NCBI RefSeq assembly: GCF_900198835.1
Contig: NZ_LT900021.1
Location: 1,054,001-1,118,000 of the forward strand
Source of the DNA: Thermococcus henrietii
GTDB lineage: Archaea > Methanobacteriota_B > Thermococci > Thermococcales > Thermococcaceae
Reading direction: 5' to 3'
DNA length: 64,000 nt
Shown piece by piece: positions 1 through 64,000 of the stretch. Within the stretch, counting starts at the first letter, position 1. The number at the start of each line of letters is the position of its first letter. Below the pieces are notes generated by a model. The model saw only the letters and a program-made list of their open reading frames with translations, did not search any database and had not been told where the DNA came from. Both the position numbers and the translations under genes were made by a program.

Positions 1-120
1 GCCGTTCTGGAAGCTCTCGAAGTACGGGAAGAACGGCAGGGTCTTTTCGGGTTCACTGAGTATGACCTGGAGTGTCTCCCATCCGTACGGTAGTTCAACT
101 TCAAAGCTCTTTGACTTCAC
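1..120 (-). CDS. Partial CDS, unidentified small protein (C-terminus outside window)
   Basis: Reading leftward from a GTG at 120, an open frame runs off the window edge and encodes the first 40 residues of a protein beginning VKSKSFEVELPYGWETL. The GTG is preceded by GGGGTGG six bases upstream, which supports this start. The mixed strand/turn pattern recalls START/polyketide-cyclase-like proteins of the DUF3211 type found in Thermococcales, but too little is visible to be sure. It is transcribed in the same direction as thyX, whose stop lies upstream at 186. Confidence 0.55.
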   Translation of the reverse strand, partial: MKSKSFEVELPYGWETLQVILSEPEKTLPFFPYFESFQNG

Positions 121-185
121 GTTTGTCCACCCCTTTTTAAGTATGGATAAAAGACCGTTGGGGGATTTTTAAATTCTGCGGAATA

Positions 186-1823
186 TCACTCGCCGTCTGC
201 AACTTTTTTCCACTTCTCTTTCGTCCTCTTCCAGCAACCCGGCGGCATGAGTTCCCGCTCCGGGCAGTAACCGAGCTGAATGCAGCGCGGCCCGAGCTTC
301 GCCCACCTTATAATCGGTCTGAGCTCGTCGTTTCTGGCAATCTCCTCCAGCATCTTCCAGGCCACTTCGCGAATCTCCCATTGGGCCCTCTCGCAGAGCC
401 TGAGACCGAAGAAGTGCTTCAGCTCGCGCAGGTTCATCGTTACCACTATCTTCGTCCGCACCGCCTGGGGGAGAATGAAGCGCGCGTCCTCCTTTGGAAC
501 TCCAGCCTGAACAGACTTAATGTAGAGCTCCCTGGCGTCCCGCATAAGGTCATACCACCGGTATGCCAAAAACGGGTTCTCCAAGACACTTTCAGGTATG
601 GTAAACTCGTACTCCGCAAGCCTCTTTCGTATGGCGTTCTGGATTCTCTCCTTGAGCTCGGGGACAACGGCAAGAGCCTTGAGTATGTTGGCCCTCCTTG
701 TTAGGAATGGGTCGGCGTCTCTGTAGAGAAGTCTTAGCAGATTTTCGGAACCCCTACCCTTGGTGTAGCGAAGGTACCCAATTCCCTGTTTTTCATAGTA
801 TTTTAATGCACCTTCAGGAAGCCCCAATTCGGACAGCATGAACATCGTATCCTCGAGGGCTTTTTTACTTGAGCTAACAAACGTTACCTCTGTTCTTTGA
901 AAAGTGCCGTCTCTGAAGACCACTTTGATGTAGCCATCTCCGTCTAGGTAGCCCCTGAGAAAATGAGGCCAGAGGTTTTTGGATACCCCTTTAATCACCC
1001 TCTCAAAACTTAGGGTTTTATCCTTTCTTTCAGAAACCCCCCACTTCTTAAGGTCTTTGATTAGCTTTTTGTTTCCAACCCATATCCGGACCGTGTTCCT
1101 GCCCTTCTGAGCTTTTACTTTTATCCCTCGCCCAATACGCTCTGCTATCTCTATTAAGAGGGTTTTTTCGAGGTTTTTCTGGTCTATTATAAGGGCGTTC
1201 CTTGACTCATTGATGCTACCATCAGCCATTATAAAACCGAGGATGTAAGCCTTGTCCGGCTCGTTAATGTTCTCGAAGAAATCCTCATTCACAATCCTTC
1301 CATTGTAAGCTTCTCCCGCTTTTCGGGGAGTGACACCATACGCCCTGAGTATCGAGAGAACCGAAGTGGGATGGAGTCCTGTTATCTTCGCTATTTGCCA
1401 CGACGAGAGACCATCTTCAATGTACCATTTAACGATCTCCTCTTCTTGGTTTATACTGAGCTTACAGTGCGGGTTTCTCTTCTCTCCAGATGGCTCGGGC
1501 AGTTTGTACTCCTTTAGGTTCGCGGAAGAAACGAACTGATACCTCTGGCTCTGCTGGGTGTAGCTTGCTATTCTGTGACGAACAAGTTGATGCGAACAAA
1601 CACGAGAACAGCCCTCAATTGAGAACGTCAGAACAGCGTGCTCGAGTATGGACTCGTGGCCGTAGCCGAGAACCCTCGGGAGGTGCATCTCGACGTCCGT
1701 TTTGGTGATTCGCTCAAAAGCCTCGCTCTCCCATTCGTCCCAGTAGCTTATGAGCGCCGACCATGTGACGGTTTCAAGGGGCTTTTTCGTATAATTGACG
1801 AGCCTGACCCTGATTCCATTCAT
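186..1823 (-). CDS. thyX: Flavin-dependent thymidylate synthase ThyX, with in-frame HTH-LAGLIDADG insert
   Basis: ThyX makes dTMP from dUMP using FAD, NADPH and methylenetetrahydrofolate. The signature RHRIASYTQQSQR sits at residues 82-94 and the conserved C-terminal half (ARFILPQAVRTK, LRELKHFF, GLRLCERAQWEIR) runs from about 447 to the end. The product is 545 residues, roughly 300 longer than a normal ThyX. The excess is an insert after the signature: a helix-turn-helix (about 122-165), then two LAGLIDADG motifs, YILGFIMADG (193-202) and FLRGYLDGDG (288-297). Intein motifs are absent: no Cys/Ser block A and no terminal His-Asn before Cys/Ser/Thr. Deleting one copy of a 7-bp direct repeat plus the DNA between the copies (897 bp) leaves a normal 246-residue ThyX. 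I chose ATG 1823, which has GGTG nine bases upstream; an in-frame TTG at 1838 has no such support. Whether the full-length chain is active as it stands is unknown. Confidence 0.88.
   Translation of the reverse strand: MNGIRVRLVNYTKKPLETVTWSALISYWDEWESEAFERITKTDVEMHLPRVLGYGHESILEHAVLTFSIEGCSRVCSHQLVRHRIASYTQQSQRYQFVSSANLKEYKLPEPSGEKRNPHCKLSINQEEEIVKWYIEDGLSSWQIAKITGLHPTSVLSILRAYGVTPRKAGEAYNGRIVNEDFFENINEPDKAYILGFIMADGSINESRNALIIDQKNLEKTLLIEIAERIGRGIKVKAQKGRNTVRIWVGNKKLIKDLKKWGVSERKDKTLSFERVIKGVSKNLWPHFLRGYLDGDGYIKVVFRDGTFQRTEVTFVSSSKKALEDTMFMLSELGLPEGALKYYEKQGIGYLRYTKGRGSENLLRLLYRDADPFLTRRANILKALAVVPELKERIQNAIRKRLAEYEFTIPESVLENPFLAYRWYDLMRDARELYIKSVQAGVPKEDARFILPQAVRTKIVVTMNLRELKHFFGLRLCERAQWEIREVAWKMLEEIARNDELRPIIRWAKLGPRCIQLGYCPERELMPPGCWKRTKEKWKKVADGE
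609..1512 (-). mobile_element. Homing-endonuclease-type insert in thyX, flanked by 7-bp direct repeats
   Basis: The thyX insert is bounded by GGAGTAC (coding strand) at 1512-1506 and again at 615-609. The copies start 897 bp apart, exactly 299 codons. The protein on both sides echoes itself: LKEYKLPEPS before the insert and LAEYEFTIPES after it. Joining at the repeat gives LKEYEFTIPES, a plausible native ThyX sequence. The cargo is a DNA-binding HTH plus a two-motif LAGLIDADG endonuclease. The repeats could be a target duplication, microhomology used at insertion, or splice sites. I looked for an archaeal bulge-helix-bulge at the junctions and found only fragments of pairing (AAACT with AGTTT just inside the two copies), so RNA splicing is unproven. 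Confidence 0.7.
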
Positions 1824-2041
1824 GCCGAGAATCACCAACGAGCAAAGGTGCCCGACCTTATTAGGTTTGCTTTGACGCGGGGGAGTTAAAGTGATGGTTT
1901 CTTTAGTGCTTCTTCATGCCCAGTTTTGGTCTACGTTTGGAAAGTGAGAGGCGAGGTGACTTCAAATAATTTCAGGAAAACCGATGTTTTTCCGACGAAA
2001 GGGTTATTAAATTCAGGGGCCAGCCTTAAACGGTGATGCAC

Positions 2042-2989
2042 ATGGTGGTTAGCCTTGCCGGAAGGGACGTTCTCTGCCTCCAGGACTTCACGAAGGAGGA
2101 AATTGAAACGGTTCTCAAGACCGCCGAGATGATGAAGATTTGGAACAAGATTGGAAAGCCCCACCGCGTTCTCGAGGGCAAGACCCTTGGAATGATTTTC
2201 CAGAAACCCTCGACTAGAACCCGCGTCAGCTTTGAGGTCGGTATCTACCAGCTTGGAGGTCTGGGACTCTACTTCAGCGCCAACGACCTCCAGCTCAGGC
2301 GTGGTGAAACCATAGCCGACACCGCGCGCGTTCTCAGCAGGTACGTTGATGGAATCGTCGCTAGGGTCTACGCCCATAAGGACGTTGAGGATCTCGCCAA
2401 GTACGCGAGCGTTCCGGTGATAAACGCGCTCAGCGACTTCAGCCACCCGTGCCAGGCCCTGGCGGACTACCAGACCATCCTCGAGAAGAAGGGCCGCATA
2501 GCCGGCCTCAAGGTCGTCTACGTCGGTGATGGAAACAACGTTGCCCACTCACTCATGATAGCCGGAACCAAGCTTGGAGCGAACGTCGTCGTCGCCACCC
2601 CCGAGGGCTACGAACCCGACGAGAAGGTCATAAAGTGGGCCGAGGAGAACGCGGCCGAGAGCGGTGGCTCGTTCGAGCTCCTCCACGACCCGGTTCAGGC
2701 CGTCAAGGACGCGGACGTCATCTACACCGACGTCTGGGCGTCGATGGGCCAGGAAGCCGAGGCGGAAGAGAGGAGAAAGATATTCAGGCCGTTCCAGGTC
2801 AATAAGGAGCTCGTCAAGCACGCCAAGCCGGACTTCATCTTCATGCACTGCCTCCCGGCCCACAGGGGAGAGGAGGTTACCGACGACGTCATAGACGGCC
2901 CGAACAGCGTCGTCTGGGACGAGGCCGAGAACAGGCTCCACGCCCAGAAGGCCCTGATGGCCCTCATCATGGGCGGGATAAAGGTCTGA
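2042..2989 (+). CDS. argF: Ornithine carbamoyltransferase
   Basis: This cytosolic enzyme transfers the carbamoyl group of carbamoyl phosphate to ornithine to give citrulline, in arginine metabolism. The carbamoyl-phosphate site STRTRVSF is near residue 58, HPCQALADYQTI near 138, and the ornithine-site loop MHCLPAHRGEEV near 272. The 315-residue length matches archaeal family members. ATG 2042 is chosen because GGTGAT lies six bases upstream; the in-frame GTG 2033 and ATG 2036 overlap that ribosome binding site. A 218-bp gap separates it from the divergent thyX and holds an AT-rich stretch (about 2000-2012) that may be its promoter; I see no other gene there. The gene stands alone rather than in an arginine operon. 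Confidence 0.95.
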   Translation: MVVSLAGRDVLCLQDFTKEEIETVLKTAEMMKIWNKIGKPHRVLEGKTLGMIFQKPSTRTRVSFEVGIYQLGGLGLYFSANDLQLRRGETIADTARVLSRYVDGIVARVYAHKDVEDLAKYASVPVINALSDFSHPCQALADYQTILEKKGRIAGLKVVYVGDGNNVAHSLMIAGTKLGANVVVATPEGYEPDEKVIKWAEENAAESGGSFELLHDPVQAVKDADVIYTDVWASMGQEAEAEERRKIFRPFQVNKELVKHAKPDFIFMHCLPAHRGEEVTDDVIDGPNSVVWDEAENRLHAQKALMALIMGGIKV

Positions 2990-3027
2990 CGCCTTTCCCC
3001 TCTTTTCTACCTAATGATTTTTGCCAG

Positions 3028-3145
3028 TTGTGAAAGCCGTCTTTTATAAACCTTGCAATTTATGAAAGTGGTCTTTCACAAAAGGTGCAGTTTGTGAAAG
3101 TAGGGTTTCACAAACCTTATAAGTTATGAAAGCATACTTTCACAC
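3028..3145 (+). repeat. Four phased 22-bp inverted repeats (32-bp period), probable operator array with TATA box
   Basis: Four copies of a dyad TTRTGAAAG-N4-CTTTYAYAA begin at 3028, 3060, 3092 and 3124, a constant 32-bp step (about three helical turns). The third copy reads as nine-base perfect arms, TTTGTGAAA and TTTCACAAA. A TATA element, CTTATAAG at 3116-3123, fits between copies three and four. The fourth copy ends one base before the ATG of the following ATPase, so it would cover the transcription start. No ribosome binding site is visible, so the transcript is probably leaderless. Such a layout suits cooperative binding of a dimeric regulator, probably repressing. The regulator is not identified; autoregulation by the ATPase's own HTH is a guess. 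Confidence 0.85.
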
Positions 3146-4465
3146 ATGACAGTCAAGATTGTTAAACTCATTAGGCACAATCCCTGGTGGAAGGGGGAAG
3201 GCTGGGAGCGAGAAGACCCAAACCTCTCCCGTGTGGGAGAGATTATTCCCAGAAAGGAAATCGAGATACAAAATGGTTCGATAACACTTCTCCGGGGAAT
3301 CCGCCGGGCTGGAAAGAGTTTCTACGTCAAGACCCTCGTGAAGAAGCTAATCTCAGAAGGGATACCCGCTCAGAGAATAGTCTACATTCCCTGCGACAGG
3401 TTCACGCGAAGAGAAGTTAGAGGTTTTATCAACGAGCTGAGGTTCAGACACGGCAAGCTTTACGTCTTCCTCGACGAAATAACTTATCTAGAAGGCTGGC
3501 GCCTCCTCCTCAAGGAACTCGGTGAAGAAGGAGTCACTACAGTCGCGACCGGCTCAAATCCTGTGGAGATAAAGAGGGAGGCGGAACTTCTACCGGGGAG
3601 GGGCATAGAGGGGAACGAGTACTACTTCAACCCCCTCAACTTCAGGGAGTTTGCGCGCTTCATGAACCCCAGACTGCCCGATGTCTCATTCAGGTACAGT
3701 GAGCCTGATGTTGATAACATCTTTCCTTGGTACGAGGAACTTGAAGGGTTGTTTTACGCGTACCTCCTCACAGGGGGTTTTCCAGAGGCCGTCTTAGATT
3801 TCAAGGCAACGAAGGTCGTTGGAGAGGAGCGCTACGAGGAGATAATAAGGCTGGTCCTCGGTGAGATTGCCAAGTCCGGAAAGAGCGAGGAGACTGCGAG
3901 GGAACTGTTGGAGGCCGTTTTCAGGCTCAGGGGCAACCGCGTTGATTACGTGACCCTCGCGGAAGAAGTTGGCGTTTCCCATCCCACGGTCAGGGATTAC
4001 CTTGCGACCCTTGAGAGCGCGAGGGTGATTTACACCCTTGAGGCCTGGGACGTGAGCAGAAAGAGGTATGCCCATCGGAAGGAGAAAAAGATAGTCTTCC
4101 AGAGCCCCCTCATAGCGACGGCCCTTGCGGTGTATCTCGGAGACGACCCCGTTGAGTTCGTTGAGGGGAACATCGAGTGGCTCGTCGAGAACACCGTCGC
4201 CTCTCACGTCATCTGGCACCTTGAGGAACCCCTGTTGAGGGAAAAGCACTCCTTCGCGGGGTTCTACTACGACAGGACCAAGGAGTGCGACCTCGTGATA
4301 AAAGAACGCGGAAAGTTCTTTGGAATCGAGGTCAAGTACGGAAAAGTAAAGCGGAATACCTACCCATTCCCAGTGATTTACCTCTCGAAGGACGAGCTTG
4401 GAGATGACACCGTTCCGGTATCGCTCTACCTCTACGGCCTGAAGAAGAGCCGGAAGTCAATATGA
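3146..4465 (+). CDS. AAA-type ATPase with HTH and nuclease-like C-terminal domain (archaeal ATPase/DUF4143 class)
   Basis: A 439-residue P-loop ATPase. Walker A is GIRRAGKS at 51-58, Walker B LYVFLDEI at about 105-112, and a sensor-like strand ATGSNP near 135. A winged-helix segment (DYVTLAEEVGVSHPTVRDYL, about 272-291) follows. The C-terminus has a PD-(D/E)xK-like pattern: ECDLVIK, then FFGIEVKYGK at about 395-410. Families with this architecture are expanded in archaea and their cellular role is poorly defined. Links to mobile elements or stress have been suggested, but nothing here proves one. It is monocistronic, preceded directly by the 32-bp operator-like array, and followed 27 bp later by an RNA methyltransferase gene. 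A second, diverged member with its own array lies at 20293. Confidence 0.85.
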   Translation: MTVKIVKLIRHNPWWKGEGWEREDPNLSRVGEIIPRKEIEIQNGSITLLRGIRRAGKSFYVKTLVKKLISEGIPAQRIVYIPCDRFTRREVRGFINELRFRHGKLYVFLDEITYLEGWRLLLKELGEEGVTTVATGSNPVEIKREAELLPGRGIEGNEYYFNPLNFREFARFMNPRLPDVSFRYSEPDVDNIFPWYEELEGLFYAYLLTGGFPEAVLDFKATKVVGEERYEEIIRLVLGEIAKSGKSEETARELLEAVFRLRGNRVDYVTLAEEVGVSHPTVRDYLATLESARVIYTLEAWDVSRKRYAHRKEKKIVFQSPLIATALAVYLGDDPVEFVEGNIEWLVENTVASHVIWHLEEPLLREKHSFAGFYYDRTKECDLVIKERGKFFGIEVKYGKVKRNTYPFPVIYLSKDELGDDTVPVSLYLYGLKKSRKSI

Positions 4466-4492
4466 TTTTAAACCCCACCCCCAACTCCCCAC

Positions 4493-5422
4493 ATGCTCGA
4501 AAAGTTGTTTTCCCTTGGCTACTCCAAGACCTTCGCGGAGCGCTATTACGAACTCTGGGGAGAGCGGGCCTTAAGCATAGCCGAGGCGATGGAAAGGCCC
4601 CTGCCAAGGTGCTTCCGCGTAAACACGCTCAGGATAGAGGTTCCTAAGCTCACCAAGCTCCTCAACAAGAAGGGCTTCCAGTTTAAGAGGGTCCCCTGGA
4701 CGAGGGAAGGTTTCTGCCTGACGAGAGAACCCTTCTCAATTACCTCCACGCCCGAGTATCTGAGCGGTCTCCTCTACATCCAGGAGGCCAGCTCGATGTA
4801 CCCGCCGGTTGCCCTCGAACCAAAGCCCGGTGAAACCGTTGCGGACATGGCTTCCGCCCCGGGCGGAAAGACGAGCTATCTGGCCCAGCTAATGGAAAAC
4901 GAGGGCATTATCTACGCCTTCGACGTCGGCGAGGACAGATTAAAGGAGACCCGGCTCAATCTCTCGCGCCTTGGCGTTACGAACACCGTTCTCTTCCACC
5001 GCTCTTCGCTCTACATAGAAGAGCTTGGCGTTGAGTTCGATAAAATCCTCCTCGATGCCCCCTGCACCGGCTCCGGGACAATACACAAGAACCCCGAGCG
5101 GAAAGCTAACAGAACGATGGAGGACGTCAAATTCTGCCAGAACCTCCAGATGAAGATGCTTGAGAAGGCTTTGAGCGTCCTCAGAAGGGGCGGAATCCTG
5201 GTTTACTCCACCTGCTCGCTCGAGCCGGAGGAGAACGAGTTCGTAATCCAGTGGGTTCTCGATAACTTCGACGTTGAACTGCTTCCCCTCCGCTACGGTG
5301 AGCCGGCCTTAACGAGGCCCTTCGGAATCGAGCTGAGCGAGGAAATAAAGAAGGCGAGGCGCTTCTATCCCGACAGACACGGGACGAGCGGTTTCTTCGT
5401 CGCGAAGCTCAGGAAGCTTTAG
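4493..5422 (+). CDS. tRNA/rRNA cytosine-C5 methyltransferase (NOL1/NOP2/Sun family)
   Basis: This SAM-dependent enzyme methylates C5 of cytosine in RNA. The 309-residue protein contains motif I (DMASAPGGKTSYLAQL, near 120), motif IV LLDAPCTGSGT (about 185-195) and motif VI YSTCSLEPEEN (near 238). The Cys of TCS is the catalytic nucleophile and the Cys of APC is the release cysteine. By similarity to the characterised Pyrococcus enzyme of this size it probably acts on tRNA around position 48/49, but substrate choice cannot be read from sequence. The ATG at 4493 lacks a strong Shine-Dalgarno; an AT-rich ATTTTAAA lies 20-30 bp upstream, suggesting a leaderless transcript. It converges with the next gene and overlaps it by four bases. 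Confidence 0.92.
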   Translation: MLEKLFSLGYSKTFAERYYELWGERALSIAEAMERPLPRCFRVNTLRIEVPKLTKLLNKKGFQFKRVPWTREGFCLTREPFSITSTPEYLSGLLYIQEASSMYPPVALEPKPGETVADMASAPGGKTSYLAQLMENEGIIYAFDVGEDRLKETRLNLSRLGVTNTVLFHRSSLYIEELGVEFDKILLDAPCTGSGTIHKNPERKANRTMEDVKFCQNLQMKMLEKALSVLRRGGILVYSTCSLEPEENEFVIQWVLDNFDVELLPLRYGEPALTRPFGIELSEEIKKARRFYPDRHGTSGFFVAKLRKL

Positions 5423-6405
5423 CCTTCTCTTCTTCCCCTATCGGTTTCCCCAAGGAGCCTCTCCTCTACCTCGTGGAGCTTTTCCCTGACATCGTCGCTT
5501 AGCATCTTCTCAAGTTCAGCCCTTGCTTTCTCGGCCAGCTCGAACTTCGACTTGAACTTCCCGAGTTTCACCCAGTCTATCTTCTTGCCCTCGACGAAGA
5601 CGTCTATGTCGCAGAGCCTCTTGTAGCCCCTGTATTCAAGCCCCTTCAGCAGGAACTTCACGCGGAGCGGGTCTTCCCACGTCAGGAGCTTGAGCCGATA
5701 AACGGGAACGCGCATGAATGGCCTCGGGTAGTCCCAGTCCCAGCCCTCGCCGACGATAAAGCCGAGGTCGAGGTCCTCTATGATGAGAATCAGCCTTTCA
5801 ATGTTCTCCTCGTAGCGTCTCTCGGTGTCGTAGAGCTTTATCGTTATCTCGTTCCACTCGGGCAGGAGCTTGAAGAGCAACAGTGGCGTATCAATCAGCA
5901 GTTCCCGGTAAACGCTCAGGAAATCCTTTTTCACGAGGACCGCCCCTTCAACGTCCTCCGGCCCTATCGGCGAGCTCAGCTTTTTCCTCGTGACCGAAAT
6001 CACAGTGTCGCAGGCCTCGCCAAGGTTCAGCGCGTCAAGCTGGCTCATTACCTCCCCGTTGAACTCCTCCGCGAGCAACTTCAGGGCCTCGTCAACCTTC
6101 TCCGGGACGCGGAGGAGGATTATCGTGCTCTCAATCTCGACCCTCTCAACCGGCAGGTCGCTGTTCACTATCTTAGCGAGAACGACCTTGGCTCCCCTCC
6201 TTATCAGGAAGCCCGTGTCCGGTGGCACCGTTTTGGTCTCCTCCGGTGGCGTCACGAGTAGTATCGTTTCAAACTCACTGCTGTCCCTTATCGCCTGCTC
6301 TGTTGGAATCTCCTCAACGCCAAAAAGCTCCCGAATTCCGGATTTTAGTTTCTCAACGTCCCCCCTCAGGAACACGATTGAGGGGCCAAAGCGCATGAGC
6401 CTCAT
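5419..6405 (-). CDS. Conserved hypothetical protein, Thermococcales type
   Basis: A 328-residue soluble protein that I do not recognise. It starts MRLMRFGPSIVFLRGDVEKL, has alternating strands and helices through the first 250 residues, and ends in a highly charged helix (about 285-328). No nucleotide-binding loop, metal-binding cluster or membrane segment is visible. A WDWDYPRP stretch near 230 and the acidic IIEDLDLGFIVGEG before it are the most distinctive elements. ATG 6405 overlaps the stop of the upstream phosphoesterase (TGATG) and has GGAGGGGG five bases upstream, so the two are probably co-translated. That coupling is the only clue to function. Confidence 0.7.
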   Translation of the reverse strand: MRLMRFGPSIVFLRGDVEKLKSGIRELFGVEEIPTEQAIRDSSEFETILLVTPPEETKTVPPDTGFLIRRGAKVVLAKIVNSDLPVERVEIESTIILLRVPEKVDEALKLLAEEFNGEVMSQLDALNLGEACDTVISVTRKKLSSPIGPEDVEGAVLVKKDFLSVYRELLIDTPLLLFKLLPEWNEITIKLYDTERRYEENIERLILIIEDLDLGFIVGEGWDWDYPRPFMRVPVYRLKLLTWEDPLRVKFLLKGLEYRGYKRLCDIDVFVEGKKIDWVKLGKFKSKFELAEKARAELEKMLSDDVREKLHEVEERLLGETDRGRREG

Positions 6406-6986
6406 CACAACCCCCTCCTGAGCTTGTAACCCCTAGCCGTGTCGGTACCCACGGGGTAATCCACCTTCACGACCCTCCCGCTCGGCAGGAAGATGAAGTT
6501 GACGCCGAGAACAGCGTTCAAACCCCTTGGAATGACCTTGAAGTTGTGGCCGTAGAGCTTGAAGTCGGCCTCTTTATCGGCAACGTCTCGCCAGCAGTGG
6601 CCGAGGGCGAAGGTTCTCCCGCCAATCTCGACGACGCTTCCCGGCTCGACGACACTTTCACTGAAGAACCGCCTCAAAAGTTCCGGGTCGTCTTCGTTGC
6701 CGGGGACGATGTAGAGCCTGGCACCGGAGCCCTTGAGAACCCGTGCGAGCTTCCGCAGACCTGCCTCGTAGGCGGGCTTCAGGTCGGGTCTCCGTTCGAG
6801 CTTGACGTTGTCCACCAGGTCCCCGGTGTGGATTATCACGTCCGGTCTCTGCTCGTCTATAAGCTCCTCAATGAACCTGTAAACGCTCTCCGGCGTGTCG
6901 CCTATGTGCATGACGAGGGTCTCCTCTGAGTTTCCCCTGAGCTTTCTAAGCTTTCTCCTCCTCAGGAAGCCGAGCATGGAGAACAC
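6405..6986 (-). CDS. Calcineurin-like metallophosphoesterase, divergent
   Basis: A roughly 193-residue protein of the metallophosphoesterase fold. VIIHTGDLVDN (about 50-60) is the GD metal-binding motif, IVPGNEDD (about 93-100) corresponds to GNHD, and ALGHCW and LYGHNF supply the later His residues. The first metal motif (usually DxH) is replaced by MHIGDTPES, and GNHD has Glu in place of His, so catalysis may differ or be reduced. The likely relatives are archaeal YfcE/MJ0936-type phosphodiesterases. The start is uncertain: GTG 6986 overlaps the preceding stop (TAGTG), and ATG 6977 is also in frame. It is followed directly by the hypothetical gene ending at 5419. Confidence 0.7.
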   Translation of the reverse strand: MFSMLGFLRRRKLRKLRGNSEETLVMHIGDTPESVYRFIEELIDEQRPDVIIHTGDLVDNVKLERRPDLKPAYEAGLRKLARVLKGSGARLYIVPGNEDDPELLRRFFSESVVEPGSVVEIGGRTFALGHCWRDVADKEADFKLYGHNFKVIPRGLNAVLGVNFIFLPSGRVVKVDYPVGTDTARGYKLRRGL

Positions 6987-8168
6987 TAATAGAGGTTGGC
7001 AGGTTCAGGTATATTATCCTTTTGACATAGAAACCTCAGTGCGAGCAAACCTGCAATCCGACAGACCATGAAGAAGGCCGTCGAAAAGACCACCAGCCGA
7101 ACGGAATTCAAGAACAGTCCCCAGAACAGGACTGAGGGAAGATACGGTGTGAAAAGGACGTTGCCAAACGGCTTTGGGTTAATCTCGGAGATATCCCCTT
7201 TCATCTCAGCGTCGTCCATAATCTTTGAGAGTTCATGGAGGATGTACACTCCAAACAGCACAATCAGAAAGAGACTGCCAAAGGCGAAGAAGCTGTTGGC
7301 CGTTTAAACGCCCAGAAGAATGTGAAGGCTACAGTTGCTCCCGAGAGCATGAGAATGACGTCGCCCATGAGCTTTCTCCTCTCGAGAGGGGCAAACGTGG
7401 TGGTTCTGTTTATGATGGAGAGCCATATAACTAGATAACCCGCCTCAAAAAGGATGAACAGCCCGATTTGAGTGGCAAGGCTTGAATAAGTGATAAATGG
7501 GAATATTAGGAAACTAAAGAAAAACGCCATTGTGGAAGCTACACCTGCAAGCAATCTATCGGGAATGGCGATTCCAGTCAGAAGCGCAAGGAGAATTCCG
7601 AGCAGGAAAGGTGTCCTCAGCAGAAGTCCAGCAATTAGCTTTGGCCATTCAATCTCAATGGGGACTAATCCCTGCCAGTAAACCTCAATAAATTGTGTGC
7701 CATTTACTTCCGGAGAACTGAACAAGAGTTCTGAGGGTATGCCTACGTTAACAGCATGATTGCCTTTCATTTCCCAGAGGGCTATTTTCACAACATTATA
7801 TCTGAAATCGAAGCGCAGTTTAACAGGGATAGTTGCCCCAGGAGGATATGTGTGATTTTCCACATTAAGAGCCATCTGAAATGTCCAAGAAAACGGACCC
7901 GTAACGTTGAGCTGTTCAGGATAGATGTCTGCCCATTTGGGGTTAGTGATACGTTGGTTGGGTTGGTAATGTATCCCCTGCAGACCCCTTCTGCAGTCGG
8001 CTCGATTCCCCATCCCTGCTCATAAACGGCGGTAACCCGTATTGGAGAGCAGTTTAGCGTTGCGTTGACCTTGTATACGGAAGGCATTTTATCCGCGCCT
8101 ACTGGAAGTGCAAGCAGTAGGATTAGCAACACTCCGAGACCGAGTCCCAGTGCGGTTCTCGCGTTCAT
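6986..8168 (-). pseudogene. Membrane protein gene broken by two single-base frameshifts
   Basis: Three consecutive frames add up to one protein. Frame 1 starts at ATG 8168 with a signal peptide (LGLGLGVLLILLLALPVGA) and an extracellular segment up to ITNPTNVSLT. The text resumes one base out of register as PKWADIYPEQLNV, and adding one C to the C4 run (G4 at 7939-7942 on the plus strand) makes it continuous. It continues through an NxS/T-rich ectodomain and several membrane segments to TFFWAFK. There it shifts again at the AAA/TTT of 7303-7308, where one extra A restores the frame into SFFAFGSLFLIVLFGVY and further membrane segments ending at 6986. The intact product would be about 390 residues: signal peptide, ectodomain, then six or seven helices. 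A good promoter (ATTTATAAGC, 8198-8207) and GGAGG remain. I do not recognise the family. Sequencing error in homopolymers is the main alternative to true decay. Confidence 0.75.
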
Positions 8169-8197
8169 CGTCCTCCATGTTTCTTACCGGAGAGCGC

Positions 8198-8207
8198 TTA
8201 TAAATTT
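8198..8207 (-). promoter_or_regulatory. TATA box for the frameshifted membrane protein gene
   Basis: On the minus strand ATTTATAAGC lies 30-40 bases upstream of ATG 8168, with GGAGG just before the ATG. A working promoter on a frameshifted gene argues that decay, if real, is recent. Confidence 0.55.
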
Positions 8208-8270
8208 TTACTTCTGGTAGTATCATGCAAGCCTTATTAAGCTCCACATTAACTTATTCCGGTGTCCAAA

Positions 8271-9984
<1,714 letters not shown>

Positions 9985-10025
9985 ATTCCATTTCCGTTAT
10001 TGAACGTCTAGCATGCCACAATGTT

Positions 10026-10033
10026 TTTATATA
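10026..10033 (+). promoter_or_regulatory. TATA box for the NSS-like transporter
   Basis: TTTATATA lies 47-54 bases upstream of ATG 10080. A start of transcription near 10058 would leave a leader of about 20 bases carrying AGGGGTG. Confidence 0.6.
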
Positions 10034-10079
10034 ATCCTTACATTTCGCCCTTGAGAATCATAGAATAGGGGTGTTTGCA

Positions 10080-11459
10080 ATGAGGAAGGTAAACATAATG
10101 ATGGCCCTGCTCATTACGGGCTACATCCTCGGTGTGTGGAGTTTCTTAGTGGTTCCAAAGTACTACATGGTCTTTGGTCTCAAGGGCTTCCTGATTTCGC
10201 TGGTTCCAGCTGTAGTTGCCCTGTTCCTGGCATACAATGAAGCCCAGAGCACCAAAAAGACGAGATATCTTATATACGAGCTGTTCTTCAAGGTTGCGAG
10301 GACCCCCGCGGTGATATTCACCCTGCTGATGTTCTTGCTTGTAATCCTTGGTGTTACGGCCTATGCCTCTGGCTGGGGTCTCGTATACCTGTTCGGTGGC
10401 AACACCACGTACACCGTCCCCTTTGCAATCCTAACGATTCTCCTTGCGGCACTCCTCCTCATGCTGGCCAAGGGCAAAACCCTTGAATTCATATCCGGAA
10501 TCTCCGTTCTGATGATTATCTTCACGATTATCTCAGCGTTCCTTATCAGGAGCAAAGCCCTCAGCGTCGTTACTTCCCAGCAGGCAACCTACTACATGAA
10601 TCAGGCGGTCTCCAGCATAACCTCCCTCCACCAGCCCCTCTCGTTTGAGGGCGTGATACTGCTCCTCGCCTCGGTCATAGTGGCGTTCGGTCTCGGTGCT
10701 GGAGTTTACTACGTCCTTGGTAGCTTTGCTCCGGAGGACCTCGACTTCAAGCGTGTCCTCCTCGGTGTGTTCATCCTCCAGATAATCCTCAGCTTTGCGG
10801 CCGCCTACACCATGGCGTACTCCCTCGGCCCCGCCTTCCAGGCCTTCGAAAAGAGCGTCCACAACCCAAACATGAACGTTGAGCAGAGCTTTAAGCTCTA
10901 CTCCCAGTTCAGGGCCCTTCAGGCGTACGCGACGAACAGCACCGCACCGCTTCCCCAGTCGGTTAGGGTGTTCTACTTCATCCCACAGGTTCTTAAGGGC
11001 AACGTTCCGGGGGCAAGTACAATCACGTTCCTCCTGATACTCTCCTTCTACTTCGCAGGTCTCACCACTATAATCGTCCTCCTTGAGATGGGCACCCAAA
11101 TGCTCTCAGAAGTCATGCAGCTCGGAAGGACGAAGGGACTCGCCGGCGTTTCCATCGTTGGCATGATTGTCGCGATAGTCATGGAGCTCGGTTCGGCTAA
11201 GACGATGTTCTTCACAGTCCCGTTCAGCGTCGGTGCAATAATAGCCATAGCTGAGGCATACCCGGTCCTCAAGTCAGACCTTACCTCCAAAAAGAGCCTC
11301 CTGTCGCTTTCCCTGGTGTTTTTGGCGTTCGTTGGTGTATTCTCCCTTTACTACGCCTTCAAGAGCTCAAGCGACGCCGTTAAGCTTGGTGCAGTACTCG
11401 GTCTCGTCCTGCTGGTACCCCTTTTGATGAACGGGGTGCTCTTAAAGAGCCGTCGCTGA
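10080..11459 (+). CDS. Multi-spanning membrane protein, NSS-like sodium-dependent transporter
   Basis: A 459-residue integral membrane protein with about eleven or twelve hydrophobic segments. Gene length, helix layout and the stretch SFYFAGLTTIIVLLEMGTQML (about 323-343), with the downstream LAGVSIVGMI, resemble the neurotransmitter:sodium symporter fold. The canonical NSS helix-1 signature with its glycine-rich break is not evident; the first helix reads NIMMALLITGYILGVWSFLVVP. It is therefore a divergent member or an unrelated APC-fold protein, and its substrate is unknown. ATG 10080 is chosen over GTG 10071 because AGGGGTG lies six bases upstream. It is monocistronic. Confidence 0.65.
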   Translation: MRKVNIMMALLITGYILGVWSFLVVPKYYMVFGLKGFLISLVPAVVALFLAYNEAQSTKKTRYLIYELFFKVARTPAVIFTLLMFLLVILGVTAYASGWGLVYLFGGNTTYTVPFAILTILLAALLLMLAKGKTLEFISGISVLMIIFTIISAFLIRSKALSVVTSQQATYYMNQAVSSITSLHQPLSFEGVILLLASVIVAFGLGAGVYYVLGSFAPEDLDFKRVLLGVFILQIILSFAAAYTMAYSLGPAFQAFEKSVHNPNMNVEQSFKLYSQFRALQAYATNSTAPLPQSVRVFYFIPQVLKGNVPGASTITFLLILSFYFAGLTTIIVLLEMGTQMLSEVMQLGRTKGLAGVSIVGMIVAIVMELGSAKTMFFTVPFSVGAIIAIAEAYPVLKSDLTSKKSLLSLSLVFLAFVGVFSLYYAFKSSSDAVKLGAVLGLVLLVPLLMNGVLLKSRR

Positions 11460-11526
11460 GCTTTTTCAAAAATTTTTTAAACGCCTTTTCTAACTCCTCC
11501 CAGAGCGCTTATGGGAGGTATGAAAA

Positions 11527-11937
11527 ATGGGAGACAAGACCAAGGTTCAGGTCAGCAAGCTCAAGCCCGGAAGGTACATAATTATCGACGGCGAGCCCTG
11601 CAGAATCGTGAACGTGACCGTTTCTTCGCCCGGAAAGCACGGCTCCGCCAAAGCCAGGATTGAGGCCGTTGGAATCTTCGACAGAAAGGTCAGGAGCATC
11701 GTTAAGCCGACCAGCGCGGAAGTTGACGTCCCGATTATCGACAAGCGCGTTGGTCAGGTCATAGCCATAACCCCTGACACCGTCCAGATTATGGACATGG
11801 AGACCTACGAGCTCTACGACGTTCCAATCGAGACTGGCGTCGAGGACGAGGTCAAGGACCAGCTCAAGGAAGGAATCACCGTCGAGTACTGGGAGACCCT
11901 CGGCAGGATTCAGATTAAGAAGGTCAGGGGCGAGTGA
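11527..11937 (+). CDS. eif5A: Translation factor aIF5A
   Basis: This 136-residue factor binds the ribosome and relieves stalling at difficult peptide bonds. The N-terminal SH3-like domain holds the hypusination loop [12 protein letters not shown] with the modified lysine at K37. The C-terminal OB-fold runs from about residue 72 ([20 protein letters not shown]). Its length and sequence match archaeal IF5A. A GGGAGGT ribosome binding site precedes ATG 11527. The modification needs spermidine-pathway intermediates, and a ureohydrolase for agmatine-type polyamine synthesis lies four genes downstream, although the two are not in one operon. Confidence 0.97.
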
Positions 11938-11992
11938 GCCCCTCCCACACAACCTTTTAAAGGCCTCTTCTCGATAAACTTAGGGTGTTGCC

Positions 11993-12538
11993 ATGGTAAA
12001 CTTCAGTGAGCTTGTTCTCCGCAAGTTCAGAAACATAGCGGGCTCTCGCTACGAGGAGATACTCAAGGCGTATCAGGAGTTCTTCCTAACCGAGGAGGAG
12101 CTTCAGATTCCGGTGGTAACCTCGATTCTTCTCATCCTGGACAGGTTCTCGGGCAGGGTTCCAAACGAGGTTTTTGATGTCCTCTCCGCTTACCCCGGTG
12201 CAAGGGTTGACGTGGTCTACCTTATAGACGAGGGGCTGTTCGCGTTAATCCGCGACACCCTCGGCGAAAATGAGGCAGAGGAGTTCCGCAGAAAGGAGGA
12301 AGCCCTTGGGAGGGAGATGATAACCCTGGCGGAGAGGGCTCTGAGCGAACTTGGCCTCGACTACTCGGTTGAGATAACGTTCGCCGACAAGGTTGAGTTC
12401 GTTGAAAGGGAGAGCGAGGAAAGGGATTTGCTTGTTCTCTCAAGGCACTTTGGCTCCGAGAGCGTGAAGACCCACAAGGTCAGCCCAGTTGTTTTCAGAA
12501 TCGTCCAGGGAATTAAGAAACCCGTAATCGTTTACTGA
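11993..12538 (+). CDS. Universal stress protein-like protein
   Basis: A 181-residue soluble protein with a USP-like α/β core: VVTSILLILDRFSG (about 40-53), VDVVYLIDEGLF (73-84), SVEITFADKVEFVERESEERDLLVLSRHFGSES, and a final strand KKPVIVY. The glycine-rich ATP-binding signature is missing, so it is more likely a non-nucleotide-binding relative. An unusual helical extension (residues 1-38) precedes the core. A palindromic promoter-like CCTTTTAAAGG at 11953-11963 and GGGTG before the ATG are present. It lies ten bases upstream of a transporter gene and is probably co-transcribed with it, suggesting that it modulates the transporter. Confidence 0.7.
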   Translation: MVNFSELVLRKFRNIAGSRYEEILKAYQEFFLTEEELQIPVVTSILLILDRFSGRVPNEVFDVLSAYPGARVDVVYLIDEGLFALIRDTLGENEAEEFRRKEEALGREMITLAERALSELGLDYSVEITFADKVEFVERESEERDLLVLSRHFGSESVKTHKVSPVVFRIVQGIKKPVIVY

Positions 12539-12547
12539 GGTGGTATC

Positions 12548-13825
12548 ATGAACGCCCAGGAGATTATAGCGCTCGCAGTGTTCCTTGGGGTTTACGCCTT
12601 CATCATAACCGAGAGGATTCACAGAACGGTCGCCGCGATGGTCGGCGCGAGCGTTATCCTGCTTGTAGGCATAGTACCCTGGGAGAAGGTCCCCGAATAC
12701 CTCGACCTCGGAACGATTCTCCTCTTGGCCGGAATGATGGTCGTCGTGAACGTCTCCCGCGAGAGCGGGCTCTTCGAGTACATTGCCATAAAGACTGCAA
12801 AGTTCTCAAAGGGCGACCCCATGAAGGTTCTCCTGCTGTTCTCGGTCGTTACCGCGGTTGTGAGTGCTTTCCTTGACAACGTCACCACTGTTCTACTGCT
12901 CACTCCAATGCTCCTCTACATAACCAAGAAGATGAACGTTAACCCGGTTCCTTTCCTGCTCGCCGAGATATTCGCGTCCAACATAGGCGGAACAGCGACG
13001 CTAATCGGCGACCCCCCGAACATCATGATTGGCTCCGCCGCGAAGCTCAGCTTCAACGAGTTCCTGAGCAACATGGGGCCGATAGCGGTCGTTGACCTGT
13101 TCGTGACGGTAGCCATAGTTTACCTCGCATACAGGAATACGATTAAGGTCAGCCCGTCGAAGAGGGCCGAGATTGAGAGGCTGATAATGGGAATGGACGA
13201 GCGCGATGCGATACGTGACAGGGAGCTCTTCAGGAAGTCGGTGATAATAATCCTTGGTATCGTCTTGGGATTCTTCCTTCACGACACTATGGGCGTTGAG
13301 CCGGCGGTCATAGCGCTCCTCGGCGCTTCTGCGATGCTCCTCTGGAGCGGTTTCTCGCCGGAGGAGGCCCTCGAGAAGGTCGAGTGGGCGACGCTCTTCT
13401 TCTTTGGAGGGCTCTTCCTAATCGTTGGAGCCCTAGTCGAAACGGGGGTTATAGACGCGCTCGCCGACAGAATCATCGGGCTCATTCACAGCGAGGCCCA
13501 GGCAATATTCGTAATCTCGTGGTTCTCGGCGATATCGAGTGCAATCGTTGACAACATTCCCCTCACGGCTACAATGATTCCGCTGATAAAGGCGATGGGT
13601 TCGAGCATGAACACATATCCTCTCTGGTGGGCGCTCTCCCTCGGCGCCTGTCTCGGAGGAAACGGTACCGCTATCGGTGCGAGTGCCAACGTTGTCGTCA
13701 TTGGAATAGCTCACAGAGAGGGAATTAGAATAACCTTCGGCGAGTTCCTGAAGGTTGGCGCCGTGATAATGTTCTCGACAGTTTTGGTGGGGAGTTTAAT
13801 GCTCTGGATTAGGTACGGACTGTGA
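12548..13825 (+). CDS. ArsB/NhaD-family ion transporter (citrate transporter-like superfamily)
   Basis: A 425-residue permease with about eleven membrane helices. Recognisable family elements are LDLGTILLLAGMMVVV, SAFLDNVTTVLLLTPM (about 98-113), FASNIGGTATLIGDPPNIMI (about 140-159), and the second-repeat equivalents SAIVDNIPLTATMIPL and ACLGGNGTAIGASANVV. The two inverted repeats with Asp-Asn in the hairpins mark the ion-transporter superfamily that contains NhaD and ArsB. The substrate could be Na+/H+ exchange, arsenite or an organic acid. The gene is flanked by universal stress proteins on both sides (10-bp and 9-bp gaps), forming a probable three-gene operon. Confidence 0.85.
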   Translation: MNAQEIIALAVFLGVYAFIITERIHRTVAAMVGASVILLVGIVPWEKVPEYLDLGTILLLAGMMVVVNVSRESGLFEYIAIKTAKFSKGDPMKVLLLFSVVTAVVSAFLDNVTTVLLLTPMLLYITKKMNVNPVPFLLAEIFASNIGGTATLIGDPPNIMIGSAAKLSFNEFLSNMGPIAVVDLFVTVAIVYLAYRNTIKVSPSKRAEIERLIMGMDERDAIRDRELFRKSVIIILGIVLGFFLHDTMGVEPAVIALLGASAMLLWSGFSPEEALEKVEWATLFFFGGLFLIVGALVETGVIDALADRIIGLIHSEAQAIFVISWFSAISSAIVDNIPLTATMIPLIKAMGSSMNTYPLWWALSLGACLGGNGTAIGASANVVVIGIAHREGIRITFGEFLKVGAVIMFSTVLVGSLMLWIRYGL

Positions 13826-13834
13826 GGTGGTGGT

Positions 13835-14281
13835 ATGAAGATACTTGTCCTTGTTGATGGTTCGAAGTGGAGCCAGAAGGCGGCCCTGCATGCCTTCGCC
13901 ATAGCGAGAGGCAAAAACGCGAAGGTCGTCCTTTTCTCGGTTCTCGACAGGAGGGAGGCGAGGGCCATAGCGTTCCACGCCAGCGTTCGGAGCGGAAGCC
14001 TTGAGGAAATCAAGCGCTTTGAGGAGACCCTGTGGGAGGAAAACAAAAGGAGCATAAAGGACCTGCTAACGACGCTCCTCGAACTCGGCCAGCGCGAGGG
14101 CGTCAACTGCGCCTTCAAAATCGTCGAGGGACCGGCCAAGGACAGAATCCTTGAGGAAGCGAACTCGGGCTACTCCCTCGTCGTCATGGGCGCCTACGGA
14201 AAGAGCGGAAAGACGAGGATAGGCTCGCTCCTCGAGGAGGTCGTCGGTCACATTGAACCGCCTGTGATGATTGTGAGGTAG
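13835..14281 (+). CDS. Universal stress protein UspA family, ATP-binding type
   Basis: A 148-residue USP. MKILVLVDGSKWSQKA at the N-terminus carries the ATP-contacting Asp, and VVMGAYGKSGKTRIGSLLEEVV (about 119-140) follows the G-x2-G-x(n)-G-S pattern of nucleotide-binding members, ending in PPVMIVR. Unlike the USP-like protein at 11993, this one should bind ATP. GAGGTGGTGG precedes the ATG. It lies directly behind the ArsB/NhaD-type transporter, consistent with a regulatory or sensory role toward it; that role is inferred from position only. Confidence 0.85.
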   Translation: MKILVLVDGSKWSQKAALHAFAIARGKNAKVVLFSVLDRREARAIAFHASVRSGSLEEIKRFEETLWEENKRSIKDLLTTLLELGQREGVNCAFKIVEGPAKDRILEEANSGYSLVVMGAYGKSGKTRIGSLLEEVVGHIEPPVMIVR

Positions 14282-14320
14282 CTTTAAAACCCCTCTTCCA
14301 ATTCCGGGCCGGGTGGTGGT

Positions 14321-15190
14321 ATGGAGTTCCTCTACACCTACGAGACATTCAAGCTTGAGCTCCCCCTCACGGAGCCCGAAAAGGCTAGGTACGTTATACT
14401 CGGGGTTCCCTTCGACGGGACAACGAGCTACAAAGCTGGAGCGCGCTTCGGGCCGGCGCTGATACGACAGGCGACGCTGAACCTCGAGAGCTACGTACTG
14501 GACTACGACCTTGACATAGCCGAACTCCCGATAGCGGACATCGGTGACGTCGCGGTCGTCGCCGGTGACCCGAGGAGAACCGCCGACAGGGTCAGGGAGA
14601 CGATTGAAGAGCTTAAGCGGGCGAACCCGAACGCGATACCGATACTCCTCGGCGGGGAGCACTCCCAGACGCTCGGAGCGGTTGAGGCTTTAAGACCCAA
14701 AAGCTACGTTGTCTTCGACGCCCACCTCGACCTCAGGGACAGCTACGAGGACAACCCCTACAACCACGCCTGTGTCGCCAGAAGAATAGCGGAGCTGGAA
14801 GTTAAGGAGGCCATGTTCGGAATCAGGAGCGGGACGAGGGAGGAAGTTGAGTTCGCGGAGGAAAGAGGAATCCGCTGGGTTCACGCAAGGGACTATGACT
14901 TCGAGTCGTTCGTGGAACTCGTTAGGCCCCTTCCGGAACCGGTTTACCTCTCGGTGGACATAGACGTCTTCGACTTGGCCCTCGTCCCGACGACGGGAAC
15001 GCCCGAGGCCGGTGGTCTGGGCTTCTGGGAAGTGGTTGAAGCAATCGAATGGTTGGTTGAGAACAAGAGAATAGCGGGTTTCGATATAATGGAAGTCGCT
15101 GGGGAAACTATTGGTAACCCGACTGCGTTGACAGCCGCAAAGTTGCTCTTCTACTTCATTGGGGCAATGGAAAAAATGGGGAAGTCATGA
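14321..15190 (+). CDS. speB: Ureohydrolase: agmatinase / aminopropylagmatine ureohydrolase
   Basis: This Mn-dependent enzyme hydrolyses a guanidino group to urea plus an amine. The 289-residue protein has the three metal motifs: LLGGEHS (about 108-114), VFDAHLDLRDSY (about 130-141) and SVDIDVFDLALVPTTGTPEAGG (about 214-235). The usual DP after the metal aspartates is DL here, but all metal-binding Asp/His are kept. In Thermococcus polyamine synthesis proceeds through N1-aminopropylagmatine, so that is the likely substrate rather than agmatine alone. GGGTGGTGG precedes ATG 14321. The end overlaps the convergent antiporter gene by six bases. Confidence 0.88.
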   Translation: MEFLYTYETFKLELPLTEPEKARYVILGVPFDGTTSYKAGARFGPALIRQATLNLESYVLDYDLDIAELPIADIGDVAVVAGDPRRTADRVRETIEELKRANPNAIPILLGGEHSQTLGAVEALRPKSYVVFDAHLDLRDSYEDNPYNHACVARRIAELEVKEAMFGIRSGTREEVEFAEERGIRWVHARDYDFESFVELVRPLPEPVYLSVDIDVFDLALVPTTGTPEAGGLGFWEVVEAIEWLVENKRIAGFDIMEVAGETIGNPTALTAAKLLFYFIGAMEKMGKS

Positions 15191-16510
15191 GGCCCTTGCC
15201 CTCTTCTTCTCGTGGTACTTTCTCATCCTGTCCTCTACCGTTTCTGGCTGGAGGAGCCGGCTCTTGAGGAAGGGCACCCACAGGGTCTCGGTTATGACCG
15301 ACGCCAGGACAGTGATAACCGTTACCGCGAGGATTACCTCTCCCCAGTAGACGGTCAATGTACTGCTGTGGTATTTCATTGCCAAGCTGAGCGGCAGGGC
15401 CGCGAGTGCCGATGGAACGACACCCCTCGGGCCCTCGAGGGCTATGAAGATGTACTCCTTCTTGCCCCACCACTTGAGGATTGGTAGCGCCGCTATCGGC
15501 CTGGCGACGAGCATTATGAAGTACGCCACGAGGATTCCGCCCCAGAGGTTGTTCAGCAGGGGCTTGAGATTTAGGCTCGCCCCGAGGAGGACGAATATGA
15601 ATATCGTCGCTATGGCGGCTATGCTCTCGTTGAAATGAACCTCCTTTTCGATGGCCTTCATGACCTTGTTGAGCACCTGGGGCTTCTCTCTCTTGCTGAA
15701 GACCTTATAGTTACCGAGGATTATTCCGGTGGTGGTCGCCACAAGGTAACCCGAAGCTTGGAGCTTTTCGCCAATCATAAAGCCTCCAAAGGCCAGGAAG
15801 AGGGAGAAAATCTCAATCTCTGGGAACTCGAATATCTTGGTTTTCTTGATGAACCAGTAACCGAAGGCACCGACGGCTATGCCTACGACTATGGAAACGA
15901 CGACCTCGTAGAGGAAGTAAACGACCGCCGCACCGTAGACGCCGAGGTGTGAGCTAAAGCTTGCGAAGATGCCGCCACTGGCATTGGGCACGAGCATAGC
16001 CACTGCAACGGCCGTGAGGACTATACCGAGGGGGTCGTTGAAGATTGACTCCGTGACTATCGTCGTTTCGATGTCCTGCTGGACGCGGTACTGCCTGAAG
16101 AGTGGAATCAACGTGGCCGGGTCGGTTGCGCTTATGATGGCGCCGAAGAGGAACCCGATGAGAAACGGGGCGTGAAAGACGACCGAGAAGAACCATGCCG
16201 ACAGAAGAGCCGTGATGAGGAGCCCGACAGTGTCGAGGGTTGCTATCGTTGGAAAGTTCCTCTTCAACAGCTTCCAACTCAGGTTGTGGCCCTCCGTGAA
16301 GAGAATCATTACCAAACCGAAGACACGAACGTAATCAAAAAGCTCGTGGGCAATGTTCCTTGGTACGAGCGCGGCTATCGGACCGAGTATCATGCCCGCG
16401 ATTATGAAGAGCGGGACGTAGGAGATGTTATAGCGCCTGCTTATCAGCATGGCAATTATCCCTGAACCCAGCACCGCCACAAGGACCCTCGCAACCATGT
16501 CTGTTGTCAT
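15185..16510 (-). CDS. Na+/H+ antiporter, CPA1 (NhaP) family
   Basis: A 441-residue, 12-13 helix membrane protein exchanging sodium for protons. GAIISATDPATLIPLF (about 122-137) and VTESIFNDPLGIVLTA (about 152-167) contain the family's TDP and ND ion-binding motifs, and ALEGPRGVVPSALAALPL (about 367-384) is the conserved late helix. The tail ends KYHEKKRARAS, a short basic cytoplasmic end with no large regulatory domain. GGAGG precedes ATG 16510. Upstream are a TATA-like element and a small inverted repeat (16574-16600) that might control it. Confidence 0.9.
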   Translation of the reverse strand: MTTDMVARVLVAVLGSGIIAMLISRRYNISYVPLFIIAGMILGPIAALVPRNIAHELFDYVRVFGLVMILFTEGHNLSWKLLKRNFPTIATLDTVGLLITALLSAWFFSVVFHAPFLIGFLFGAIISATDPATLIPLFRQYRVQQDIETTIVTESIFNDPLGIVLTAVAVAMLVPNASGGIFASFSSHLGVYGAAVVYFLYEVVVSIVVGIAVGAFGYWFIKKTKIFEFPEIEIFSLFLAFGGFMIGEKLQASGYLVATTTGIILGNYKVFSKREKPQVLNKVMKAIEKEVHFNESIAAIATIFIFVLLGASLNLKPLLNNLWGGILVAYFIMLVARPIAALPILKWWGKKEYIFIALEGPRGVVPSALAALPLSLAMKYHSSTLTVYWGEVILAVTVITVLASVITETLWVPFLKSRLLQPETVEDRMRKYHEKKRARAS

Positions 16511-16573
16511 GTTACCGCCTCCTTTTTTCTTCGTTTCACGTCTTGTAGGATAGAATTTAAAACTTTCCCCAGG

Positions 16574-16600
16574 TATTTTTAAGAGTTAGGCATCTCTAAC
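16574..16600 (-). promoter_or_regulatory. Antiporter promoter: TATA element with adjacent 5-bp dyad
   Basis: On the minus strand TTAAAAATA (16582-16574) fits a TATA box about 64-72 bases before ATG 16510. Immediately upstream is GTTAG-N6-CTAAC (16585-16600). The dyad sits where a transcription factor would contact the BRE. The arms are short, so this is a modest signal. Confidence 0.4.
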
Positions 16601-16613
16601 GATAGAGTTTCAG

Positions 16614-16620
16614 AAAAAAA
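16614..16620 (-). terminator. T7 tract downstream of the ClC gene
   Basis: Seven consecutive T on the minus strand lie 40 bases beyond the ClC stop codon. Archaeal RNA polymerase terminates at such tracts without needing a hairpin. Confidence 0.5.
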
Positions 16621-16659
16621 GGCCGGAACTGGGCGTTTATCCATAGAAAGTTGAACCAC

Positions 16660-18375
16660 TCACCAGAGGTATATCCCCTCGATGGCGTGATAATAGGCTT
16701 TGTAGATGTCTTTTTTCGTGACGACACCGAGAAGCCTTCCGGAATCATCCACAACGGGGATGAGGTTCTGGTCGTTCATGAGAATCTTTTCCAACGCGTC
16801 CTGTGCCGTCTCCCTCGGCGTTACAACTGCAAAGTTCCTTCTCATGAACCGCTCAACGGGGAGCTTCTTGATGGCGGTTGACTTACCGAGTATGTCGGGA
16901 ACCCCGATTATGCCAACAACTCGTCCCTCGTCATCCACAACGGGGAGGAAATCGTGACCCGTGGAGGCTATTATGCGCTCAACCTCCATTAGGGGTCTCT
17001 TTTCGTAAATCCTGACGACTTTCGTGCTCATTATCTCGTGAACGGCTATTGTCTCCAGGATTAATGGTCTTCCCGTCTTGACTTTGATGCCCTTCCGTTC
17101 GAGTTTAATTGTGTACACGGAGGACCCCTTAAAGAATGCCCTCGCCGTCAGGAACGCAACGACTGAGGTCAATGCAACCGCCGGCGAGTAGGCGTAGGTT
17201 CCGGACATCTCGGTTATCATAATTATTTGAGTTAGCGGGGCCTGAGTTGCCGCCGCAAAGAAGCCGGCCATTCCCGCTAGAGCGTAGGCCTCGACGTTTG
17301 CTGGAGCGAAGTGTGAGACTAGGGTTCCAAAAGCTGAACCGAGCATAGTTCCAATGAAGAGGCTTGGGGCAAAGATTCCGCCGGAGAAGCCGGAGCTTAT
17401 CGCCAAAAGCGTCGCCGTCATCTTTGCCAGCGCGAGAACAATTAGCATATCAAATGCAAACTTTCCAAGGAGTGCATCCTTTATTCCCCCAAAGCCGATT
17501 CCAAAGATACCATCGTGGGGCAGGAGCATTCCGATTAGGCCGATTCCCAGGGCGCCGATGAGGAGGCGGAGCTCGAAGGGGTACTTTTTGGAGAATCTAT
17601 CAAAGGCGTCGGTGGCCCTGTAGAGAGCCTTCGTGTAAGCGTAGCCAATGAGGCCGAGAACAACGCCGAGGAGGAAATAGAAGGGAATCCCCGCGAGAAC
17701 GCTTATGTTGGGATTCAGAACCGGAAAGCGGGCCGGATTGTGGAGGACCACGAGGGTTATGGCGTTGCCGATTATAGCGGAGACGAATATCGGGACGAGG
17801 TTTATCGTTATTGCACCCATGTAGATGACCTCGAGGGCGAACATTGCTCCGGCCAGGGGCGTGTTGAAGGTTCCCGCGATTCCAGCTGCCAGGCCGCAGG
17901 TGGTTATGAGCTTCCTCGCCTGCGGTTTTGGGAGCTTCTCGGCCAGCGCCGAATCGAGGGCCGCACCGATGAACGCGGCCGGGCCTTCACGGCCGAGCGG
18001 ACCTCCAGCCCCAATAGAAATTGCAGTTGCGAGCGTTTTCAGAAATGCCAGCTTCGCACCAATCTTACCGCTCTTGAAGATTATGCCCTCGATGACCTCG
18101 GGGACACCGTTTCCCCTCAACTCGGGGTATTTCTTCACCATCGGCGCTATCAGGAGCGCGCCGAACACAGGGAGGAGAATGTACCCGAGGTTGACCCCGT
18201 GGAACTCGTAGGAAATCCTCGGAAGCACGGAGGTGAAAAAGAGGGAGTGGATGACCTCAATCAGCACCCTGAACACGAGCGCACCCACTCCCCCAACTAA
18301 TCCCGCCAGCGCGGAGATTCCGAGGAGGATTGACCATTTCCTGACGTACTTCTGAAGGTCCCACTCCCCGTTCAT
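16660..18375 (-). CDS. ClC chloride channel/transporter with C-terminal CBS pair
   Basis: A 571-residue ClC protein. Selectivity-filter motifs are visible: GNGVPEV (88-94), GPLGREGPAAFIGA (125-138; E130 is the gating glutamate) and SGFSGGIFAPSLFIG (about 337-351). Two CBS domains occupy roughly 445-571 (HEIMSTKVVRIYEKRPLMEV and FMRRNFAVVTPRETAQDALE) and probably bind adenine nucleotides. In the helix following FNTPLAGAMFALEV, the position of the internal proton glutamate (E203 in the E. coli exchanger) is Val183. That is the state seen in channel-type ClCs and suggests uncoupled chloride conduction. ATG 18375 lies six bases after a TTG that overlaps the upstream stop. Confidence 0.92.
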   Translation of the reverse strand: MNGEWDLQKYVRKWSILLGISALAGLVGGVGALVFRVLIEVIHSLFFTSVLPRISYEFHGVNLGYILLPVFGALLIAPMVKKYPELRGNGVPEVIEGIIFKSGKIGAKLAFLKTLATAISIGAGGPLGREGPAAFIGAALDSALAEKLPKPQARKLITTCGLAAGIAGTFNTPLAGAMFALEVIYMGAITINLVPIFVSAIIGNAITLVVLHNPARFPVLNPNISVLAGIPFYFLLGVVLGLIGYAYTKALYRATDAFDRFSKKYPFELRLLIGALGIGLIGMLLPHDGIFGIGFGGIKDALLGKFAFDMLIVLALAKMTATLLAISSGFSGGIFAPSLFIGTMLGSAFGTLVSHFAPANVEAYALAGMAGFFAAATQAPLTQIIMITEMSGTYAYSPAVALTSVVAFLTARAFFKGSSVYTIKLERKGIKVKTGRPLILETIAVHEIMSTKVVRIYEKRPLMEVERIIASTGHDFLPVVDDEGRVVGIIGVPDILGKSTAIKKLPVERFMRRNFAVVTPRETAQDALEKILMNDQNLIPVVDDSGRLLGVVTKKDIYKAYYHAIEGIYLW

Positions 18376-18380
18376 AGTCC

Positions 18381-18851
18381 TCAACCGAAGAAGGCTCCCA
18401 TCATGTCCATCTGCTCGTCGCTCATGGACTTCACTTTGAACTCGGGCATCTCGGCCTTGAGCTCCTCGTACTCCTCCCCGGTTATCTCCCTCGCCTCACC
18501 GTCCTCGACGAGGTAGAAGATGCCGTAGTCAGGGTCGCGGTAGGCCACGAGGAACTTCCCGACCTCAATGTCGTCGAAGTTCACGAAGATGACGTTTCCG
18601 CCGGTGTAGGGCTTCCTGCACTTGAAGGGGAAGCTGGAGGAGTTGAGCATCGCATCACCCAAGGCCTGGTTGGCCTTCTCGCCGTTTATCTCGGTCCAGA
18701 ATGGCCTTCCCTCGAAGTCGCCCTCGACGACGATGAGAAACCTCTGGCCGTCGAGCTCGACTATCGGGGCTCCGCTCTCCTGCAGTATCTTGAAGAGCTC
18801 GCCGATGGTTTCCGCGTTTCTCAGAGACGAGACGAATCCCTCAACCTTCAT
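18381..18851 (-). CDS. Hypothetical protein co-transcribed with the ClC gene
   Basis: A 156-residue soluble protein of unknown function with mixed α/β content, starting MKVEGFVSSLRNAETIGELF. A central β-rich part (RFLIVVEGDFEGRPFWTEI, GNVIFVNFDDIEVGKF) is followed by an acidic helix and the tail DEQMDMMGAFFG. Two Cys are absent or isolated, so a metal site is unlikely. ATG 18851 has GGTG six bases upstream and is preferred to an upstream TTG. It ends just before the ClC start, so it may be translationally coupled to the channel and affect its regulation. Confidence 0.65.
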   Translation of the reverse strand: MKVEGFVSSLRNAETIGELFKILQESGAPIVELDGQRFLIVVEGDFEGRPFWTEINGEKANQALGDAMLNSSSFPFKCRKPYTGGNVIFVNFDDIEVGKFLVAYRDPDYGIFYLVEDGEAREITGEEYEELKAEMPEFKVKSMSDEQMDMMGAFFG

Positions 18852-18941
18852 GCCTTTCACCGTTCTCAACTCCAAAATCCGGGTTATAAGGGTTTGGGAG
18901 AAGGTTTTTTAGAGGCCCCGAAAACTTTGGGCGGTGGTGAG

Positions 18942-20207
18942 ATGTTAGTAGATGCCGACCTTCACCTTCACTCCCGCTACTCCAAGGCGGTCTCAAAGGC
19001 GATGACGATACCCAATCTGGCAGAAAACGCGCGCTTCAAGGGCCTTGGCTTGGTCGGAACGGGTGACATTCTCAACCCCCATTGGGAGGTGGAGCTCCTT
19101 AGATACGCCAAGAAAGTCGATGAAGGGACCTACGAGCTCAACGGGGTTCGCTTCCTCCTAACTACTGAGGTCGAGGACAGCAGGAGGGTTCACCACGTCC
19201 TGATTTTTCCGAGCATCGAGACGGTTCGCGAGATGAGGGAAATCCTCAGAAAATACTCAGCCGACATCGAGACAGAGGGCAGGCCCCATTTGAGCCTTTC
19301 AGCTGGAGAGATAGCCGACCTGGCCAACGACCTCGGCGTTCTAATCGGCCCGGCCCACGCCTTCACCCCCTGGACGAGCCTCTACAAGGAGTACGAGGGC
19401 TTAAAGGAGGCCTACGGAGGGGCCAAAATCCACTTCCTCGAGCTCGGCCTCTCTGCCGACAGCGAGATGGCTGACATGATAAAGGCCCACCACAGATTAA
19501 CCTACCTCAGCAACAGCGACGCGCATTCGCCGATGCCCCACCGCCTTGGGCGAGAGTTCAACCGCTTTGAGGTTGAGGAGGTTACCTTTGAGGAAGTCCG
19601 GAAGGCGATTCTAAGGCGCGGCGGGAGGAGAATCGTCCTGAACGCTGGTTTAGACCCAAGGCTTGGGAAGTACCACCTGACGGCCTGCTCCCGCTGTTAC
19701 GCCCACTACTCCCTCGGCGAGGCGAAGGCCTTCAAATGGAAGTGCCCCAAGTGCGGTGGTCGGATAAAGAAGGGCGTAAAGGACAGAATCCTTGAGCTGG
19801 CGGATACGGAAGAGAGGCCGAAAGACAGACCGCCCTACCTGCGCCTCGCTCCCCTCGCCGAGATTATCTCAATGGTCATCGGCAAAGGGGTTGAGACCAA
19901 AGCCGTTCGGCTGATATGGGAGCGCTTTTTGAGGGACTTCGGGAGCGAGATTAGGGTTCTCGTCGACGTTCCCGTTAAGGAACTTGCAAATGTCCACGAG
20001 GAGGTAGCTAAAGCCGTATGGGCCTACCGCAACGGGAAGCTCATCGTTATCCCCGGCGGTGGCGGGAAATACGGGGAGATAAAGCTCCCAGAGGAGATTA
20101 GAAAGGCGAGGGTTGAAGACCTTGAGAGCGTTGAGGTAGAAATTCCCGAGGAGACCGAGAAGCCGAGGCAGATGAGCATAACGGACTTCCTCAATGTTGC
20201 CCGGTGA
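18942..20207 (+). CDS. endoQ: Endonuclease Q (EndoQ), PHP-domain DNA repair nuclease
   Basis: EndoQ cuts DNA 5' to deaminated bases (hypoxanthine, uracil) and abasic sites. The 421-residue protein has a PHP phosphoesterase domain (DADLHLHSRYS, 4-14; later GPAHAFTPWTS and SNSDAHSPMPHR) and a zinc ribbon (CSRCYAHY with CPKCGGRI, about 244-269). A helical DNA-binding C-terminal region follows. The last residues, QMSITDFL (410-417), look like a PCNA-interacting PIP box, matching the reported EndoQ-PCNA interaction in Thermococcales. GGTGGTGA precedes ATG 18942. Its stop codon lies inside the first copy of the dyad array that controls the next gene. Confidence 0.92.
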   Translation: MLVDADLHLHSRYSKAVSKAMTIPNLAENARFKGLGLVGTGDILNPHWEVELLRYAKKVDEGTYELNGVRFLLTTEVEDSRRVHHVLIFPSIETVREMREILRKYSADIETEGRPHLSLSAGEIADLANDLGVLIGPAHAFTPWTSLYKEYEGLKEAYGGAKIHFLELGLSADSEMADMIKAHHRLTYLSNSDAHSPMPHRLGREFNRFEVEEVTFEEVRKAILRRGGRRIVLNAGLDPRLGKYHLTACSRCYAHYSLGEAKAFKWKCPKCGGRIKKGVKDRILELADTEERPKDRPPYLRLAPLAEIISMVIGKGVETKAVRLIWERFLRDFGSEIRVLVDVPVKELANVHEEVAKAVWAYRNGKLIVIPGGGGKYGEIKLPEEIRKARVEDLESVEVEIPEETEKPRQMSITDFLNVAR

Positions 20208-20282
20208 GATTGGCAGGATTCGTGAAAAGTTGCTAAACGTGATTGGCAAAATCTTTAAAAATTTGCTAACTAAAATTAGCAA
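20197..20282 (+). repeat. Three phased 20-bp inverted repeats (33-bp period), probable operator array with TATA box
   Basis: Copies of TTGCTAA-N6-TTAGCAA begin at 20197 (degenerate: TTGCCCG/TTGGCAG), 20230 (TTGCTAA/TTGGCAA) and 20263 (perfect TTGCTAA/TTAGCAA), exactly 33 bp apart. A TATA-like TTTAAAAA at 20254-20261 lies between copies two and three. Copy three ends directly before the AAGGTG ribosome binding site. The first copy overlaps the end of endoQ, including its stop codon. The position relative to TATA and start is the same as in the array at 3028, although the motif sequence is different. Confidence 0.82.
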
Positions 20283-20292
20283 GGTGTGAGTG

Positions 20293-21531
20293 ATGGAAAG
20301 CGTTAGGGAGGTCGTCGAGGACTACCTTGAACTCGATGTTGGGGGTGTTGAGAGGGAGCTTGATGTCCCCCTGCCGAGGGTTCCGAGGGCAGTTGCCATA
20401 ACCGGCCCGAGAAGAGCGGGCAAGAGCTTTTACATGCTCCAGCGCTTCAAAGGTCTCCTCGGAAAGGTTCCTTCCCTCTACCTGCCCCTCGATGACGATA
20501 GAATTTACCCCCCAACGCTCAAGACTCTCAACGGGTTCCTTGAGGTTTTCCATGAAATCTACGGTGAGAAAAAGGGTGTTCTATTCCTCGATGAGGTTCA
20601 AGAAGTGGAGAGCTGGGAGCTCTTCGTCAAAAGGGCCGTCTCTCTGGGCCACACGGTTTTTGTTTCCGGCTCGTCATCGAAGCTCCTCAGCAGGGAAATT
20701 GCGACCCAGTTGCGGGGGCGGGGAGTTTCGTTTGAGCTCTACCCCTTCTCCTTTAGAGAGTTCCTCCGGGCCAAGTCCTTCACACCGGGGGAATCCCTCC
20801 CAAAGAAGGCGAGGGTTAAGGCCCTCCTTGAGGAGTACCTCCTATGGGGCGGCTTCCCAGAGGTCGTCCTTGAAGACTCTGAGCTTTTGAAAAGGAGGAC
20901 CCTCGAAGGCTACGTTGATTTGATACTCTACCGCGACGTTGTTGAGCGCTTCGGGGTAAAGAACACGAGGGCGCTTAAGCTCCTTCTGAAGCTCATCGGC
21001 TCGTCCTTCGGCAGGGAGTTCTCGGTGAGCAAGACGGTCAGGTACATGAAGGGTATGGGAGTCGAGACCAACAGGAACACGCTGTCCGCTTACCTTGAAC
21101 ACCTGGAGGACGCGTACCTTGTCCTAAAGGTCAGAAAGCTCGCACCTCCGAGGGAGAGCGAGAAGGCTCCCCCGAAGGTCTACCTCGTTGATTCTGGATT
21201 GGCGAGGGTGTTCAAGGACAAGGTCGAGTTCGGAAGGCTGATGGAGTCCGCCGTTTTAGTTGAGCTTTTCAGGCAGGGAATCAGGCCGTACTACCTCAAG
21301 ACCCACAAGTTTGAAGTCGATTTTGTAATCCGGGAAGGGGATTATTACAGGCTGATTCAGGTAACGCGTTCCACCGAGGGAACGCTCGAAAGAGAAATTA
21401 AAGCCCTCGAGGAGGCTTCAAAGGTGCTACCCGTTCACGAAAAGGTCCTCATAACATGGGACGAGGAGGGGAAAGTCGGAGACGTTGAACTTATACCCCT
21501 GTGGCGGTGGCTCCTGGGGGTGAAACGGTGA
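20293..21531 (+). CDS. AAA-type ATPase with DUF4143 C-terminal domain
   Basis: A 412-residue P-loop ATPase. Walker A is GPRRAGKS at 38-45, Walker B VLFLDEVQE at about 97-105, then a sensor strand FVSGSSSKLL. The middle carries the family hallmark LLWGGFPEVVLE (about 190-201). A winged helix (VSKTVRYMKGMGVETNRNTLSAYLEHLEDAYLV) is followed by a C-terminal nuclease-like fold with VDFVIREGDYYRLIQVT. Function within the archaeal ATPase/DUF4143 group is not established. ATG 20293 has AAGGTG six bases upstream. The gene lies behind the 33-bp dyad array and overlaps thiL by four bases, so thiL expression may follow this operator. Confidence 0.87.
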   Translation: MESVREVVEDYLELDVGGVERELDVPLPRVPRAVAITGPRRAGKSFYMLQRFKGLLGKVPSLYLPLDDDRIYPPTLKTLNGFLEVFHEIYGEKKGVLFLDEVQEVESWELFVKRAVSLGHTVFVSGSSSKLLSREIATQLRGRGVSFELYPFSFREFLRAKSFTPGESLPKKARVKALLEEYLLWGGFPEVVLEDSELLKRRTLEGYVDLILYRDVVERFGVKNTRALKLLLKLIGSSFGREFSVSKTVRYMKGMGVETNRNTLSAYLEHLEDAYLVLKVRKLAPPRESEKAPPKVYLVDSGLARVFKDKVEFGRLMESAVLVELFRQGIRPYYLKTHKFEVDFVIREGDYYRLIQVTRSTEGTLEREIKALEEASKVLPVHEKVLITWDEEGKVGDVELIPLWRWLLGVKR

Positions 21532-22481
21532 GGGAATCCGAAATCATAGACCTCTTCCTCAGGCACCTCAACCGGCAGGGCGATTTACCCCTCGGGGACG
21601 ATGCCGGTGCCTTAAAGCTCGGTGAGAAGTGGCTCGTCGCGACCAACGACATGCTCGTCAGGAAAACGGACGTGCCCGATATAATGACTCCCGAGCAGGT
21701 CGGCTTCAAGGCAGTAACCATGAACGTGAGCGATATAGCTTCGATGGGGGCAAGGCCGGTAGGCTTCCTCTTCTCCCTTGGGATTCCGGGGGATTTGGAT
21801 TCGGACTACCTTGAGGGGATTGCGAGGGGAATCGGTGGGGCCCTCGACTTCTACGGCCTTCCTGTCCTGAGCGCCGACACCAACGAGGCCGACGACCTCA
21901 TCATAGACGGTATAGCGCTGGGGCTTGCCGAGAGACCCCTCACGCGCTCTGGAGCGAGGCCGGGTGAATTGCTCTGCGTTACCGGCGACCTGGGGAGGGC
22001 TTTGGCCGGCTACCTCGTCTGGAGGAACGGGCTCGAGGTGAGCGACGCAGTTAGAAAGGCCCTCTACGAGAAGTTCCTCAAGCCAAAGGCGAGGGTTGAG
22101 GAAGGGATTGCGCTCTCAAAGGTGGCCAGCTCGGCGATAGACATCAGCGACGGCCTCGCGAAGGAGCTTTACCTCCTCGCGGAGATGAGCGGCGTTGGAA
22201 TCGAGGTTTATCCGGAGAGACTACCCATCGGAGAGGGCGTTGAGGAGGTGGCGGGGCTTTTAGGCCTCGACCCGGTGGAAGTCGCCCTCGCGAGCGGGGA
22301 GGAGTTTGAGCTGGTCTTTACGGTTTCGCCGGACCTCGCGGATAGCATTGATTTTGAGTTTTCGGTCATCGGTGTTGTTACTCCCGGGAAGGGCGTTTAC
22401 TCAGTGGTTAATGGGAATAAAAAACCAGTTCCAAGGCTTGGTTGGGAGCACCTGAGTCACCAGAAGGTTTATAACCACTGA
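21528..22481 (+). CDS. thiL: Thiamine-monophosphate kinase
   Basis: ThiL phosphorylates thiamine monophosphate to the cofactor thiamine diphosphate. The 317-residue protein shows LPLGDDAGALKL (about 18-29), ATNDMLVRKTDVP, the FKAVTMNVSDIASMGARP stretch (about 60-77), and SAIDISDGLAKELYLLAE (about 204-221), all metal/ATP-binding motifs of the PurM-like fold. The GTG start at 21528 overlaps the ATPase stop (GTGA) with GGGGGTGAAAC upstream, so translation is coupled. That puts a housekeeping cofactor gene under the neighbouring ATPase's operator array, unless it has an internal promoter. Confidence 0.93.
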   Translation: MRESEIIDLFLRHLNRQGDLPLGDDAGALKLGEKWLVATNDMLVRKTDVPDIMTPEQVGFKAVTMNVSDIASMGARPVGFLFSLGIPGDLDSDYLEGIARGIGGALDFYGLPVLSADTNEADDLIIDGIALGLAERPLTRSGARPGELLCVTGDLGRALAGYLVWRNGLEVSDAVRKALYEKFLKPKARVEEGIALSKVASSAIDISDGLAKELYLLAEMSGVGIEVYPERLPIGEGVEEVAGLLGLDPVEVALASGEEFELVFTVSPDLADSIDFEFSVIGVVTPGKGVYSVVNGNKKPVPRLGWEHLSHQKVYNH

Positions 22482-22498
22482 CATGGAAGGAGTTCCGT

Positions 22499-23377
22499 AT
22501 GTTTAGTAGTATTAAAATGGAAGTGCTGACTGGAATCCAGCAGGCAAAGTGCGCAAGCCTACACTACTTCCTCCTTGCGATAGCCACATACTACGTAAGC
22601 GTCTTCCTGTTCGCCGTCAGATGGAAGTACGTGCTTAGGGGCACCGGTGTTGACGTCCCAATCAGCGAGCTCTTCAAGGCGAACCTTGCCGGGCTATTTA
22701 TGAACAACATAACGCCGATGAGCAGGGGAGGAGGAGAGCTCCTCAGGATGCTGTGGGTTTCAAAGCTTCGTGGAGTTCCGATGGGCATCTCTGCGGTTAC
22801 GATAGTCTACGAGAGAATCCTTGAGTCAATCCCCGTCATGGTCATGGTCGCAATAGGCTTTCTGTACTTCGCAACGTCCGAGGCTCTCGTGTTGATTCCC
22901 CTCCTCCTCGGCCTGTTAATGATTTGGCTCAAATGGGAGGGGTTCATCGAGCTAACGCTTCGGCTCTTCCGCGTTGAACTCTCCGATGAAGACCGGGGGA
23001 GGATACTAACCCTTAGGAGGCGCGGGGAAGTCAACCTCGTCGGAATCACTGCCAGTTCGCTCGTGTGGGCCCTTGACGTCGCGAGGCTCAAACTGCTCAC
23101 GCTGGCCTTTGGTTTGAAAGTTTCCTTTCCGGTTCTCGTGTTCGTGTCCGTCGTCAACCTTATCCTTGGGATAGCCGCCTTCACCCCCGGTGGGATAGGC
23201 ATAGTTGAGGGTGGTCTAGTTGGGACCCTCACCTACGTTGGCCTTCCCCCCACACTGGCCGTGTCGGTGGTTGTACTCGAAAGGTTTATTTCCTATGTCT
23301 TGGGTAGTCTATCTGGGCTCGTGGTGCTCTTTACCTCCGGGGGAAGGGAAGTATGGAGAGCCTTAAAATCGCGTTAG
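22499..23377 (+). CDS. Flippase-like membrane protein (UPF0104/LPG-synthase TM family)
   Basis: A 292-residue membrane protein with about seven helices. The family signatures FKANLAGLFMNNITPMSRGGGELLRMLW (about 58-85) and FTPGGIGIVEGGLVGTLTYVGLP (about 219-241) are both present. Such proteins are often next to glycosyltransferases and are thought to move or modify lipid-linked intermediates. The N-terminus is short (MFSSIKMEVLTGIQQ) and seems to lack the first hydrophobic helix common in the family. GGAAGGAG sits six bases before ATG 22499, so the start itself looks right. It overlaps the downstream glycosyltransferase by 25 bases. Confidence 0.82.
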   Translation: MFSSIKMEVLTGIQQAKCASLHYFLLAIATYYVSVFLFAVRWKYVLRGTGVDVPISELFKANLAGLFMNNITPMSRGGGELLRMLWVSKLRGVPMGISAVTIVYERILESIPVMVMVAIGFLYFATSEALVLIPLLLGLLMIWLKWEGFIELTLRLFRVELSDEDRGRILTLRRRGEVNLVGITASSLVWALDVARLKLLTLAFGLKVSFPVLVFVSVVNLILGIAAFTPGGIGIVEGGLVGTLTYVGLPPTLAVSVVVLERFISYVLGSLSGLVVLFTSGGREVWRALKSR

Positions 23378-24498
23378 TGAGTGACTGGTACTACCCAAAG
23401 CTCGGCGGCGTTGCGGTTCACATGCATGACCTCGCGCTTCACCTGCGGAAGCTCGGTCATGAGGTTTCGATAGTTACCAACGACCGGGTGACCGGCAGGG
23501 AGGAGGAACTCAGGAGGGAGGGTATCGGTTTAATCAAGGTGCCGGGATACACCTTAGGGAGCGTTGGAATCAACATGAGTATCTTCTCCAAAAATGCCTC
23601 TCACATGATACCCTACATTGAGGGGCACGACATAGTGCACGGTCAGCACGCCTTCACCCCACTTGCCCTCAAAGCCGTTTCCGCCGGCCGAAAATCTGGA
23701 AAGGCAACCCTCCTGACGACCCACAGCATAAACTATGAGAACTCGTCAGCTATAAAGGCTCTGGCGAGGATGACGTTCCCGTACTTCAAGTACTACCTTG
23801 GAAACCCGCACAGGATAATAGCCGTCAGCAGGGCCTCAAAGGAGTTTATAAGGCGCTTCACGAGGGTTCCCATAGAGGTCATCCAGAACGGTGTTAACGT
23901 GGACTTCTTCGACATACCTCTTTCGAAGGAGGAGGCCAAGGAAAAGCTAGGGCTCGGTGAACGGGTGATTCTCTACGTTGGTCGACTGGAACCAAGGAAG
24001 GGCGTTAGCACGCTCATCAACGCAATGAAGCACGTGGACGGAACCCTTCTCGTGGCCGGTCAGGGGAGTATGCTCCCAATTCTTAGGGAGAGGGCCAAGC
24101 TTCTCGGCGTTGGGGAGCGGGTCAGGTTCCTCGGCATGGTGGAGTACCCGAAGCTCCCCCTCCTATACAGGGCCAGTGACGTCTTCGTCCTCCCGAGCCT
24201 GAGCGAGGCCTTCGGGATAGTTCTCCTTGAGGCAATGGCCAGCGGTACGCCTGTTATTGGAACGAGTGTTGGAGGGATTCCTGAGATAATAGACGGATGT
24301 GGTTTGCTCGTCCCCCCGGGGAACTCCGAGCGGCTGGCGGAGGCCATAAACCTCGTCCTCGGCAATCAGAACGTGGAGAAGCGCCTCGGCCGTCTCGGGA
24401 AGAGGAGAGTCGAGAGGGTCTACGACTGGAACGTCGTCGTGAGAAGAATAGTGGCGCTCTACCGTGAGGTCCTCGACGAGGTGGCGGAGAATGGCTAA
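23353..24498 (+). CDS. GT4-family glycosyltransferase
   Basis: A 381-residue GT-B retaining glycosyltransferase. The acceptor-side start IALVSDWYYPKLGGVAVHMHDLA, the linker IAVSRASKEF, the donor-domain strand VILYVGRLEPRKGV (about 199-212) and the EAFGIVLLEAMASGTPVIGT motif (E-x7-E, about 279-298) identify family GT4. It probably transfers a sugar to a lipid or polyprenyl acceptor at the inner face of the membrane. Overlapping flippase-like and deacetylase genes suggest one operon making or modifying a glycolipid or cell-surface glycan. The donor and acceptor cannot be told from sequence. Confidence 0.9.
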   Translation: MESLKIALVSDWYYPKLGGVAVHMHDLALHLRKLGHEVSIVTNDRVTGREEELRREGIGLIKVPGYTLGSVGINMSIFSKNASHMIPYIEGHDIVHGQHAFTPLALKAVSAGRKSGKATLLTTHSINYENSSAIKALARMTFPYFKYYLGNPHRIIAVSRASKEFIRRFTRVPIEVIQNGVNVDFFDIPLSKEEAKEKLGLGERVILYVGRLEPRKGVSTLINAMKHVDGTLLVAGQGSMLPILRERAKLLGVGERVRFLGMVEYPKLPLLYRASDVFVLPSLSEAFGIVLLEAMASGTPVIGTSVGGIPEIIDGCGLLVPPGNSERLAEAINLVLGNQNVEKRLGRLGKRRVERVYDWNVVVRRIVALYREVLDEVAENG

Positions 24499-25213
24499 GA
24501 TAGTAATGCTGACCTTCGACGTTGAGCACGACTGCCCGCCGTTCGCAGAGACAAGGAGGGGCATGGAGGAGGGCCTCCCTCGCGTTATGCACCTCCTCGA
24601 GGAGTTTGGAATCAAAGGAACTTTTCTCTTCACCGGCAGAATCGCGGAGGAATTCCCGGAGCTGGCGGAGCGCGCTGGAAAAAAGCATGAACTCGGCTGT
24701 CACGGTCTTGAGCACGAACGCTTTGACCGGCTTTCCTTTGAGGAGGCGAAGCGCAGGCTTGAAGAGGCTAAAGAGATTCTCTCCCGCTTTTCCGAGCCGG
24801 TCTCTTTCCGCGCCCCCAACTTCCAGTTTCCGGATAGCTACTACCGCATCCTGGCTGAGCTCGGCTTTAGGGTTGACTCAACCAAGGCTCGCCACAAGGG
24901 CTGGCGCAAAGGGGTTACCGAAATCAACGGCGTTCTCGAAGTTCCCGCCACGACGACCTCCATAGTTACGCGCCTCCCGTGGAGGATGCAGGAAAGGTTT
25001 CACAGAAAGTTTGAGAGTCCGGTCGTTTACATCTTCCATCCCTGGGAGTTCGTGAGGATGCCCAAGCGCTTGAGGCCCGACTGCTGGTTTGGGACCGGTA
25101 AAGGGGCGTTGGAAAAGCTCAGAAAGCTGATTGAGTTCCACCTCGATAACGGTGCGAGGTTTTTAACGCTCCGGGAGTTCTACGAGGGATACCAAAAGCT
25201 TAAACGTGGGTGA
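24491..25213 (+). CDS. Polysaccharide deacetylase (NodB-homology) family protein
   Basis: A 240-residue carbohydrate esterase 4-type protein. TFDVEHDCPP (7-16) is the first catalytic/metal motif, HGLEHERFD (about 71-79) supplies the two metal His, FRAPNFQFPD (about 104-113) is motif 3, and FHPWEF near 181 is the distal His motif. It has no signal peptide, so it probably acts in the cytoplasm on an N-acetylated sugar of a glycolipid intermediate. ATG 24491 with GAGGTGG upstream overlaps the glycosyltransferase stop by eight bases, so the two are co-translated and probably act in the same pathway. Confidence 0.88.
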   Translation: MAKIVMLTFDVEHDCPPFAETRRGMEEGLPRVMHLLEEFGIKGTFLFTGRIAEEFPELAERAGKKHELGCHGLEHERFDRLSFEEAKRRLEEAKEILSRFSEPVSFRAPNFQFPDSYYRILAELGFRVDSTKARHKGWRKGVTEINGVLEVPATTTSIVTRLPWRMQERFHRKFESPVVYIFHPWEFVRMPKRLRPDCWFGTGKGALEKLRKLIEFHLDNGARFLTLREFYEGYQKLKRG

Positions 25214-25237
25214 GCGGACTTCTTCTGGGTGAGAGCC

Positions 25238-26287
25238 ATGAAGGAGGCCCTTTACTGGGAGCCCTTAGAGGGGGGCAAGGTTCGCTGTAAGCTCTGTCCT
25301 CTTAACTGCATCATAAACGAGGGCAAGAGGGGTTCCTGTAAGATTAGGAAAAACATCGGAGGAAAACTTTACACGCTCAACTACGGCAAGGTCTCGGCAA
25401 TAGGGGCTGACCCGGTGGAGAAGAAACCGCTCTTCCACTTCTGGCCCGGCTCGTGCGCGCTCTCGATAAGCTCTGTAGGCTGTAACATGCACTGCAAGCA
25501 CTGCCAGAACTGGGAGATAAGTCAGGCAGACGAGAGCTTTCCCTACCTCCACGACATGACGCCCGAAATGGTCGTTGCCATAGCGAAGCGCTACGGCTGT
25601 GAGAGCATAGCATACACTTACAACGAACCCGTAATCTGGTACGAGTTCGTTCTCGACACTGCTAAACTTGCGAAGAAGGAGGGAATTTACAACCTCCTCA
25701 TCACCAACGGCTACATCAACGAGGAGCCATTTAGAGAACTCGCGCCCTACATCGACGCGATGAACATCGACATTAAAGCCTTCAGCGACGAGTTTTACAT
25801 GAAGATAGCCGGAGTTCCGAGCGGTGAGCCGAGCAGGAGGACGGCAGTTATAGCGAAGAAGGACTTTGGAATCCACGTCGAGCTGACCTACCTCATAATC
25901 CCGACGCTCAACGACAGGGAAGAGGAAATACGGGCCTTCGCCCGCTGGGTTGTCAACGAGCTTGGCGACGACACGCCGGTGCACTTCTCGCGCTTCTTCC
26001 CGCACTACAAGCTCCTCCACCTTCCACCGACACCGCTCGAAACTGTGGAGATGGCCTACCGCGTCGCCAGGGAAGAGGGCCTGAAGTTCGTCTACATCGG
26101 TAACGTGCCCGGGCACCCGGGAGAGCACACCTACTGCCCGCGTTGCGGAAAGCCTTTAATAGTCCGCTACGGCTTTGAGATTACCGAGTACAATATCACC
26201 GAGGACGGAGGGTGTAAGTACTGCGGTGAGAGAATCCCGATAGTTGGCACATACAAGAAAAGGCGCTATCCGGGGATGTGGTGGTGA
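25238..26287 (+). CDS. amrS: AmmeMemoRadiSam-system radical SAM enzyme
   Basis: A 349-residue radical SAM protein. VGCNMHCKHCQNWEIS (about 82-97) has the CxxxCxxC that binds the SAM-activating 4Fe-4S cluster. The N-terminal cysteines (CKLCPLNC) and the C-terminal pairs CPRCGKP and CKYCGER indicate extra iron-sulfur or zinc sites. SIAYTYNEPVIWYEF is typical of the PflA-like AmrS group, which co-occurs with Memo and AMMECR1 proteins; neither partner is visible in this window. ATG 25238 has GGGTGA upstream and is preferred to GTG 25229. The next gene starts 2 bases after its stop. Confidence 0.88.
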   Translation: MKEALYWEPLEGGKVRCKLCPLNCIINEGKRGSCKIRKNIGGKLYTLNYGKVSAIGADPVEKKPLFHFWPGSCALSISSVGCNMHCKHCQNWEISQADESFPYLHDMTPEMVVAIAKRYGCESIAYTYNEPVIWYEFVLDTAKLAKKEGIYNLLITNGYINEEPFRELAPYIDAMNIDIKAFSDEFYMKIAGVPSGEPSRRTAVIAKKDFGIHVELTYLIIPTLNDREEEIRAFARWVVNELGDDTPVHFSRFFPHYKLLHLPPTPLETVEMAYRVAREEGLKFVYIGNVPGHPGEHTYCPRCGKPLIVRYGFEITEYNITEDGGCKYCGERIPIVGTYKKRRYPGMWW

Positions 26288-26289
26288 AA

Positions 26290-27123
26290 ATGGACAAGAT
26301 TGAGGCGATTTTTTATATCGAAGGCCTTTCCAACGATAAGAAAGCTTTAGAAAGCGCTATGGCCAAGACCGTGGAGATGCTCAAGTCCGAGAAGGAGGCT
26401 AGCGTTAAGGATATCCACGTTGAGGACATCTTGGAGGATCCCGAGAGCGAGCTGATGCCGTACTCCGGCATGATAGAGGCGAGGATAGAGGCCCCCTTTG
26501 AGGTCATGGTGGATTTGGCCATCCGCTACGCTCCAGCGGCGATAGACGTCGTCACTACATCGAAGATTGAGCTCGATGCGAAAAGGCTTACCGAGATTCT
26601 TGGAGGCGTTTCGTACCTCATGGGCCAGCTGATTGAGCGTTTTGGTGCCTTGGCCGCTTATCCAAAGCTCGATGAGCTTGAGGAGCCCAGAATCGGCTAT
26701 TCTCGGGAGGAGATTGAGTCGATGATTCTCGACGAGAGGATGGTCCTCTACCGCTTCGTCGTCGAGACCTTCAGCGAGGACGAGGAAACACTCAAGAGGG
26801 ACTTCTCAAAGGCCCTTGCGTATGAGGGATGCAGGATTAACAAATTTGTGGCCAGAGAGCAGGGTACCAGTGAAAAGAGCGGGCTTAAGTACTTCCTCGT
26901 TGCAACGGAGCTCGTTTCTGACATCGAGACCCTCTTCCAGCTGGTCGCCAAGTACTCGCCGGTTGCGATTGAGGTCGTCGAGCCGGAGGTCGTTGACGTG
27001 ACCCCACCGGAGGTTCAGGGAATCTTGTCTGACCTCGCCGGCTTTGCCTACGAACTTGTCACGAGGCCCCTAAAGGCGAAGGTCCTTGAGAAGGAGAACA
27101 CATCGTTCAAGTTGCAAAGATAA
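26290..27123 (+). CDS. Conserved hypothetical protein, Thermococcales type
   Basis: A 277-residue soluble protein that I cannot name. It looks like an internal duplication. MDKIEAIFYIEGLSNDKKALESAM (start) and RMVLYRFVVETFSEDEETLKRDF (about 157-179) both lead into matching β-α-β units, with PFEVMVDLAIRYAPAAIDVV (about 77-96) mirrored by DIETLFQLVAKYSPVAIEVVEP (about 210-231). Each half resembles an ACT/ferredoxin-like fold. ATG 26290 has GGTGGTGA upstream, and the gene follows amrS by two bases, so it is probably in the same transcript. A role linked to the radical SAM enzyme is a positional inference. Confidence 0.68.
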   Translation: MDKIEAIFYIEGLSNDKKALESAMAKTVEMLKSEKEASVKDIHVEDILEDPESELMPYSGMIEARIEAPFEVMVDLAIRYAPAAIDVVTTSKIELDAKRLTEILGGVSYLMGQLIERFGALAAYPKLDELEEPRIGYSREEIESMILDERMVLYRFVVETFSEDEETLKRDFSKALAYEGCRINKFVAREQGTSEKSGLKYFLVATELVSDIETLFQLVAKYSPVAIEVVEPEVVDVTPPEVQGILSDLAGFAYELVTRPLKAKVLEKENTSFKLQR

Positions 27124-27222
27124 TATCGGCAAAAGGCGAATTGGCTGTAGGCATTTAATTAAGCTCCCTTTTATTTTTACGGCGATTGGCGAGCTTCTTT
27201 GGGTCTCTGAAAGGGTCTGAAA

Positions 27223-27238
27223 GCGAAAAGTATATATA
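27223..27238 (+). promoter_or_regulatory. Strong S-layer promoter (BRE plus TATATATA)
   Basis: GCGAAAAG (27223-27230) matches a BRE and is followed by TATATATA (27231-27238). Transcription should begin near 27263, leaving a leader of about 50 bases. This is among the best TATA elements in the window, as expected for the gene of an abundant surface protein. Confidence 0.8.
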
Positions 27239-27274
27239 CCCCTGATGGCCAGAAGGGTATGACAACACTTTAGC

Positions 27275-27289
27275 GGGGGTTAATCCCCC
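27275..27289 (+). promoter_or_regulatory. Stem-loop in the S-layer mRNA leader
   Basis: GGGGG-TTAAT-CCCCC can form a five-GC hairpin ten to fifteen bases after the predicted transcription start and nine bases before the AAGGAGGTG ribosome binding site. A 5' hairpin of this kind commonly stabilises abundant messages; that role is inferred here. Confidence 0.55.
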
Positions 27290-27313
27290 AACAAATTAAG
27301 GAGGTGTTGTGGC

Positions 27314-29293
27314 ATGAAGGTGAAGAAGATCGCGGCACTGGCCGTTGGTGCCGCCATGATTGGTGCCACCATGGGCTTCGCCAGCGCCCAGCCGACCGTC
27401 CCGAACATCCCGAAGGACTTCTTCGTTAAGAACGGACAGCCAAACGTTAAAATCGTGGTTGGAAGCCAGGGTGCCGCTCAGGATGTTGCGAGCGCTGCTG
27501 ACATAGCTGTTGCCATCGGTAGCATACTCTACACCCAGCAGGATGTTAAAGTCACCGACGCGAGCGTTGTCGTTAAGAAGGACGTTTCCTACGACCCGGA
27601 GGACATTCCCGTCTTTGACAACACCTACGTTGGTACCACCCGCTCCTACCCTGACAACTACGCTGGTGTTGCCGGCTGGTGGAACGGAGGCTACGTTCCG
27701 AGCTATCCGACCTACTCTGACTACTACGATGACATAACCATCTCATTCAGCCCCGACTACAGCGCGACCGACGGTGGAGTTTGGTCCGACGGTGTTCTTG
27801 ACCAGAGCGAGATTCAGACCTCAACTCCGGTTAAGCTCTACAACGGAACCAGCGTCTACACCGCGTACTACCACAACGATCCGATGATCTTCGGTCCGAG
27901 CGACGCCCTCTACTGGAAGCTTGCCCAGCCGGTTACCTACACCGTCAACGGCCAGACCGTTGCCTCGTTCAGCGAGGGCTACATCCTCGGCTACACCGTC
28001 GACATAAAGAGGATTGAGTTCGACCACGACCAGTGGGTCCAGTGGACTTCCAAGTACGGTGTCGTCCCACCGCAGAGCATCGACCTCGTTATCCCGGAGA
28101 ACAGCGTTAACGTCACCATCGACTTCCAGCTCTACGCCGACAAGTACTACTATCCCTCCGCTGCTGGAGTTATCCACAGCGGCTACTTCATCGAGAACTA
28201 TCCGTACCACGCCCAGGCGGTCCTTAGGGAAGGTGCTACCGTTGGAGACACCATTGACCTCTTCGGAAAGAAGCTCCAGATAGTTGACATTGGAACCCCG
28301 AACTTCCTCGGTGACCAGAACACTTACGACATAGTCTTCGGCAACTACCAGGGCGAGTACTACATCGACAAGGGCGCCTCCAAGCAGTTCGGCAACTACA
28401 CCGTCAAGGTCCTCGACATTGACATAAACAGCGTCAAGGCCCTCATCCAGGTCACCGGCCCGGAGGGAAGCGTTACCACCACCCTCGACATCGACCCGAC
28501 CACCCCGACCCCGAACGCCACCGTCCTCTTCGGCGGCAAGATAAGGGTCCAGCTCCTCGACACCTTCATCGGTATCGGTGGAACCACCAGCGCCAAGATT
28601 GCTGTCTGGACCAACCTCTTCGGTGTTAACGGTGAGGACGACTCACTCTACCAGGGCTGGACCGTCCACTTCGTCGTTAACAGGACTGCCAAGCTCCTCA
28701 AGGAGATATGGCTCACCAACAACGAGGAGCTCAAGGGCTCCGAGATAAACCTCTTCGGCCAGTTCGTCGTCAAGTACGAGGAGCACACCTACACTGACAC
28801 CGACAGCTATGGAACCAAGCACTACGCCGTCGATGCTTACGTCGCCATTGACCCGGCCAAGCCCGAGTACGAGTACGAGACCTACAAGGTCGGCGACGAG
28901 ATTGGAGACACCGGCTACTACGTCAGCAACATAACCGCCACCGTCAGCCCGGCCAAGGCCGACGTCTTCAGCAAGGTCACCCAGCCGATAACCGTCCTCG
29001 ACACCGAGATAATGGCCGAGGGCCTCAACAAGGTTGACAGCAACCTCATCCTCGTTGGCGGTCCGGTCGTCAACAGCGTCACCGCCGCCCTCGCCGACAA
29101 GCTCGGCATCCCGGCCAACTACAGCGGCTGGAAGGCCAAGTACGGCACCGGCAAGGAGAGCGGTGTCATCAAGTACATCGCCAAGTGCGGTGCCATCAAC
29201 GACCACGGCGTCGTCCTTGTCGCTGGTACCGACAGGGAGGGTACCAAGGCCGCTGCCGAGGCCCTCATGGAGTACATCGCCAACCTTGGCTGA
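27314..29293 (+). CDS. S-layer protein
   Basis: A 659-residue secreted protein forming the cell's outer paracrystalline coat. The signal peptide runs MKVKKIAALAVGAAMIGATMGFASA, with cleavage after ASA, giving mature QPTVPNIP. The N-terminal part KIVVGSQGAAQDVASAADIAVAIGSIL (about 46-72) and the C-terminal NLILVGGPVVNSVTAALADKLGIP and GVVLVAGTDREGTKAAAEALMEYI are the paired S-layer domains of Thermococcales. The middle is rich in Tyr, Thr and Asp, with several NxS/T sites (NGTS, NVT, NYT, NAT, NRT) for N-glycosylation. AAGGAGGTG is seven bases before the ATG. Strong codon bias (GAC, AAG, GTC, ACC) fits high expression. Confidence 0.93.
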   Translation: MKVKKIAALAVGAAMIGATMGFASAQPTVPNIPKDFFVKNGQPNVKIVVGSQGAAQDVASAADIAVAIGSILYTQQDVKVTDASVVVKKDVSYDPEDIPVFDNTYVGTTRSYPDNYAGVAGWWNGGYVPSYPTYSDYYDDITISFSPDYSATDGGVWSDGVLDQSEIQTSTPVKLYNGTSVYTAYYHNDPMIFGPSDALYWKLAQPVTYTVNGQTVASFSEGYILGYTVDIKRIEFDHDQWVQWTSKYGVVPPQSIDLVIPENSVNVTIDFQLYADKYYYPSAAGVIHSGYFIENYPYHAQAVLREGATVGDTIDLFGKKLQIVDIGTPNFLGDQNTYDIVFGNYQGEYYIDKGASKQFGNYTVKVLDIDINSVKALIQVTGPEGSVTTTLDIDPTTPTPNATVLFGGKIRVQLLDTFIGIGGTTSAKIAVWTNLFGVNGEDDSLYQGWTVHFVVNRTAKLLKEIWLTNNEELKGSEINLFGQFVVKYEEHTYTDTDSYGTKHYAVDAYVAIDPAKPEYEYETYKVGDEIGDTGYYVSNITATVSPAKADVFSKVTQPITVLDTEIMAEGLNKVDSNLILVGGPVVNSVTAALADKLGIPANYSGWKAKYGTGKESGVIKYIAKCGAINDHGVVLVAGTDREGTKAAAEALMEYIANLG

Positions 29294-29295
29294 TG

Positions 29296-29313
29296 TTTCT
29301 TTTCTTCTCCTTT
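29296..29313 (+). terminator. T-rich terminator after the S-layer gene
   Basis: TTTCTTTTCTTCTCCTTT follows the S-layer stop within three bases. Pyrimidine/T-rich tracts end archaeal transcripts; partial read-through into the companion gene at 29348 is plausible. Confidence 0.5.
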
Positions 29314-29347
29314 AGTTCTCCTTAATTAACACCGGGAGGTTCTTGGA

Positions 29348-30145
29348 GTGTCAAAGAAGTTACTTGCAGTATTGCTATTGGTAGTTCTGATAGCTGCTCC
29401 ACTCGGCTACATCGTCTACGGATACGAGGAGTACAAGAGCGTCATCAACCCCTCAAAGCCCACAACCATCCACACGTACGTTGTTATAAAGTACCCAAAC
29501 GGAACCTACGTTTCCCTGCCGCTACCCGCGTACAATGAGCTCGTCTCACAAGGCTACAGGCCCCCCGTGGGCACGGAGAAGTACGTTATAAACGTTACCG
29601 GCTACCTTACTGGCTCTCCAGAAGTGGACGTAAACATGACGATGCTCGCCCCGTACGATAGGTTCACAATAGTCATCGGAAGTCCAAGTGTAAAACTCTG
29701 TTCGTCGAATCCGAGCGAGTTCATCGGTAGCTGTCCGCTCAGAACCGCGGCGGTTAGTGAAATCAGCGCACTGGTGAGCTCACTCTTCAAAAGGTATTAT
29801 TACCAGAAGGCCCGTGCCATGGGAATGGACAACGCCAGCGCCAAGCAGTACGCCTACGAACAGACGATGAACAGGTACGATATCAGATACCTCTCGTTCA
29901 TGACGAAGGTCTCGATAGGTTTGGGAAGAATCGGCAACGAGAAGCACCTTGCCGTCGTCCTGCTTGGACCCGCGGAGGGGGCAACCAAAAACGAGATACT
30001 CATCCCAAGGAAGGGTCTCTTAATCCTCGAGGGCAAAACCGACGGTGCCCTTCGCGCTGAGGTGGCCCTTATCGAGTACATCATTAACTTCCAGTGGCCC
30101 ACTGGAAATCAGACGAAAAAAGCTACGGTAACGGCTACAGGCTGA
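29348..30145 (+). CDS. Membrane-anchored extracellular protein, S-layer companion (unknown function)
   Basis: A 265-residue protein with one N-terminal membrane helix (LLAVLLLVVLIAAPLGYIVYGY, 5-26) and an extracellular remainder. It has NxS/T sites (NGTY, NVT, NMT, NAS) and a Cys pair (KLCSSNPSEFIGSCPL, about 116-131) that could form a disulfide. DGALRAEVALIEYIINF near the end resembles DUF4898/S-layer-associated C-termini in having a terminal helix, but I do not recognise the family. The GTG start at 29348 has GGGAGGT upstream. Its place 54 bp behind the S-layer gene suggests it helps anchor or assemble the layer. Confidence 0.7.
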   Translation: MSKKLLAVLLLVVLIAAPLGYIVYGYEEYKSVINPSKPTTIHTYVVIKYPNGTYVSLPLPAYNELVSQGYRPPVGTEKYVINVTGYLTGSPEVDVNMTMLAPYDRFTIVIGSPSVKLCSSNPSEFIGSCPLRTAAVSEISALVSSLFKRYYYQKARAMGMDNASAKQYAYEQTMNRYDIRYLSFMTKVSIGLGRIGNEKHLAVVLLGPAEGATKNEILIPRKGLLILEGKTDGALRAEVALIEYIINFQWPTGNQTKKATVTATG

Positions 30146-31880
30146 CTTTTCCTTCGAGGATTTCCCTTTTATCTTCCCCTACAACCGTGAAAAATTCCTC
30201 CTCGCTCTTGAATGGTCTCTTTGCGAGGATTCTGGTCGCGGTCTTCTTCCCTATCCCCGGGATAAGCTGTAGAACCTTTGGACTCTCACGGTTCACGTTT
30301 ATCGGAATCGGAACCCCTGTTATGCTCCTGAAGCCGTGGTCAACTATGAGAACGTCGTAGAAGCGGTTGAGGGGGACTTCCTTGGGAATCCCGACGATTA
30401 GTGGGTAGCTCCCTATCTGTCTCCCGTAGGTCAGACCGTCCTCGAAGACCTCTGCCCGAACGTCCTTCAGCACAGTTCCGACGGGGACGACCCTCTTGAG
30501 CATCGGCAGGTCAATCTCGTGCCTTATCTTGTGCCTGTAGTGCTGAATCAGCCGCTTGTGCTTTTCCGTCTTAACCTTGCTCCGCATATGCCACAGGGGT
30601 GTTCCTGGGAAGACGACGACCTGCCTTATGTTTATCCTCCTTACCATCAGCCCGTCGTCAAGGAGCCTCTTAAGGAACTGGAAGGTTATCTCGTAGCTCT
30701 TTTTCGTCTCGCCCGGCAGGCCGAAGATGATGTTTATCCCAGGCAGGAGCCAGGGCATCCCGTTGTAGCCCCTCCTCGCGCCTACTTCGTTGAGAATCTT
30801 CACTGCCTCGTAGGTTTCCTCGGCGGTCGCGTTCAGATTGTTCAGCTTGGCAACCTTGGGGTCGGCGCTCTCAAGGCCAAAAGCCACGACGTTGCCTGGC
30901 GTCCCGTACTTTATGAGCGCCTTCGCAATCCTAACGCTCTCCTCAGGATAGTTGGCTATGACTGCTGGATTCGCGTTGTCCACGTGGAGCGTTTTAACGT
31001 CCGGCGCGACCGACCGGATTCCGGCGAAGAGCTTTTCAATGGCATCGGGGTTGGGAACCGGAACGCGTCCGTTCGGCCTCGCCATGTAGGAGAATATGCA
31101 GCTCTGTCTTCCAACCCTGAAGTGCCTCACGCCGAGGTGGTAAAGGGCTTCCACTTCAGCAACAACGTCCTCAACAGGCCTATCCTCGACGGTTTTATAG
31201 CGAACTGGCTCCGTGCAGAATGAACAGCCGCCTATGCCCATTGCTTTTGGGCATCCACGCTGGGTTTCAATCTCCACGATGACGAAGTCCGGGTAATCGG
31301 GAAACTGCCTCACGACCTCCGCCCCAATAATTGCATAATCGCGTAATTCGTTATAATCCCTGAACCTGAAGGGGTCGGCGTCCTTCGGATTGGTTAGATA
31401 ATCGAAGAGGAAAGCCTCCAGGTCTCCGTAGACGACGTGGTCGAAAACGCTCTCGGCCAGCCGGAGCTCCCGGCTCGTGATTTTAACGCCACCCATCGAG
31501 GCCGAGCCCATGAAGGCCGGCCCGCCAAGGATTTTGGTCGCCTTTACGTCCCTTATGAAGCGCGCCACCTCCTCGACGCTTCCAGGGACGGCGGAGAGGT
31601 ACTTACCCGGGGTGTGGAGGCCGCCTATGTAAACCACCAAATCGGCCTTCTCCAGGATCTCCCCTGTCTTTGGGAAGTTCGGTGTTCTGTTCCTCGTCTC
31701 TATCCCCCTCTCACCGAGGAAGGTCGCGCGCAGGTCGTCAATAGTCAGGTAGAACACCCGAGCGTCCTTTCGGGCCTTCTTTATCGCGCCGTAGGCGTAT
31801 CTGGGGTAGATCCCAAGGTATGGCGGAACGCCGAGGCCCGCCGGCTCATCTGTGTAGCCGTCTATCAGCACTATCCGCAT
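30135..31880 (-). CDS. Radical SAM protein with N-terminal B12-like domain and C-terminal HhH
   Basis: A 581-residue protein. Residues 1-150 resemble the cobalamin-binding fold that precedes many radical SAM domains (MRIVLIDGYTDEPAGLGVPPYLG; VVYIGGLHTPG). The cluster motif is unusual: CPKAMGIGGCSFC has C-x8-C-x2-C spacing (about 214-226) instead of CxxxCxxC. AFGLESADPKVAKLNN and INIIFGLPGETKKSYE are standard radical SAM strands. The end has a helix-hairpin-helix, LIPGIGKKTATRILAKRPF (about 546-564), implying nucleic-acid contact. The substrate is unknown; tRNA modification is one possibility. It overlaps the convergent gene at 29348 by eleven bases. Confidence 0.82.
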   Translation of the reverse strand: MRIVLIDGYTDEPAGLGVPPYLGIYPRYAYGAIKKARKDARVFYLTIDDLRATFLGERGIETRNRTPNFPKTGEILEKADLVVYIGGLHTPGKYLSAVPGSVEEVARFIRDVKATKILGGPAFMGSASMGGVKITSRELRLAESVFDHVVYGDLEAFLFDYLTNPKDADPFRFRDYNELRDYAIIGAEVVRQFPDYPDFVIVEIETQRGCPKAMGIGGCSFCTEPVRYKTVEDRPVEDVVAEVEALYHLGVRHFRVGRQSCIFSYMARPNGRVPVPNPDAIEKLFAGIRSVAPDVKTLHVDNANPAVIANYPEESVRIAKALIKYGTPGNVVAFGLESADPKVAKLNNLNATAEETYEAVKILNEVGARRGYNGMPWLLPGINIIFGLPGETKKSYEITFQFLKRLLDDGLMVRRINIRQVVVFPGTPLWHMRSKVKTEKHKRLIQHYRHKIRHEIDLPMLKRVVPVGTVLKDVRAEVFEDGLTYGRQIGSYPLIVGIPKEVPLNRFYDVLIVDHGFRSITGVPIPINVNRESPKVLQLIPGIGKKTATRILAKRPFKSEEEFFTVVGEDKREILEGKVSL

Positions 31881-31910
31881 GTCCGGCCGTACGCGATGGG
31901 TTTTAAAAAC

Positions 31911-31919
31911 CAATCGGCC
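31911..31919. promoter_or_regulatory. Shared palindromic TATA box between divergent genes
   Basis: TTTTAAAAA lies 31-39 bases from the radical SAM ATG (31880, minus) and 21-29 bases from the ATG of the helical protein at 31940 (plus). It can be read on both strands, and no second TATA is visible in the 59-bp gap. The plus-strand transcript would be leaderless. Confidence 0.45.
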
Positions 31920-31939
31920 TACACGTATGGGGATACTCA

Positions 31940-33889
<1,950 letters not shown>

Positions 33890-33958
33890 TCTCTCTCCCC
33901 CAGAACTTATTTTGGCCCGGAGTTTTTATACTTTCCTCACGCTAAGAAAAGGAGAAAA

Positions 33959-34327
33959 TCAGTCGAGGGGCCGGTACTCGTCAACGAGCTTGACTATCTC
34001 CTCGGCCTCCTCGGGCGAGGGCATGTAGTCCTCCTTCGCGAAGATGACCCTGATGTCGAGGTAGTCCTCGGGGAGGATGTCCACTATCTTCGAGGCTATT
34101 CTGTCGTCAATCCAGTCAAAGAGCTCCATGAGCTTCTCCTTGAGCTCCTTTGCCTTCTCGGGGCTGAGCTTGGCGAACTTCTCGGCATGCTCAAGGCTAA
34201 CCCTTGCCTCGTAGAACATCGGCTCCTCGGGGTTCTCCTCCATGCCCTCCTCTTTCCTGCGCTCGAGGAGCTCCCTGGTCTCGGCTATCGTGAGGTAGCG
34301 CTCCCCGAGCTTTTTACGGCCTATCAT
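33959..34327 (-). CDS. rpo4: DNA-directed RNA polymerase subunit Rpo4 (RpoF)
   Basis: Rpo4 pairs with Rpo7 to form the stalk of archaeal RNA polymerase, which aids open-complex formation and binds nascent RNA. The 122-residue protein starts MIGRKKLGERYLTIAETRELLERR and ends in the HRDC-like helical domain (DWIDDRIASKIVDILPEDYLDIRVIF; SPEEAEEIVKLVDEY). I choose ATG 34327, six bases after AAGGG, over ATG 34333, which abuts that site; both overlap or adjoin the L21e stop. Cotranscription with a ribosomal protein gene is conserved in euryarchaea. Confidence 0.93.
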   Translation of the reverse strand: MIGRKKLGERYLTIAETRELLERRKEEGMEENPEEPMFYEARVSLEHAEKFAKLSPEKAKELKEKLMELFDWIDDRIASKIVDILPEDYLDIRVIFAKEDYMPSPEEAEEIVKLVDEYRPLD

Positions 34328-34329
34328 GC

Positions 34330-34626
34330 TCATCCCTTCTGTGGCCTGAGGTGAACCGGGTGTATGAAGAAGGTCTTAACCTTGCCCCCGTCCCTTATCT
34401 GGACGATGTAAGCATCGCCGCGCTTGCCGACGACGGTTCCGGTCCTTCCGTGGAACCTCGGGTCGGGCATGCCCTTGTGGTAGCTCGGCTCTATGACGAT
34501 GTGAACCCTCTGCCCGACCTCAAACTCCTGAAGGAACCTGGTAAGCGGGGGAAGACCCCTCTTTCTCGGCTTCTTGCTGAGCTTACCCCTGGTCTTCCTC
34601 CTAAAGCTGTGCGCTTTCTGAACCAT
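34330..34626 (-). CDS. rpl21e: 50S ribosomal protein L21e
   Basis: A 98-residue basic protein of the archaeal/eukaryotic large subunit. The start [19 protein letters not shown], the core [26 protein letters not shown] and the end [13 protein letters not shown] are family hallmarks. ATG 34626 has GAGGTGGTGAAA upstream. It heads the operon L21e-rpo4-DUF655-rsmA and has an unusually long leader of roughly 115 bases. Confidence 0.96.
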
Positions 34627-34774
34627 TTTCACCACCTCTCAACTTTTACGGGCCCCAACGGGCAAACTCGGATTTACGACACGGGATTTTTCAAGGGGGG
34701 ACGCTTTTCGCTCCGTTTAGACTTAGGACTAACCCCCTGGGAATCACTAAAACCTACAAGGGCCCCTTTATAAA
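34627..34774 (-). promoter_or_regulatory. Promoter and long leader of the L21e operon
   Basis: TTTATAAA at 34767-34774 fits a TATA box. With initiation near 34742, about 115 bases precede ATG 34626, far more than the usual 0-30 here. The leader contains a G/C-rich segment with GGGGCCCGT near its 3' end, complementary to GGGCCCC near the TATA-proximal side, so it may fold. I found no tRNA or C/D-box RNA in it. Autoregulation by a ribosomal protein is one possible use. Confidence 0.45.
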
Positions 34775-34804
34775 TCTTTCACTCAAAAGGTGGAAAAAGG
34801 AAAG

Positions 34805-36322
34805 TCATCCGCGCCTCCGCAGTGCAACGAGGAGCGGGAGGAGGAGAATAACCCCGGGCCCGCAGATGCTTTCTTTATGTGAGTCCTCAACCGTGACGAC
34901 TTTGACCGGGGCTTTCTCTGCCCTCCAAATTTTTATCGGTTCGTCCACGACCTTCACGCCGAGTTTTCCCTTTGTGACCACTGGTCCAGGGGTTAGTTCA
35001 ACGTCCACTGGCATTACGTTGACCCTGAAGTCGTGAGCTCCAATTAGGGGGCCCTCGGGTTTTGATTGCAGGTTGGACAGTATTGCAAAGCCCCGGAAGT
35101 GTAGCACCGCTCCTGAGGCGGTTGTTTTCCTCCAGATGGCTATGAAGGAATTCCCGTTTGCGCTCACTCCCACGGGCTCTGACAGGAACTCAGGTAGGGT
35201 CGTTTTTTCCCATGACATTCCATTGGAGACCGCGACAAAGCTACCAACCACTATTCCCATCGTGTCGGTTTTTATGACTGCGTAGGTGGTGTTAAGGTCA
35301 TCGTTGCAGGCCAGCCTGAAGGCCTCAACGACAGTTGGCTGGAAAAGGAGGTAGTTCCCTGAAACGGTCAGCGCCGGTGCCGGTTCTGTTGAAGATGTAC
35401 TCGTGCTCAGGACGGTGACGTTTTCACTTTTTTCGGTGCAGGTTTTCTCGGGAATCAGGGTGTACAGCTTGGCCCAGATGGTGGAGTTTCCGACGATTGC
35501 CCCAAGAACCGTCCCGTTCGAGGAACCTCCAAGAAAGTAGACTGTATTCCCCATCGAGAGCGCCGATTTTATGAAAAACCCCTTGAGAGAACTCGTTACC
35601 TTCCACGTCTCGACTGGGTTGCCTTCTTTATCGAGCCTCAGGTAGTACCAGTTCCTCTCATCGTGCAGTATCAGGCAGTATCCGTCCCTAACCGTTCCAA
35701 TCGCCGTGCTGTAAAGTTCTCCGGGGCCGTGAGGTATCCTGTACTTCCCGGCCCAGAGGAGTTTCCCGTTTCCGTCGAGTGCCAGGACGACTGGAACCGT
35801 AACCTGTTTTTCACCCTTGAAGCTGTCAACGTGGGTCGCGATGAGTATCTGGTTTCCCGCCTGAACAGCGTCGTCAACGGTCATTATCCAGCCCGGGCTC
35901 ACGTTGAGCAGGTAATCCTTGGACCACCGGAGCCTTCCATCTTTCCCGAGTTTAATCACCCAGATGTCTGTGTGATTTCCCTCGTCGCTCTGCCCGATGA
36001 GGAGGATTGAGCCATTGGCGGTTGCCCTGAGAATCCTTGGTGAGGGATGCAACGGGACACCTTTTACGTTCTCGCCCCACTTAATCGAGCCGTTGGGGTA
36101 GAATTCCCCAACCCAGGCCCCTGAGACCACTGGCGTTCCATTGGGGGTCAAGTTGAACGGAACAACGACGATGAAGCCTCCAGCCCCATCGTTCCCTACA
36201 CCCGCTATCACCTCTGGATACGTTGCCATACCTTCTGGCGGCGCAAGTATGACCGCAGAACCGCTGACAAAGCCAATCGTAAGCAATGCAACAAACACCG
36301 CTGGGGGAACCCTCCAAGACAT
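34805..36322 (-). CDS. Secreted β-propeller-like protein with CGP-CTERM anchor
   Basis: A 505-residue surface protein. The N-terminal signal peptide is VPPAVFVALLTIGFVSGSAV (about 5-24). The body consists of repeated WxxxLYxxxG-type blades (WVGEFYPNGSIKWGENV, WVIKLGKDGRLRWSKDY, VLALDGNGKLLWAGKY, YYLRLDKEGNPVETWKV), as in PQQ/kelch-like propellers. Many NxS/T sites suggest glycosylation. The C-terminus has CGPG (487-490), a hydrophobic segment and an RRRG tail. This is the Thermococcales CGP-CTERM sorting signal, thought to be cut and lipid-linked at Cys. ATG 36322 has GGTGGT upstream. The ligand or enzymatic role is unknown. Confidence 0.85.
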   Translation of the reverse strand: MSWRVPPAVFVALLTIGFVSGSAVILAPPEGMATYPEVIAGVGNDGAGGFIVVVPFNLTPNGTPVVSGAWVGEFYPNGSIKWGENVKGVPLHPSPRILRATANGSILLIGQSDEGNHTDIWVIKLGKDGRLRWSKDYLLNVSPGWIMTVDDAVQAGNQILIATHVDSFKGEKQVTVPVVLALDGNGKLLWAGKYRIPHGPGELYSTAIGTVRDGYCLILHDERNWYYLRLDKEGNPVETWKVTSSLKGFFIKSALSMGNTVYFLGGSSNGTVLGAIVGNSTIWAKLYTLIPEKTCTEKSENVTVLSTSTSSTEPAPALTVSGNYLLFQPTVVEAFRLACNDDLNTTYAVIKTDTMGIVVGSFVAVSNGMSWEKTTLPEFLSEPVGVSANGNSFIAIWRKTTASGAVLHFRGFAILSNLQSKPEGPLIGAHDFRVNVMPVDVELTPGPVVTKGKLGVKVVDEPIKIWRAEKAPVKVVTVEDSHKESICGPGVILLLPLLVALRRRG

Positions 36323-36382
36323 ATCTACCACCAAATCCAACTTTGCAAAGGAAATATAAAAAGATTTCTTGAGGGAACACAA

Positions 36383-37543
36383 CTACTCGTCTAAGATGTT
36401 CAGCACGTCGAGCCTCTCGCACCAGGCCTTCTTCCCGAGCAAATCACTAACGCTCGGCCTCGTTCGGCCTTTATCGCCTGAGACCAGCTCCTTGATGTAG
36501 AGCCCGCCGTCGGTGACGAGGCGAAGCTCAAAGTGCTTCTCGTCAACCCACCTCGCCTCGGCCTCGTGAACCTTCCTCACCCTCACCTTGTCGGCCCTTG
36601 CCTTCCTGACGCGCCAGGGTGTTCTCTGATGTATCTCAAGTCCCCTAAGTTTCCCCGCAACCTCCTCGGCTTCCTCCGGCGTTACGCCCTCCTCGACGAG
36701 GACGAGCGCGAGGTATTCCTTCCTGTGGTTCTTAGTTAGAACCTCCTCGGCTTCCTTCGCCGAGACGAAGCGAAGATTAAGAACCTCCACCTTCCCACTC
36801 GCGTTTATCTCTTCCGCTATCTTCCGGAGGTCAATCCTTCTCTTCTTCGGGCTCTTAATTTCAACGATGAAGGGCCTTCCGTTGCCCAGCATCCTAACGT
36901 CAACGTCCTCCCTTCCCGCGCCTTTGAAGACACACTTACCCTCAAAAGCCTTTGAAAACGCCCGGCAGATTATCGAGGCTACGCTGTCCTCGAAGTCGGG
37001 CAGAGGCGTCTGGGGAATCCCGCGCACGAGCTTTCTATAACGCCCGTAAACGTAAACCGGGTTGATTTGAAGCTCTATCTCACCAGAGAACGGCTCGACT
37101 ATGAAAACAAGGTCGGGGTTCTTCGAGGTTTCCTTTCCCGTTGCCCTCCCGAAGGCCTTGCCGAGCTCGCGGTTAAATTCTCTGTTTATTGGCTCGGCGG
37201 TGTCAATATTGAACTCCTCCCAGATAGCCTTCTCTTTCTCCTTGATTTCCTCCGGGAAGCGGGAACCGACGAGAAACGTCTCGAACTCAATTCCTTTACT
37301 CGCTTTCTTCAGGGCCTCGACGAGCTCGGGAATCCTCTCAAAGACGTTGTGACAGAGCTCACACTCCTCTGGCTCAGCTATCGGTTCTAAGCCCCTCGCG
37401 GAGCGCTCCATGTTCAGGACGAACCTTATTGCTTTCCCCCGCTCCTCGTTCGTCCCCTTACCGAGCCTGGCGAAGAGCCTGCCGAGGCAGTGATTGCAGA
37501 GTTTGTGCTCCTCAAGAACCCTTTCGGCCTTCTCGACTATCAT
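36383..37543 (-). CDS. pus10: tRNA pseudouridine synthase Pus10
   Basis: Archaeal Pus10 makes pseudouridine 54 and 55 in the TΨC arm of tRNA. The 386-residue protein starts with a zinc-binding THUMP-containing domain (CNHCLGRLFARLG, 16-28; CELCHNVFERI, about 61-71). The catalytic domain follows: FKGAGREDVDVRMLGNGRPFIVEI (about 207-230), with the catalytic Asp in GREDVDVRM, and a C-terminal TDGGLYIKELVSGDKGRTRPSVSDLL. These features are specific to Pus10 rather than TruB. Its ATG abuts a divergent small HTH/zinc-ribbon regulator gene. Confidence 0.93.
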   Translation of the reverse strand: MIVEKAERVLEEHKLCNHCLGRLFARLGKGTNEERGKAIRFVLNMERSARGLEPIAEPEECELCHNVFERIPELVEALKKASKGIEFETFLVGSRFPEEIKEKEKAIWEEFNIDTAEPINREFNRELGKAFGRATGKETSKNPDLVFIVEPFSGEIELQINPVYVYGRYRKLVRGIPQTPLPDFEDSVASIICRAFSKAFEGKCVFKGAGREDVDVRMLGNGRPFIVEIKSPKKRRIDLRKIAEEINASGKVEVLNLRFVSAKEAEEVLTKNHRKEYLALVLVEEGVTPEEAEEVAGKLRGLEIHQRTPWRVRKARADKVRVRKVHEAEARWVDEKHFELRLVTDGGLYIKELVSGDKGRTRPSVSDLLGKKAWCERLDVLNILDE

Positions 37544-37587
37544 CGTCCCACCCTAAAGCTTTTTATTCCTCCGCCCAAGTTCCTCCG

Positions 37588-37881
37588 ATGGCCACTCGGA
37601 GGGAGCGGATAATAAGCCTTTTGGAGGAGCGGGACTACTCCGTGAGCGAGTTAGCCCAGGTTCTCGGAATCCGGGGCAAGGGGAGCAAAAAGCTAATTCT
37701 GGAGGACCTCAAGGCGATTCAGAAAATCCTCAGGCGCGAGGGAAAGGTTCTGCTCGTCAAACCGGCCGAGTGCAGGAAGTGCGGTTTCGTTTTCAGGCCC
37801 GAAATCAACATTCCCTCCCGCTGTCCGCGCTGTAAGAGCGAATGGATTGAAGAGCCGAGGTTTAAAATCTCGATTAAGTAG
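37588..37881 (+). CDS. Small transcriptional regulator: winged HTH plus zinc ribbon
   Basis: A 97-residue protein. Residues 1-60 form a winged helix (RRERIISLLEERDYSVSELAQVLGIRG) and residues 66-88 a zinc ribbon (CRKCGFVFRP, then CPRCKSEW). This architecture is known in archaea as a predicted transcriptional regulator (COG3357 type). ATG 37588 is the first one after the divergent pus10 start; the frame stays open upstream but without a suitable start. It may control itself or pus10 across the 44-bp divergent gap, which is inference. Confidence 0.82.
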   Translation: MATRRERIISLLEERDYSVSELAQVLGIRGKGSKKLILEDLKAIQKILRREGKVLLVKPAECRKCGFVFRPEINIPSRCPRCKSEWIEEPRFKISIK

Positions 37882-38853
37882 CTATTGGCTGGTCATTATT
37901 TTGTATACATTCTTAAACCAATTATTCATCATCTTTTCGTGCTCCGGGTTTATTCTTGGAACTTTATCGTAATGTTCAATGTAATATTTTAACTTCTCGA
38001 CAAAACCCTCTTTATTTTTGTATAAATATTCTTCGGGTAGCAATTCAGGAAAGCTACAACAATTCGGAGCCAATACAACTGAATTATTCATTATTGCCTC
38101 AATTACTTGGTATCCATAGGTTTCTTCTCTGCTCATCATCAATACAACTTTTGCTTTGCTGAGCCCCCCATAATACTCCTCCCAGCTTTTGAAAAATGTC
38201 AATCTTGCCTTTAATCCCAAATTTAAAACCGTATTCCAGAGCATCTTGTTAAACTTCTGCTTCGTGAGTCTTCCCGCGTATAGCACGTCATACTCCTTCC
38301 TTTCACGGTATGTCTTGAACGGAGGTTTTGGCAAACCAACTACCTTTATTTTGTTTGCGAGATATTGTATTCCATATTTTCTAGACGATATTAGTTTTGT
38401 TTTGTGATAATGAGAACTAACGAACACCCCATCTAACATTTTCATTATCCCCACTTCCTGCATAAACTTGCCCTGTCTTACTGGGGCAAAGTAGTCATAT
38501 TTGTTCAAGCTTGTTGCGTGGCAGAATCCAAACTTCTTTCCTTTTCTTTTGAGGTATATGACCTGAGGCATTAACCCTGCGAAGCTTATATCAGCAAAAA
38601 ACACATAGTCCGTATCCCGTATATCATGCTTTATGAACTTCTTCAACTGCTCTGCTTCAAATTCAATGGTTTCATCAATCGGGCTAAACAGTTCTAGGGG
38701 AGCTTCTTTAATTCTCGCTATATCGGGAGCTATGACGATAACTTCATCAAAATATTCTTGAAATCCCTTAGGCAAGTACCAGTACCACCATTCTTGGTAC
38801 CTCATCTTTGCGGGATACTGTGGGACAAAATACAGCCTCTCCACTTCAGACAT
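37882..38853 (-). CDS. GT-B fold glycosyltransferase-like protein, AT-rich, probably acquired
   Basis: A 323-residue protein with a group 1-like pattern. EYDVLYAGRLTKQKFNKML (about 196-214) is the donor-domain start, SKAKVVLMMSREETYGYQVIEAIMNNSVVLAP (about 241-272) carries the E-x7-E-like ETYGYQVIEA, and LPEEYLY closes the domain. The N-terminal half (RLYFVPQYPAKMRYQEWWYWYLPKGFQ) is aromatic-rich and not typical of archaeal GT4. Base composition is strikingly AT-rich, with AAT/TTT/ATT codons unlike every neighbour, which points to recent horizontal transfer. It converges with the regulator gene (stops adjacent). The acceptor is unknown; surface glycan variation is a reasonable guess. Confidence 0.75.
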   Translation of the reverse strand: MSEVERLYFVPQYPAKMRYQEWWYWYLPKGFQEYFDEVIVIAPDIARIKEAPLELFSPIDETIEFEAEQLKKFIKHDIRDTDYVFFADISFAGLMPQVIYLKRKGKKFGFCHATSLNKYDYFAPVRQGKFMQEVGIMKMLDGVFVSSHYHKTKLISSRKYGIQYLANKIKVVGLPKPPFKTYRERKEYDVLYAGRLTKQKFNKMLWNTVLNLGLKARLTFFKSWEEYYGGLSKAKVVLMMSREETYGYQVIEAIMNNSVVLAPNCCSFPELLPEEYLYKNKEGFVEKLKYYIEHYDKVPRINPEHEKMMNNWFKNVYKIMTSQ

Positions 38854-38937
38854 TCTCTCAACCCGCGGGTATTTAGGCAAAAGCCCTTATAAGCCGAGCC
38901 CCTATTCTCATTGGTTGAAGTGAGCGAGGCGATGCTT

Positions 38938-40257
38938 ATGAGGAAGGTTGAGGAGTTCATGAAGAGACATAACCTTGAAGTGGGCGACCTCGTTAGGGTC
39001 GTCAAGAGGGAAGGGGACGAGAAGATTACCTTTGAGGGCCTCGTGATGCCACCCTACGAGCTTTCGCCCGGCGAAACGCTGACGATAAAGCTCGACAACG
39101 GCTACAACGTCGGCGTTCTCATCGATGCAATCGAGGGCGTTGAAATCCTTGAGAAGGCCGTCGAGAAGCCGAAGATGGAGTTCAAGGAAGTTCTCCCGCG
39201 GAAGGAGGGCCTCCCGAACGTCAGGATTCTCGGAACCGGAGGAACGATAGCGAGCAGGATTGACTACAAGACTGGAGCCGTTCACCCTGCTTTCACCGCC
39301 GAAGAGCTTGCGAAGACCGTCCCCGAGATATTCGAGATGGCCAACGTTACGCCGGAACTCATTATGAACATCCTAAGTGAGGACATGAAGCCGACCTACT
39401 GGGTTAGGATTGCCGAGGAAGTGGCCAAAGCCCTCAACGGCGGTGAGGACGGCGTTGTCATAGCGCACGGAACTGATACAATGGCTTACACCGCCTCGGC
39501 CCTGAGTTTCATGCTGAGGAACCTTACGAAGCCGGTCGTCCTCGTTGGCGCGCAGAGGAGCTCCGACAGGCCGAGCAGTGATTCTGCTATGAACCTCACC
39601 TGCGCGGTCAGGATGGCGACGAGCGATGTTGCCGAGGTCATGGTGGTGATGCACGGCGAGACGAGCGACACCTACTGTTTAGCCCACCGTGGAACGAAGG
39701 TCAGGAAGATGCACACCAGCAGGAGAGACGCCTTCAGGAGCATCAACGACGTCCCGATAGCGAAGGTATGGCCCAAAGGTGGGATAGAGTTCCTCAGGAA
39801 CGACTACAGGAGGAGGAGCGAGGGAGAAGTCATAGCCGACACGAAGATGGAGGAGAAGGTTGCAATCCTGAAAATCTACCCCGGAATCAGCGGTGAGCTC
39901 CTCGACTTCCTCGTTGATAAGGGCTACAGGGGTGTTGTGATAGAGGGAACCGGTCTCGGCCACGTTCCGCAGGACTTCATCCCCCACGTCCAGCGCGCGG
40001 TCGAGGAAGGCGTGGCAGTTTGCGTCACGAGCCAGTGCCTCTACGGCAGGGTGAACCTCAACGTCTACTCCAACGGCAGGAAGCTCCTCAAGGCAGGAGC
40101 GATACCCTGTGAGGACATGTTGCCAGAGACGGCCTACGTCAAGCTCATGTGGGTCCTCGGCCACACGAGGGAGCTTAGTGAGGTAAGGAAGATGATGCTG
40201 ACGAACTACGCCGGCGAGATTACGCCCTACACGAGGTACGACACGTTCCTGAGGTGA
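38938..40257 (+). CDS. gatD: Glutamyl-tRNA(Gln) amidotransferase subunit D
   Basis: GatD is the asparaginase-like subunit that releases ammonia from glutamine for the archaeal GatDE enzyme, which converts Glu-tRNA(Gln) to Gln-tRNA(Gln). The 439-residue protein has a small N-terminal β-barrel (about 1-75). The amidohydrolase part follows: [21 protein letters not shown] (about 96-116), [19 protein letters not shown] (about 173-191), [15 protein letters not shown] and the [10 protein letters not shown] region. I choose ATG 38938 by length agreement with characterised GatD (about 438); ATG 38932 and GTG 38920 are alternatives. gatE follows at once. Confidence 0.94.
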
Positions 40258-40262
40258 TGAAG

Positions 40263-42155
40263 ATGACTGAGAAGTTCGATTACAAAGAGCTCGGCCTTAA
40301 GGTCGGTCTCGAGATTCACAGACAGCTCGACACCAAGAAGCTGTTCTCACCCGTTCCGAGTGAGCTGACCGAGAAGGTTGACTTCACCTTTGAAAGACGC
40401 CTCAGACCCACGATGAGCGAGCTCGGCGAAATTGACCCCGCGGCACTTGAGGAGTTCAAGAAGGGAAGGAAGTACATCTACGAGGGCAACTACGAGCTGA
40501 GCGACCTCGTTTACATGGACGAGGAACCGCCGAGGGGACCAGATAGGGAAGCCCTTGAGGTTACCCTCCAGATTGCCTACCTGCTGAACGCCAAGCCCGT
40601 TGACGAGGTCCACTTCATGCGTAAAATCGTCATTGACGGCTCGAACGTCTCCGGCTTCCAGAGGACGGCGATAATAGCGCTCGACGGAAAGGTTGATACT
40701 CCGTGGGGAAGCGTTGGAATCCCGACGATATGCCTTGAGGAAGACGCCTGCAGAATCGTCGAGAGGAAGGAGAAGGAGGTAATCTACCGCCTCGACCGCC
40801 TCGGCATTCCGCTCGTTGAGATAAGCACGACCCCGGACATACACCACCCGGAGCAGGCGAAGGTGGTCGCTAAATACATCGGTGACGCCCTGAGGGCCAC
40901 TCGGAAGGTCAAGCGCGGTCTCGGAACGATAAGGCAGGACCTGAACGTCTCGATTAGAGGCGGTGCTCGCGTCGAGATTAAGGGCGTTCAGGAGCTCGAC
41001 ATGATTCCGCTCATCATCGAGAGGGAAGTTGAGAGACAGCTTAACCTGCTTAAGATAATGGACGAGCTCCGCGAGAGGGGCGTTAAGCCCGAAGACATCA
41101 AGGAGGAGTTCTATGACGTTACCGACGTCTTCGAGAACACCGGGTCCAAGATAATCGCCAGGGCGATAAAGAAGGGCAGTAAGGTTTTGGCCGTTAAACT
41201 GCCGAAGTTCCGCGGTTTAATCGGCAGGGAAATTCAGCCCGGCAGGAGGCTCGGCACTGAGATGGCCGACAGGGCGAAGAAGTACGTGAAGGGCATCTTC
41301 CACATTGATGAATTGCCGAATTATGGAATTACTGAAAAAGAGGTTAATGCAGTTACTGAAAAACTCGGCCTCGGAGAGCTCGACGCCTTCGTCCTGGTCG
41401 CGGCGGACGAGGAAACGGCAAAGAAGGCCCTCCGCGAGGTGATTAAGCGCGCGAAGGAAGCTATAGAGGGCGTCCCAGAGGAGACGAGGAGGGCTCTGCC
41501 CGACGGAAACACTCAATACATGCGCCCGCTCCCCGGAAAGGCCAGGATGTATCCTGAAACGGACATACCATCGATTTTCATTCCGCCGGAGGAGAAGGAG
41601 AGGATTAAGGCAAACCTGCCCGAGCTCCCGCAGGAAAGGGTTGAGCGCTACGTGAAGGAGTACAAGATTGACAAAAGCCTGGCAGAGACCCTCGTAAACG
41701 ATGAGCGCGACGAGCTCTTCGAGGAGCTCGTGAAGAAGGGGGTTAAGCCTTCCTTGGCCGCTTCAATCCTCGTGGTCGTCCTCAAGGGCCTCAAGAAGGA
41801 GGTTCCGATTGAGAACATCACGGACGAGCACATCAGGGAGGCATTTGAGCTTTACCTCGACGGTAAGATTGCCAAGGAGGCCTTTGAGGAGATATTTAAG
41901 GAGCTTGCGAAGAATCCGGAGAAGAGCGCAAAGCAGGTGGCCGAGGAGAAGGGCTTAACGCTCCTCAGCGAGGAAGAGGTTGAGAAAATCATCGACGAGG
42001 TAATTCAAGCCAATATCGAAGTCATCAAGGCCAAGGGAATGGGCGCGATGGGCATGATAATGGGAAGGGCAATGGCGAAGCTCCGCGGAAGGGCCGACGG
42101 CAAGCTCGTGAGCACCTTAGTGAGAAGGAAGATTCAGGAGCTGAGCGGGAGCTAA
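40263..42155 (+). CDS. gatE: Glutamyl-tRNA(Gln) amidotransferase subunit E
   Basis: GatE binds the mischarged Glu-tRNA(Gln), phosphorylates the glutamate and amidates it with ammonia from GatD. The 630-residue protein shows [17 protein letters not shown] (12-28), [31 protein letters not shown] and [22 protein letters not shown] (about 178-199). An AspRS-type GAD insert marks it as GatE rather than GatB, followed by the C-terminal YqeY-like tail ([21 protein letters not shown]). GAGGTGA precedes ATG 40263 by five bases and overlaps the gatD stop, so expression is coupled. Confidence 0.96.
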
Positions 42156-42185
42156 CTTTTTAAGTTCTTTTTCTTACTTTTATTG

Positions 42186-42689
42186 ATGGTTAAGGCGAAG
42201 TTCGTTGTCTACTATTACGAGATTGAAGACGAGGCCGAGCTGAGAAAGACCCTAAAGGGTTACCTTACGCTTTTCTCTCCCGACGTGACCACGCTAACGG
42301 ACGCACTCCTTCAGGTTTCGTATTCGAGCCCCAAGATAACGGTCGTGAAAACGCCGAAGGCCATCTACGTCGCTCCAGGGGAGTACGAGGTTGAAGGGAA
42401 TGCATACGAGTTCCTTGTCTCCAGTGAGAACGGCCTCAGGAAGGTCGCGGAGGAAATCCTCGGTGTGAAGAGGCTCAAGCTCGACACGGTTGTGAACATC
42501 GTTCAGGGCGCTCTCTGGGCGCTGGTTCTTTTGCTCGGATACCTTGGCTACAAAAACGACGTTCTCCGGGAGGCCTCTTCTTACATGATAGTCCTCCTCG
42601 CGCTCTCATGGGTGATAGAAAACTTCAGAAGGGGTTACAAAAAGCGGGAGCGGGTCAGAGCATCGGCTCCTCATCACGCCTCAGAGTGA
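42186..42689 (+). CDS. Hypothetical membrane protein
   Basis: A 167-residue protein. The first 100 residues form a soluble α/β region (AKFVVYYYEIEDEAELRKTL; ITVVKTPKAIYVAPGEYEV). Two membrane helices follow (VVNIVQGALWALVLLLGYLGY and SSYMIVLLALSWVIENF, about 102-148) and then a basic tail, KKRERVRASAPHHASE. I do not recognise it. No Shine-Dalgarno is visible before ATG 42186, while TTTTTAAG lies about 25-30 bases upstream, so the message is probably leaderless. It is not clearly linked to gatDE. Confidence 0.65.
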   Translation: MVKAKFVVYYYEIEDEAELRKTLKGYLTLFSPDVTTLTDALLQVSYSSPKITVVKTPKAIYVAPGEYEVEGNAYEFLVSSENGLRKVAEEILGVKRLKLDTVVNIVQGALWALVLLLGYLGYKNDVLREASSYMIVLLALSWVIENFRRGYKKRERVRASAPHHASE

Positions 42690-42766
42690 GGGAAAAGCGC
42701 TCATCATCCCCGTCTCTGTTTTCCTCCCTTCCTTTTAAAGCCTGCCTTACCAACCCGGGGCGAAAA

Positions 42767-42776
42767 CCCTTTAAGG
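42767..42776 (+). promoter_or_regulatory. TATA-like element for the membrane protein at 42798
   Basis: CCCTTTAAGG ends 22 bases before ATG 42798, which has no ribosome binding site. This spacing implies a leaderless transcript. Confidence 0.4.
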
Positions 42777-42797
42777 TATGAAATTGTTTTCTTTCCG

Positions 42798-43370
42798 ATG
42801 AAGTTCGTCAACGCCGTTCCAATCCTCTACTACGAGCTCAACGTTCCGCCGGAGAGGGTTAGGGAGGCCTTTCCCTCGGCTCTCGAGTTCAAGAACCCCA
42901 CACCAGAGAGCTTCTCAATCGTCCAACCACCCGGAAAGAACGCGGGACTGCTCGTAATCGACGTCAAAGCTGAAAACCGCTACATCTTCGTCCTTTCGGT
43001 TAAAGATGAGCTGGTTTTAATCAACGAAACCTTACCGAGAGTCTTTGTAATCCATCCAAAGAACCTCGGAGAGTTTTTCAGGGCCCTCGCTGAGGACGAG
43101 CTTGAGAGCCTCAAGGGCACCAAGAGGAAGGGAAAGTGGTGGCGTTTTCTCATAGACTTCGCCGCAACTTCGGGGGTCATTTACATCGAGAACGAGCTTC
43201 ACATAGGCTTCTGGACGGCGATTCTCCTGGCCGTAATCTTCGCGGAGGTTGAGCACCTCTTCGGCCCCAAGCAGGTCAAGGGACCTGCCACTGAGCTCGA
43301 TGAGAAGACAGTCAGGAAAATGTACGAGATTTCGGAGAAGAAGGGAAAGGTGGTGAAGGTCTCCCTTTAG
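42798..43370 (+). CDS. Hypothetical membrane protein
   Basis: A 190-residue protein with a cytoplasmic N-terminal domain (MKFVNAVPILYYELNVPPERVREAFPSALEF at the start; LLVIDVKAENRYIFVLSVKDELVLIN). It has one or two weakly hydrophobic segments at about 113-153 (WWRFLIDFAATSGVIYIENE; IGFWTAILLAVIFAEVEHLF) and a charged cytoplasmic tail. I do not recognise it. Its overall plan, soluble domain then C-terminal membrane segment, is like the gene before it, but the sequences are not obviously related. It ends head-on against hmgA, overlapping by four bases. Confidence 0.62.
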   Translation: MKFVNAVPILYYELNVPPERVREAFPSALEFKNPTPESFSIVQPPGKNAGLLVIDVKAENRYIFVLSVKDELVLINETLPRVFVIHPKNLGEFFRALAEDELESLKGTKRKGKWWRFLIDFAATSGVIYIENELHIGFWTAILLAVIFAEVEHLFGPKQVKGPATELDEKTVRKMYEISEKKGKVVKVSL

Positions 43371-44587
43371 CGTCCCAGCTCTTTATGGGCCTTCGCAAGG
43401 TGTTTCGCCGCTATCGCCGCGAGGAGCGAGAGTTCTCCAGCCAAAACCGCTCCGGCAACTATCTCCGCGAACTTCTTGGCGTTGGTTCCCGGCGGGTTTC
43501 CTCCCCCAGCGACGCCCATAATGCTTAAAGCCTCCCTCTGGGTCGGGACGCGCGTTCCTCCTCCTACGGTTCCGATTTCGAGGCTCGGCATTGTTATGCT
43601 GATGTAGAGGTCCCCCTCCGGCGTAACTTCGGCGAGGGTTATGCCGTGCGAACCTTCGGTAATCTGCGCCTCGTCCTGACCCGTGGCGAGGAATATTGCC
43701 CCAACGATATTGCCGAAGTGGGCGTTGAAGCCGTAGGAGCCGGCCTGGGCCGAGCCGACGAGGTTCTTGCGGTAGTTCACCTCTGCTATGAGTTCAGGGG
43801 TGGTCTTCAGCTTCCTCTCGACTATCCCGCGCGGTATCACCGCCTCTGCTATGACGGTCTTCCCGCGCCCGTTGATGAAGTTCATGGCGTTGGGCTTCTT
43901 GTCAACGCAGAGGTTGCCCGAGAGCGCCAGATACTTCACGTCCGGGAAGTGCTCCTCAATGACCTTCATTATCTCCTCGCTTGAGATGGTCACCATGTTC
44001 ATCCCCATAGCGTCGCCGGTCTCGAACTCGAAGCGCAGGTAAAGGTTGTTTCCGACTATGAAGGGCTTAACGTCCCTGAGCTTTCCGTGTCTGGTGACCT
44101 TGCTGACGGCCTTCTCCTGGAGGTAGTCTATGTTCTCCTTCACCCACTCCGCGACTTCTCTGGCCCTCCTCGCGTCTGGGCACTTGAGAAGCGGTGCGCG
44201 GGTCATCTTGTCGTCTATGATGGTAGTCTTAACGCCTCCTGCCTCGGTCAGGGCTGAACAACCCCTGTTAACGCTGGCAACGAGCGCACCCTCGGTGGTG
44301 GCGAGGGGTATGTAGAACTCGCCCTTCGCGTACTCGCCGTTGATTTTGAGCGGTCCGGCAACGCCCATGGGTATCTGGACGACGCCTATCATGTTCTCGA
44401 TGTTCCTGCCGATGACCTGCTCGGGGTCTACGCTGTAGCGCCCTATGTGCTCGAGCTTCACGCCAAGCTTCTTTTCGAGGGCTTTCCTCCTGACCTCGGT
44501 CGCGGTTCTCTTGTCCGTGTATTTCTCAACCTGGTGGAGCTTTACCTCTCCCTTAACGACTTTCTCAACGAGCTCCTCAAACTCCAT
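43367..44587 (-). CDS. hmgA: 3-hydroxy-3-methylglutaryl-CoA reductase
   Basis: HMG-CoA reductase makes mevalonate, the committed precursor of archaeal isoprenoid lipids. The 406-residue class I enzyme lacks the eukaryotic membrane domain. Visible motifs are ENMIGVVQIPMGVAGP (about 63-78), the catalytic Glu in LATTEGALVASVNRG, DAMGMNMVT, the catalytic Lys in NLCVDKKPNAMN (about 242-253), the catalytic Asp in TGQDEAQITEGS, GTVGGGTRVPTQ for NADPH, and His in AAKHLAKAHKE near the end. ATG 44587 follows GGGGGGTGTTGAA. It lies 17 bp behind the MinD-like gene and may share its transcript. Confidence 0.95.
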   Translation of the reverse strand: MEFEELVEKVVKGEVKLHQVEKYTDKRTATEVRRKALEKKLGVKLEHIGRYSVDPEQVIGRNIENMIGVVQIPMGVAGPLKINGEYAKGEFYIPLATTEGALVASVNRGCSALTEAGGVKTTIIDDKMTRAPLLKCPDARRAREVAEWVKENIDYLQEKAVSKVTRHGKLRDVKPFIVGNNLYLRFEFETGDAMGMNMVTISSEEIMKVIEEHFPDVKYLALSGNLCVDKKPNAMNFINGRGKTVIAEAVIPRGIVERKLKTTPELIAEVNYRKNLVGSAQAGSYGFNAHFGNIVGAIFLATGQDEAQITEGSHGITLAEVTPEGDLYISITMPSLEIGTVGGGTRVPTQREALSIMGVAGGGNPPGTNAKKFAEIVAGAVLAGELSLLAAIAAKHLAKAHKELGR

Positions 44588-44604
44588 TTCAACACCCCCC
44601 AGAA

Positions 44605-45348
44605 TCAGCCAAAAATCCATTCCTCGAGGACTTCTCCGATTTCCTTGAACGCGACGGCGGCGTCGCTGTTGGGGAGGTACTTGATTATCGGAACTCCCAC
44701 GTTGATGGACTCGGGGACGTTGTAATCGAAGGGAACCCATCCAAGAACGGGGACGTCCAAATCCTCTTCTATGGCTTCTATTATCTTATCAACGACATCG
44801 GCGCTCTCACGAACCTTGTTCAGGACGACGCCGATGTTGAGGTTGTACTTCTCCCCGAGGGCCTTCAGCTTTTCTATCTCGTTCTTAACCATGGTCTCAA
44901 ATGAGTAAATCGGAGAACGCTCTATTTCAACGACTATAAGCTGGTAGTTAGCGACTTGAAATGTTGGAAGGGTATCAAACGGGACGCCGGTTGGAGAATC
45001 GACAAAAACAACGCCGAACTTGTATTTCACCCTTTCGAGGATGTCAACGAGCCTCCTCGGAGATATTCCCAGGACGTCTTGAAGCTGTGTGCTCCCGGGC
45101 ATCACGTAGACGCCGGTTTCTTTGTGGCGGTATATGGCCCACTCTGGGTCAACGTCAGGGTTCTTCAGGAGGGTGTGAACTGTGTACTTAACAGTATCCA
45201 AGGCGAAGTGAAAACCGAGGTTGGGCAGGTAGAGGTCACCATCAACGGCCAGAACGCGATACTCCTTCATGGCAAGGTAAGAGCTAAGGTTTGCCGTTGT
45301 AGTTGTTTTGCCGGCTCCACCACGCCCCGTTACGACTATCAGTGCCAT
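44605..45348 (-). CDS. MinD/ParA-family P-loop ATPase
   Basis: A 247-residue deviant Walker ATPase. VVTGRGGAGKTTTTANLSSYLA (5-26) has the GG-x-GKT deviant Walker A, VLAVDGDLYLPNLGFHF (about 32-48) is the switch I region, and VVFVDSPTGVP (about 106-116) is Walker B/switch II. VVLNKVRESADVVDK is the base-recognition strand. It lacks the C-terminal amphipathic membrane helix of bacterial MinD, so membrane cycling is uncertain. Archaeal MinD homologues have diverse positioning roles. No ParB-like partner is next to it. It is upstream of hmgA. Confidence 0.88.
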   Translation of the reverse strand: MALIVVTGRGGAGKTTTTANLSSYLAMKEYRVLAVDGDLYLPNLGFHFALDTVKYTVHTLLKNPDVDPEWAIYRHKETGVYVMPGSTQLQDVLGISPRRLVDILERVKYKFGVVFVDSPTGVPFDTLPTFQVANYQLIVVEIERSPIYSFETMVKNEIEKLKALGEKYNLNIGVVLNKVRESADVVDKIIEAIEEDLDVPVLGWVPFDYNVPESINVGVPIIKYLPNSDAAVAFKEIGEVLEEWIFG

Positions 45349-45488
45349 CGCTACCCCTCTAAGCTTTCTGTAGGGGATTGAGGATATAAGGTTTCCGATT
45401 GAACTTCCGTCAGTACGTCGTTTTTTGCGTATGTACCTACACAGTTCTGTCCAGCAATGAGCCTCATCGACTCGATGAACACAAAAGG

Positions 45489-45496
45489 TTTATATC
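45489..45496 (+). promoter_or_regulatory. TATA box for tdh
   Basis: TTTATATC lies 45-52 bases upstream of ATG 45541. Predicted initiation near 45518 leaves a leader of about 22 bases containing AAGGAG (45526-45531). Confidence 0.6.
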
Positions 45497-45540
45497 GTTC
45501 CCGTTTAGATTCCCATTGTAAGGCTAAGGAGATGGTTGCC

Positions 45541-46590
45541 ATGGCTGAAAAGATGCCTGCCATCATGAAGACCAAACCTGCCTACGGGGCGGAGCTCGTT
45601 GAGGTTGACGTTCCCAAGCCCGGACCGGGCGAGGTTCTCATAAGGGTTCTCGCGACGAGCATCTGTGGAACTGACCTCCACATCTACGAGTGGAACGAGT
45701 GGGCGCAGAGCAGGATTAAACCGCCCCAGATTATGGGCCACGAGGTTGCCGGTAAGGTCATCGAGGTTGGGCCCGGTGTTGAGGACCTTCAGGAGGGCGA
45801 CTACATCAGCGCCGAAACCCACATCGTCTGTGGCAAGTGCTACGCCTGCAAGCACAACCGCTACCACGTCTGCCAGAACACCAAGATTTTCGGCGTCGAT
45901 ATGGACGGTGTCTTCGCGACCTACGCCATCGTTCCGGCCCAGAACGCCTGGAAGAACCCCAAGGACATGAAGCCCGAATACGCCTCACTGCAGGAGCCCC
46001 TTGGTAACGCAGTTGATACCGTTCTTGCAGGCCCGATAGCGGGAAGGAGCACGCTTATAACCGGAGCCGGTCCGCTCGGACTGCTCGGCATAACCGTCGC
46101 GAAGGCGAGCGGTGCCTACCCGGTCATCGTGAGCGAGCCGAGCGAATACCGGAGAAAGCTCGCCAAGAAAGTCGGTGCCGACTACGTGGTCAACCCCTTC
46201 GAGGAGGACCCGGTCGAGGTCGTCATGAGCATAACCGACGGAGCTGGTGTTGAGGTCTTCCTCGAGTTCAGTGGTGCTCCTAAGGCCCTTGAGCAGGGTC
46301 TAAAGGCGACGACCCCGGGAGGAAGGGTCTCGCTCCTCGGTCTCTTCCCGCGCGATGTTACGCTCGACTTCAACAACCTAATAATCTTCAAGGCCCTTGA
46401 GGTTCACGGCATCACCGGAAGGCACCTCTGGGAGACCTGGTACACAGTTTCGAGCCTGATTCAGAGCGGGAAGCTCAACCTGGACCCGATTATCACCCAC
46501 AAGTACAAGGGCTTTGAGGAGTTTGAAGAGGCCTTCGAGCTGATGAGAGCAGGAAAGACCGGCAAGGTCGTTTTCTTCCCGAAGGAGTGA
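45541..46590 (+). CDS. tdh: L-threonine 3-dehydrogenase
   Basis: This zinc-dependent medium-chain dehydrogenase oxidises threonine to 2-amino-3-ketobutyrate with NAD+. The 349-residue protein carries the catalytic-zinc residues ([16 protein letters not shown], about 38-53; GHEVAGKV) and the four-Cys structural zinc lobe ([18 protein letters not shown], about 97-114). It also has the Rossmann loop [15 protein letters not shown] (about 174-188) with E in [13 protein letters not shown] for NAD+ preference, and the threonine-dehydrogenase segment [16 protein letters not shown]. It is extremely similar to the Thermococcus/Pyrococcus enzymes of known structure. ATG 45541 is chosen over ATG 45532, which abuts the Shine-Dalgarno. 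Confidence 0.96.
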
Positions 46591-46658
46591 TTTTTCCTCC
46601 TTTTCTTTCACCGCAATTCTTAAGTAAACCCTTCCCCACTTCCCCCGGAGGTGTTGGA

Positions 46659-48158
46659 ATGGAGCTGAGCTATGGGGAGAAGCTCACCCTCATCAAGCTC
46701 AACGAACTGAAAAAGGCAAAATTCGAGGAACTCGTTAAAGAGACCAGTCTCGAGCAGGTAGCGGTCATGAGGGCCGTTCTCGGCCTGCAGGCGAAGGGTT
46801 TGGCCAAGCTCCACGAGAGGAGCGAGAGAGTAGTTAAGCTCACCGAGACCGGGAAGAAGTACGCCGAAATCGGCCTTCCCGAGTGGAGGGCCATCAAGCT
46901 CCTCCGCGAGAGGGGAAAGGTCACGCTCGACGACCTCAGCGAAGTCCTCAGCGACGACGAGCTCAAGCCGATAGTTGGCCTCCTCAGGAAGGAGGGCTGG
47001 GCGAGCGTTAGGAAGGAAGACGGAAAGCTCGTCCTTGAAATCACCGAGAAGGGGCTTAAAGCCGGGGAGAGGTCTATTGATAAGGCCTTAAAGCTCCTCG
47101 CCGAGAAGGAGGTCGTTCCGGTTAAGGAAATCGAGAAGCTCGTCCCCGTCAAGGAGCTCAAGAGGAGGAAAATCGGCGAGGAGGAAACCGTAACCGAGAG
47201 GGAAGTCGAGATTACACCTGCAGGCGAGGAGCTGGCTCCGAAAGTTGAGCTGAAGCGGGAGGTTTCCGTTCTAACCCCTGAACTCATAAAGTCCGGCAAA
47301 TGGAGGGAAGTTGAGTTCAGAAAGTTCGACATAAAGGCCCCTGTGAGGAGGATTTACCCGGGCAAGAAGCAGCCCTACCGCGCTTTCCTCGACAAGATAA
47401 GGAGAAGGCTCATCGAGATGGGCTTTATCGAGATGACGGTTGAGAGCATGATTGAGACCCAGTTCTGGAACTTCGACGCCCTCTTCCAGCCCCAGAACCA
47501 CCCCGCCCGCGAATGGACCGACACCTACCAGCTCAAGTACCCGAAGAGCGGGCACCTCCCGGAGGAGGAGCTCGTTGAGAGGGTTAAGACCGCCCACGAG
47601 CGCGGTCTGGCCGGTTCGCGCGGCTGGGGTTACGTCTGGTCTCCGGAGAGGGCGATGCTCCTCATGCCGAGAGCCCATGGTACTGCCCTTGACGCGAGAC
47701 AGCTCGCGAAGGGCGTTGAGATTCCCGGAAAATACTTCACAATTCAGCGCGTTTTCAGACCTGACGTCCTCGACAGGACGCACCTCATCGAGTTCAACCA
47801 GATTGACGGCTTCGTCGTCGGCGAGGAGCTCAACTTCAGGCACCTCCTCGGAATCCTCAAGCGCTTCGCGGTGGAGATAGCTGGGGCCAAGAAGGTTAAG
47901 TTCCTGCCCGACTACTACCCGTTCACCGAGCCGAGCGTCCAGATGAGCGCCTACCACCCTGAACTTGGCTGGGTCGAGTTCGGCGGTGCCGGAATCTTCC
48001 GCGAGGAGATGACCAGGGCTCTGGGCATCGACGTCCCGGTCATCGCGTGGGGAATCGGAATCGACAGGTTGGCAATGTTCAAGCTCGGAATAGACGACAT
48101 ACGCTACCTCTTCAGCTACGACCTCCGCTGGCTGAGGGAAGCGAAGCTGGTGTGGTGA
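46659..48158 (+). CDS. pheS: Phenylalanyl-tRNA synthetase alpha subunit
   Basis: PheS is the catalytic subunit of the α2β2 PheRS. The 499-residue archaeal form has three N-terminal winged-helix DNA-binding-fold domains (about 1-150). The class II catalytic core follows: [32 protein letters not shown] (motif 1 to 2 region), [25 protein letters not shown] (about 364-388) and the motif 3 stretch [25 protein letters not shown] near the end. GGAGGTG precedes ATG 46659. In most archaea pheT would follow directly. Here two small toxin-antitoxin-like genes intervene. Confidence 0.97.
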
Positions 48159-48163
48159 GTTCG

Positions 48164-48436
48164 GTGGTGCACTACACCAAGCATGCCGAGATTCGAATGA
48201 GCCAGTATGGCATTTCAAGGGAAGAAGTGGAGAATGCCCTCCGCAGTCCCCTCCGTTTGTTTTTTGACTTTAGCTCAAACCGCTACGTGGCCATCGGAAC
48301 AAAGAACGGACACGGCTTGGTCGTGGTTTACGAAGTGGTTCACGGTGAAAAGGTCGTCGTTACCACCTACCACACAAGCAAGGTTGATAAAATCATTAGG
48401 GCTAAACTGTCATCTGGGAGGTGGATTGAGTTATGA
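48164..48436 (+). CDS. DUF4258 protein, toxin-like (RelE-like fold) partner of DUF2283
   Basis: A 90-residue basic protein. HYTKHAEIRMSQYGISREEVENAL (about 3-26) is the DUF4258 signature: KHAExRM followed by a helix. Strands then follow (RYVAIGTKNGHGLVVVYEV; KVVVTTYHTSKVDKIIRAKL). DUF4258 proteins are small, have a BrnT/RelE-like layout and are often paired with antitoxin-like partners. I place the start at GTG 48164, with GGTGA five bases upstream and overlapping the pheS stop. The stop overlaps the ATG of the DUF2283 gene (ATGA), so the pair is translationally coupled. Toxicity is predicted from family context, not shown. Confidence 0.8.
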   Translation: MVHYTKHAEIRMSQYGISREEVENALRSPLRLFFDFSSNRYVAIGTKNGHGLVVVYEVVHGEKVVVTTYHTSKVDKIIRAKLSSGRWIEL

Positions 48437-48663
48437 GCGAGGAAATCCTTGTCCGGTATGACCCTGACGTTGATATCCTCTACGTTCAGCTCTCGAAGAA
48501 AAAGCCCGTTGATGCCGACATGAAAGGAGATGTGGTCATAGACCTCGACGAGAACGGAGATGTCGTCGGCTTCGAGATTTGGCGCGCGAGGGAGCTAATC
48601 CTGCCGGAGTTCATGAAGTTCATCGAGAAGATAAAGGCCGAAAGGGCCCACGTGGAGGGTTGA
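48433..48663 (+). CDS. DUF2283 protein, antitoxin-like partner
   Basis: A 76-residue acidic protein with the DUF2283 pattern: VRYDPDVDILYVQLSKKKPVD (7-27), then VVIDLDENGDVVGFEIWRAREL (about 34-55). This is a compact β-hairpin fold frequently encoded next to DUF4258 proteins and classed as a candidate antitoxin. Its ATG overlaps the DUF4258 stop by four bases, and its stop lies two bases before the pheT ATG. GGAGGGTTG at its end doubles as the pheT ribosome binding site. It is thus fully built into the pheS-pheT operon. Confidence 0.8.
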   Translation: MSEEILVRYDPDVDILYVQLSKKKPVDADMKGDVVIDLDENGDVVGFEIWRARELILPEFMKFIEKIKAERAHVEG

Positions 48664-48665
48664 AG

Positions 48666-50372
48666 ATGCCAAAGTTCGACGTGTCAAAGCGGGATTTGGA
48701 GAGGCTCGTCGGGAAGAGCTTCACGGTCGAGGAGTGGGAGGACCTCTTCCTCTACGCCAAATGCGAGCTCGATGATGTCTGGGAAGAGAACGGTGAAATC
48801 TACTTCAAGGCCGACTCAAAAGATACGAACAGGCCCGACCTCTGGAGCGCCGAGGGAATAGCAAGGCAGATACGCTGGGCGCTCGGTTTCCAGAGGGGAC
48901 TGCCGAAATACGAGGTCGAGAAGAGCGACGTTATCGTTTACGTTGACGAGAAGCTGAAGGATATCCGTCCGTACGGTGTTTACGCAATCGTTGAAGGCCT
49001 CAAGCTAGACGAAGAGGCTCTCAAGCAGATGATTAACCTCCAGGAGAAGGTGGCCCTGACCTTCGGAAGGAGGAGAAGGGAGGTTGCCATCGGTATCTTC
49101 GACTTCGACAAGGTGAAGCCCCCGATATACTACAGGGCAGGGGAGAAGACCGAGAGGTTCGTCCCGCTCGGCTTCGGGGAGGAGCTTACACTGGAGGAAA
49201 TCCTTGAAAAGCACGAGAAGGGCAGGGAGTATGGTCATCTGATTAAGGACAAGCCCTACTACCCGCTCCTCGTGGACAGCGAGGGTAAGGTCCTATCGAT
49301 GCCCCCGATAATCAACTCCGAAACGACCGGCAGGGTGACGACCGAAACGAGGAACGTCTTCGTCGACGTCACCGGCTGGGATTTGAACAAGGTCATTCTT
49401 GCCCTTAACGTCGTCGTTACAGCCCTGGCGGAGCGCGGAGGAAAGATTAAGAGCGTTAAAGTCGTTTATCCCGACTTTGAGATTGAAACGCCCGATTTAA
49501 CTCCCAATTCCTTCGAGGTCGAGCTGGACTACATAAGGAAGCTGGCCGGCCTTGAGCTGAGCGATGGCGAAATCAAAGACCTCCTCGAGAGGATGATGTA
49601 CGACGTAACCCTTGAGGGCGGTAAAGCAAAGCTCCTCTATCCGGCCTTCCGCGACGACATAATGCACGCCAGGGACGTTTTAGAGGATGTCCTCATCGCC
49701 TACGGCTACAACGAGATTGAGCCCGAGGAGCCGAAGTTAGCGGTTCAGGGCAGGGGCGACAAGTTCATTGAGTTCGAGGACGCCGTTAGGGAACTCATGG
49801 TCGGCTTTGGCCTTCAGGAGGTCATGACCTTCAACCTGACCAACAGGGAGGCCCAATACGACAAGATGAACCTCGAATACGGAAGGGACTACTTCAACAA
49901 CCCGCCGGCTGAGCTGGTCGAAATAGAGAACCCGATAAGTCCGAAGTGGTCGGCGCTGAGAAACTGGCTTCTGCCGAGTTTGCTCGACTTCCTGAGCCAG
50001 AACACCCACGAGGAGTACCCGCAGAGGCTCTTTGAGGTCGGCAAGGTCACCCTGATAGACGAGGACAGGGAAACGAAGACCGTCAGCGAGAGCAAGTTGG
50101 CGGTTGTTTTAGCACAGCCGAGGGTTACCTTCACCGACGCAAAGGAAATCCTTGACAGCGTGATGAGACACCTCGGCTTCGAGTACGAGCTTGAGGAGGT
50201 CGAGCATCCGAGCTTCATCCCCGGCAGGGTTGGAAAGGTAATCGTAAACGGCCAGACCATTGGCGTAATCGGCGAAATTCACCCAGCGGTTTTAGAAAAG
50301 TGGGGAATCGAGATGCCCGTTGCGGGCTTTGAGCTGTTCCTAAGGCCCCTCTACACGGAGCCCTACCTTTAG
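48666..50372 (+). CDS. pheT: Phenylalanyl-tRNA synthetase beta subunit
   Basis: PheT forms the tRNA-binding and editing subunit of PheRS. The 568-residue archaeal/eukaryotic-type protein has MPKFDVSKRDLERLVGKSF at the start, DSKDTNRPDLWSAEGIARQIR (about 52-72), the B3/B4 editing domain (about 90-250, FGRRRREVAIGIFDFDKV), and B5 helices. The catalytic-like fold contains PAFRDDIMHARDVLEDVLIAYGY and NPISPKWSALRNWLLPSLLDFL. The terminal part is IGVIGEIHPAVLEKWGIEMPVAGFEL. ATG 48666 uses GGAGGG inside the end of the DUF2283 gene. Its stop overlaps that of a small convergent gene. Confidence 0.96.
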   Translation: MPKFDVSKRDLERLVGKSFTVEEWEDLFLYAKCELDDVWEENGEIYFKADSKDTNRPDLWSAEGIARQIRWALGFQRGLPKYEVEKSDVIVYVDEKLKDIRPYGVYAIVEGLKLDEEALKQMINLQEKVALTFGRRRREVAIGIFDFDKVKPPIYYRAGEKTERFVPLGFGEELTLEEILEKHEKGREYGHLIKDKPYYPLLVDSEGKVLSMPPIINSETTGRVTTETRNVFVDVTGWDLNKVILALNVVVTALAERGGKIKSVKVVYPDFEIETPDLTPNSFEVELDYIRKLAGLELSDGEIKDLLERMMYDVTLEGGKAKLLYPAFRDDIMHARDVLEDVLIAYGYNEIEPEEPKLAVQGRGDKFIEFEDAVRELMVGFGLQEVMTFNLTNREAQYDKMNLEYGRDYFNNPPAELVEIENPISPKWSALRNWLLPSLLDFLSQNTHEEYPQRLFEVGKVTLIDEDRETKTVSESKLAVVLAQPRVTFTDAKEILDSVMRHLGFEYELEEVEHPSFIPGRVGKVIVNGQTIGVIGEIHPAVLEKWGIEMPVAGFELFLRPLYTEPYL

Positions 50373-50461
50373 TCCCTCTTTTTCCTCTTCTCAAGGAGGA
50401 CGCACATGAGCTCGAAGTTTGTAACGCTTATGAGTACCTCAACGTCAAAGACTTCCTCCAT
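50369..50461 (-). CDS. Possible 30-residue small protein
   Basis: An open frame of 30 codons on the minus strand reads MEEVFDVEVLISVTNFELMC and continues as a Leu/Lys/Arg-rich helix ending in KRKKRD. GAGGTGA lies five bases before the ATG, a better ribosome binding site than most small frames have by chance. The peptide is amphipathic with a basic tail. It ends on the pheT stop in a tail-to-tail overlap, filling an otherwise unexplained 238-bp gap. I do not recognise it, and chance is a real alternative. Confidence 0.45.
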   Translation of the reverse strand: MEEVFDVEVLISVTNFELMCVLLEKRKKRD

Positions 50462-50581
50462 TCTCTCACCTCGATTTTAGGTTCTCGTGCCTCTTTATCA
50501 AGTTTGCTGGAATTTTTTCGTATTTCATTCGAATTTTGAGTTTACAAAAGTCAAAAAACTTGGAGGATTTTCAGGGAAGGC

Positions 50582-50589
50582 TTTTTATA
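50582..50589 (+). promoter_or_regulatory. TATA box for truA, leaderless start
   Basis: TTTTTATA ends 22 bases before ATG 50611, with no Shine-Dalgarno between. Transcription would begin at or next to the ATG. Confidence 0.6.
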
Positions 50590-50610
50590 CCCTCCGCTAA
50601 AGCGCCAACC

Positions 50611-51414
50611 ATGAAGCTGGCTCTCCGCGTGGCCTACGACGGAACTGCATTTTACGGCTTTCAGAGACAACCCGGAGTGAGGACGGTAGAGGGAGAACTA
50701 ATCCGTGTTTTAACCAAACTAAAAATAATCGAAAGCCCGGAAGAGAACGACTTTAAAGGTGCCTCGCGGACGGACCGCGGAGTTTCCGCGTTCTTCAACG
50801 TGGCTTCGTTCGTCCCCGGCGAAAGGGGTGACCTGGCGAGGCCAGAGGTGCTGAACCACCATCTCCGCGACGTCTGGGTTCTCGGCGTTGCCGAGGTTCC
50901 CGCTGACTTCCACCCGAGGTTCTGGGCGACCTCGAAGACCTACCGCTACTACCTCGTCGATGAGGGCTTCGACCTTGAGAAAATTCGTGAATGCGCCAAG
51001 CTCTTCGAGGGAACCCATGACTTCTCGGCTTTTGCGAAGCTTGAGCCGGGCAGGGACCCGATTAGGGAGATAACGCGCATCAGCATCGTTCCAAGACACG
51101 GCTACTACGTGGTTGAAATCACGGGTAAAAGCTTCCTCTGGGAGATGGTGCGGAGAATCGTCAACGCGCTCCGCTTCTGCGGACTCGGTCTCCTCGAGCA
51201 GGAGGACGTTAGGGCCATGCTCGCGGGGACTTACAGGAAGAAGGTTCCGCCCGCTCCTCCAGAGAACCTCGTTCTGTGGCACATAGAATATCCGGGCGTT
51301 GACTTCAAAACCGACGAGAAGGGCCTTGCCAAAGTTAAACGCGACCTCTTTGAGCGCTACTCAAGAGCCTTGACGAGAGCGGCGCTTTTTGGGGACTGCC
51401 TCGTTGAGCTTTGA
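50611..51414 (+). CDS. truA: tRNA pseudouridine synthase A
   Basis: TruA makes pseudouridine in the anticodon stem-loop (positions 38-40). The 267-residue protein has AYDGTAFYGFQRQPG (8-22) and the catalytic-Asp motif GASRTDRGVSAFFNVASF (about 50-67). HPRFWATSKTYRYYL and GKSFLWEMVRRIVNALRFCGLG (about 172-193) complete the family pattern. The start is fixed by the leaderless promoter geometry. The last 54 bases overlap the convergent helicase gene, an unusually long tail-to-tail overlap for this window. Confidence 0.93.
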   Translation: MKLALRVAYDGTAFYGFQRQPGVRTVEGELIRVLTKLKIIESPEENDFKGASRTDRGVSAFFNVASFVPGERGDLARPEVLNHHLRDVWVLGVAEVPADFHPRFWATSKTYRYYLVDEGFDLEKIRECAKLFEGTHDFSAFAKLEPGRDPIREITRISIVPRHGYYVVEITGKSFLWEMVRRIVNALRFCGLGLLEQEDVRAMLAGTYRKKVPPAPPENLVLWHIEYPGVDFKTDEKGLAKVKRDLFERYSRALTRAALFGDCLVEL

Positions 51415-52755
51415 TTCCTTGTCGTAGTACTTCCCGTAGTACTGCTTGAGCGCTTTCTGTCTCTCGATGAAGTGCGTGTAGAGGAGCGGGTCGTCGTCGG
51501 CGACGTCAACTATAACTGCCCTCATGCCCTTCTTCGGTCTTAAGGCCCTCCCTATGGTCTGTATCGTCATGATGTCGCTCTTTCCTCCCCCGGCGAGGAT
51601 TATCGCGGAAATCTCAGGTATATCAACCCCTTCCTTGAGCAGGGTCGAGATTAAAACCGGAATCTCGCCGTTCTTGAAGGCCTCAAGGACCTCCCAGCGG
51701 TTCTGGCTCTTGGAGCTGAGAAACTCGGCCTTTACGCCCTCCTTTTCAAGCATCTCCTTCAGGATTTTGCCGTGCTCTATGCGCTTTACGTCGATGAGGA
51801 CGCGGTGGCCCTTCCTGACGAGCTCCTTGGCTTTAGCCACTATCGCCCTGTTCCTCTCGTCGTTGTTCATAACGACGTCCTCGTAGAGCTCCTTATAGCG
51901 CTCACTGAAGGATGGCATGCTCGACTCGTAGGTTATGACTTCAAAGCGGGGCTTGGCCAAGAAGCCCTCCCTTATCAGGTCCTCGGCCTTTACCTCATAG
52001 ATTATCGGGCCGACAACGGCCTCAATCTTTATCTCTTCGCCCCTAACGCGTCTCCAAGGCGTTGCCGAGAGCCCGAAGCGATAAACCTGCGGGAGGCTTA
52101 TTCCCAGCTGGTAAAATTTCTCGGCGGCGGAGGTCCTGTGACACTCGTCGAACATGACTATCGCGTAGTCGTTCTTCAGCTTGTCAACGCCCCTCGAAAG
52201 GAGGGTCTGTATCATGGCCACTGTTACGTTCTCCTCGTTCCACTTGTTGTCGCCGACGATTCCGGCTTTAACGCCGAGGAGCTCTTCAACCTTCTCAGCC
52301 CACTGGTAGAGGAGTTCCTTCGTATGGACGACGATGAGCGTCGAAAGGTCGAGCTCGTGAATGATTCTCAGTCCGACAACCGTCTTTCCACTTCCAACCG
52401 GCAGAGCCAGAACGCCCATCTTCTCTTTCAGGGCTTTCCTAACGGCCCGTTGCTGATAGCGCCTCAGGGAGTAGTCCTCGTTCCATGTTGAGTTGAGTTT
52501 AACCCCGCGAACCTGCCGTTCGTCTTTGATTCTAACGCGGTATCCCTTGCTGTTGAGGAACTTCTTGACCCTCGGAAGCAGACCGACGGGGAATGTCTTC
52601 TCGTAGGGGTCGTAGAGGCTCTCGGGTTTCTCCCACTTACCGTAGTCCTTCTTGTAAGTGAGCAGGTCATAGATTTTGAAGTAGACGCTCGGCTCCGCCT
52701 TCTCGACCTTAACCAGTGCTGAACCGTCTGGAATCCTGAGGACAACCATGGGCAT
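51361..52755 (-). CDS. XPB-type superfamily 2 DNA helicase
   Basis: A 464-residue helicase of the archaeal XPB/Rad25 group. Motif I is LALPVGSGKTVVGLR (about 114-128), motif Ia TLIVVHTKELLYQW, motif II VMFDECHRTSA (DECH, about 196-206), motif III GLSATPWRR, and motifs V-VI ISTLLKEGVDIPEIS and TIQTIGRALRPKKG (about 402-415). A roughly 90-residue N-terminal domain (YFKIYDLLTYKKDYGKW; VKKFLNSKGYRVRI) may be the damage-recognition-like region. The usual partner nuclease Bax1 is not adjacent. The start is ATG 52755 or 52749. The TATA at 52784-52790 makes the message nearly leaderless. Confidence 0.88.
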   Translation of the reverse strand: MPMVVLRIPDGSALVKVEKAEPSVYFKIYDLLTYKKDYGKWEKPESLYDPYEKTFPVGLLPRVKKFLNSKGYRVRIKDERQVRGVKLNSTWNEDYSLRRYQQRAVRKALKEKMGVLALPVGSGKTVVGLRIIHELDLSTLIVVHTKELLYQWAEKVEELLGVKAGIVGDNKWNEENVTVAMIQTLLSRGVDKLKNDYAIVMFDECHRTSAAEKFYQLGISLPQVYRFGLSATPWRRVRGEEIKIEAVVGPIIYEVKAEDLIREGFLAKPRFEVITYESSMPSFSERYKELYEDVVMNNDERNRAIVAKAKELVRKGHRVLIDVKRIEHGKILKEMLEKEGVKAEFLSSKSQNRWEVLEAFKNGEIPVLISTLLKEGVDIPEISAIILAGGGKSDIMTIQTIGRALRPKKGMRAVIVDVADDDPLLYTHFIERQKALKQYYGKYYDKESKLNEAVPKKRRSRQGS

Positions 52756-52783
52756 GGCCAATCAAAGCGAGTCTGGAAAAAGC

Positions 52784-52811
52784 CTTTATAGACCTTTTGG
52801 AACAAAGGTCT
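52784..52811. promoter_or_regulatory. Divergent promoter with perfect 8-bp inverted repeat
   Basis: CTTTATA at 52784-52790 can serve as TATA for the helicase (minus) and, read as CTTTATAG, for the decarboxylase (plus). Overlapping its edge is AGACCTTT-N6-AAAGGTCT (52790-52811), perfect eight-base arms. The dyad would sit upstream of the helicase TATA and on the initiation region of the decarboxylase gene, so a bound factor could affect both. Confidence 0.6.
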
Positions 52812-52822
52812 AAGGTGGTAGT

Positions 52823-54088
52823 ATGCTGAGGGAAATTCTTCAAACCTTCGACGACCTGATTGTCATAAAGGAACCCGTGAGCAAGGAACTCGAGGTAACG
52901 CGCTACCTGCTGAAGTACCGCGACAGGCCGGTCCTCTTCGAGGACGTTGACGGCTGGAAAGTCGCCGGAAACATCTGGAGCACCCGTGAGAGGATAGCCC
53001 GCTTCCTGAACACGAGCAGGGAACGCCTGATGCACGTCGTGGCGGACGCGATGGAGAATCCCTCCCCCTACAAAACCGTTAAAAGCGCCCCGTTCCTGAA
53101 GAACTCGACGGAGGACTTTTCCCTTCTTGAACTGCCTGTTCCGAAGTACTATCCCAAGGACGGCGGGCCATACTTCACCTCGGCGATGGTCATCGCAAAG
53201 GACGATAACGGCTTTGTCAACGTGTCCTTCCACAGGATGATGGTCAGGGACGAGAAGACCGTTGCGATAAGGCTCGTCCCTAGGCACCTCTACGCGATGT
53301 GGAAGGACAAAGCCGAGCACGGAGAAGAGCTGGACGTTAGAATCGTCGTGGGAAACCCAATTCACCTGCTCCTCGCCGGGGCTACGAGCACAGCCTACGG
53401 AATCAGCGAGCTCGAGATAGCATCGAAGCTGAGCGAGCTCGCCTTCGGGAAGCCGGTTGAGGTCGTTGAGCTGGGCGGAATTCCTGTGCCGGTCGAAAGC
53501 GAGTTCGTCTTCGAGGCGAAGATAACTCCCGAGCTGGTCGACGAAGGCCCGTTCGTGGACATAACGGGAACCTACGACTACGTGAGGAAGCAGCCGCTGG
53601 TCGTCTTTGAGAAGATGTACCACGTTGACGACCCGATTTTCCACGCCCTTCTCCCGGGAGGATACGAGCACTTCATGCTCATGGGCCTTCCAAAGGAGCC
53701 TCAAATATACGCGAGCGTCAAGCGCGTGGTTCCAAAGGTTCACGGGGTAAGGCTGACGGAAGGAGGTGCCATGTGGCTCCACGCCGTTGTTTCGATAACC
53801 AAACAGCACGACGGCGACGGCAAGAACGCTATTTTGGCGGCCTTCACCGGCCATCCGAGCCTTAAACATGTGGTTGTCGTTGACGAGGACATAGACATCT
53901 ACGATGACCGCGACGTGGAGTGGGCGATAGCGACGCGCTTCCAGGCAGGTAAGGGCCTCGTGATAGTCCCCAACGCCCGCGGTAGCTCCCTCGACCCCTC
54001 TGCGGAGAAGAGCTTAACCGCCAAGTGGGGCATAGACGCGACGAAACCCCTCGACAGAAAGGAAGAATTCGAGAGGGCTAAGCTTTAG
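52823..54088 (+). CDS. UbiD-family decarboxylase, candidate anhydromevalonate phosphate decarboxylase
   Basis: A 421-residue prenylated-FMN-dependent decarboxylase. [22 protein letters not shown] (about 132-153), [19 protein letters not shown] (about 187-205), [12 protein letters not shown] and [15 protein letters not shown] (about 239-253) are the UbiD motifs with the catalytic Arg and Glu residues. In archaea a UbiD homologue of this length decarboxylates trans-anhydromevalonate 5-phosphate in the modified mevalonate route, and this is the most likely role. A UbiA-type ubiquinone role is not expected in Thermococcales. GGTGG precedes ATG 52823. The promoter has a perfect dyad. Confidence 0.85.
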
Positions 54089-54091
54089 CCC

Positions 54092-55009
54092 TCATTTCAC
54101 TATGTTTAGGAAGATTTCTTCGAGGCTTGGCTCCTTCACCTGCATTGTCAGAATCTTCGCTCCCTGGGAAGCCACGTAATCGTGAAGCTCCTCGCGAATG
54201 TCCTCGGGCGAAACCACCCGATACTTGTTCTCCCCAAGGGGAGTGACGTTCCATCCTGCGGAGCTCCAGTCAACGGGCCTGTTCGTCTCGATGATGATTG
54301 TGTAACCGGCCTTCCTTAAGAACTCGCGCTTAATGTTCTCAATGCTGTCCTCAAGTATTAACTTACCCTTGACGATGACACCAACCGTGTCGCATACCTC
54401 CTCAACGTGGGCCAGGATATGGCTTGAGAAGAAGACAGTCTTTCCAGCCTTCCTCTGCTCTCTGATAATTTCCTTGAACTCGGCGATGCCACTCGGGTCG
54501 AGGCCAGTCATTGGCTCGTCGAGGATGAGCAGTTCGGGGTCGTTTATCAGGGCCTGAGCGAGGAGAAGCCTTTGACGCATTCCCTTCGAGAACTTTCCGA
54601 CCTTCTTGTTCCTGACCTCCCAAAGGTTGACGAGTTTGAGAATCTCTTCAGCACGCTTCTCCCTCTCCGGTTTGGGCATGTTGAACGCCTTGCCAATCAC
54701 ATCGAGGGTTTGAAGCGGCGTTAGGAAGCCCCATAGGGTGGCATGCTCCGGCATGTAGCCGATTCTGGCTTTTGCCTTAACGAGTTTACCCTCATCGAAC
54801 TTCCCGTCCCTGAAGACCTCTTCGTCGAAGAGGCTTATCCTCCCCTCCTGGGGGAACACAAGGCCGAGAAGGCTTAGTATTGTGGTGCTCTTTCCGGCAC
54901 CGTTTGGCCCAAGGAAGCCGTAAACTACCCCGTTGGGAACTTTGAGGTTGAGTCCGTCCAAAGCCCTAACATCCTTGTAAACCTTAACCAAATTCTCAAC
55001 CACAATCAT
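54092..55009 (-). CDS. ABC transporter ATP-binding protein
   Basis: A 305-residue ABC ATPase. Walker A is GFLGPNGAGKSTTILSLLGL (about 31-50). Q-loop variant GYMPEHATLWGFLTP, signature FSKGMRQRLLLAQAL (about 137-151, SKGMR in place of LSGGQ), Walker B LLILDEPMTGLDPSG and switch His SSHIL follow. The C-terminal extension (about 225-305) with VKEPSLEEIFLNIVK is typical of DrrA/CcmA-like exporter ATPases. It starts after the permease stop with GGTGATG upstream and ends three bases from the convergent decarboxylase gene. Confidence 0.93.
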   Translation of the reverse strand: MIVVENLVKVYKDVRALDGLNLKVPNGVVYGFLGPNGAGKSTTILSLLGLVFPQEGRISLFDEEVFRDGKFDEGKLVKAKARIGYMPEHATLWGFLTPLQTLDVIGKAFNMPKPEREKRAEEILKLVNLWEVRNKKVGKFSKGMRQRLLLAQALINDPELLILDEPMTGLDPSGIAEFKEIIREQRKAGKTVFFSSHILAHVEEVCDTVGVIVKGKLILEDSIENIKREFLRKAGYTIIIETNRPVDWSSAGWNVTPLGENKYRVVSPEDIREELHDYVASQGAKILTMQVKEPSLEEIFLNIVK

Positions 55010-55015
55010 TAGACA

Positions 55016-55876
55016 TCACCTCAAATCCATTCTGAGGAAGCGCCAGGTTGCGACGCCGAGGTAAGCCAAGGTCATGATTATGATTAGGGCGAAGTTGACC
55101 GAGCGCTCTCTGATTGCACTACTCAGCCCAGCGTACTCGTACTTGGTCTCCCAGCCGTTTTCCGTTGATTTGTTGACCTCCTTAACGGTCTTGTCCATGA
55201 TTACCTTCAGCTGTGCGGCGGGGGAGAAGAATAGGTACTTTGTGTAGTAATCATCGTGGAGTTTCTGGAGCTCTGAGGAGGAAAGGCCCTCGTGAGAGTA
55301 CACCTTGTAGTCAACGTACGCGGGTATGACGAGGTAGATTATGAAGAACACCGCGAGCGCTACCCCCAGGGAGGTTCCCGACGACCTGATGAAGAGCGAG
55401 ATTATGTAGCCCATCGCTATGAACTCAAGCATCACGAGGAGCAGGAGGACGTTGAGGAGCAGTACGTCGCCGAATATCTTTTTGATTCCGATTCCAATCC
55501 ACGCGAGGCCGCCGAGGGTCACGACGCTCGTGAGGAGGAGTGCGAACAGAAAGACTGCCCCTTGGGCCGTGAACTTGCCGAAGAAGTACCCGATTCTGGT
55601 AACGCTCTTGCTGAGAGCTATCCTTATCGTCCCGTCTTCGATTTCCTTGTTTATGGCCCCGGAACCGAAGATTATCGCAAGAATTCCGAGGAAGAATAGG
55701 GCCATTCCGCTCACGTAGTTTATGATTATCGCTATGGCGTCGATGTCCGATGTAACGTTCCCCTGCTTCATGAGGTAGAGCACGGGGACGTAGAAGATTA
55801 GCATGACCCCCACTATCGCCCACAGCTTCTTCGTCCTGATTCCCTTCATGAACTCAACATCGAATCCCCAGAACAT
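55016..55876 (-). CDS. ABC-2 type transporter permease
   Basis: A 286-residue membrane protein with six hydrophobic segments (LWAIVGVMLIFYVPVLYLM; IINYVSGMALFFLGILAIIFGSGAI; FTAQGAVFLFALLLTSVVTLGGLAWIGIG; VLLLLVMLEFIAMGYIISLF; LGVALAVFFIIYLVIPAYV; and a last one near the C-terminus). INKEIEDGTIRIALSKSVTRIGYFFGKF is the conserved cytoplasmic loop of Nat/ABC-2 permeases that contacts the ATPase. A large external loop lies between helices five and six. With the adjoining ATPase it forms an exporter of unknown substrate. GGAGGTGAGGTG precedes ATG 55876. Confidence 0.88.
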   Translation of the reverse strand: MFWGFDVEFMKGIRTKKLWAIVGVMLIFYVPVLYLMKQGNVTSDIDAIAIIINYVSGMALFFLGILAIIFGSGAINKEIEDGTIRIALSKSVTRIGYFFGKFTAQGAVFLFALLLTSVVTLGGLAWIGIGIKKIFGDVLLLNVLLLLVMLEFIAMGYIISLFIRSSGTSLGVALAVFFIIYLVIPAYVDYKVYSHEGLSSSELQKLHDDYYTKYLFFSPAAQLKVIMDKTVKEVNKSTENGWETKYEYAGLSSAIRERSVNFALIIIMTLAYLGVATWRFLRMDLR

Positions 55877-55941
55877 CACCTCACCTCCGGGAAAACTAAG
55901 GCTTGGAGTATAAAAATTTTGCTCTTAAAATAGGAATGAAA

Positions 55942-56730
55942 TTAGAGTCCCCTAAGTTCAAGGACCAGCTCTGCCCGTGGGCAGTGCTTCCTTAGCCTTT
56001 CCAGAACTTCCTCCCTGCCTCCGAGAACTGGCCAGAGGATTGAGTCTATGTGGAGCGGTGGAATCTCGGTTTTCTCTGCAATCCTGTTCCAGAAGCTAAC
56101 CGGCGGTTCGCCCGTGAAGCGCTTGGTGTAGGCATTTATCCTCACGTCGTCCGGAATCTCGAGGGTCATCGGGTACGGAACGAAGGCATTAAAGGCAATC
56201 CTCCCGGCGTAGCCGAACATCTTTACGGCGAAGACTATCGTTTTCGCGCTCCGTTTGGCCTTCATAACCCTTGTGAGGTCATCTCTAAGCCTCTCCATGC
56301 CGTTGAAGTAGTAGTCCCTCAGCTCGTCCATCGAGAGAGACTCTAAGAATGGCTCGACCCTCTCGATTCTCTTGAGCTTCCCGGCAACGAGGCGCCTGTT
56401 GGTCTTCGAGTTGGGGAGAAACTGGGTGTAGGCTTCCGCTATATTTCCGGGTGGATTCTCCGAGAAATACCTTGAGAACTCCCACCACCAGTCCTCGCCT
56501 TTCCCGCTCAGCTGGTAGCTGACGAGCGCGTTGGCCACAACGAGTTTGATGAAGAGTTCGTCGTCCTTCAGATTCTCCCGAAGGTTTTTGAGGGCATCGA
56601 ACTGCAAATCAACCTTCTCCTCAATGGTTTTCGCACAGTCGAGGCCGAGCTCTTGCAGTATTTTCACGAGCCTGTTAACTTTCTCGTTGTCCTCCCGGTA
56701 TTTTATCCTCACGAAGCGGTCGAGCGTCAT
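55942..56730 (-). CDS. N-glycosylase/DNA lyase AGOG (8-oxoguanine repair)
   Basis: AGOG is an archaeal HhH-GPD-related glycosylase that removes 8-oxoguanine and nicks the abasic site. The 262-residue protein has LVVANALVSYQLSGKGEDWWWEFSRYF (about 63-89), FLPNSKTNRRLVAGKLKRI, TIVFAVKMFGYAGRIAF (about 163-179, catalytic Lys in VKMFG) and PPLHIDSILWPVLGG (about 223-237, catalytic Asp in HIDS). These match the characterised Pyrobaculum/Pyrococcus enzymes. A charged N-terminal extension of about 25 residues is present. Its ATG overlaps the stop of the RFAP synthase gene (ATGA), coupling a repair enzyme to a cofactor gene. Confidence 0.92.
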   Translation of the reverse strand: MTLDRFVRIKYREDNEKVNRLVKILQELGLDCAKTIEEKVDLQFDALKNLRENLKDDELFIKLVVANALVSYQLSGKGEDWWWEFSRYFSENPPGNIAEAYTQFLPNSKTNRRLVAGKLKRIERVEPFLESLSMDELRDYYFNGMERLRDDLTRVMKAKRSAKTIVFAVKMFGYAGRIAFNAFVPYPMTLEIPDDVRINAYTKRFTGEPPVSFWNRIAEKTEIPPLHIDSILWPVLGGREEVLERLRKHCPRAELVLELRGL

Positions 56731-57695
56731 TGCGCCACGCTCCTTATCAACCTTTCCAGAAAGGCGTTCTCGCTCACAACCTCTGCCCCGGTGTTCCTCG
56801 GAAGGCCGAGCTCGACCTTAGCCCTTATCCCGTGCTCCTTAAGGTGGTCGTTAAGCTCGGCAGAAAGCCTCTGGAACTCCGACTTCAGGATTAGGCCGTA
56901 AACGGTCGGCCCCCAACTGCTCTGGCCTGCGCCATAGGTTTTCTCGCCCAGCCAGTCAAGGATTAACTTGACATCCTCCCTGAACTCACCCCCCTGAAAC
57001 TCCGCGAAGTGCCTGCCGACGAGCCTCTGTATCGCCGAGAGGTGCTCACCGAATGCCCTGACGTTCCTCTCCTTTAGCGCGGGAAGGAGACCGAGTAAAA
57101 TGCGGTGGCTTATCTCCATGGCCGAGTTTACGTCCCCGAAGTTTCCGCCCATTATCGGTTTCTCTTCCTCTTCATCGAGGCCCGGTTTGACCTCAGGAAT
57201 CACGAGCAAGAAGGCCCACTCCGTGGGGAACTCCTCGCGGAGTATCAGCGGGGGTATTCCTTCTTTAACTCCTCCATCGAGGACAAAGCCCCCGTGAGCA
57301 AAGGCGTAAATCCCAGCCCCGCTGTTCTTTCCCCTTCCGAGAACCTCGGCGAGTTTCTCAACCGAAACGTCCAGGTTGTTGAGCCTCGCTATTGCAGTTC
57401 CAACAGCTAAGCTCAGCTGAGTAGTCGAGCCGAGGCCGACATGCCTTGGAATTGCCTTCCGCACCTCGATTAGGTAGCCGGTTCCCGTTCCAAAGGTCGA
57501 GTTCATTCTCCCGACGGCCTTTTTTATCGTCTCCACGTCCTCGCCTTCGGCCTTTACCTCAAGCCGTTCAGCCGGTAGAACCTTTACCTCGTAGCCACCT
57601 TCGAGCGCCACTCCAAGGCTCCCGAAGCGCCTTCCGAGCGAGCCCGTTGGGTCTATCAGGCCGAGGTGAAGCCTCTTCGGTGTCCGAATTATCAT
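56727..57695 (-). CDS. mptG: β-ribofuranosylaminobenzene 5'-phosphate synthase
   Basis: RFAP synthase condenses p-hydroxybenzoate or p-aminobenzoate-type acids with PRPP, the first committed step toward the arylamine part of methanopterin and of the modified folates reported in Thermococcales. The 322-residue GHMP-fold protein begins IIRTPKRLHLGLIDPTGSLGRRFGSLG and has IPRHVGLGSTTQLSLAVGTAIARL (about 82-105, the GLGSS-like loop). GRGKNSGAGIYAFAHGGFVLDGG and KTYGAGQSSWGPTVYGL complete the pattern. ATG 57695 has GGGTGA five bases upstream. The divergent neighbour is a dihydropteroate synthase-like gene, which supports the pterin assignment. Confidence 0.88.
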   Translation of the reverse strand: MIIRTPKRLHLGLIDPTGSLGRRFGSLGVALEGGYEVKVLPAERLEVKAEGEDVETIKKAVGRMNSTFGTGTGYLIEVRKAIPRHVGLGSTTQLSLAVGTAIARLNNLDVSVEKLAEVLGRGKNSGAGIYAFAHGGFVLDGGVKEGIPPLILREEFPTEWAFLLVIPEVKPGLDEEEEKPIMGGNFGDVNSAMEISHRILLGLLPALKERNVRAFGEHLSAIQRLVGRHFAEFQGGEFREDVKLILDWLGEKTYGAGQSSWGPTVYGLILKSEFQRLSAELNDHLKEHGIRAKVELGLPRNTGAEVVSENAFLERLIRSVAQ

Positions 57696-57743
57696 GCCCA
57701 TCACCCTTTTATTGACTCCCGAGAATCCTCTGCGGTGGTACTA

Positions 57744-58562
57744 ATGAAGTTTGCGGGAGTTAATCTTGACGAGCCGAGGGTAATGGGAGTGATAAACGTC
57801 TCGCCGGAGAGCTTCTACAAGGGGAGTGTGAGGAACGACGAGAAGGCCCTTGCCGAGACCGCCGTTAGAATGGTCGAGGAGGGCGTGAGCTTCATAGACA
57901 TAGGCGCGAAGTCAACAGCTCCCTACCTCGAGACCCAGATTCCACTTGAAGAGGAAATCAGAAGGGCAGTTTGGGCTGTTAAGGTCGTCAAGGACGCGGT
58001 TGATGTTCCGGTGAGCATAGACACCACGAGCGCGAGGGTTGCTGAGGAAGCCCTGAAGGCCGGCGCCGACATCATAAACGACGTAACCGGCTTCAAGGGC
58101 GACCCGGAGATGGTAAGAGTTGCCTCTGAATACGGTGTTCCGGCCGTTCTCTGTGCCCACGGAAATGTTGAGGACTTCTCGGACCCGGTCAGGACTGTCA
58201 TTGAGTTCCTTGAGGAGAGCCTGACGATAGCGGAGGAGCACGGGGTTGAAGATGTTGCCGTCGACCCCGCCATCGGCTTTCTGCGTCCGGAGTGGCCGCC
58301 GTGGTACGAGTGGGACTCGAAGGTAATAGCGAACCTCAACATGCTCAAGCTCCTCGGAAGGCCAATTCTCGTCGGCATCTCGCGGAAGTCCTTCATAGGC
58401 GCGATAACGGGCAGGAAGGACCCCTCTGAAAGGCTCGCCGGCAGTCTGTCGGCAACTGCCATAGCGGTTTTCAGGGGTGCGGACATCGTGAGGGCCCACG
58501 ACGTGAGGGAAACGCTCGACGCGGTTAAGGTTGCCGAGTTCATCGGGCGGTTTTCGTCTTAG
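57744..58562 (+). CDS. Dihydropteroate synthase-like protein
   Basis: A 272-residue TIM-barrel protein of the pterin-binding family. VMGVINVSPESFYKG (13-27), FIDIGAKSTAPY (about 51-62; the DxGxxSTxP motif), PVSIDTTSARVAEEALKAGADIINDVTG (about 92-119), DPAIGFL and ILVGISRKSFIGAI (about 211-224) are the DHPS motifs. In an organism with RFAP synthase it probably joins the pterin diphosphate to the ribofuranosyl-arylamine rather than to free p-aminobenzoate. GGTGG lies before ATG 57744. It overlaps the convergent permease-like gene by 23 bases. Confidence 0.88.
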   Translation: MKFAGVNLDEPRVMGVINVSPESFYKGSVRNDEKALAETAVRMVEEGVSFIDIGAKSTAPYLETQIPLEEEIRRAVWAVKVVKDAVDVPVSIDTTSARVAEEALKAGADIINDVTGFKGDPEMVRVASEYGVPAVLCAHGNVEDFSDPVRTVIEFLEESLTIAEEHGVEDVAVDPAIGFLRPEWPPWYEWDSKVIANLNMLKLLGRPILVGISRKSFIGAITGRKDPSERLAGSLSATAIAVFRGADIVRAHDVRETLDAVKVAEFIGRFSS

Positions 58563-59544
58563 AGTTCTTCGCCCTCTTCCATTCTTCGAGGAGCGTTATC
58601 AGAAGCGACAGCGAGACGGGCCCGATGATGATTCCGACGAAGCCGAATGCGATGTAGCCCCCAAAGATTCCCACGAGGCTTACGAGCGCGTTAACGCCCC
58701 ACTGCCTCCTGCCAAGTCTTTTGGATAGTACTATGTCAGGTAGGGGCGAGATGAGGGTGAAGCCGAGAACCCCAATCGTGAATGCCTTTCCGTAGAGTCC
58801 AGACTTAAAGAGGTACACTGCACCTGCACCCCAGACGACCCACCCGCCAACGACCGGAAGGAGCTCGAGGACGACCGTTAATATTCCGGCCGCTATCGAA
58901 CCGCCGGCATCGGAGATTCCAATGAGGTAAAAGAAGAACGCGAGCACGGCGCCTTTGCCAACGCTGACGAGAAGCCATCCGCGCAGAAGGTAGTGAAGGG
59001 TTTCCGTTGCGCTGTTTATGAGCTTTCTTGCGAGCTCTTCCCTGCTTGGAGGCAGAAGGGCGTATATTTCGTCCCTTATGGCTTTTGCATTTACGAGGAC
59101 ACCGTAAAAGGCAAAAACTGCAACGATAACCTGAAGGGATAGCTTGGGCAGGGAGTAAGTGTAACCTAAAACATACGCGTTGAATCGTTCGGATATTGCC
59201 CCGGAGAGCCTGTGAAGGAGGTCGTACATTCCCTGAGGAAGGTTTAGACCGAGTAGCCACTTGAAAAACGTATCAACGTAGTCCGTCAGAGAGTACTTGA
59301 TATCGTTCATCCAGAGGGCAAAGCCGAGGATGAAAAGGAATGAGAAGACGGTGAGAAGCCCTGTGAGGAGCAGAGCTGACCAGCGGTTGCCTATTCTGAC
59401 GCTGAGTCTCTCGTGAAGGGGATAGAGGATGTAAGCGAGGGTAACGGCCACGATAAGGGGAGAAAGAACGGGACTAACCGTCTGCCACGTGAGGTAGAGG
59501 ACCCCCAGTGAGACGCCAATCCAAACTGCCGTTTCAAGCTCCAT
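58540..59544 (-). CDS. AI-2E/PerM-family membrane protein
   Basis: A 334-residue protein of the UPF0118 group with seven or eight membrane segments. Family features are the N-terminal pair (VSPVLSPLIVAVTLAYILYPLHERL), the long extramembrane helix region (about 95-150), and the C-terminal half: GILTVVLELLPVVGGWVVWGAGAVYLF, ISPLPDIVLSKRLGRRQWGVNALVSLVGIFGGYIAFGFVGIIIGPV. Members have been proposed as exporters of small molecules or Na+(Li+)/H+ antiporters; the substrate here is open. It starts inside the end of the upstream hypothetical gene (11-base overlap), indicating cotranscription. Confidence 0.88.
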   Translation of the reverse strand: MELETAVWIGVSLGVLYLTWQTVSPVLSPLIVAVTLAYILYPLHERLSVRIGNRWSALLLTGLLTVFSFLFILGFALWMNDIKYSLTDYVDTFFKWLLGLNLPQGMYDLLHRLSGAISERFNAYVLGYTYSLPKLSLQVIVAVFAFYGVLVNAKAIRDEIYALLPPSREELARKLINSATETLHYLLRGWLLVSVGKGAVLAFFFYLIGISDAGGSIAAGILTVVLELLPVVGGWVVWGAGAVYLFKSGLYGKAFTIGVLGFTLISPLPDIVLSKRLGRRQWGVNALVSLVGIFGGYIAFGFVGIIIGPVSLSLLITLLEEWKRAKNSKTKTAR

Positions 59545-60013
59545 CCAGCATCCCCAGGTATTTTAGGATTAGCTCCCTCGCGCTCGGCTTGCTGAAGACT
59601 ATCAAATAGCCTCTCTCATCGAGGATGAAGTCCTTCCCGAGCGCGAGTAAAGTCTTCTTGAGCTTCACGATTTCGGCCCTCTCGAGGTCCACCCGCTCCT
59701 TGACTTCCTCTGGGGCATCTATCTCCTTCAAAGCCTTCTCAAGCCTGTTGAGGACGCTCCTGTTGACGAACTTGACCGGGCTGAAGTCCGGCTCCTCCGC
59801 GACAATCTCACTTGGGTCAAGGTAGATGCCCCAGTGCTCCTTGGCGCACTCAAAGGGGTATACGTAGTCCTCCCCGTAGTCAGGGAGGTAGAGCTCCCTT
59901 ATCACCGCGAGGAGAAGCCTTCTGGCGTCTTTTCCGTAGAACTCAATCCTGAGCTTGAACTTCCCGTCGTCGAAACCGTTCTCGAAGACCTCAAGCTTCT
60001 CCTCGCAGAGCAT
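59534..60013 (-). CDS. Hypothetical protein, Thermococcales type
   Basis: A 159-residue acidic soluble protein that I cannot name. It begins MLCEEKLEVFENGFDDGKFKL with a β-rich N-terminal third (LRIEFYGKDARRLLLAVIRELYLPDYG). It continues through helices with many Glu/Lys (FVNRSVLNRLEKALKEID; DLERAEIVKLKKTLLALG). GGGGTGAGG precedes ATG 60013, four bases after the sppA stop. It is therefore in an operon sppA - this gene - PerM-like permease, which hints at a membrane-related function. Confidence 0.68.
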   Translation of the reverse strand: MLCEEKLEVFENGFDDGKFKLRIEFYGKDARRLLLAVIRELYLPDYGEDYVYPFECAKEHWGIYLDPSEIVAEEPDFSPVKFVNRSVLNRLEKALKEIDAPEEVKERVDLERAEIVKLKKTLLALGKDFILDERGYLIVFSKPSARELILKYLGMLDGA

Positions 60014-60017
60014 GTCC

Positions 60018-61004
60018 TCACCCCCGCAGATACGGTTCGAGATAGCTCGGGTCGAGATAAAGGGCCTTGCTCCCGGCAATTCCAAAGTCGCTCGGGGTTT
60101 CAAGGTTCTTGTATATCACAACCCTTGCGCTCGTAACGTTCATTAATTTTTCGAGGGCTGCTATTGCAGTGTCCATTCCACCGGTCTCGTCCACGAGCGT
60201 TCCTGTAACGTTCTCAGCGAACCATGTCCTTCCTGTGGCGAACTTCTTGACCTCCGAGACGCTCATGTTCCTGCCCTCGCTCACCGCCCGAAGGAACGCT
60301 TGGAAGTAAGTGTTGACCATGTTGGCGATTATCTTTTTCTCCTCGGGCGTTAGGTCACGCCACTCGGCTCCCATATCTTTGTAGGGGCCCGTTTTGAATA
60401 CCTCGACTTTGATTCCGTTCATCTGGTAGTTCTTCTGAAGGTCATAGTGAACGTAGATGACGCCGATGCTCCCCACCTCCGCGAGGGGACTCGCGACTAT
60501 CTTGTCGGCCCCGTTGGCTATGTAGTAGCCGCCGGAAGCCATTATTCCGCCGGAATAGGCAACCACAGGCTTGACGAGGGCGAGTTTCTTGACTGCGGAG
60601 TAGATGTCCATAACAGGGCCAACGTCACCGCCGGGACTCTCAATCCACAGGAGGACCCCTCCGATTGAGTCGTTGCTTGCGATTTCCCTCAACAGGGGGA
60701 CGACTTCAAGGGCAGTATAGTCGGTTATTATTCCAAAAATCGGGACTACGGCTATCGTTTTTCCTCCGGTTCCGTTGATGAGCGAGCGAAGGTAAGCGAC
60801 CTCATCCTTCAGCTGGCTGAGCTGGTAGCTTGACGTCCCGTTGCAGGTGACGTTCAGCGGGTTTTCTATCACCGCTGGGGCCGTTGCATTTGGTGGAACC
60901 CCTATCGGCGAAGTCGCCTGGTAGAGCACCGCTATTGCCACCACCGAGAGGGCGAGCAGAAGAGCGAGGACGGCCGAGATATACTTCCATATGTTCTCCC
61001 TCAT
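60018..61004 (-). CDS. sppA: Signal peptide peptidase SppA
   Basis: SppA cleaves residual signal peptides after secretion. The 328-residue archaeal form has one N-terminal membrane anchor (AVLALLLALSVVAIAVLY, 11-28) and a single protease domain outside. VVPIFGIITDY starts the fold and WIESPGGDVGPVMDIY follows (about 119-134). The catalytic Ser lies in GGIMASGGYYIANGADKI (about 151-168) and the catalytic Lys in KTGPYKDMGAEWRDLTPEE (about 202-220), a Ser/Lys dyad. It is the first gene of a three-gene minus-strand operon. Confidence 0.93.
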   Translation of the reverse strand: MRENIWKYISAVLALLLALSVVAIAVLYQATSPIGVPPNATAPAVIENPLNVTCNGTSSYQLSQLKDEVAYLRSLINGTGGKTIAVVPIFGIITDYTALEVVPLLREIASNDSIGGVLLWIESPGGDVGPVMDIYSAVKKLALVKPVVAYSGGIMASGGYYIANGADKIVASPLAEVGSIGVIYVHYDLQKNYQMNGIKVEVFKTGPYKDMGAEWRDLTPEEKKIIANMVNTYFQAFLRAVSEGRNMSVSEVKKFATGRTWFAENVTGTLVDETGGMDTAIAALEKLMNVTSARVVIYKNLETPSDFGIAGSKALYLDPSYLEPYLRG

Positions 61005-61097
61005 CCTCTCACCTTAGACCCCTTGTCGGGCCAACTTTTAAACCTACCCTCGCTAAGCTTTTTATATTCCCCCGAGAAATTCGGGGCAGGTGATTGC

Positions 61098-61904
61098 ATG
61101 GAGATTGGGGTGACAATATATCCCCATTTCGTTACAAAGGACAAGAGCCTCGCGTCAATCCTGGCGGACGTCAAGATTAAGGACTACGACTTCGTTTCAA
61201 TATTCCCGCACACGCTCGGACTAATCAAGAACGGCATCGTCGTCGAGAAGAAGCTCAGGAACATAGAGACGACCCTCAGGGGAGTCGGGATAAGCTACAT
61301 CGTTAGGATGCCAACATCGGTCAACCTGCGCGACCACATCTACTACACGAGGCACTTCCGCGTCGCCAAGGCCGTCGCCGATGTTGCAATCAAGCTCGGC
61401 GCCAAGGTCATAGTCATGCAGAGCGGTAGAACCGGAAGGCTCGACCTCGAAATTGAGGCCATACAGCAGTTGGCAGATATGGTCGGGCCCTTCGGCATAA
61501 AAATAGCCCTCGAGAACACCTTCAGCGTCAAGGACACGCTCTACGTCGTTGAGAACGTTGAGAGGGACAACGTTGGCTTTGCCCTCGACGTTGCCCACGC
61601 CTTCCTCAGCGCCCAGGGCAACGAGGAGAAGCTTTTGGAGGATGTGAAGCTCGGCACCGACAAGACAGTAATCCTGATGATACACGACAACTTCGGAAAG
61701 CTCTTCCCGCAGGTCGAGCCAGAAGATGCTCTCGCCTACGGCGTCGGCGACCTCCACCTGCTCCCGGGCGAGGGCAAGATACCCTTCGGTAAGGTTCTTA
61801 AACTCTTTGGGGACGTCCCCCTGCTCCTGAAGGTTAAGGACCCCGAGAAGTTCTCCAAGATACCGAGCAAGCAGGGGCTCATAGAGCTGCTAACGAGCCT
61901 CTAA
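61098..61904 (+). CDS. Xylose isomerase-like TIM-barrel protein (sugar isomerase / AP endonuclease 2 superfamily)
   Basis: A 268-residue protein beginning [15 protein letters not shown]. Metal-ligand positions of the AP endonuclease 2/xylose isomerase-like barrel are recognisable: E in [12 protein letters not shown] (about 133-144), D/H in [11 protein letters not shown] (about 157-167), H in [12 protein letters not shown] (about 190-201) and the late [14 protein letters not shown] (about 222-235). The chemistry (sugar isomerase, epimerase or DNA nuclease) cannot be fixed from this. TTTATATT at about 61060 and AGGTGA before the ATG give a standard promoter. It overlaps the convergent RNase III-like gene by 15 bases. 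Confidence 0.8.
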
Positions 61905-62303
61905 TCTCAACCTTTTTCCGATTTCCCTGTAGAGAACCGCGAGGGCCCTTCCTATCGCCTCTTTCTTCCTTGTGAAGTGGGTAACGTCGTCGCTCAGGTT
62001 CTCGCGGATTAGCTTGACGGCTTCCTCAATCGTTATCAGCCCTTCGAGCCAAGCGTAGGCGAATATGGCCTCTGCAACGTCGCCCCTCGTGTGTTTGTCG
62101 CTCCTCGGCGGGGCGAGCCTTCTTAGACCTGACATCTCAAGGGCTATGCTCAAAGAAGCGTTCGGAACCCTCTCCCCGGTCGGCCTTCCGAGGTACTCGC
62201 TCAATGCCAGAGAAAAGACGAAGTTGAGGAGAGAATCGCCGAATTTGGCGAGCCCCTTGTCGGTGAAGTCCTTGGGATAGGGAAAAGAGGCCAAGGGCTT
62301 CAC
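61890..62303 (-). CDS. RNase III-domain protein, Mini-III-like
   Basis: A 137-residue protein made of little more than an RNase III-type helical domain. [23 protein letters not shown] (about 16-38) aligns with the LxxxGDAVL signature. Its first acidic residue is missing, as in bacterial Mini-[27 protein letters not shown] (about 73-96) supplies the second D-x2-E motif. There is no dsRNA-binding domain. The GTG start at 62303 overlaps the rpo11 stop (GTGA); an upstream in-frame TTG is less likely. Its place in an exosome/RNA polymerase operon fits an RNA-processing role, perhaps on rRNA or tRNA precursors. Confidence 0.72.
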
Positions 62304-62587
62304 CCTTCGAGGGCCTTCTTCCAAGCCTCGAGAAGAACCCTCGCGCGGTCGAATATCTTCTGCGCGGCCTCCTCGAGGGCTTCCTCAGGCTTGACCTTGC
62401 CGTCAGTAACGACCTTGAAGCGGGGCTTTCTGGCCATCAGAACGGGGTGCTCGATGGTGTAGCCGGCGAACTTGACGTGCTCGTTCTCGTGGAGCACCTC
62501 GTTGAGCAGGTTGGCGAAGGTGTGGTCCTCTCCCTCAAGGTAGAACTCAATGAGGTTCTCCTCGCGCTTTATAACCTCAATCCTCAT
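62300..62587 (-). CDS. rpo11: DNA-directed RNA polymerase subunit Rpo11 (RpoL)
   Basis: Rpo11 dimerises with Rpo3 to nucleate assembly of the archaeal polymerase, like the bacterial α dimer. The 95-residue protein reads [32 protein letters not shown], with the αNTD-like HTFANLL helix, followed by [26 protein letters not shown]. The length and sequence are typical. GGGTGATG precedes ATG 62587, which lies within the end of the DUF2067 gene (11-base overlap). Confidence 0.95.
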
Positions 62588-63206
62588 CAGCATCACCCGA
62601 TAAAGCTTTCAACAGCTCCTCTAAGGCCTGCTCCTTGTTCTTGACCAGTTCGTATTTAAACTTATCCTCCTTCCATTCCGCCAGGCCGAGCTCAACAAGC
62701 TTTTCTATCACCTCGTCGGGCTCAATGTTGAAGGCGACGCTGACGGGGATTACGACCTCTCTAATCTGTCTCGTCGTCTGGAGGGCTATCTCGGATAAGG
62801 CCTCGCCGAGCTTTCTCACGAGTTCAACTGCCTCGCCCCAGGGGAGGGAAGTTACGAGCTCGTCCTCCCTCAGCTCTGCCGTTTCGCCGAGGAGCTCAAG
62901 GGTTCTCATGATTATCGGCGTTGATACGCTCGTCCCTGCCTCGCGCAGGAGGTCGTCTATCGTGTAGTGGTATAGCCCGCGCCTGTCCGGGTAGAGCTTG
63001 GCCCTTACGCGGTTATGAATCTCGCGTATCTTCCTTATGGCTTCTCTAATGTCGTCCTTCGTTCCCTGGACGTTTATCTTCAGCGAGTCGAGCTTGCCGT
63101 GGACGTAGATGAAAGCGGGTAAGCGGAGCCTCTGGAGCTCCTTCATGAACTCCTCCTTTTCCACGTCGCTCTTGACGTGAATCGTTATTACCTTCTTGGC
63201 CCTCAT
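62577..63206 (-). CDS. DUF2067 protein
   Basis: A 209-residue archaeal protein of the DUF2067 family. It starts [24 protein letters not shown] and has an RNA-binding-like βαβ N-terminal domain ([25 protein letters not shown]). A helical middle follows ([30 protein letters not shown]) with a winged-helix-like C-terminal part. The role is unknown; constant linkage to csl4 and rpo11 suggests a part in RNA metabolism. AAGGTG precedes the ATG, which overlaps the csl4 stop by four bases. Confidence 0.82.
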
Positions 63207-63796
63207 AGAGACACCTTCAGCTTTCTGTAGTAGGGGGAGAGCTTTCTCGTCTCGACGTTTCCACAGCGCGGACAGATTAGCTTGTCCCCGCGCCTGATGA
63301 GGGGCGTTCTGCAACGGGAGCAGAGGGCGTAAACGACGCCGAGGTCCTTTCCACGGGTGGTGAGCTGTATCGGGCTCTTCTCGTTGGCTATAACCTTAGC
63401 CCTGACCACGTCACCAATCTTGAACTCCTTCGTTATGTCCTCAACAAAACCTTCCTTGACCTGCGAGATGTGGATTCCGGCGAGCTTTGAGGTCGCTATC
63501 TCCCTGTCGTTCTCGCGACCCTCTATCTGGAGGAGCTGAACTATAACGGCCTGTGGCTTGACCTCTATGACCCTCGCGAGGACTATGTCCCCGACCTGCG
63601 GAAGGGGCGGGGTGTCGGTCACAGGTTCGACGCTTATCTCCATCTTCTCCGGGTTGATTCTAACCTTGCCCGCTCTGGTTGCGTAGAGTTCGCCGTTCTC
63701 CTCTCTAACCCCCTCGCCGGGCATGAACTCCTCTATGACCCCGAGGTAATCTCCGGGGAGGACGAGGTCACCGTTTTTAACCTTCCTGTCTTCCAT
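63203..63796 (-). CDS. csl4: Exosome RNA-binding protein Csl4
   Basis: Csl4 is a cap subunit of the archaeal RNA exosome and guides substrates and the poly(A) machinery to the Rrp41/Rrp42 ring. The 197-residue protein has an N-terminal β domain (VLPGDYLGVIEEFMPGEGV), an S1 domain (about 66-150; VGDIVLARVIEVKPQAVIVQLLQI) and a C-terminal zinc ribbon with two Cys pairs (CSRCRTPL at about 159, CPRCGNVE at about 175). It heads a minus-strand operon with DUF2067, rpo11 and the RNase III-like gene, divergent from thrS. Confidence 0.95.
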   Translation of the reverse strand: MEDRKVKNGDLVLPGDYLGVIEEFMPGEGVREENGELYATRAGKVRINPEKMEISVEPVTDTPPLPQVGDIVLARVIEVKPQAVIVQLLQIEGRENDREIATSKLAGIHISQVKEGFVEDITKEFKIGDVVRAKVIANEKSPIQLTTRGKDLGVVYALCSRCRTPLIRRGDKLICPRCGNVETRKLSPYYRKLKVSL

Positions 63797-63847
63797 CCCC
63801 TCACCTCCGAAGATTTTCCGACGCCTTCTTTTTAAGCGTTCCCCAAC

Positions 63848-63856
63848 GTTTATAGG
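63848..63856 (+). promoter_or_regulatory. TATA box for thrS
   Basis: GTTTATAGG lies 52-60 bases before ATG 63908. Initiation near 63880 leaves a leader of about 28 bases carrying GGGTGGTGG. Confidence 0.55.
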
Positions 63857-63907
63857 CCGAAGGAAAAAGTTTTAGTAATTCGAAACGATGGAAGGGTGGT
63901 GGTAGGA

Positions 63908-64000
63908 ATGAGAATGCTTCTGATACACGCCGACCACCTCGAGTACGAGGTCAGGGATAAAGCCTTGAAGAACCCCGAGCCCATAAGCGACGAGCAGAAG
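63908..64000 (+). CDS. thrS: Threonyl-tRNA synthetase, 5' part only
   Basis: The first 31 codons are visible: [20 protein letters not shown] and then [11 protein letters not shown]. This matches the N-terminal editing domain of archaeal ThrRS, a D-aminoacyl-tRNA deacylase-like fold that removes misattached serine, rather than the bacterial TGS start. GGTGGTGG lies seven to eight bases before the ATG. The rest of the gene lies beyond the window. Confidence 0.85.

What the first reader, a model, noticed from the sequence alone, without database searches (positions are those of the whole stretch)
3028..3145. Four helically phased dyads directly controlling an AAA ATPase
Inverted repeats with nine-base arms (TTRTGAAAG / CTTTYAYAA) recur at exactly 32-bp steps (3028, 3060, 3092, 3124). 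The TATA box sits between the third and fourth copies, and the last copy ends at the start codon. The regular step puts every site on nearly the same face of the helix. This looks like a cooperative repressor array dedicated to one ATPase gene, and the ATPase carries its own HTH, so autoregulation is a testable idea.
Basis: partly seen in the sequence, partly recalled or inferred. Interest (0 to 1): 0.8.

Follow-up and report, generated by a model that had tools for sequence, protein, structure and literature searches.

The report
Self-repression switch of an archaeal ATPase
Four evenly spaced mirror-image DNA sites overlap the start of one archaeal gene, and because most relatives of that gene carry their own differently worded pair of sites in the same place, the encoded DNA-binding ATPase (a member of a very common but untested candidate virus-defence family) most likely controls its own production.

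Summary
The array is real: four 22-bp dyads at exact 32-bp steps (3028-3145), TATA box in the last linker, ATG directly after copy 4; nothing like it elsewhere in the 2.16-Mb genome. The gene encodes an AAA+ / winged-HTH / PD-(D/E)XK-like protein (AAA_14 + DUF4143; PADLOC candidate PDC-S01). All 15 close orthologues keep the array in register, and a 47%-identical homologue in another phylum keeps the register with changed arms. More generally, 84 of 123 Thermococcaceae family members, with about 20 different operator words, carry their own dyad pair flanking TATA at 32-35 bp; 0 of 51 other genes in the window do. This co-diversification argues that each ATPase binds its own promoter, so autoregulation is supported and extends to the family. 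Two corrections: the array is not strictly tied to the ATPase (about 24 genomes keep 1-4 dyads next to rsmF without it), and strict same-face phasing fits only the 32-bp clade (34-35 bp is 3.2-3.3 turns). Whether orphan arrays are remnants of recent losses or are still read is open. There are no binding, TSS or expression data; repression is inferred from geometry.

The parts
3028..3049 (.). dyad 1 (-118 from ATG), TTGTGAAAG-CCGT-CTTTTATAA
   Evidence: same register in most orthologues
3060..3081 (.). dyad 2 (-86), TTATGAAAG-TGGT-CTTTCACAA
3092..3113 (.). dyad 3 (-54), upstream core dyad on the BRE side of the TATA box, TTGTGAAAG-TAGG-GTTTCACAA
   Evidence: present in every orthologue with enough upstream sequence
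3116..3123 (+). TATA box CTTATAAG in the linker between dyads 3 and 4
   Evidence: sequence; conserved in all orthologues
3124..3145 (.). dyad 4 (-22), covers the region just upstream of the expected transcription start and abuts the ATG, TTATGAAAG-CATA-CTTTCACAC
3146..4465 (+). AAA+ ATPase gene (439 aa), AAA_14 PF13173 + DUF4143 PF13635; PADLOC PDC-S01
3278..3652 (+). AAA+ domain (aa 45-169), Walker A GIRRAGKS, Walker B LDE
3887..4051 (+). winged HTH (aa 248-302; helices 248-261, 268-275, recognition helix 279-291, wing 295-302), presumed reader of the dyads
4256..4336 (+). PD-(D/E)XK-like motif E380-x-D382 ... E395-x-K397
   Evidence: E380 and D382 invariant in 55 members; strands in the model
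4493..5422 (+). rsmF/NSUN-type methyltransferase downstream; in ATPase-less genomes the orphan dyads usually lie just upstream of it

Best explanation
The array is the autoregulatory operator of the ATPase gene. The ATPase (AAA+ module, winged HTH, PD-(D/E)XK-like C-terminus) binds the 22-bp dyads as a dimer through its own HTH. The two core dyads flank the TATA box, one on the BRE side and one between TATA and the ATG, so joint occupancy would exclude TBP/TFB and polymerase and repress the gene. The extra upstream dyads (their number varies between orthologues) would raise local concentration and stabilise the core complex by contacts at about three helical turns. The nucleotide state of the AAA+ module, or a foreign ligand, would release or reshape the complex. 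Each family clade has its own operator word, so the many paralogues in one cell are mutually insulated. Shown: array, register, conservation, family-wide co-diversification, domain architecture. Inferred: binding by the ATPase itself, dimer stoichiometry, repression, cooperativity, induction.
For: Array conserved in the exact -22/-54 register (mostly also -86 and -118) in all 15 orthologues, including several away from the OTC-rsmF locus. Thermoplasmatota homologue L040 (47% identity) keeps the register with arms changed in parallel, TGATAG-like for TGAAAG. Automated pair-of-dyads test: 84/123 family members score at least 33/42 against 0/51 other window genes (Fisher 2e-19); shuffles average 25. 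With steps of 20-60 bp allowed, all 74 best hits fall at 32-35 bp. About 20 different half-site words; 8 of 11 members examined in this genome score, each with a different word. For the two clades tested, sites in this genome lie only at their own promoter. Same architecture in class relatives (ACTCATTnnnAATGAGT twice, step 33) and in some members of a Thermoplasmatota genome. Confident wHTH; closest solved fold is Cdc6/Orc1 on origin DNA. At the 80% identity cut only HTH segments keep a significant partial correlation with operator similarity (p = 0.016 and 0.005).
Against: About 24 Thermococcus genomes lack the ATPase but keep dyads by rsmF with conserved arms, so something other than the resident ATPase may read them, or losses are recent. 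39/123 members have no detectable dyad pair. The HTH-operator correlation is weak and not significant at 60-70% identity cuts. No biochemical, TSS or expression data; repression versus activation untested.
Confidence: 0.68

Rival explanations
1. A separate host regulator, not the ATPase, reads the array; it controls the ATPase promoter where the gene is present and the rsmF promoter where it is absent.
For: Orphan dyads upstream of rsmF in ATPase-less genomes have arms much more conserved than centres and linkers (pi about 0.11 for arms of the two better-kept dyads, about 0.45 for their centres, 0.43 for linkers; G042 vs G044 5/54 vs 19/32, Fisher 9e-7).
Against: Would need a different dedicated regulator for each of about 20 operator words, and a related one in another phylum. 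A second clade also leaves its operator pair and TATA at an empty site beside a convergent gene. Orphan genomes were picked by having good matches, which biases towards intact arms.
Confidence: 0.16
2. The ATPase is a selfish, homing-like cassette: its DNA-binding and nuclease-like parts recognise the dyads that persist at fixed loci in gene-less genomes and promote re-entry of the gene there.
For: Sharp cassette boundaries, e.g. G071 vs G036 differ by exactly dyad-3 end to the stop codon; empty sites keep dyads in two unrelated clades; presence, array-only and absence states are interspersed on the rsmF tree; E-x-D...E-x-K motif.
Against: The array stays intact beside the gene, so the occupied allele is not protected from self-cleavage; dyads flank TATA like an operator; no cleavage evidence; what the empty site keeps differs between the two clades.
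Confidence: 0.08
3. The array is an activating upstream element rather than a repressor operator.
For: In ATPase-less genomes the dyads end about 10 nt upstream of the rsmF TATA, a typical archaeal activator position; copy number upstream is variable.
Against: In the ATPase promoter the two most conserved dyads bracket the TATA box and the downstream one reaches the expected start site, which is repression geometry.
Confidence: 0.06
4. Non-regulatory repeats (CRISPR-like, replication iterons, transposon ends).
For: Regular spacing and palindromes.
Against: Linkers are only 10 bp, linkers diverge while arms are kept, and the dyads always lie around the TATA of this gene family.
Confidence: 0.02

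Closest known systems
PDC-S01 (PADLOC candidate single-gene defence; COG1373-like AAA_14-DUF4143 ATPases)
   Same: The protein is a member by profile (E 4e-34); a 2026 survey calls PDC-S01 the fourth most common defence across prokaryotes, an ATPase fused to a PD-(D/E)XK member, experimental validation pending for most such candidates (PMC12988326).
   Different: No regulation or operator is described for the family in the papers found; the self-specific dyad array around TATA is new information.
Autoregulated archaeal regulators such as Lrp-family proteins
   Same: Dyad binding over TATA/start to repress their own gene (general knowledge of the families, not tested here).
   Different: Here the protein is a AAA+ ATPase with a nuclease-like domain; operators come as register-locked pairs or arrays, and each paralogue has its own word.
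Orc1/Cdc6 initiators (AAA+ plus winged HTH)
   Same: Closest solved fold by Foldseek, 2qby_A on origin DNA, E 2e-7; AAA+ and wHTH on site-containing DNA.
   Different: TM-score is low (0.34-0.39), the C-terminal domain differs, and the sites sit at a promoter rather than an origin.
STAND-type archaeal ATPases (SSO1545, PDB 2fna; PF01637-DUF234)
   Same: Nearest PDB sequence relative (2fna, E 1.5e-10); similar ATPase + wHTH + nuclease-like plan (general knowledge).
   Different: Three PF01637-DUF234 genes at the same locus have no dyad pair.

Membership tests
PDC-S01 / AAA_14-DUF4143 | AAA_14 and DUF4143 domains above cut-off | tested here: met
   75.6 and 68.7 bits vs cut-offs 27 and 28.1; PDC-S01 E 4e-34
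PDC-S01 / AAA_14-DUF4143 | antiviral activity | not testable with these tools
   candidate status only; validation pending per PMC12988326
autoregulatory operator | specific sites overlapping the gene's own core promoter | tested here: met
   dyads flank TATA and abut ATG
autoregulatory operator | sites co-diversify with the protein | tested here: met
   clade-specific words in a fixed geometry; the HTH-specific correlation is only weak
autoregulatory operator | the gene product binds and changes its own transcription | not testable with these tools
   needs EMSA/footprint and reporter work
homing-type cassette | gene-less alleles keep the recognition site | tested here: met
   orphan dyads at the rsmF locus and at the second clade's empty site
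homing-type cassette | insertion disrupts the recognition site in the occupied allele | tested here: not met
   dyads intact beside the gene
Orc1/Cdc6 initiator | same fold over the whole chain | tested here: inconclusive
   significant E-value but TM 0.34-0.39

The most novel reading that the evidence does not exclude
The ATPase is a self-propagating single-gene cassette whose operator dyads double as its chromosomal landing/recognition site: gene-less genomes keep the dyads at fixed loci, and the AAA+/HTH/nuclease-like protein uses them to re-enter, while repressing itself once established.
Probability: 0.08. Interest if true: 0.9.

Novelty: new variant of a known kind. Interest (0 to 1): 0.66.

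Why it matters
PDC-S01 is reported as one of the most common candidate defence families of prokaryotes, with no tested mechanism found here. If each member carries its own operator around its own promoter, the family consists of sequence-specific, self-limiting DNA-binding ATPases, and the operator word gives an immediate ligand for biochemistry and structures. A dozen insulated paralogues per genome, with about 20 words across one archaeal family, is a natural specificity library for orthogonal archaeal repressors. The orphan operators make gain and loss of the genes directly traceable.

Tried and rejected
CRISPR, iteron and transposon readings (geometry and linker divergence argue against). 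The ATPase on viral contigs: no relative found. PF01637-DUF234 neighbours as a wider class with the same operators: not seen in three genes. A recognition-helix-only Mantel test gave significance at one identity cut of three. Literature: nothing on operators of DUF4143/COG1373 proteins in the papers found.

Full report
Observation. Four 22-bp dyads start at 3028, 3060, 3092 and 3124 with an exact 32-bp step; TATA (3116-3123) is in the last linker and the ATG follows copy 4 directly. Chance expectation at up to 3 mismatches in the window is 0.10 against 8 matches. In the whole genome no further match has 2 or fewer mismatches.

The gene. The 439-aa product carries AAA_14 and DUF4143 and scores as PADLOC PDC-S01. 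Weak LrpA1/Csa3/CasR matches mark a winged HTH near aa 220-310. The AlphaFold2 model (mean pLDDT 88, pTM 0.90) shows the AAA+ module, a winged HTH (248-302) and a C-terminal beta-rich domain with E380-x-D382...E395-x-K397; E380 and D382 are invariant in 55 aligned members. Foldseek's best PDB match is Cdc6/Orc1 bound to origin DNA, with a low TM-score; the best sequence relative in the PDB is 2fna.

Orthologues. A search of 94 Thermococcaceae genomes gave 15 full-length orthologues at 74-100% identity including the window's own. All have dyads at -22 and -54, mostly also at -86 and -118, in the 32-bp register, with TATA in the same linker (L020 and L039 are cut by a contig end and the outermost copies are degraded in some). 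In many the downstream gene is rsmF, but L014, L015, L018 and L019 have other neighbours, and L016 has OTC upstream without rsmF in the held flank. L040, a Candidatus Thermoplasmatota homologue at 47% identity, has the same -22/-54/-86 register with the arm changed from TTGTGAAAG to TTGTGATAG-like sequence.

Paralogues. Upstream regions of 58 paralogues at about 30-36% identity showed, for most, clade-specific dyads flanking the TATA box. A fixed score (two dyads, four 7-nt half-sites, maximum 42) was then applied to 123 distinct members: mean 34.3 against 25.2 in dinucleotide shuffles; 84/123 reach 33 or more. Of 53 genes in the window only two do, and both belong to this family; the best of the other 51 scores 31 (Fisher 2e-19). 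Members are related to each other, so the Fisher value overstates independence; by clade, 27 representatives below 70% identity still score. With steps of 20-60 bp allowed, all 74 members scoring 34 or more use 32-35 bp. Half-site words differ between clades (e.g. TTTGTGAAA, TTGGTAAT, TTGATATT, TTGAGAA, TTTGCA, TTTACCA, TTGGTACG, ATGTTTCC). Relatives in the same class and some members in the Thermoplasmatota genome repeat the plan. About a third of Thermococcaceae members do not score, including a group within L107-L125, so the feature is common but not universal.

Does the HTH read the operator? Partial Mantel tests: HTH partial r 0.15, p 0.036 with AAA and C-terminus held fixed at 27 representatives. 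With finer segments the HTH parts are significant only at the 80% identity cut, 45 representatives (p 0.016 and 0.005), and not at 60 or 70%. This is weak support; several segments and cuts were tried and no correction was made.

Array without the ATPase. The pattern (up to 1 mismatch) occurs in 40/94 genomes, more than have the gene. In the others that were read, 1-4 dyads lie between OTC and rsmF, usually ending about 10 nt before the rsmF TATA, with the ATPase, its TATA and the -22 dyad missing. Arms are as conserved there as in ATPase-plus genomes while centres and linkers diverge. These genomes were found through the pattern, so they are biased towards intact arms; others at the locus show one partial dyad or none (G060, G023). 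ATPase-plus, array-only and neither are interspersed on an rsmF tree. Sister comparisons give sharp boundaries: G071 vs G036 differ by dyad-3 end to stop codon; G051 vs G018 by dyad 3 to just before the rsmF promoter. A second clade (TTGGTAC) behaves alike: seven genomes lack the gene but keep a dyad pair, most with a TATA-like box, at the syntenic site beside a convergent gene (G017 has a degraded second dyad). Rapid gain and loss with operators left behind is the simplest account; continued reading by another factor is not excluded.

Phasing. 32 bp is 3.05 turns at 10.5 bp/turn, and about 2.99 at 85 C using a textbook thermal unwinding coefficient (from memory); 34-35 bp is 3.2-3.3 turns. 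The conserved property is therefore a dyad on each side of TATA at 32-35 bp, not strict same-face phasing; long same-face arrays are a feature of the focal clade.

Literature. PDC-S01 is described as the fourth most common defence across prokaryotes, an ATPase with a PD-(D/E)XK domain, with experimental validation pending for most such candidates (PMC12988326). No paper found describes operators of this family; absence from this open-access library is not proof of novelty.

Noticed in passing
window 20230-20282 and 20290-21531 (+): A second AAA_14-DUF4143 ATPase in the window with its own dyad pair TTGCTAA...TTRGCAA at a 33-bp step around a TATA-like box.
   Followed up: partly
window 189-1838 (-): ThyX-type thymidylate synthase (Thy1) interrupted by a LAGLIDADG (intein-like) insert.
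   Followed up: no
L274, L278, L282, L268, L270 (OTC-rsmF interval): The OTC-rsmF interval is an insertion hot spot: PF01637-DUF234 ATPases between OTC and the orphan dyads in three genomes, DUF4932 genes between dyads and rsmF in two others.
   Followed up: partly
L011 2850-3103: In G009 the ATPase is followed by fragments of an rsmF gene, suggesting transfer of the array-ATPase-rsmF block followed by decay of rsmF.
   Followed up: no
L333, L334, L335, L338: Family members on bacterial and methanogen plasmids also have palindromes upstream of their start codons; not tested against a control.
   Followed up: no
L005 1501-1516 (genome position 1957791): A single lone partly matching site TGAAAGACAGGTTTCA just upstream of a TATA-like sequence and a gene elsewhere in the genome.
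   Followed up: no
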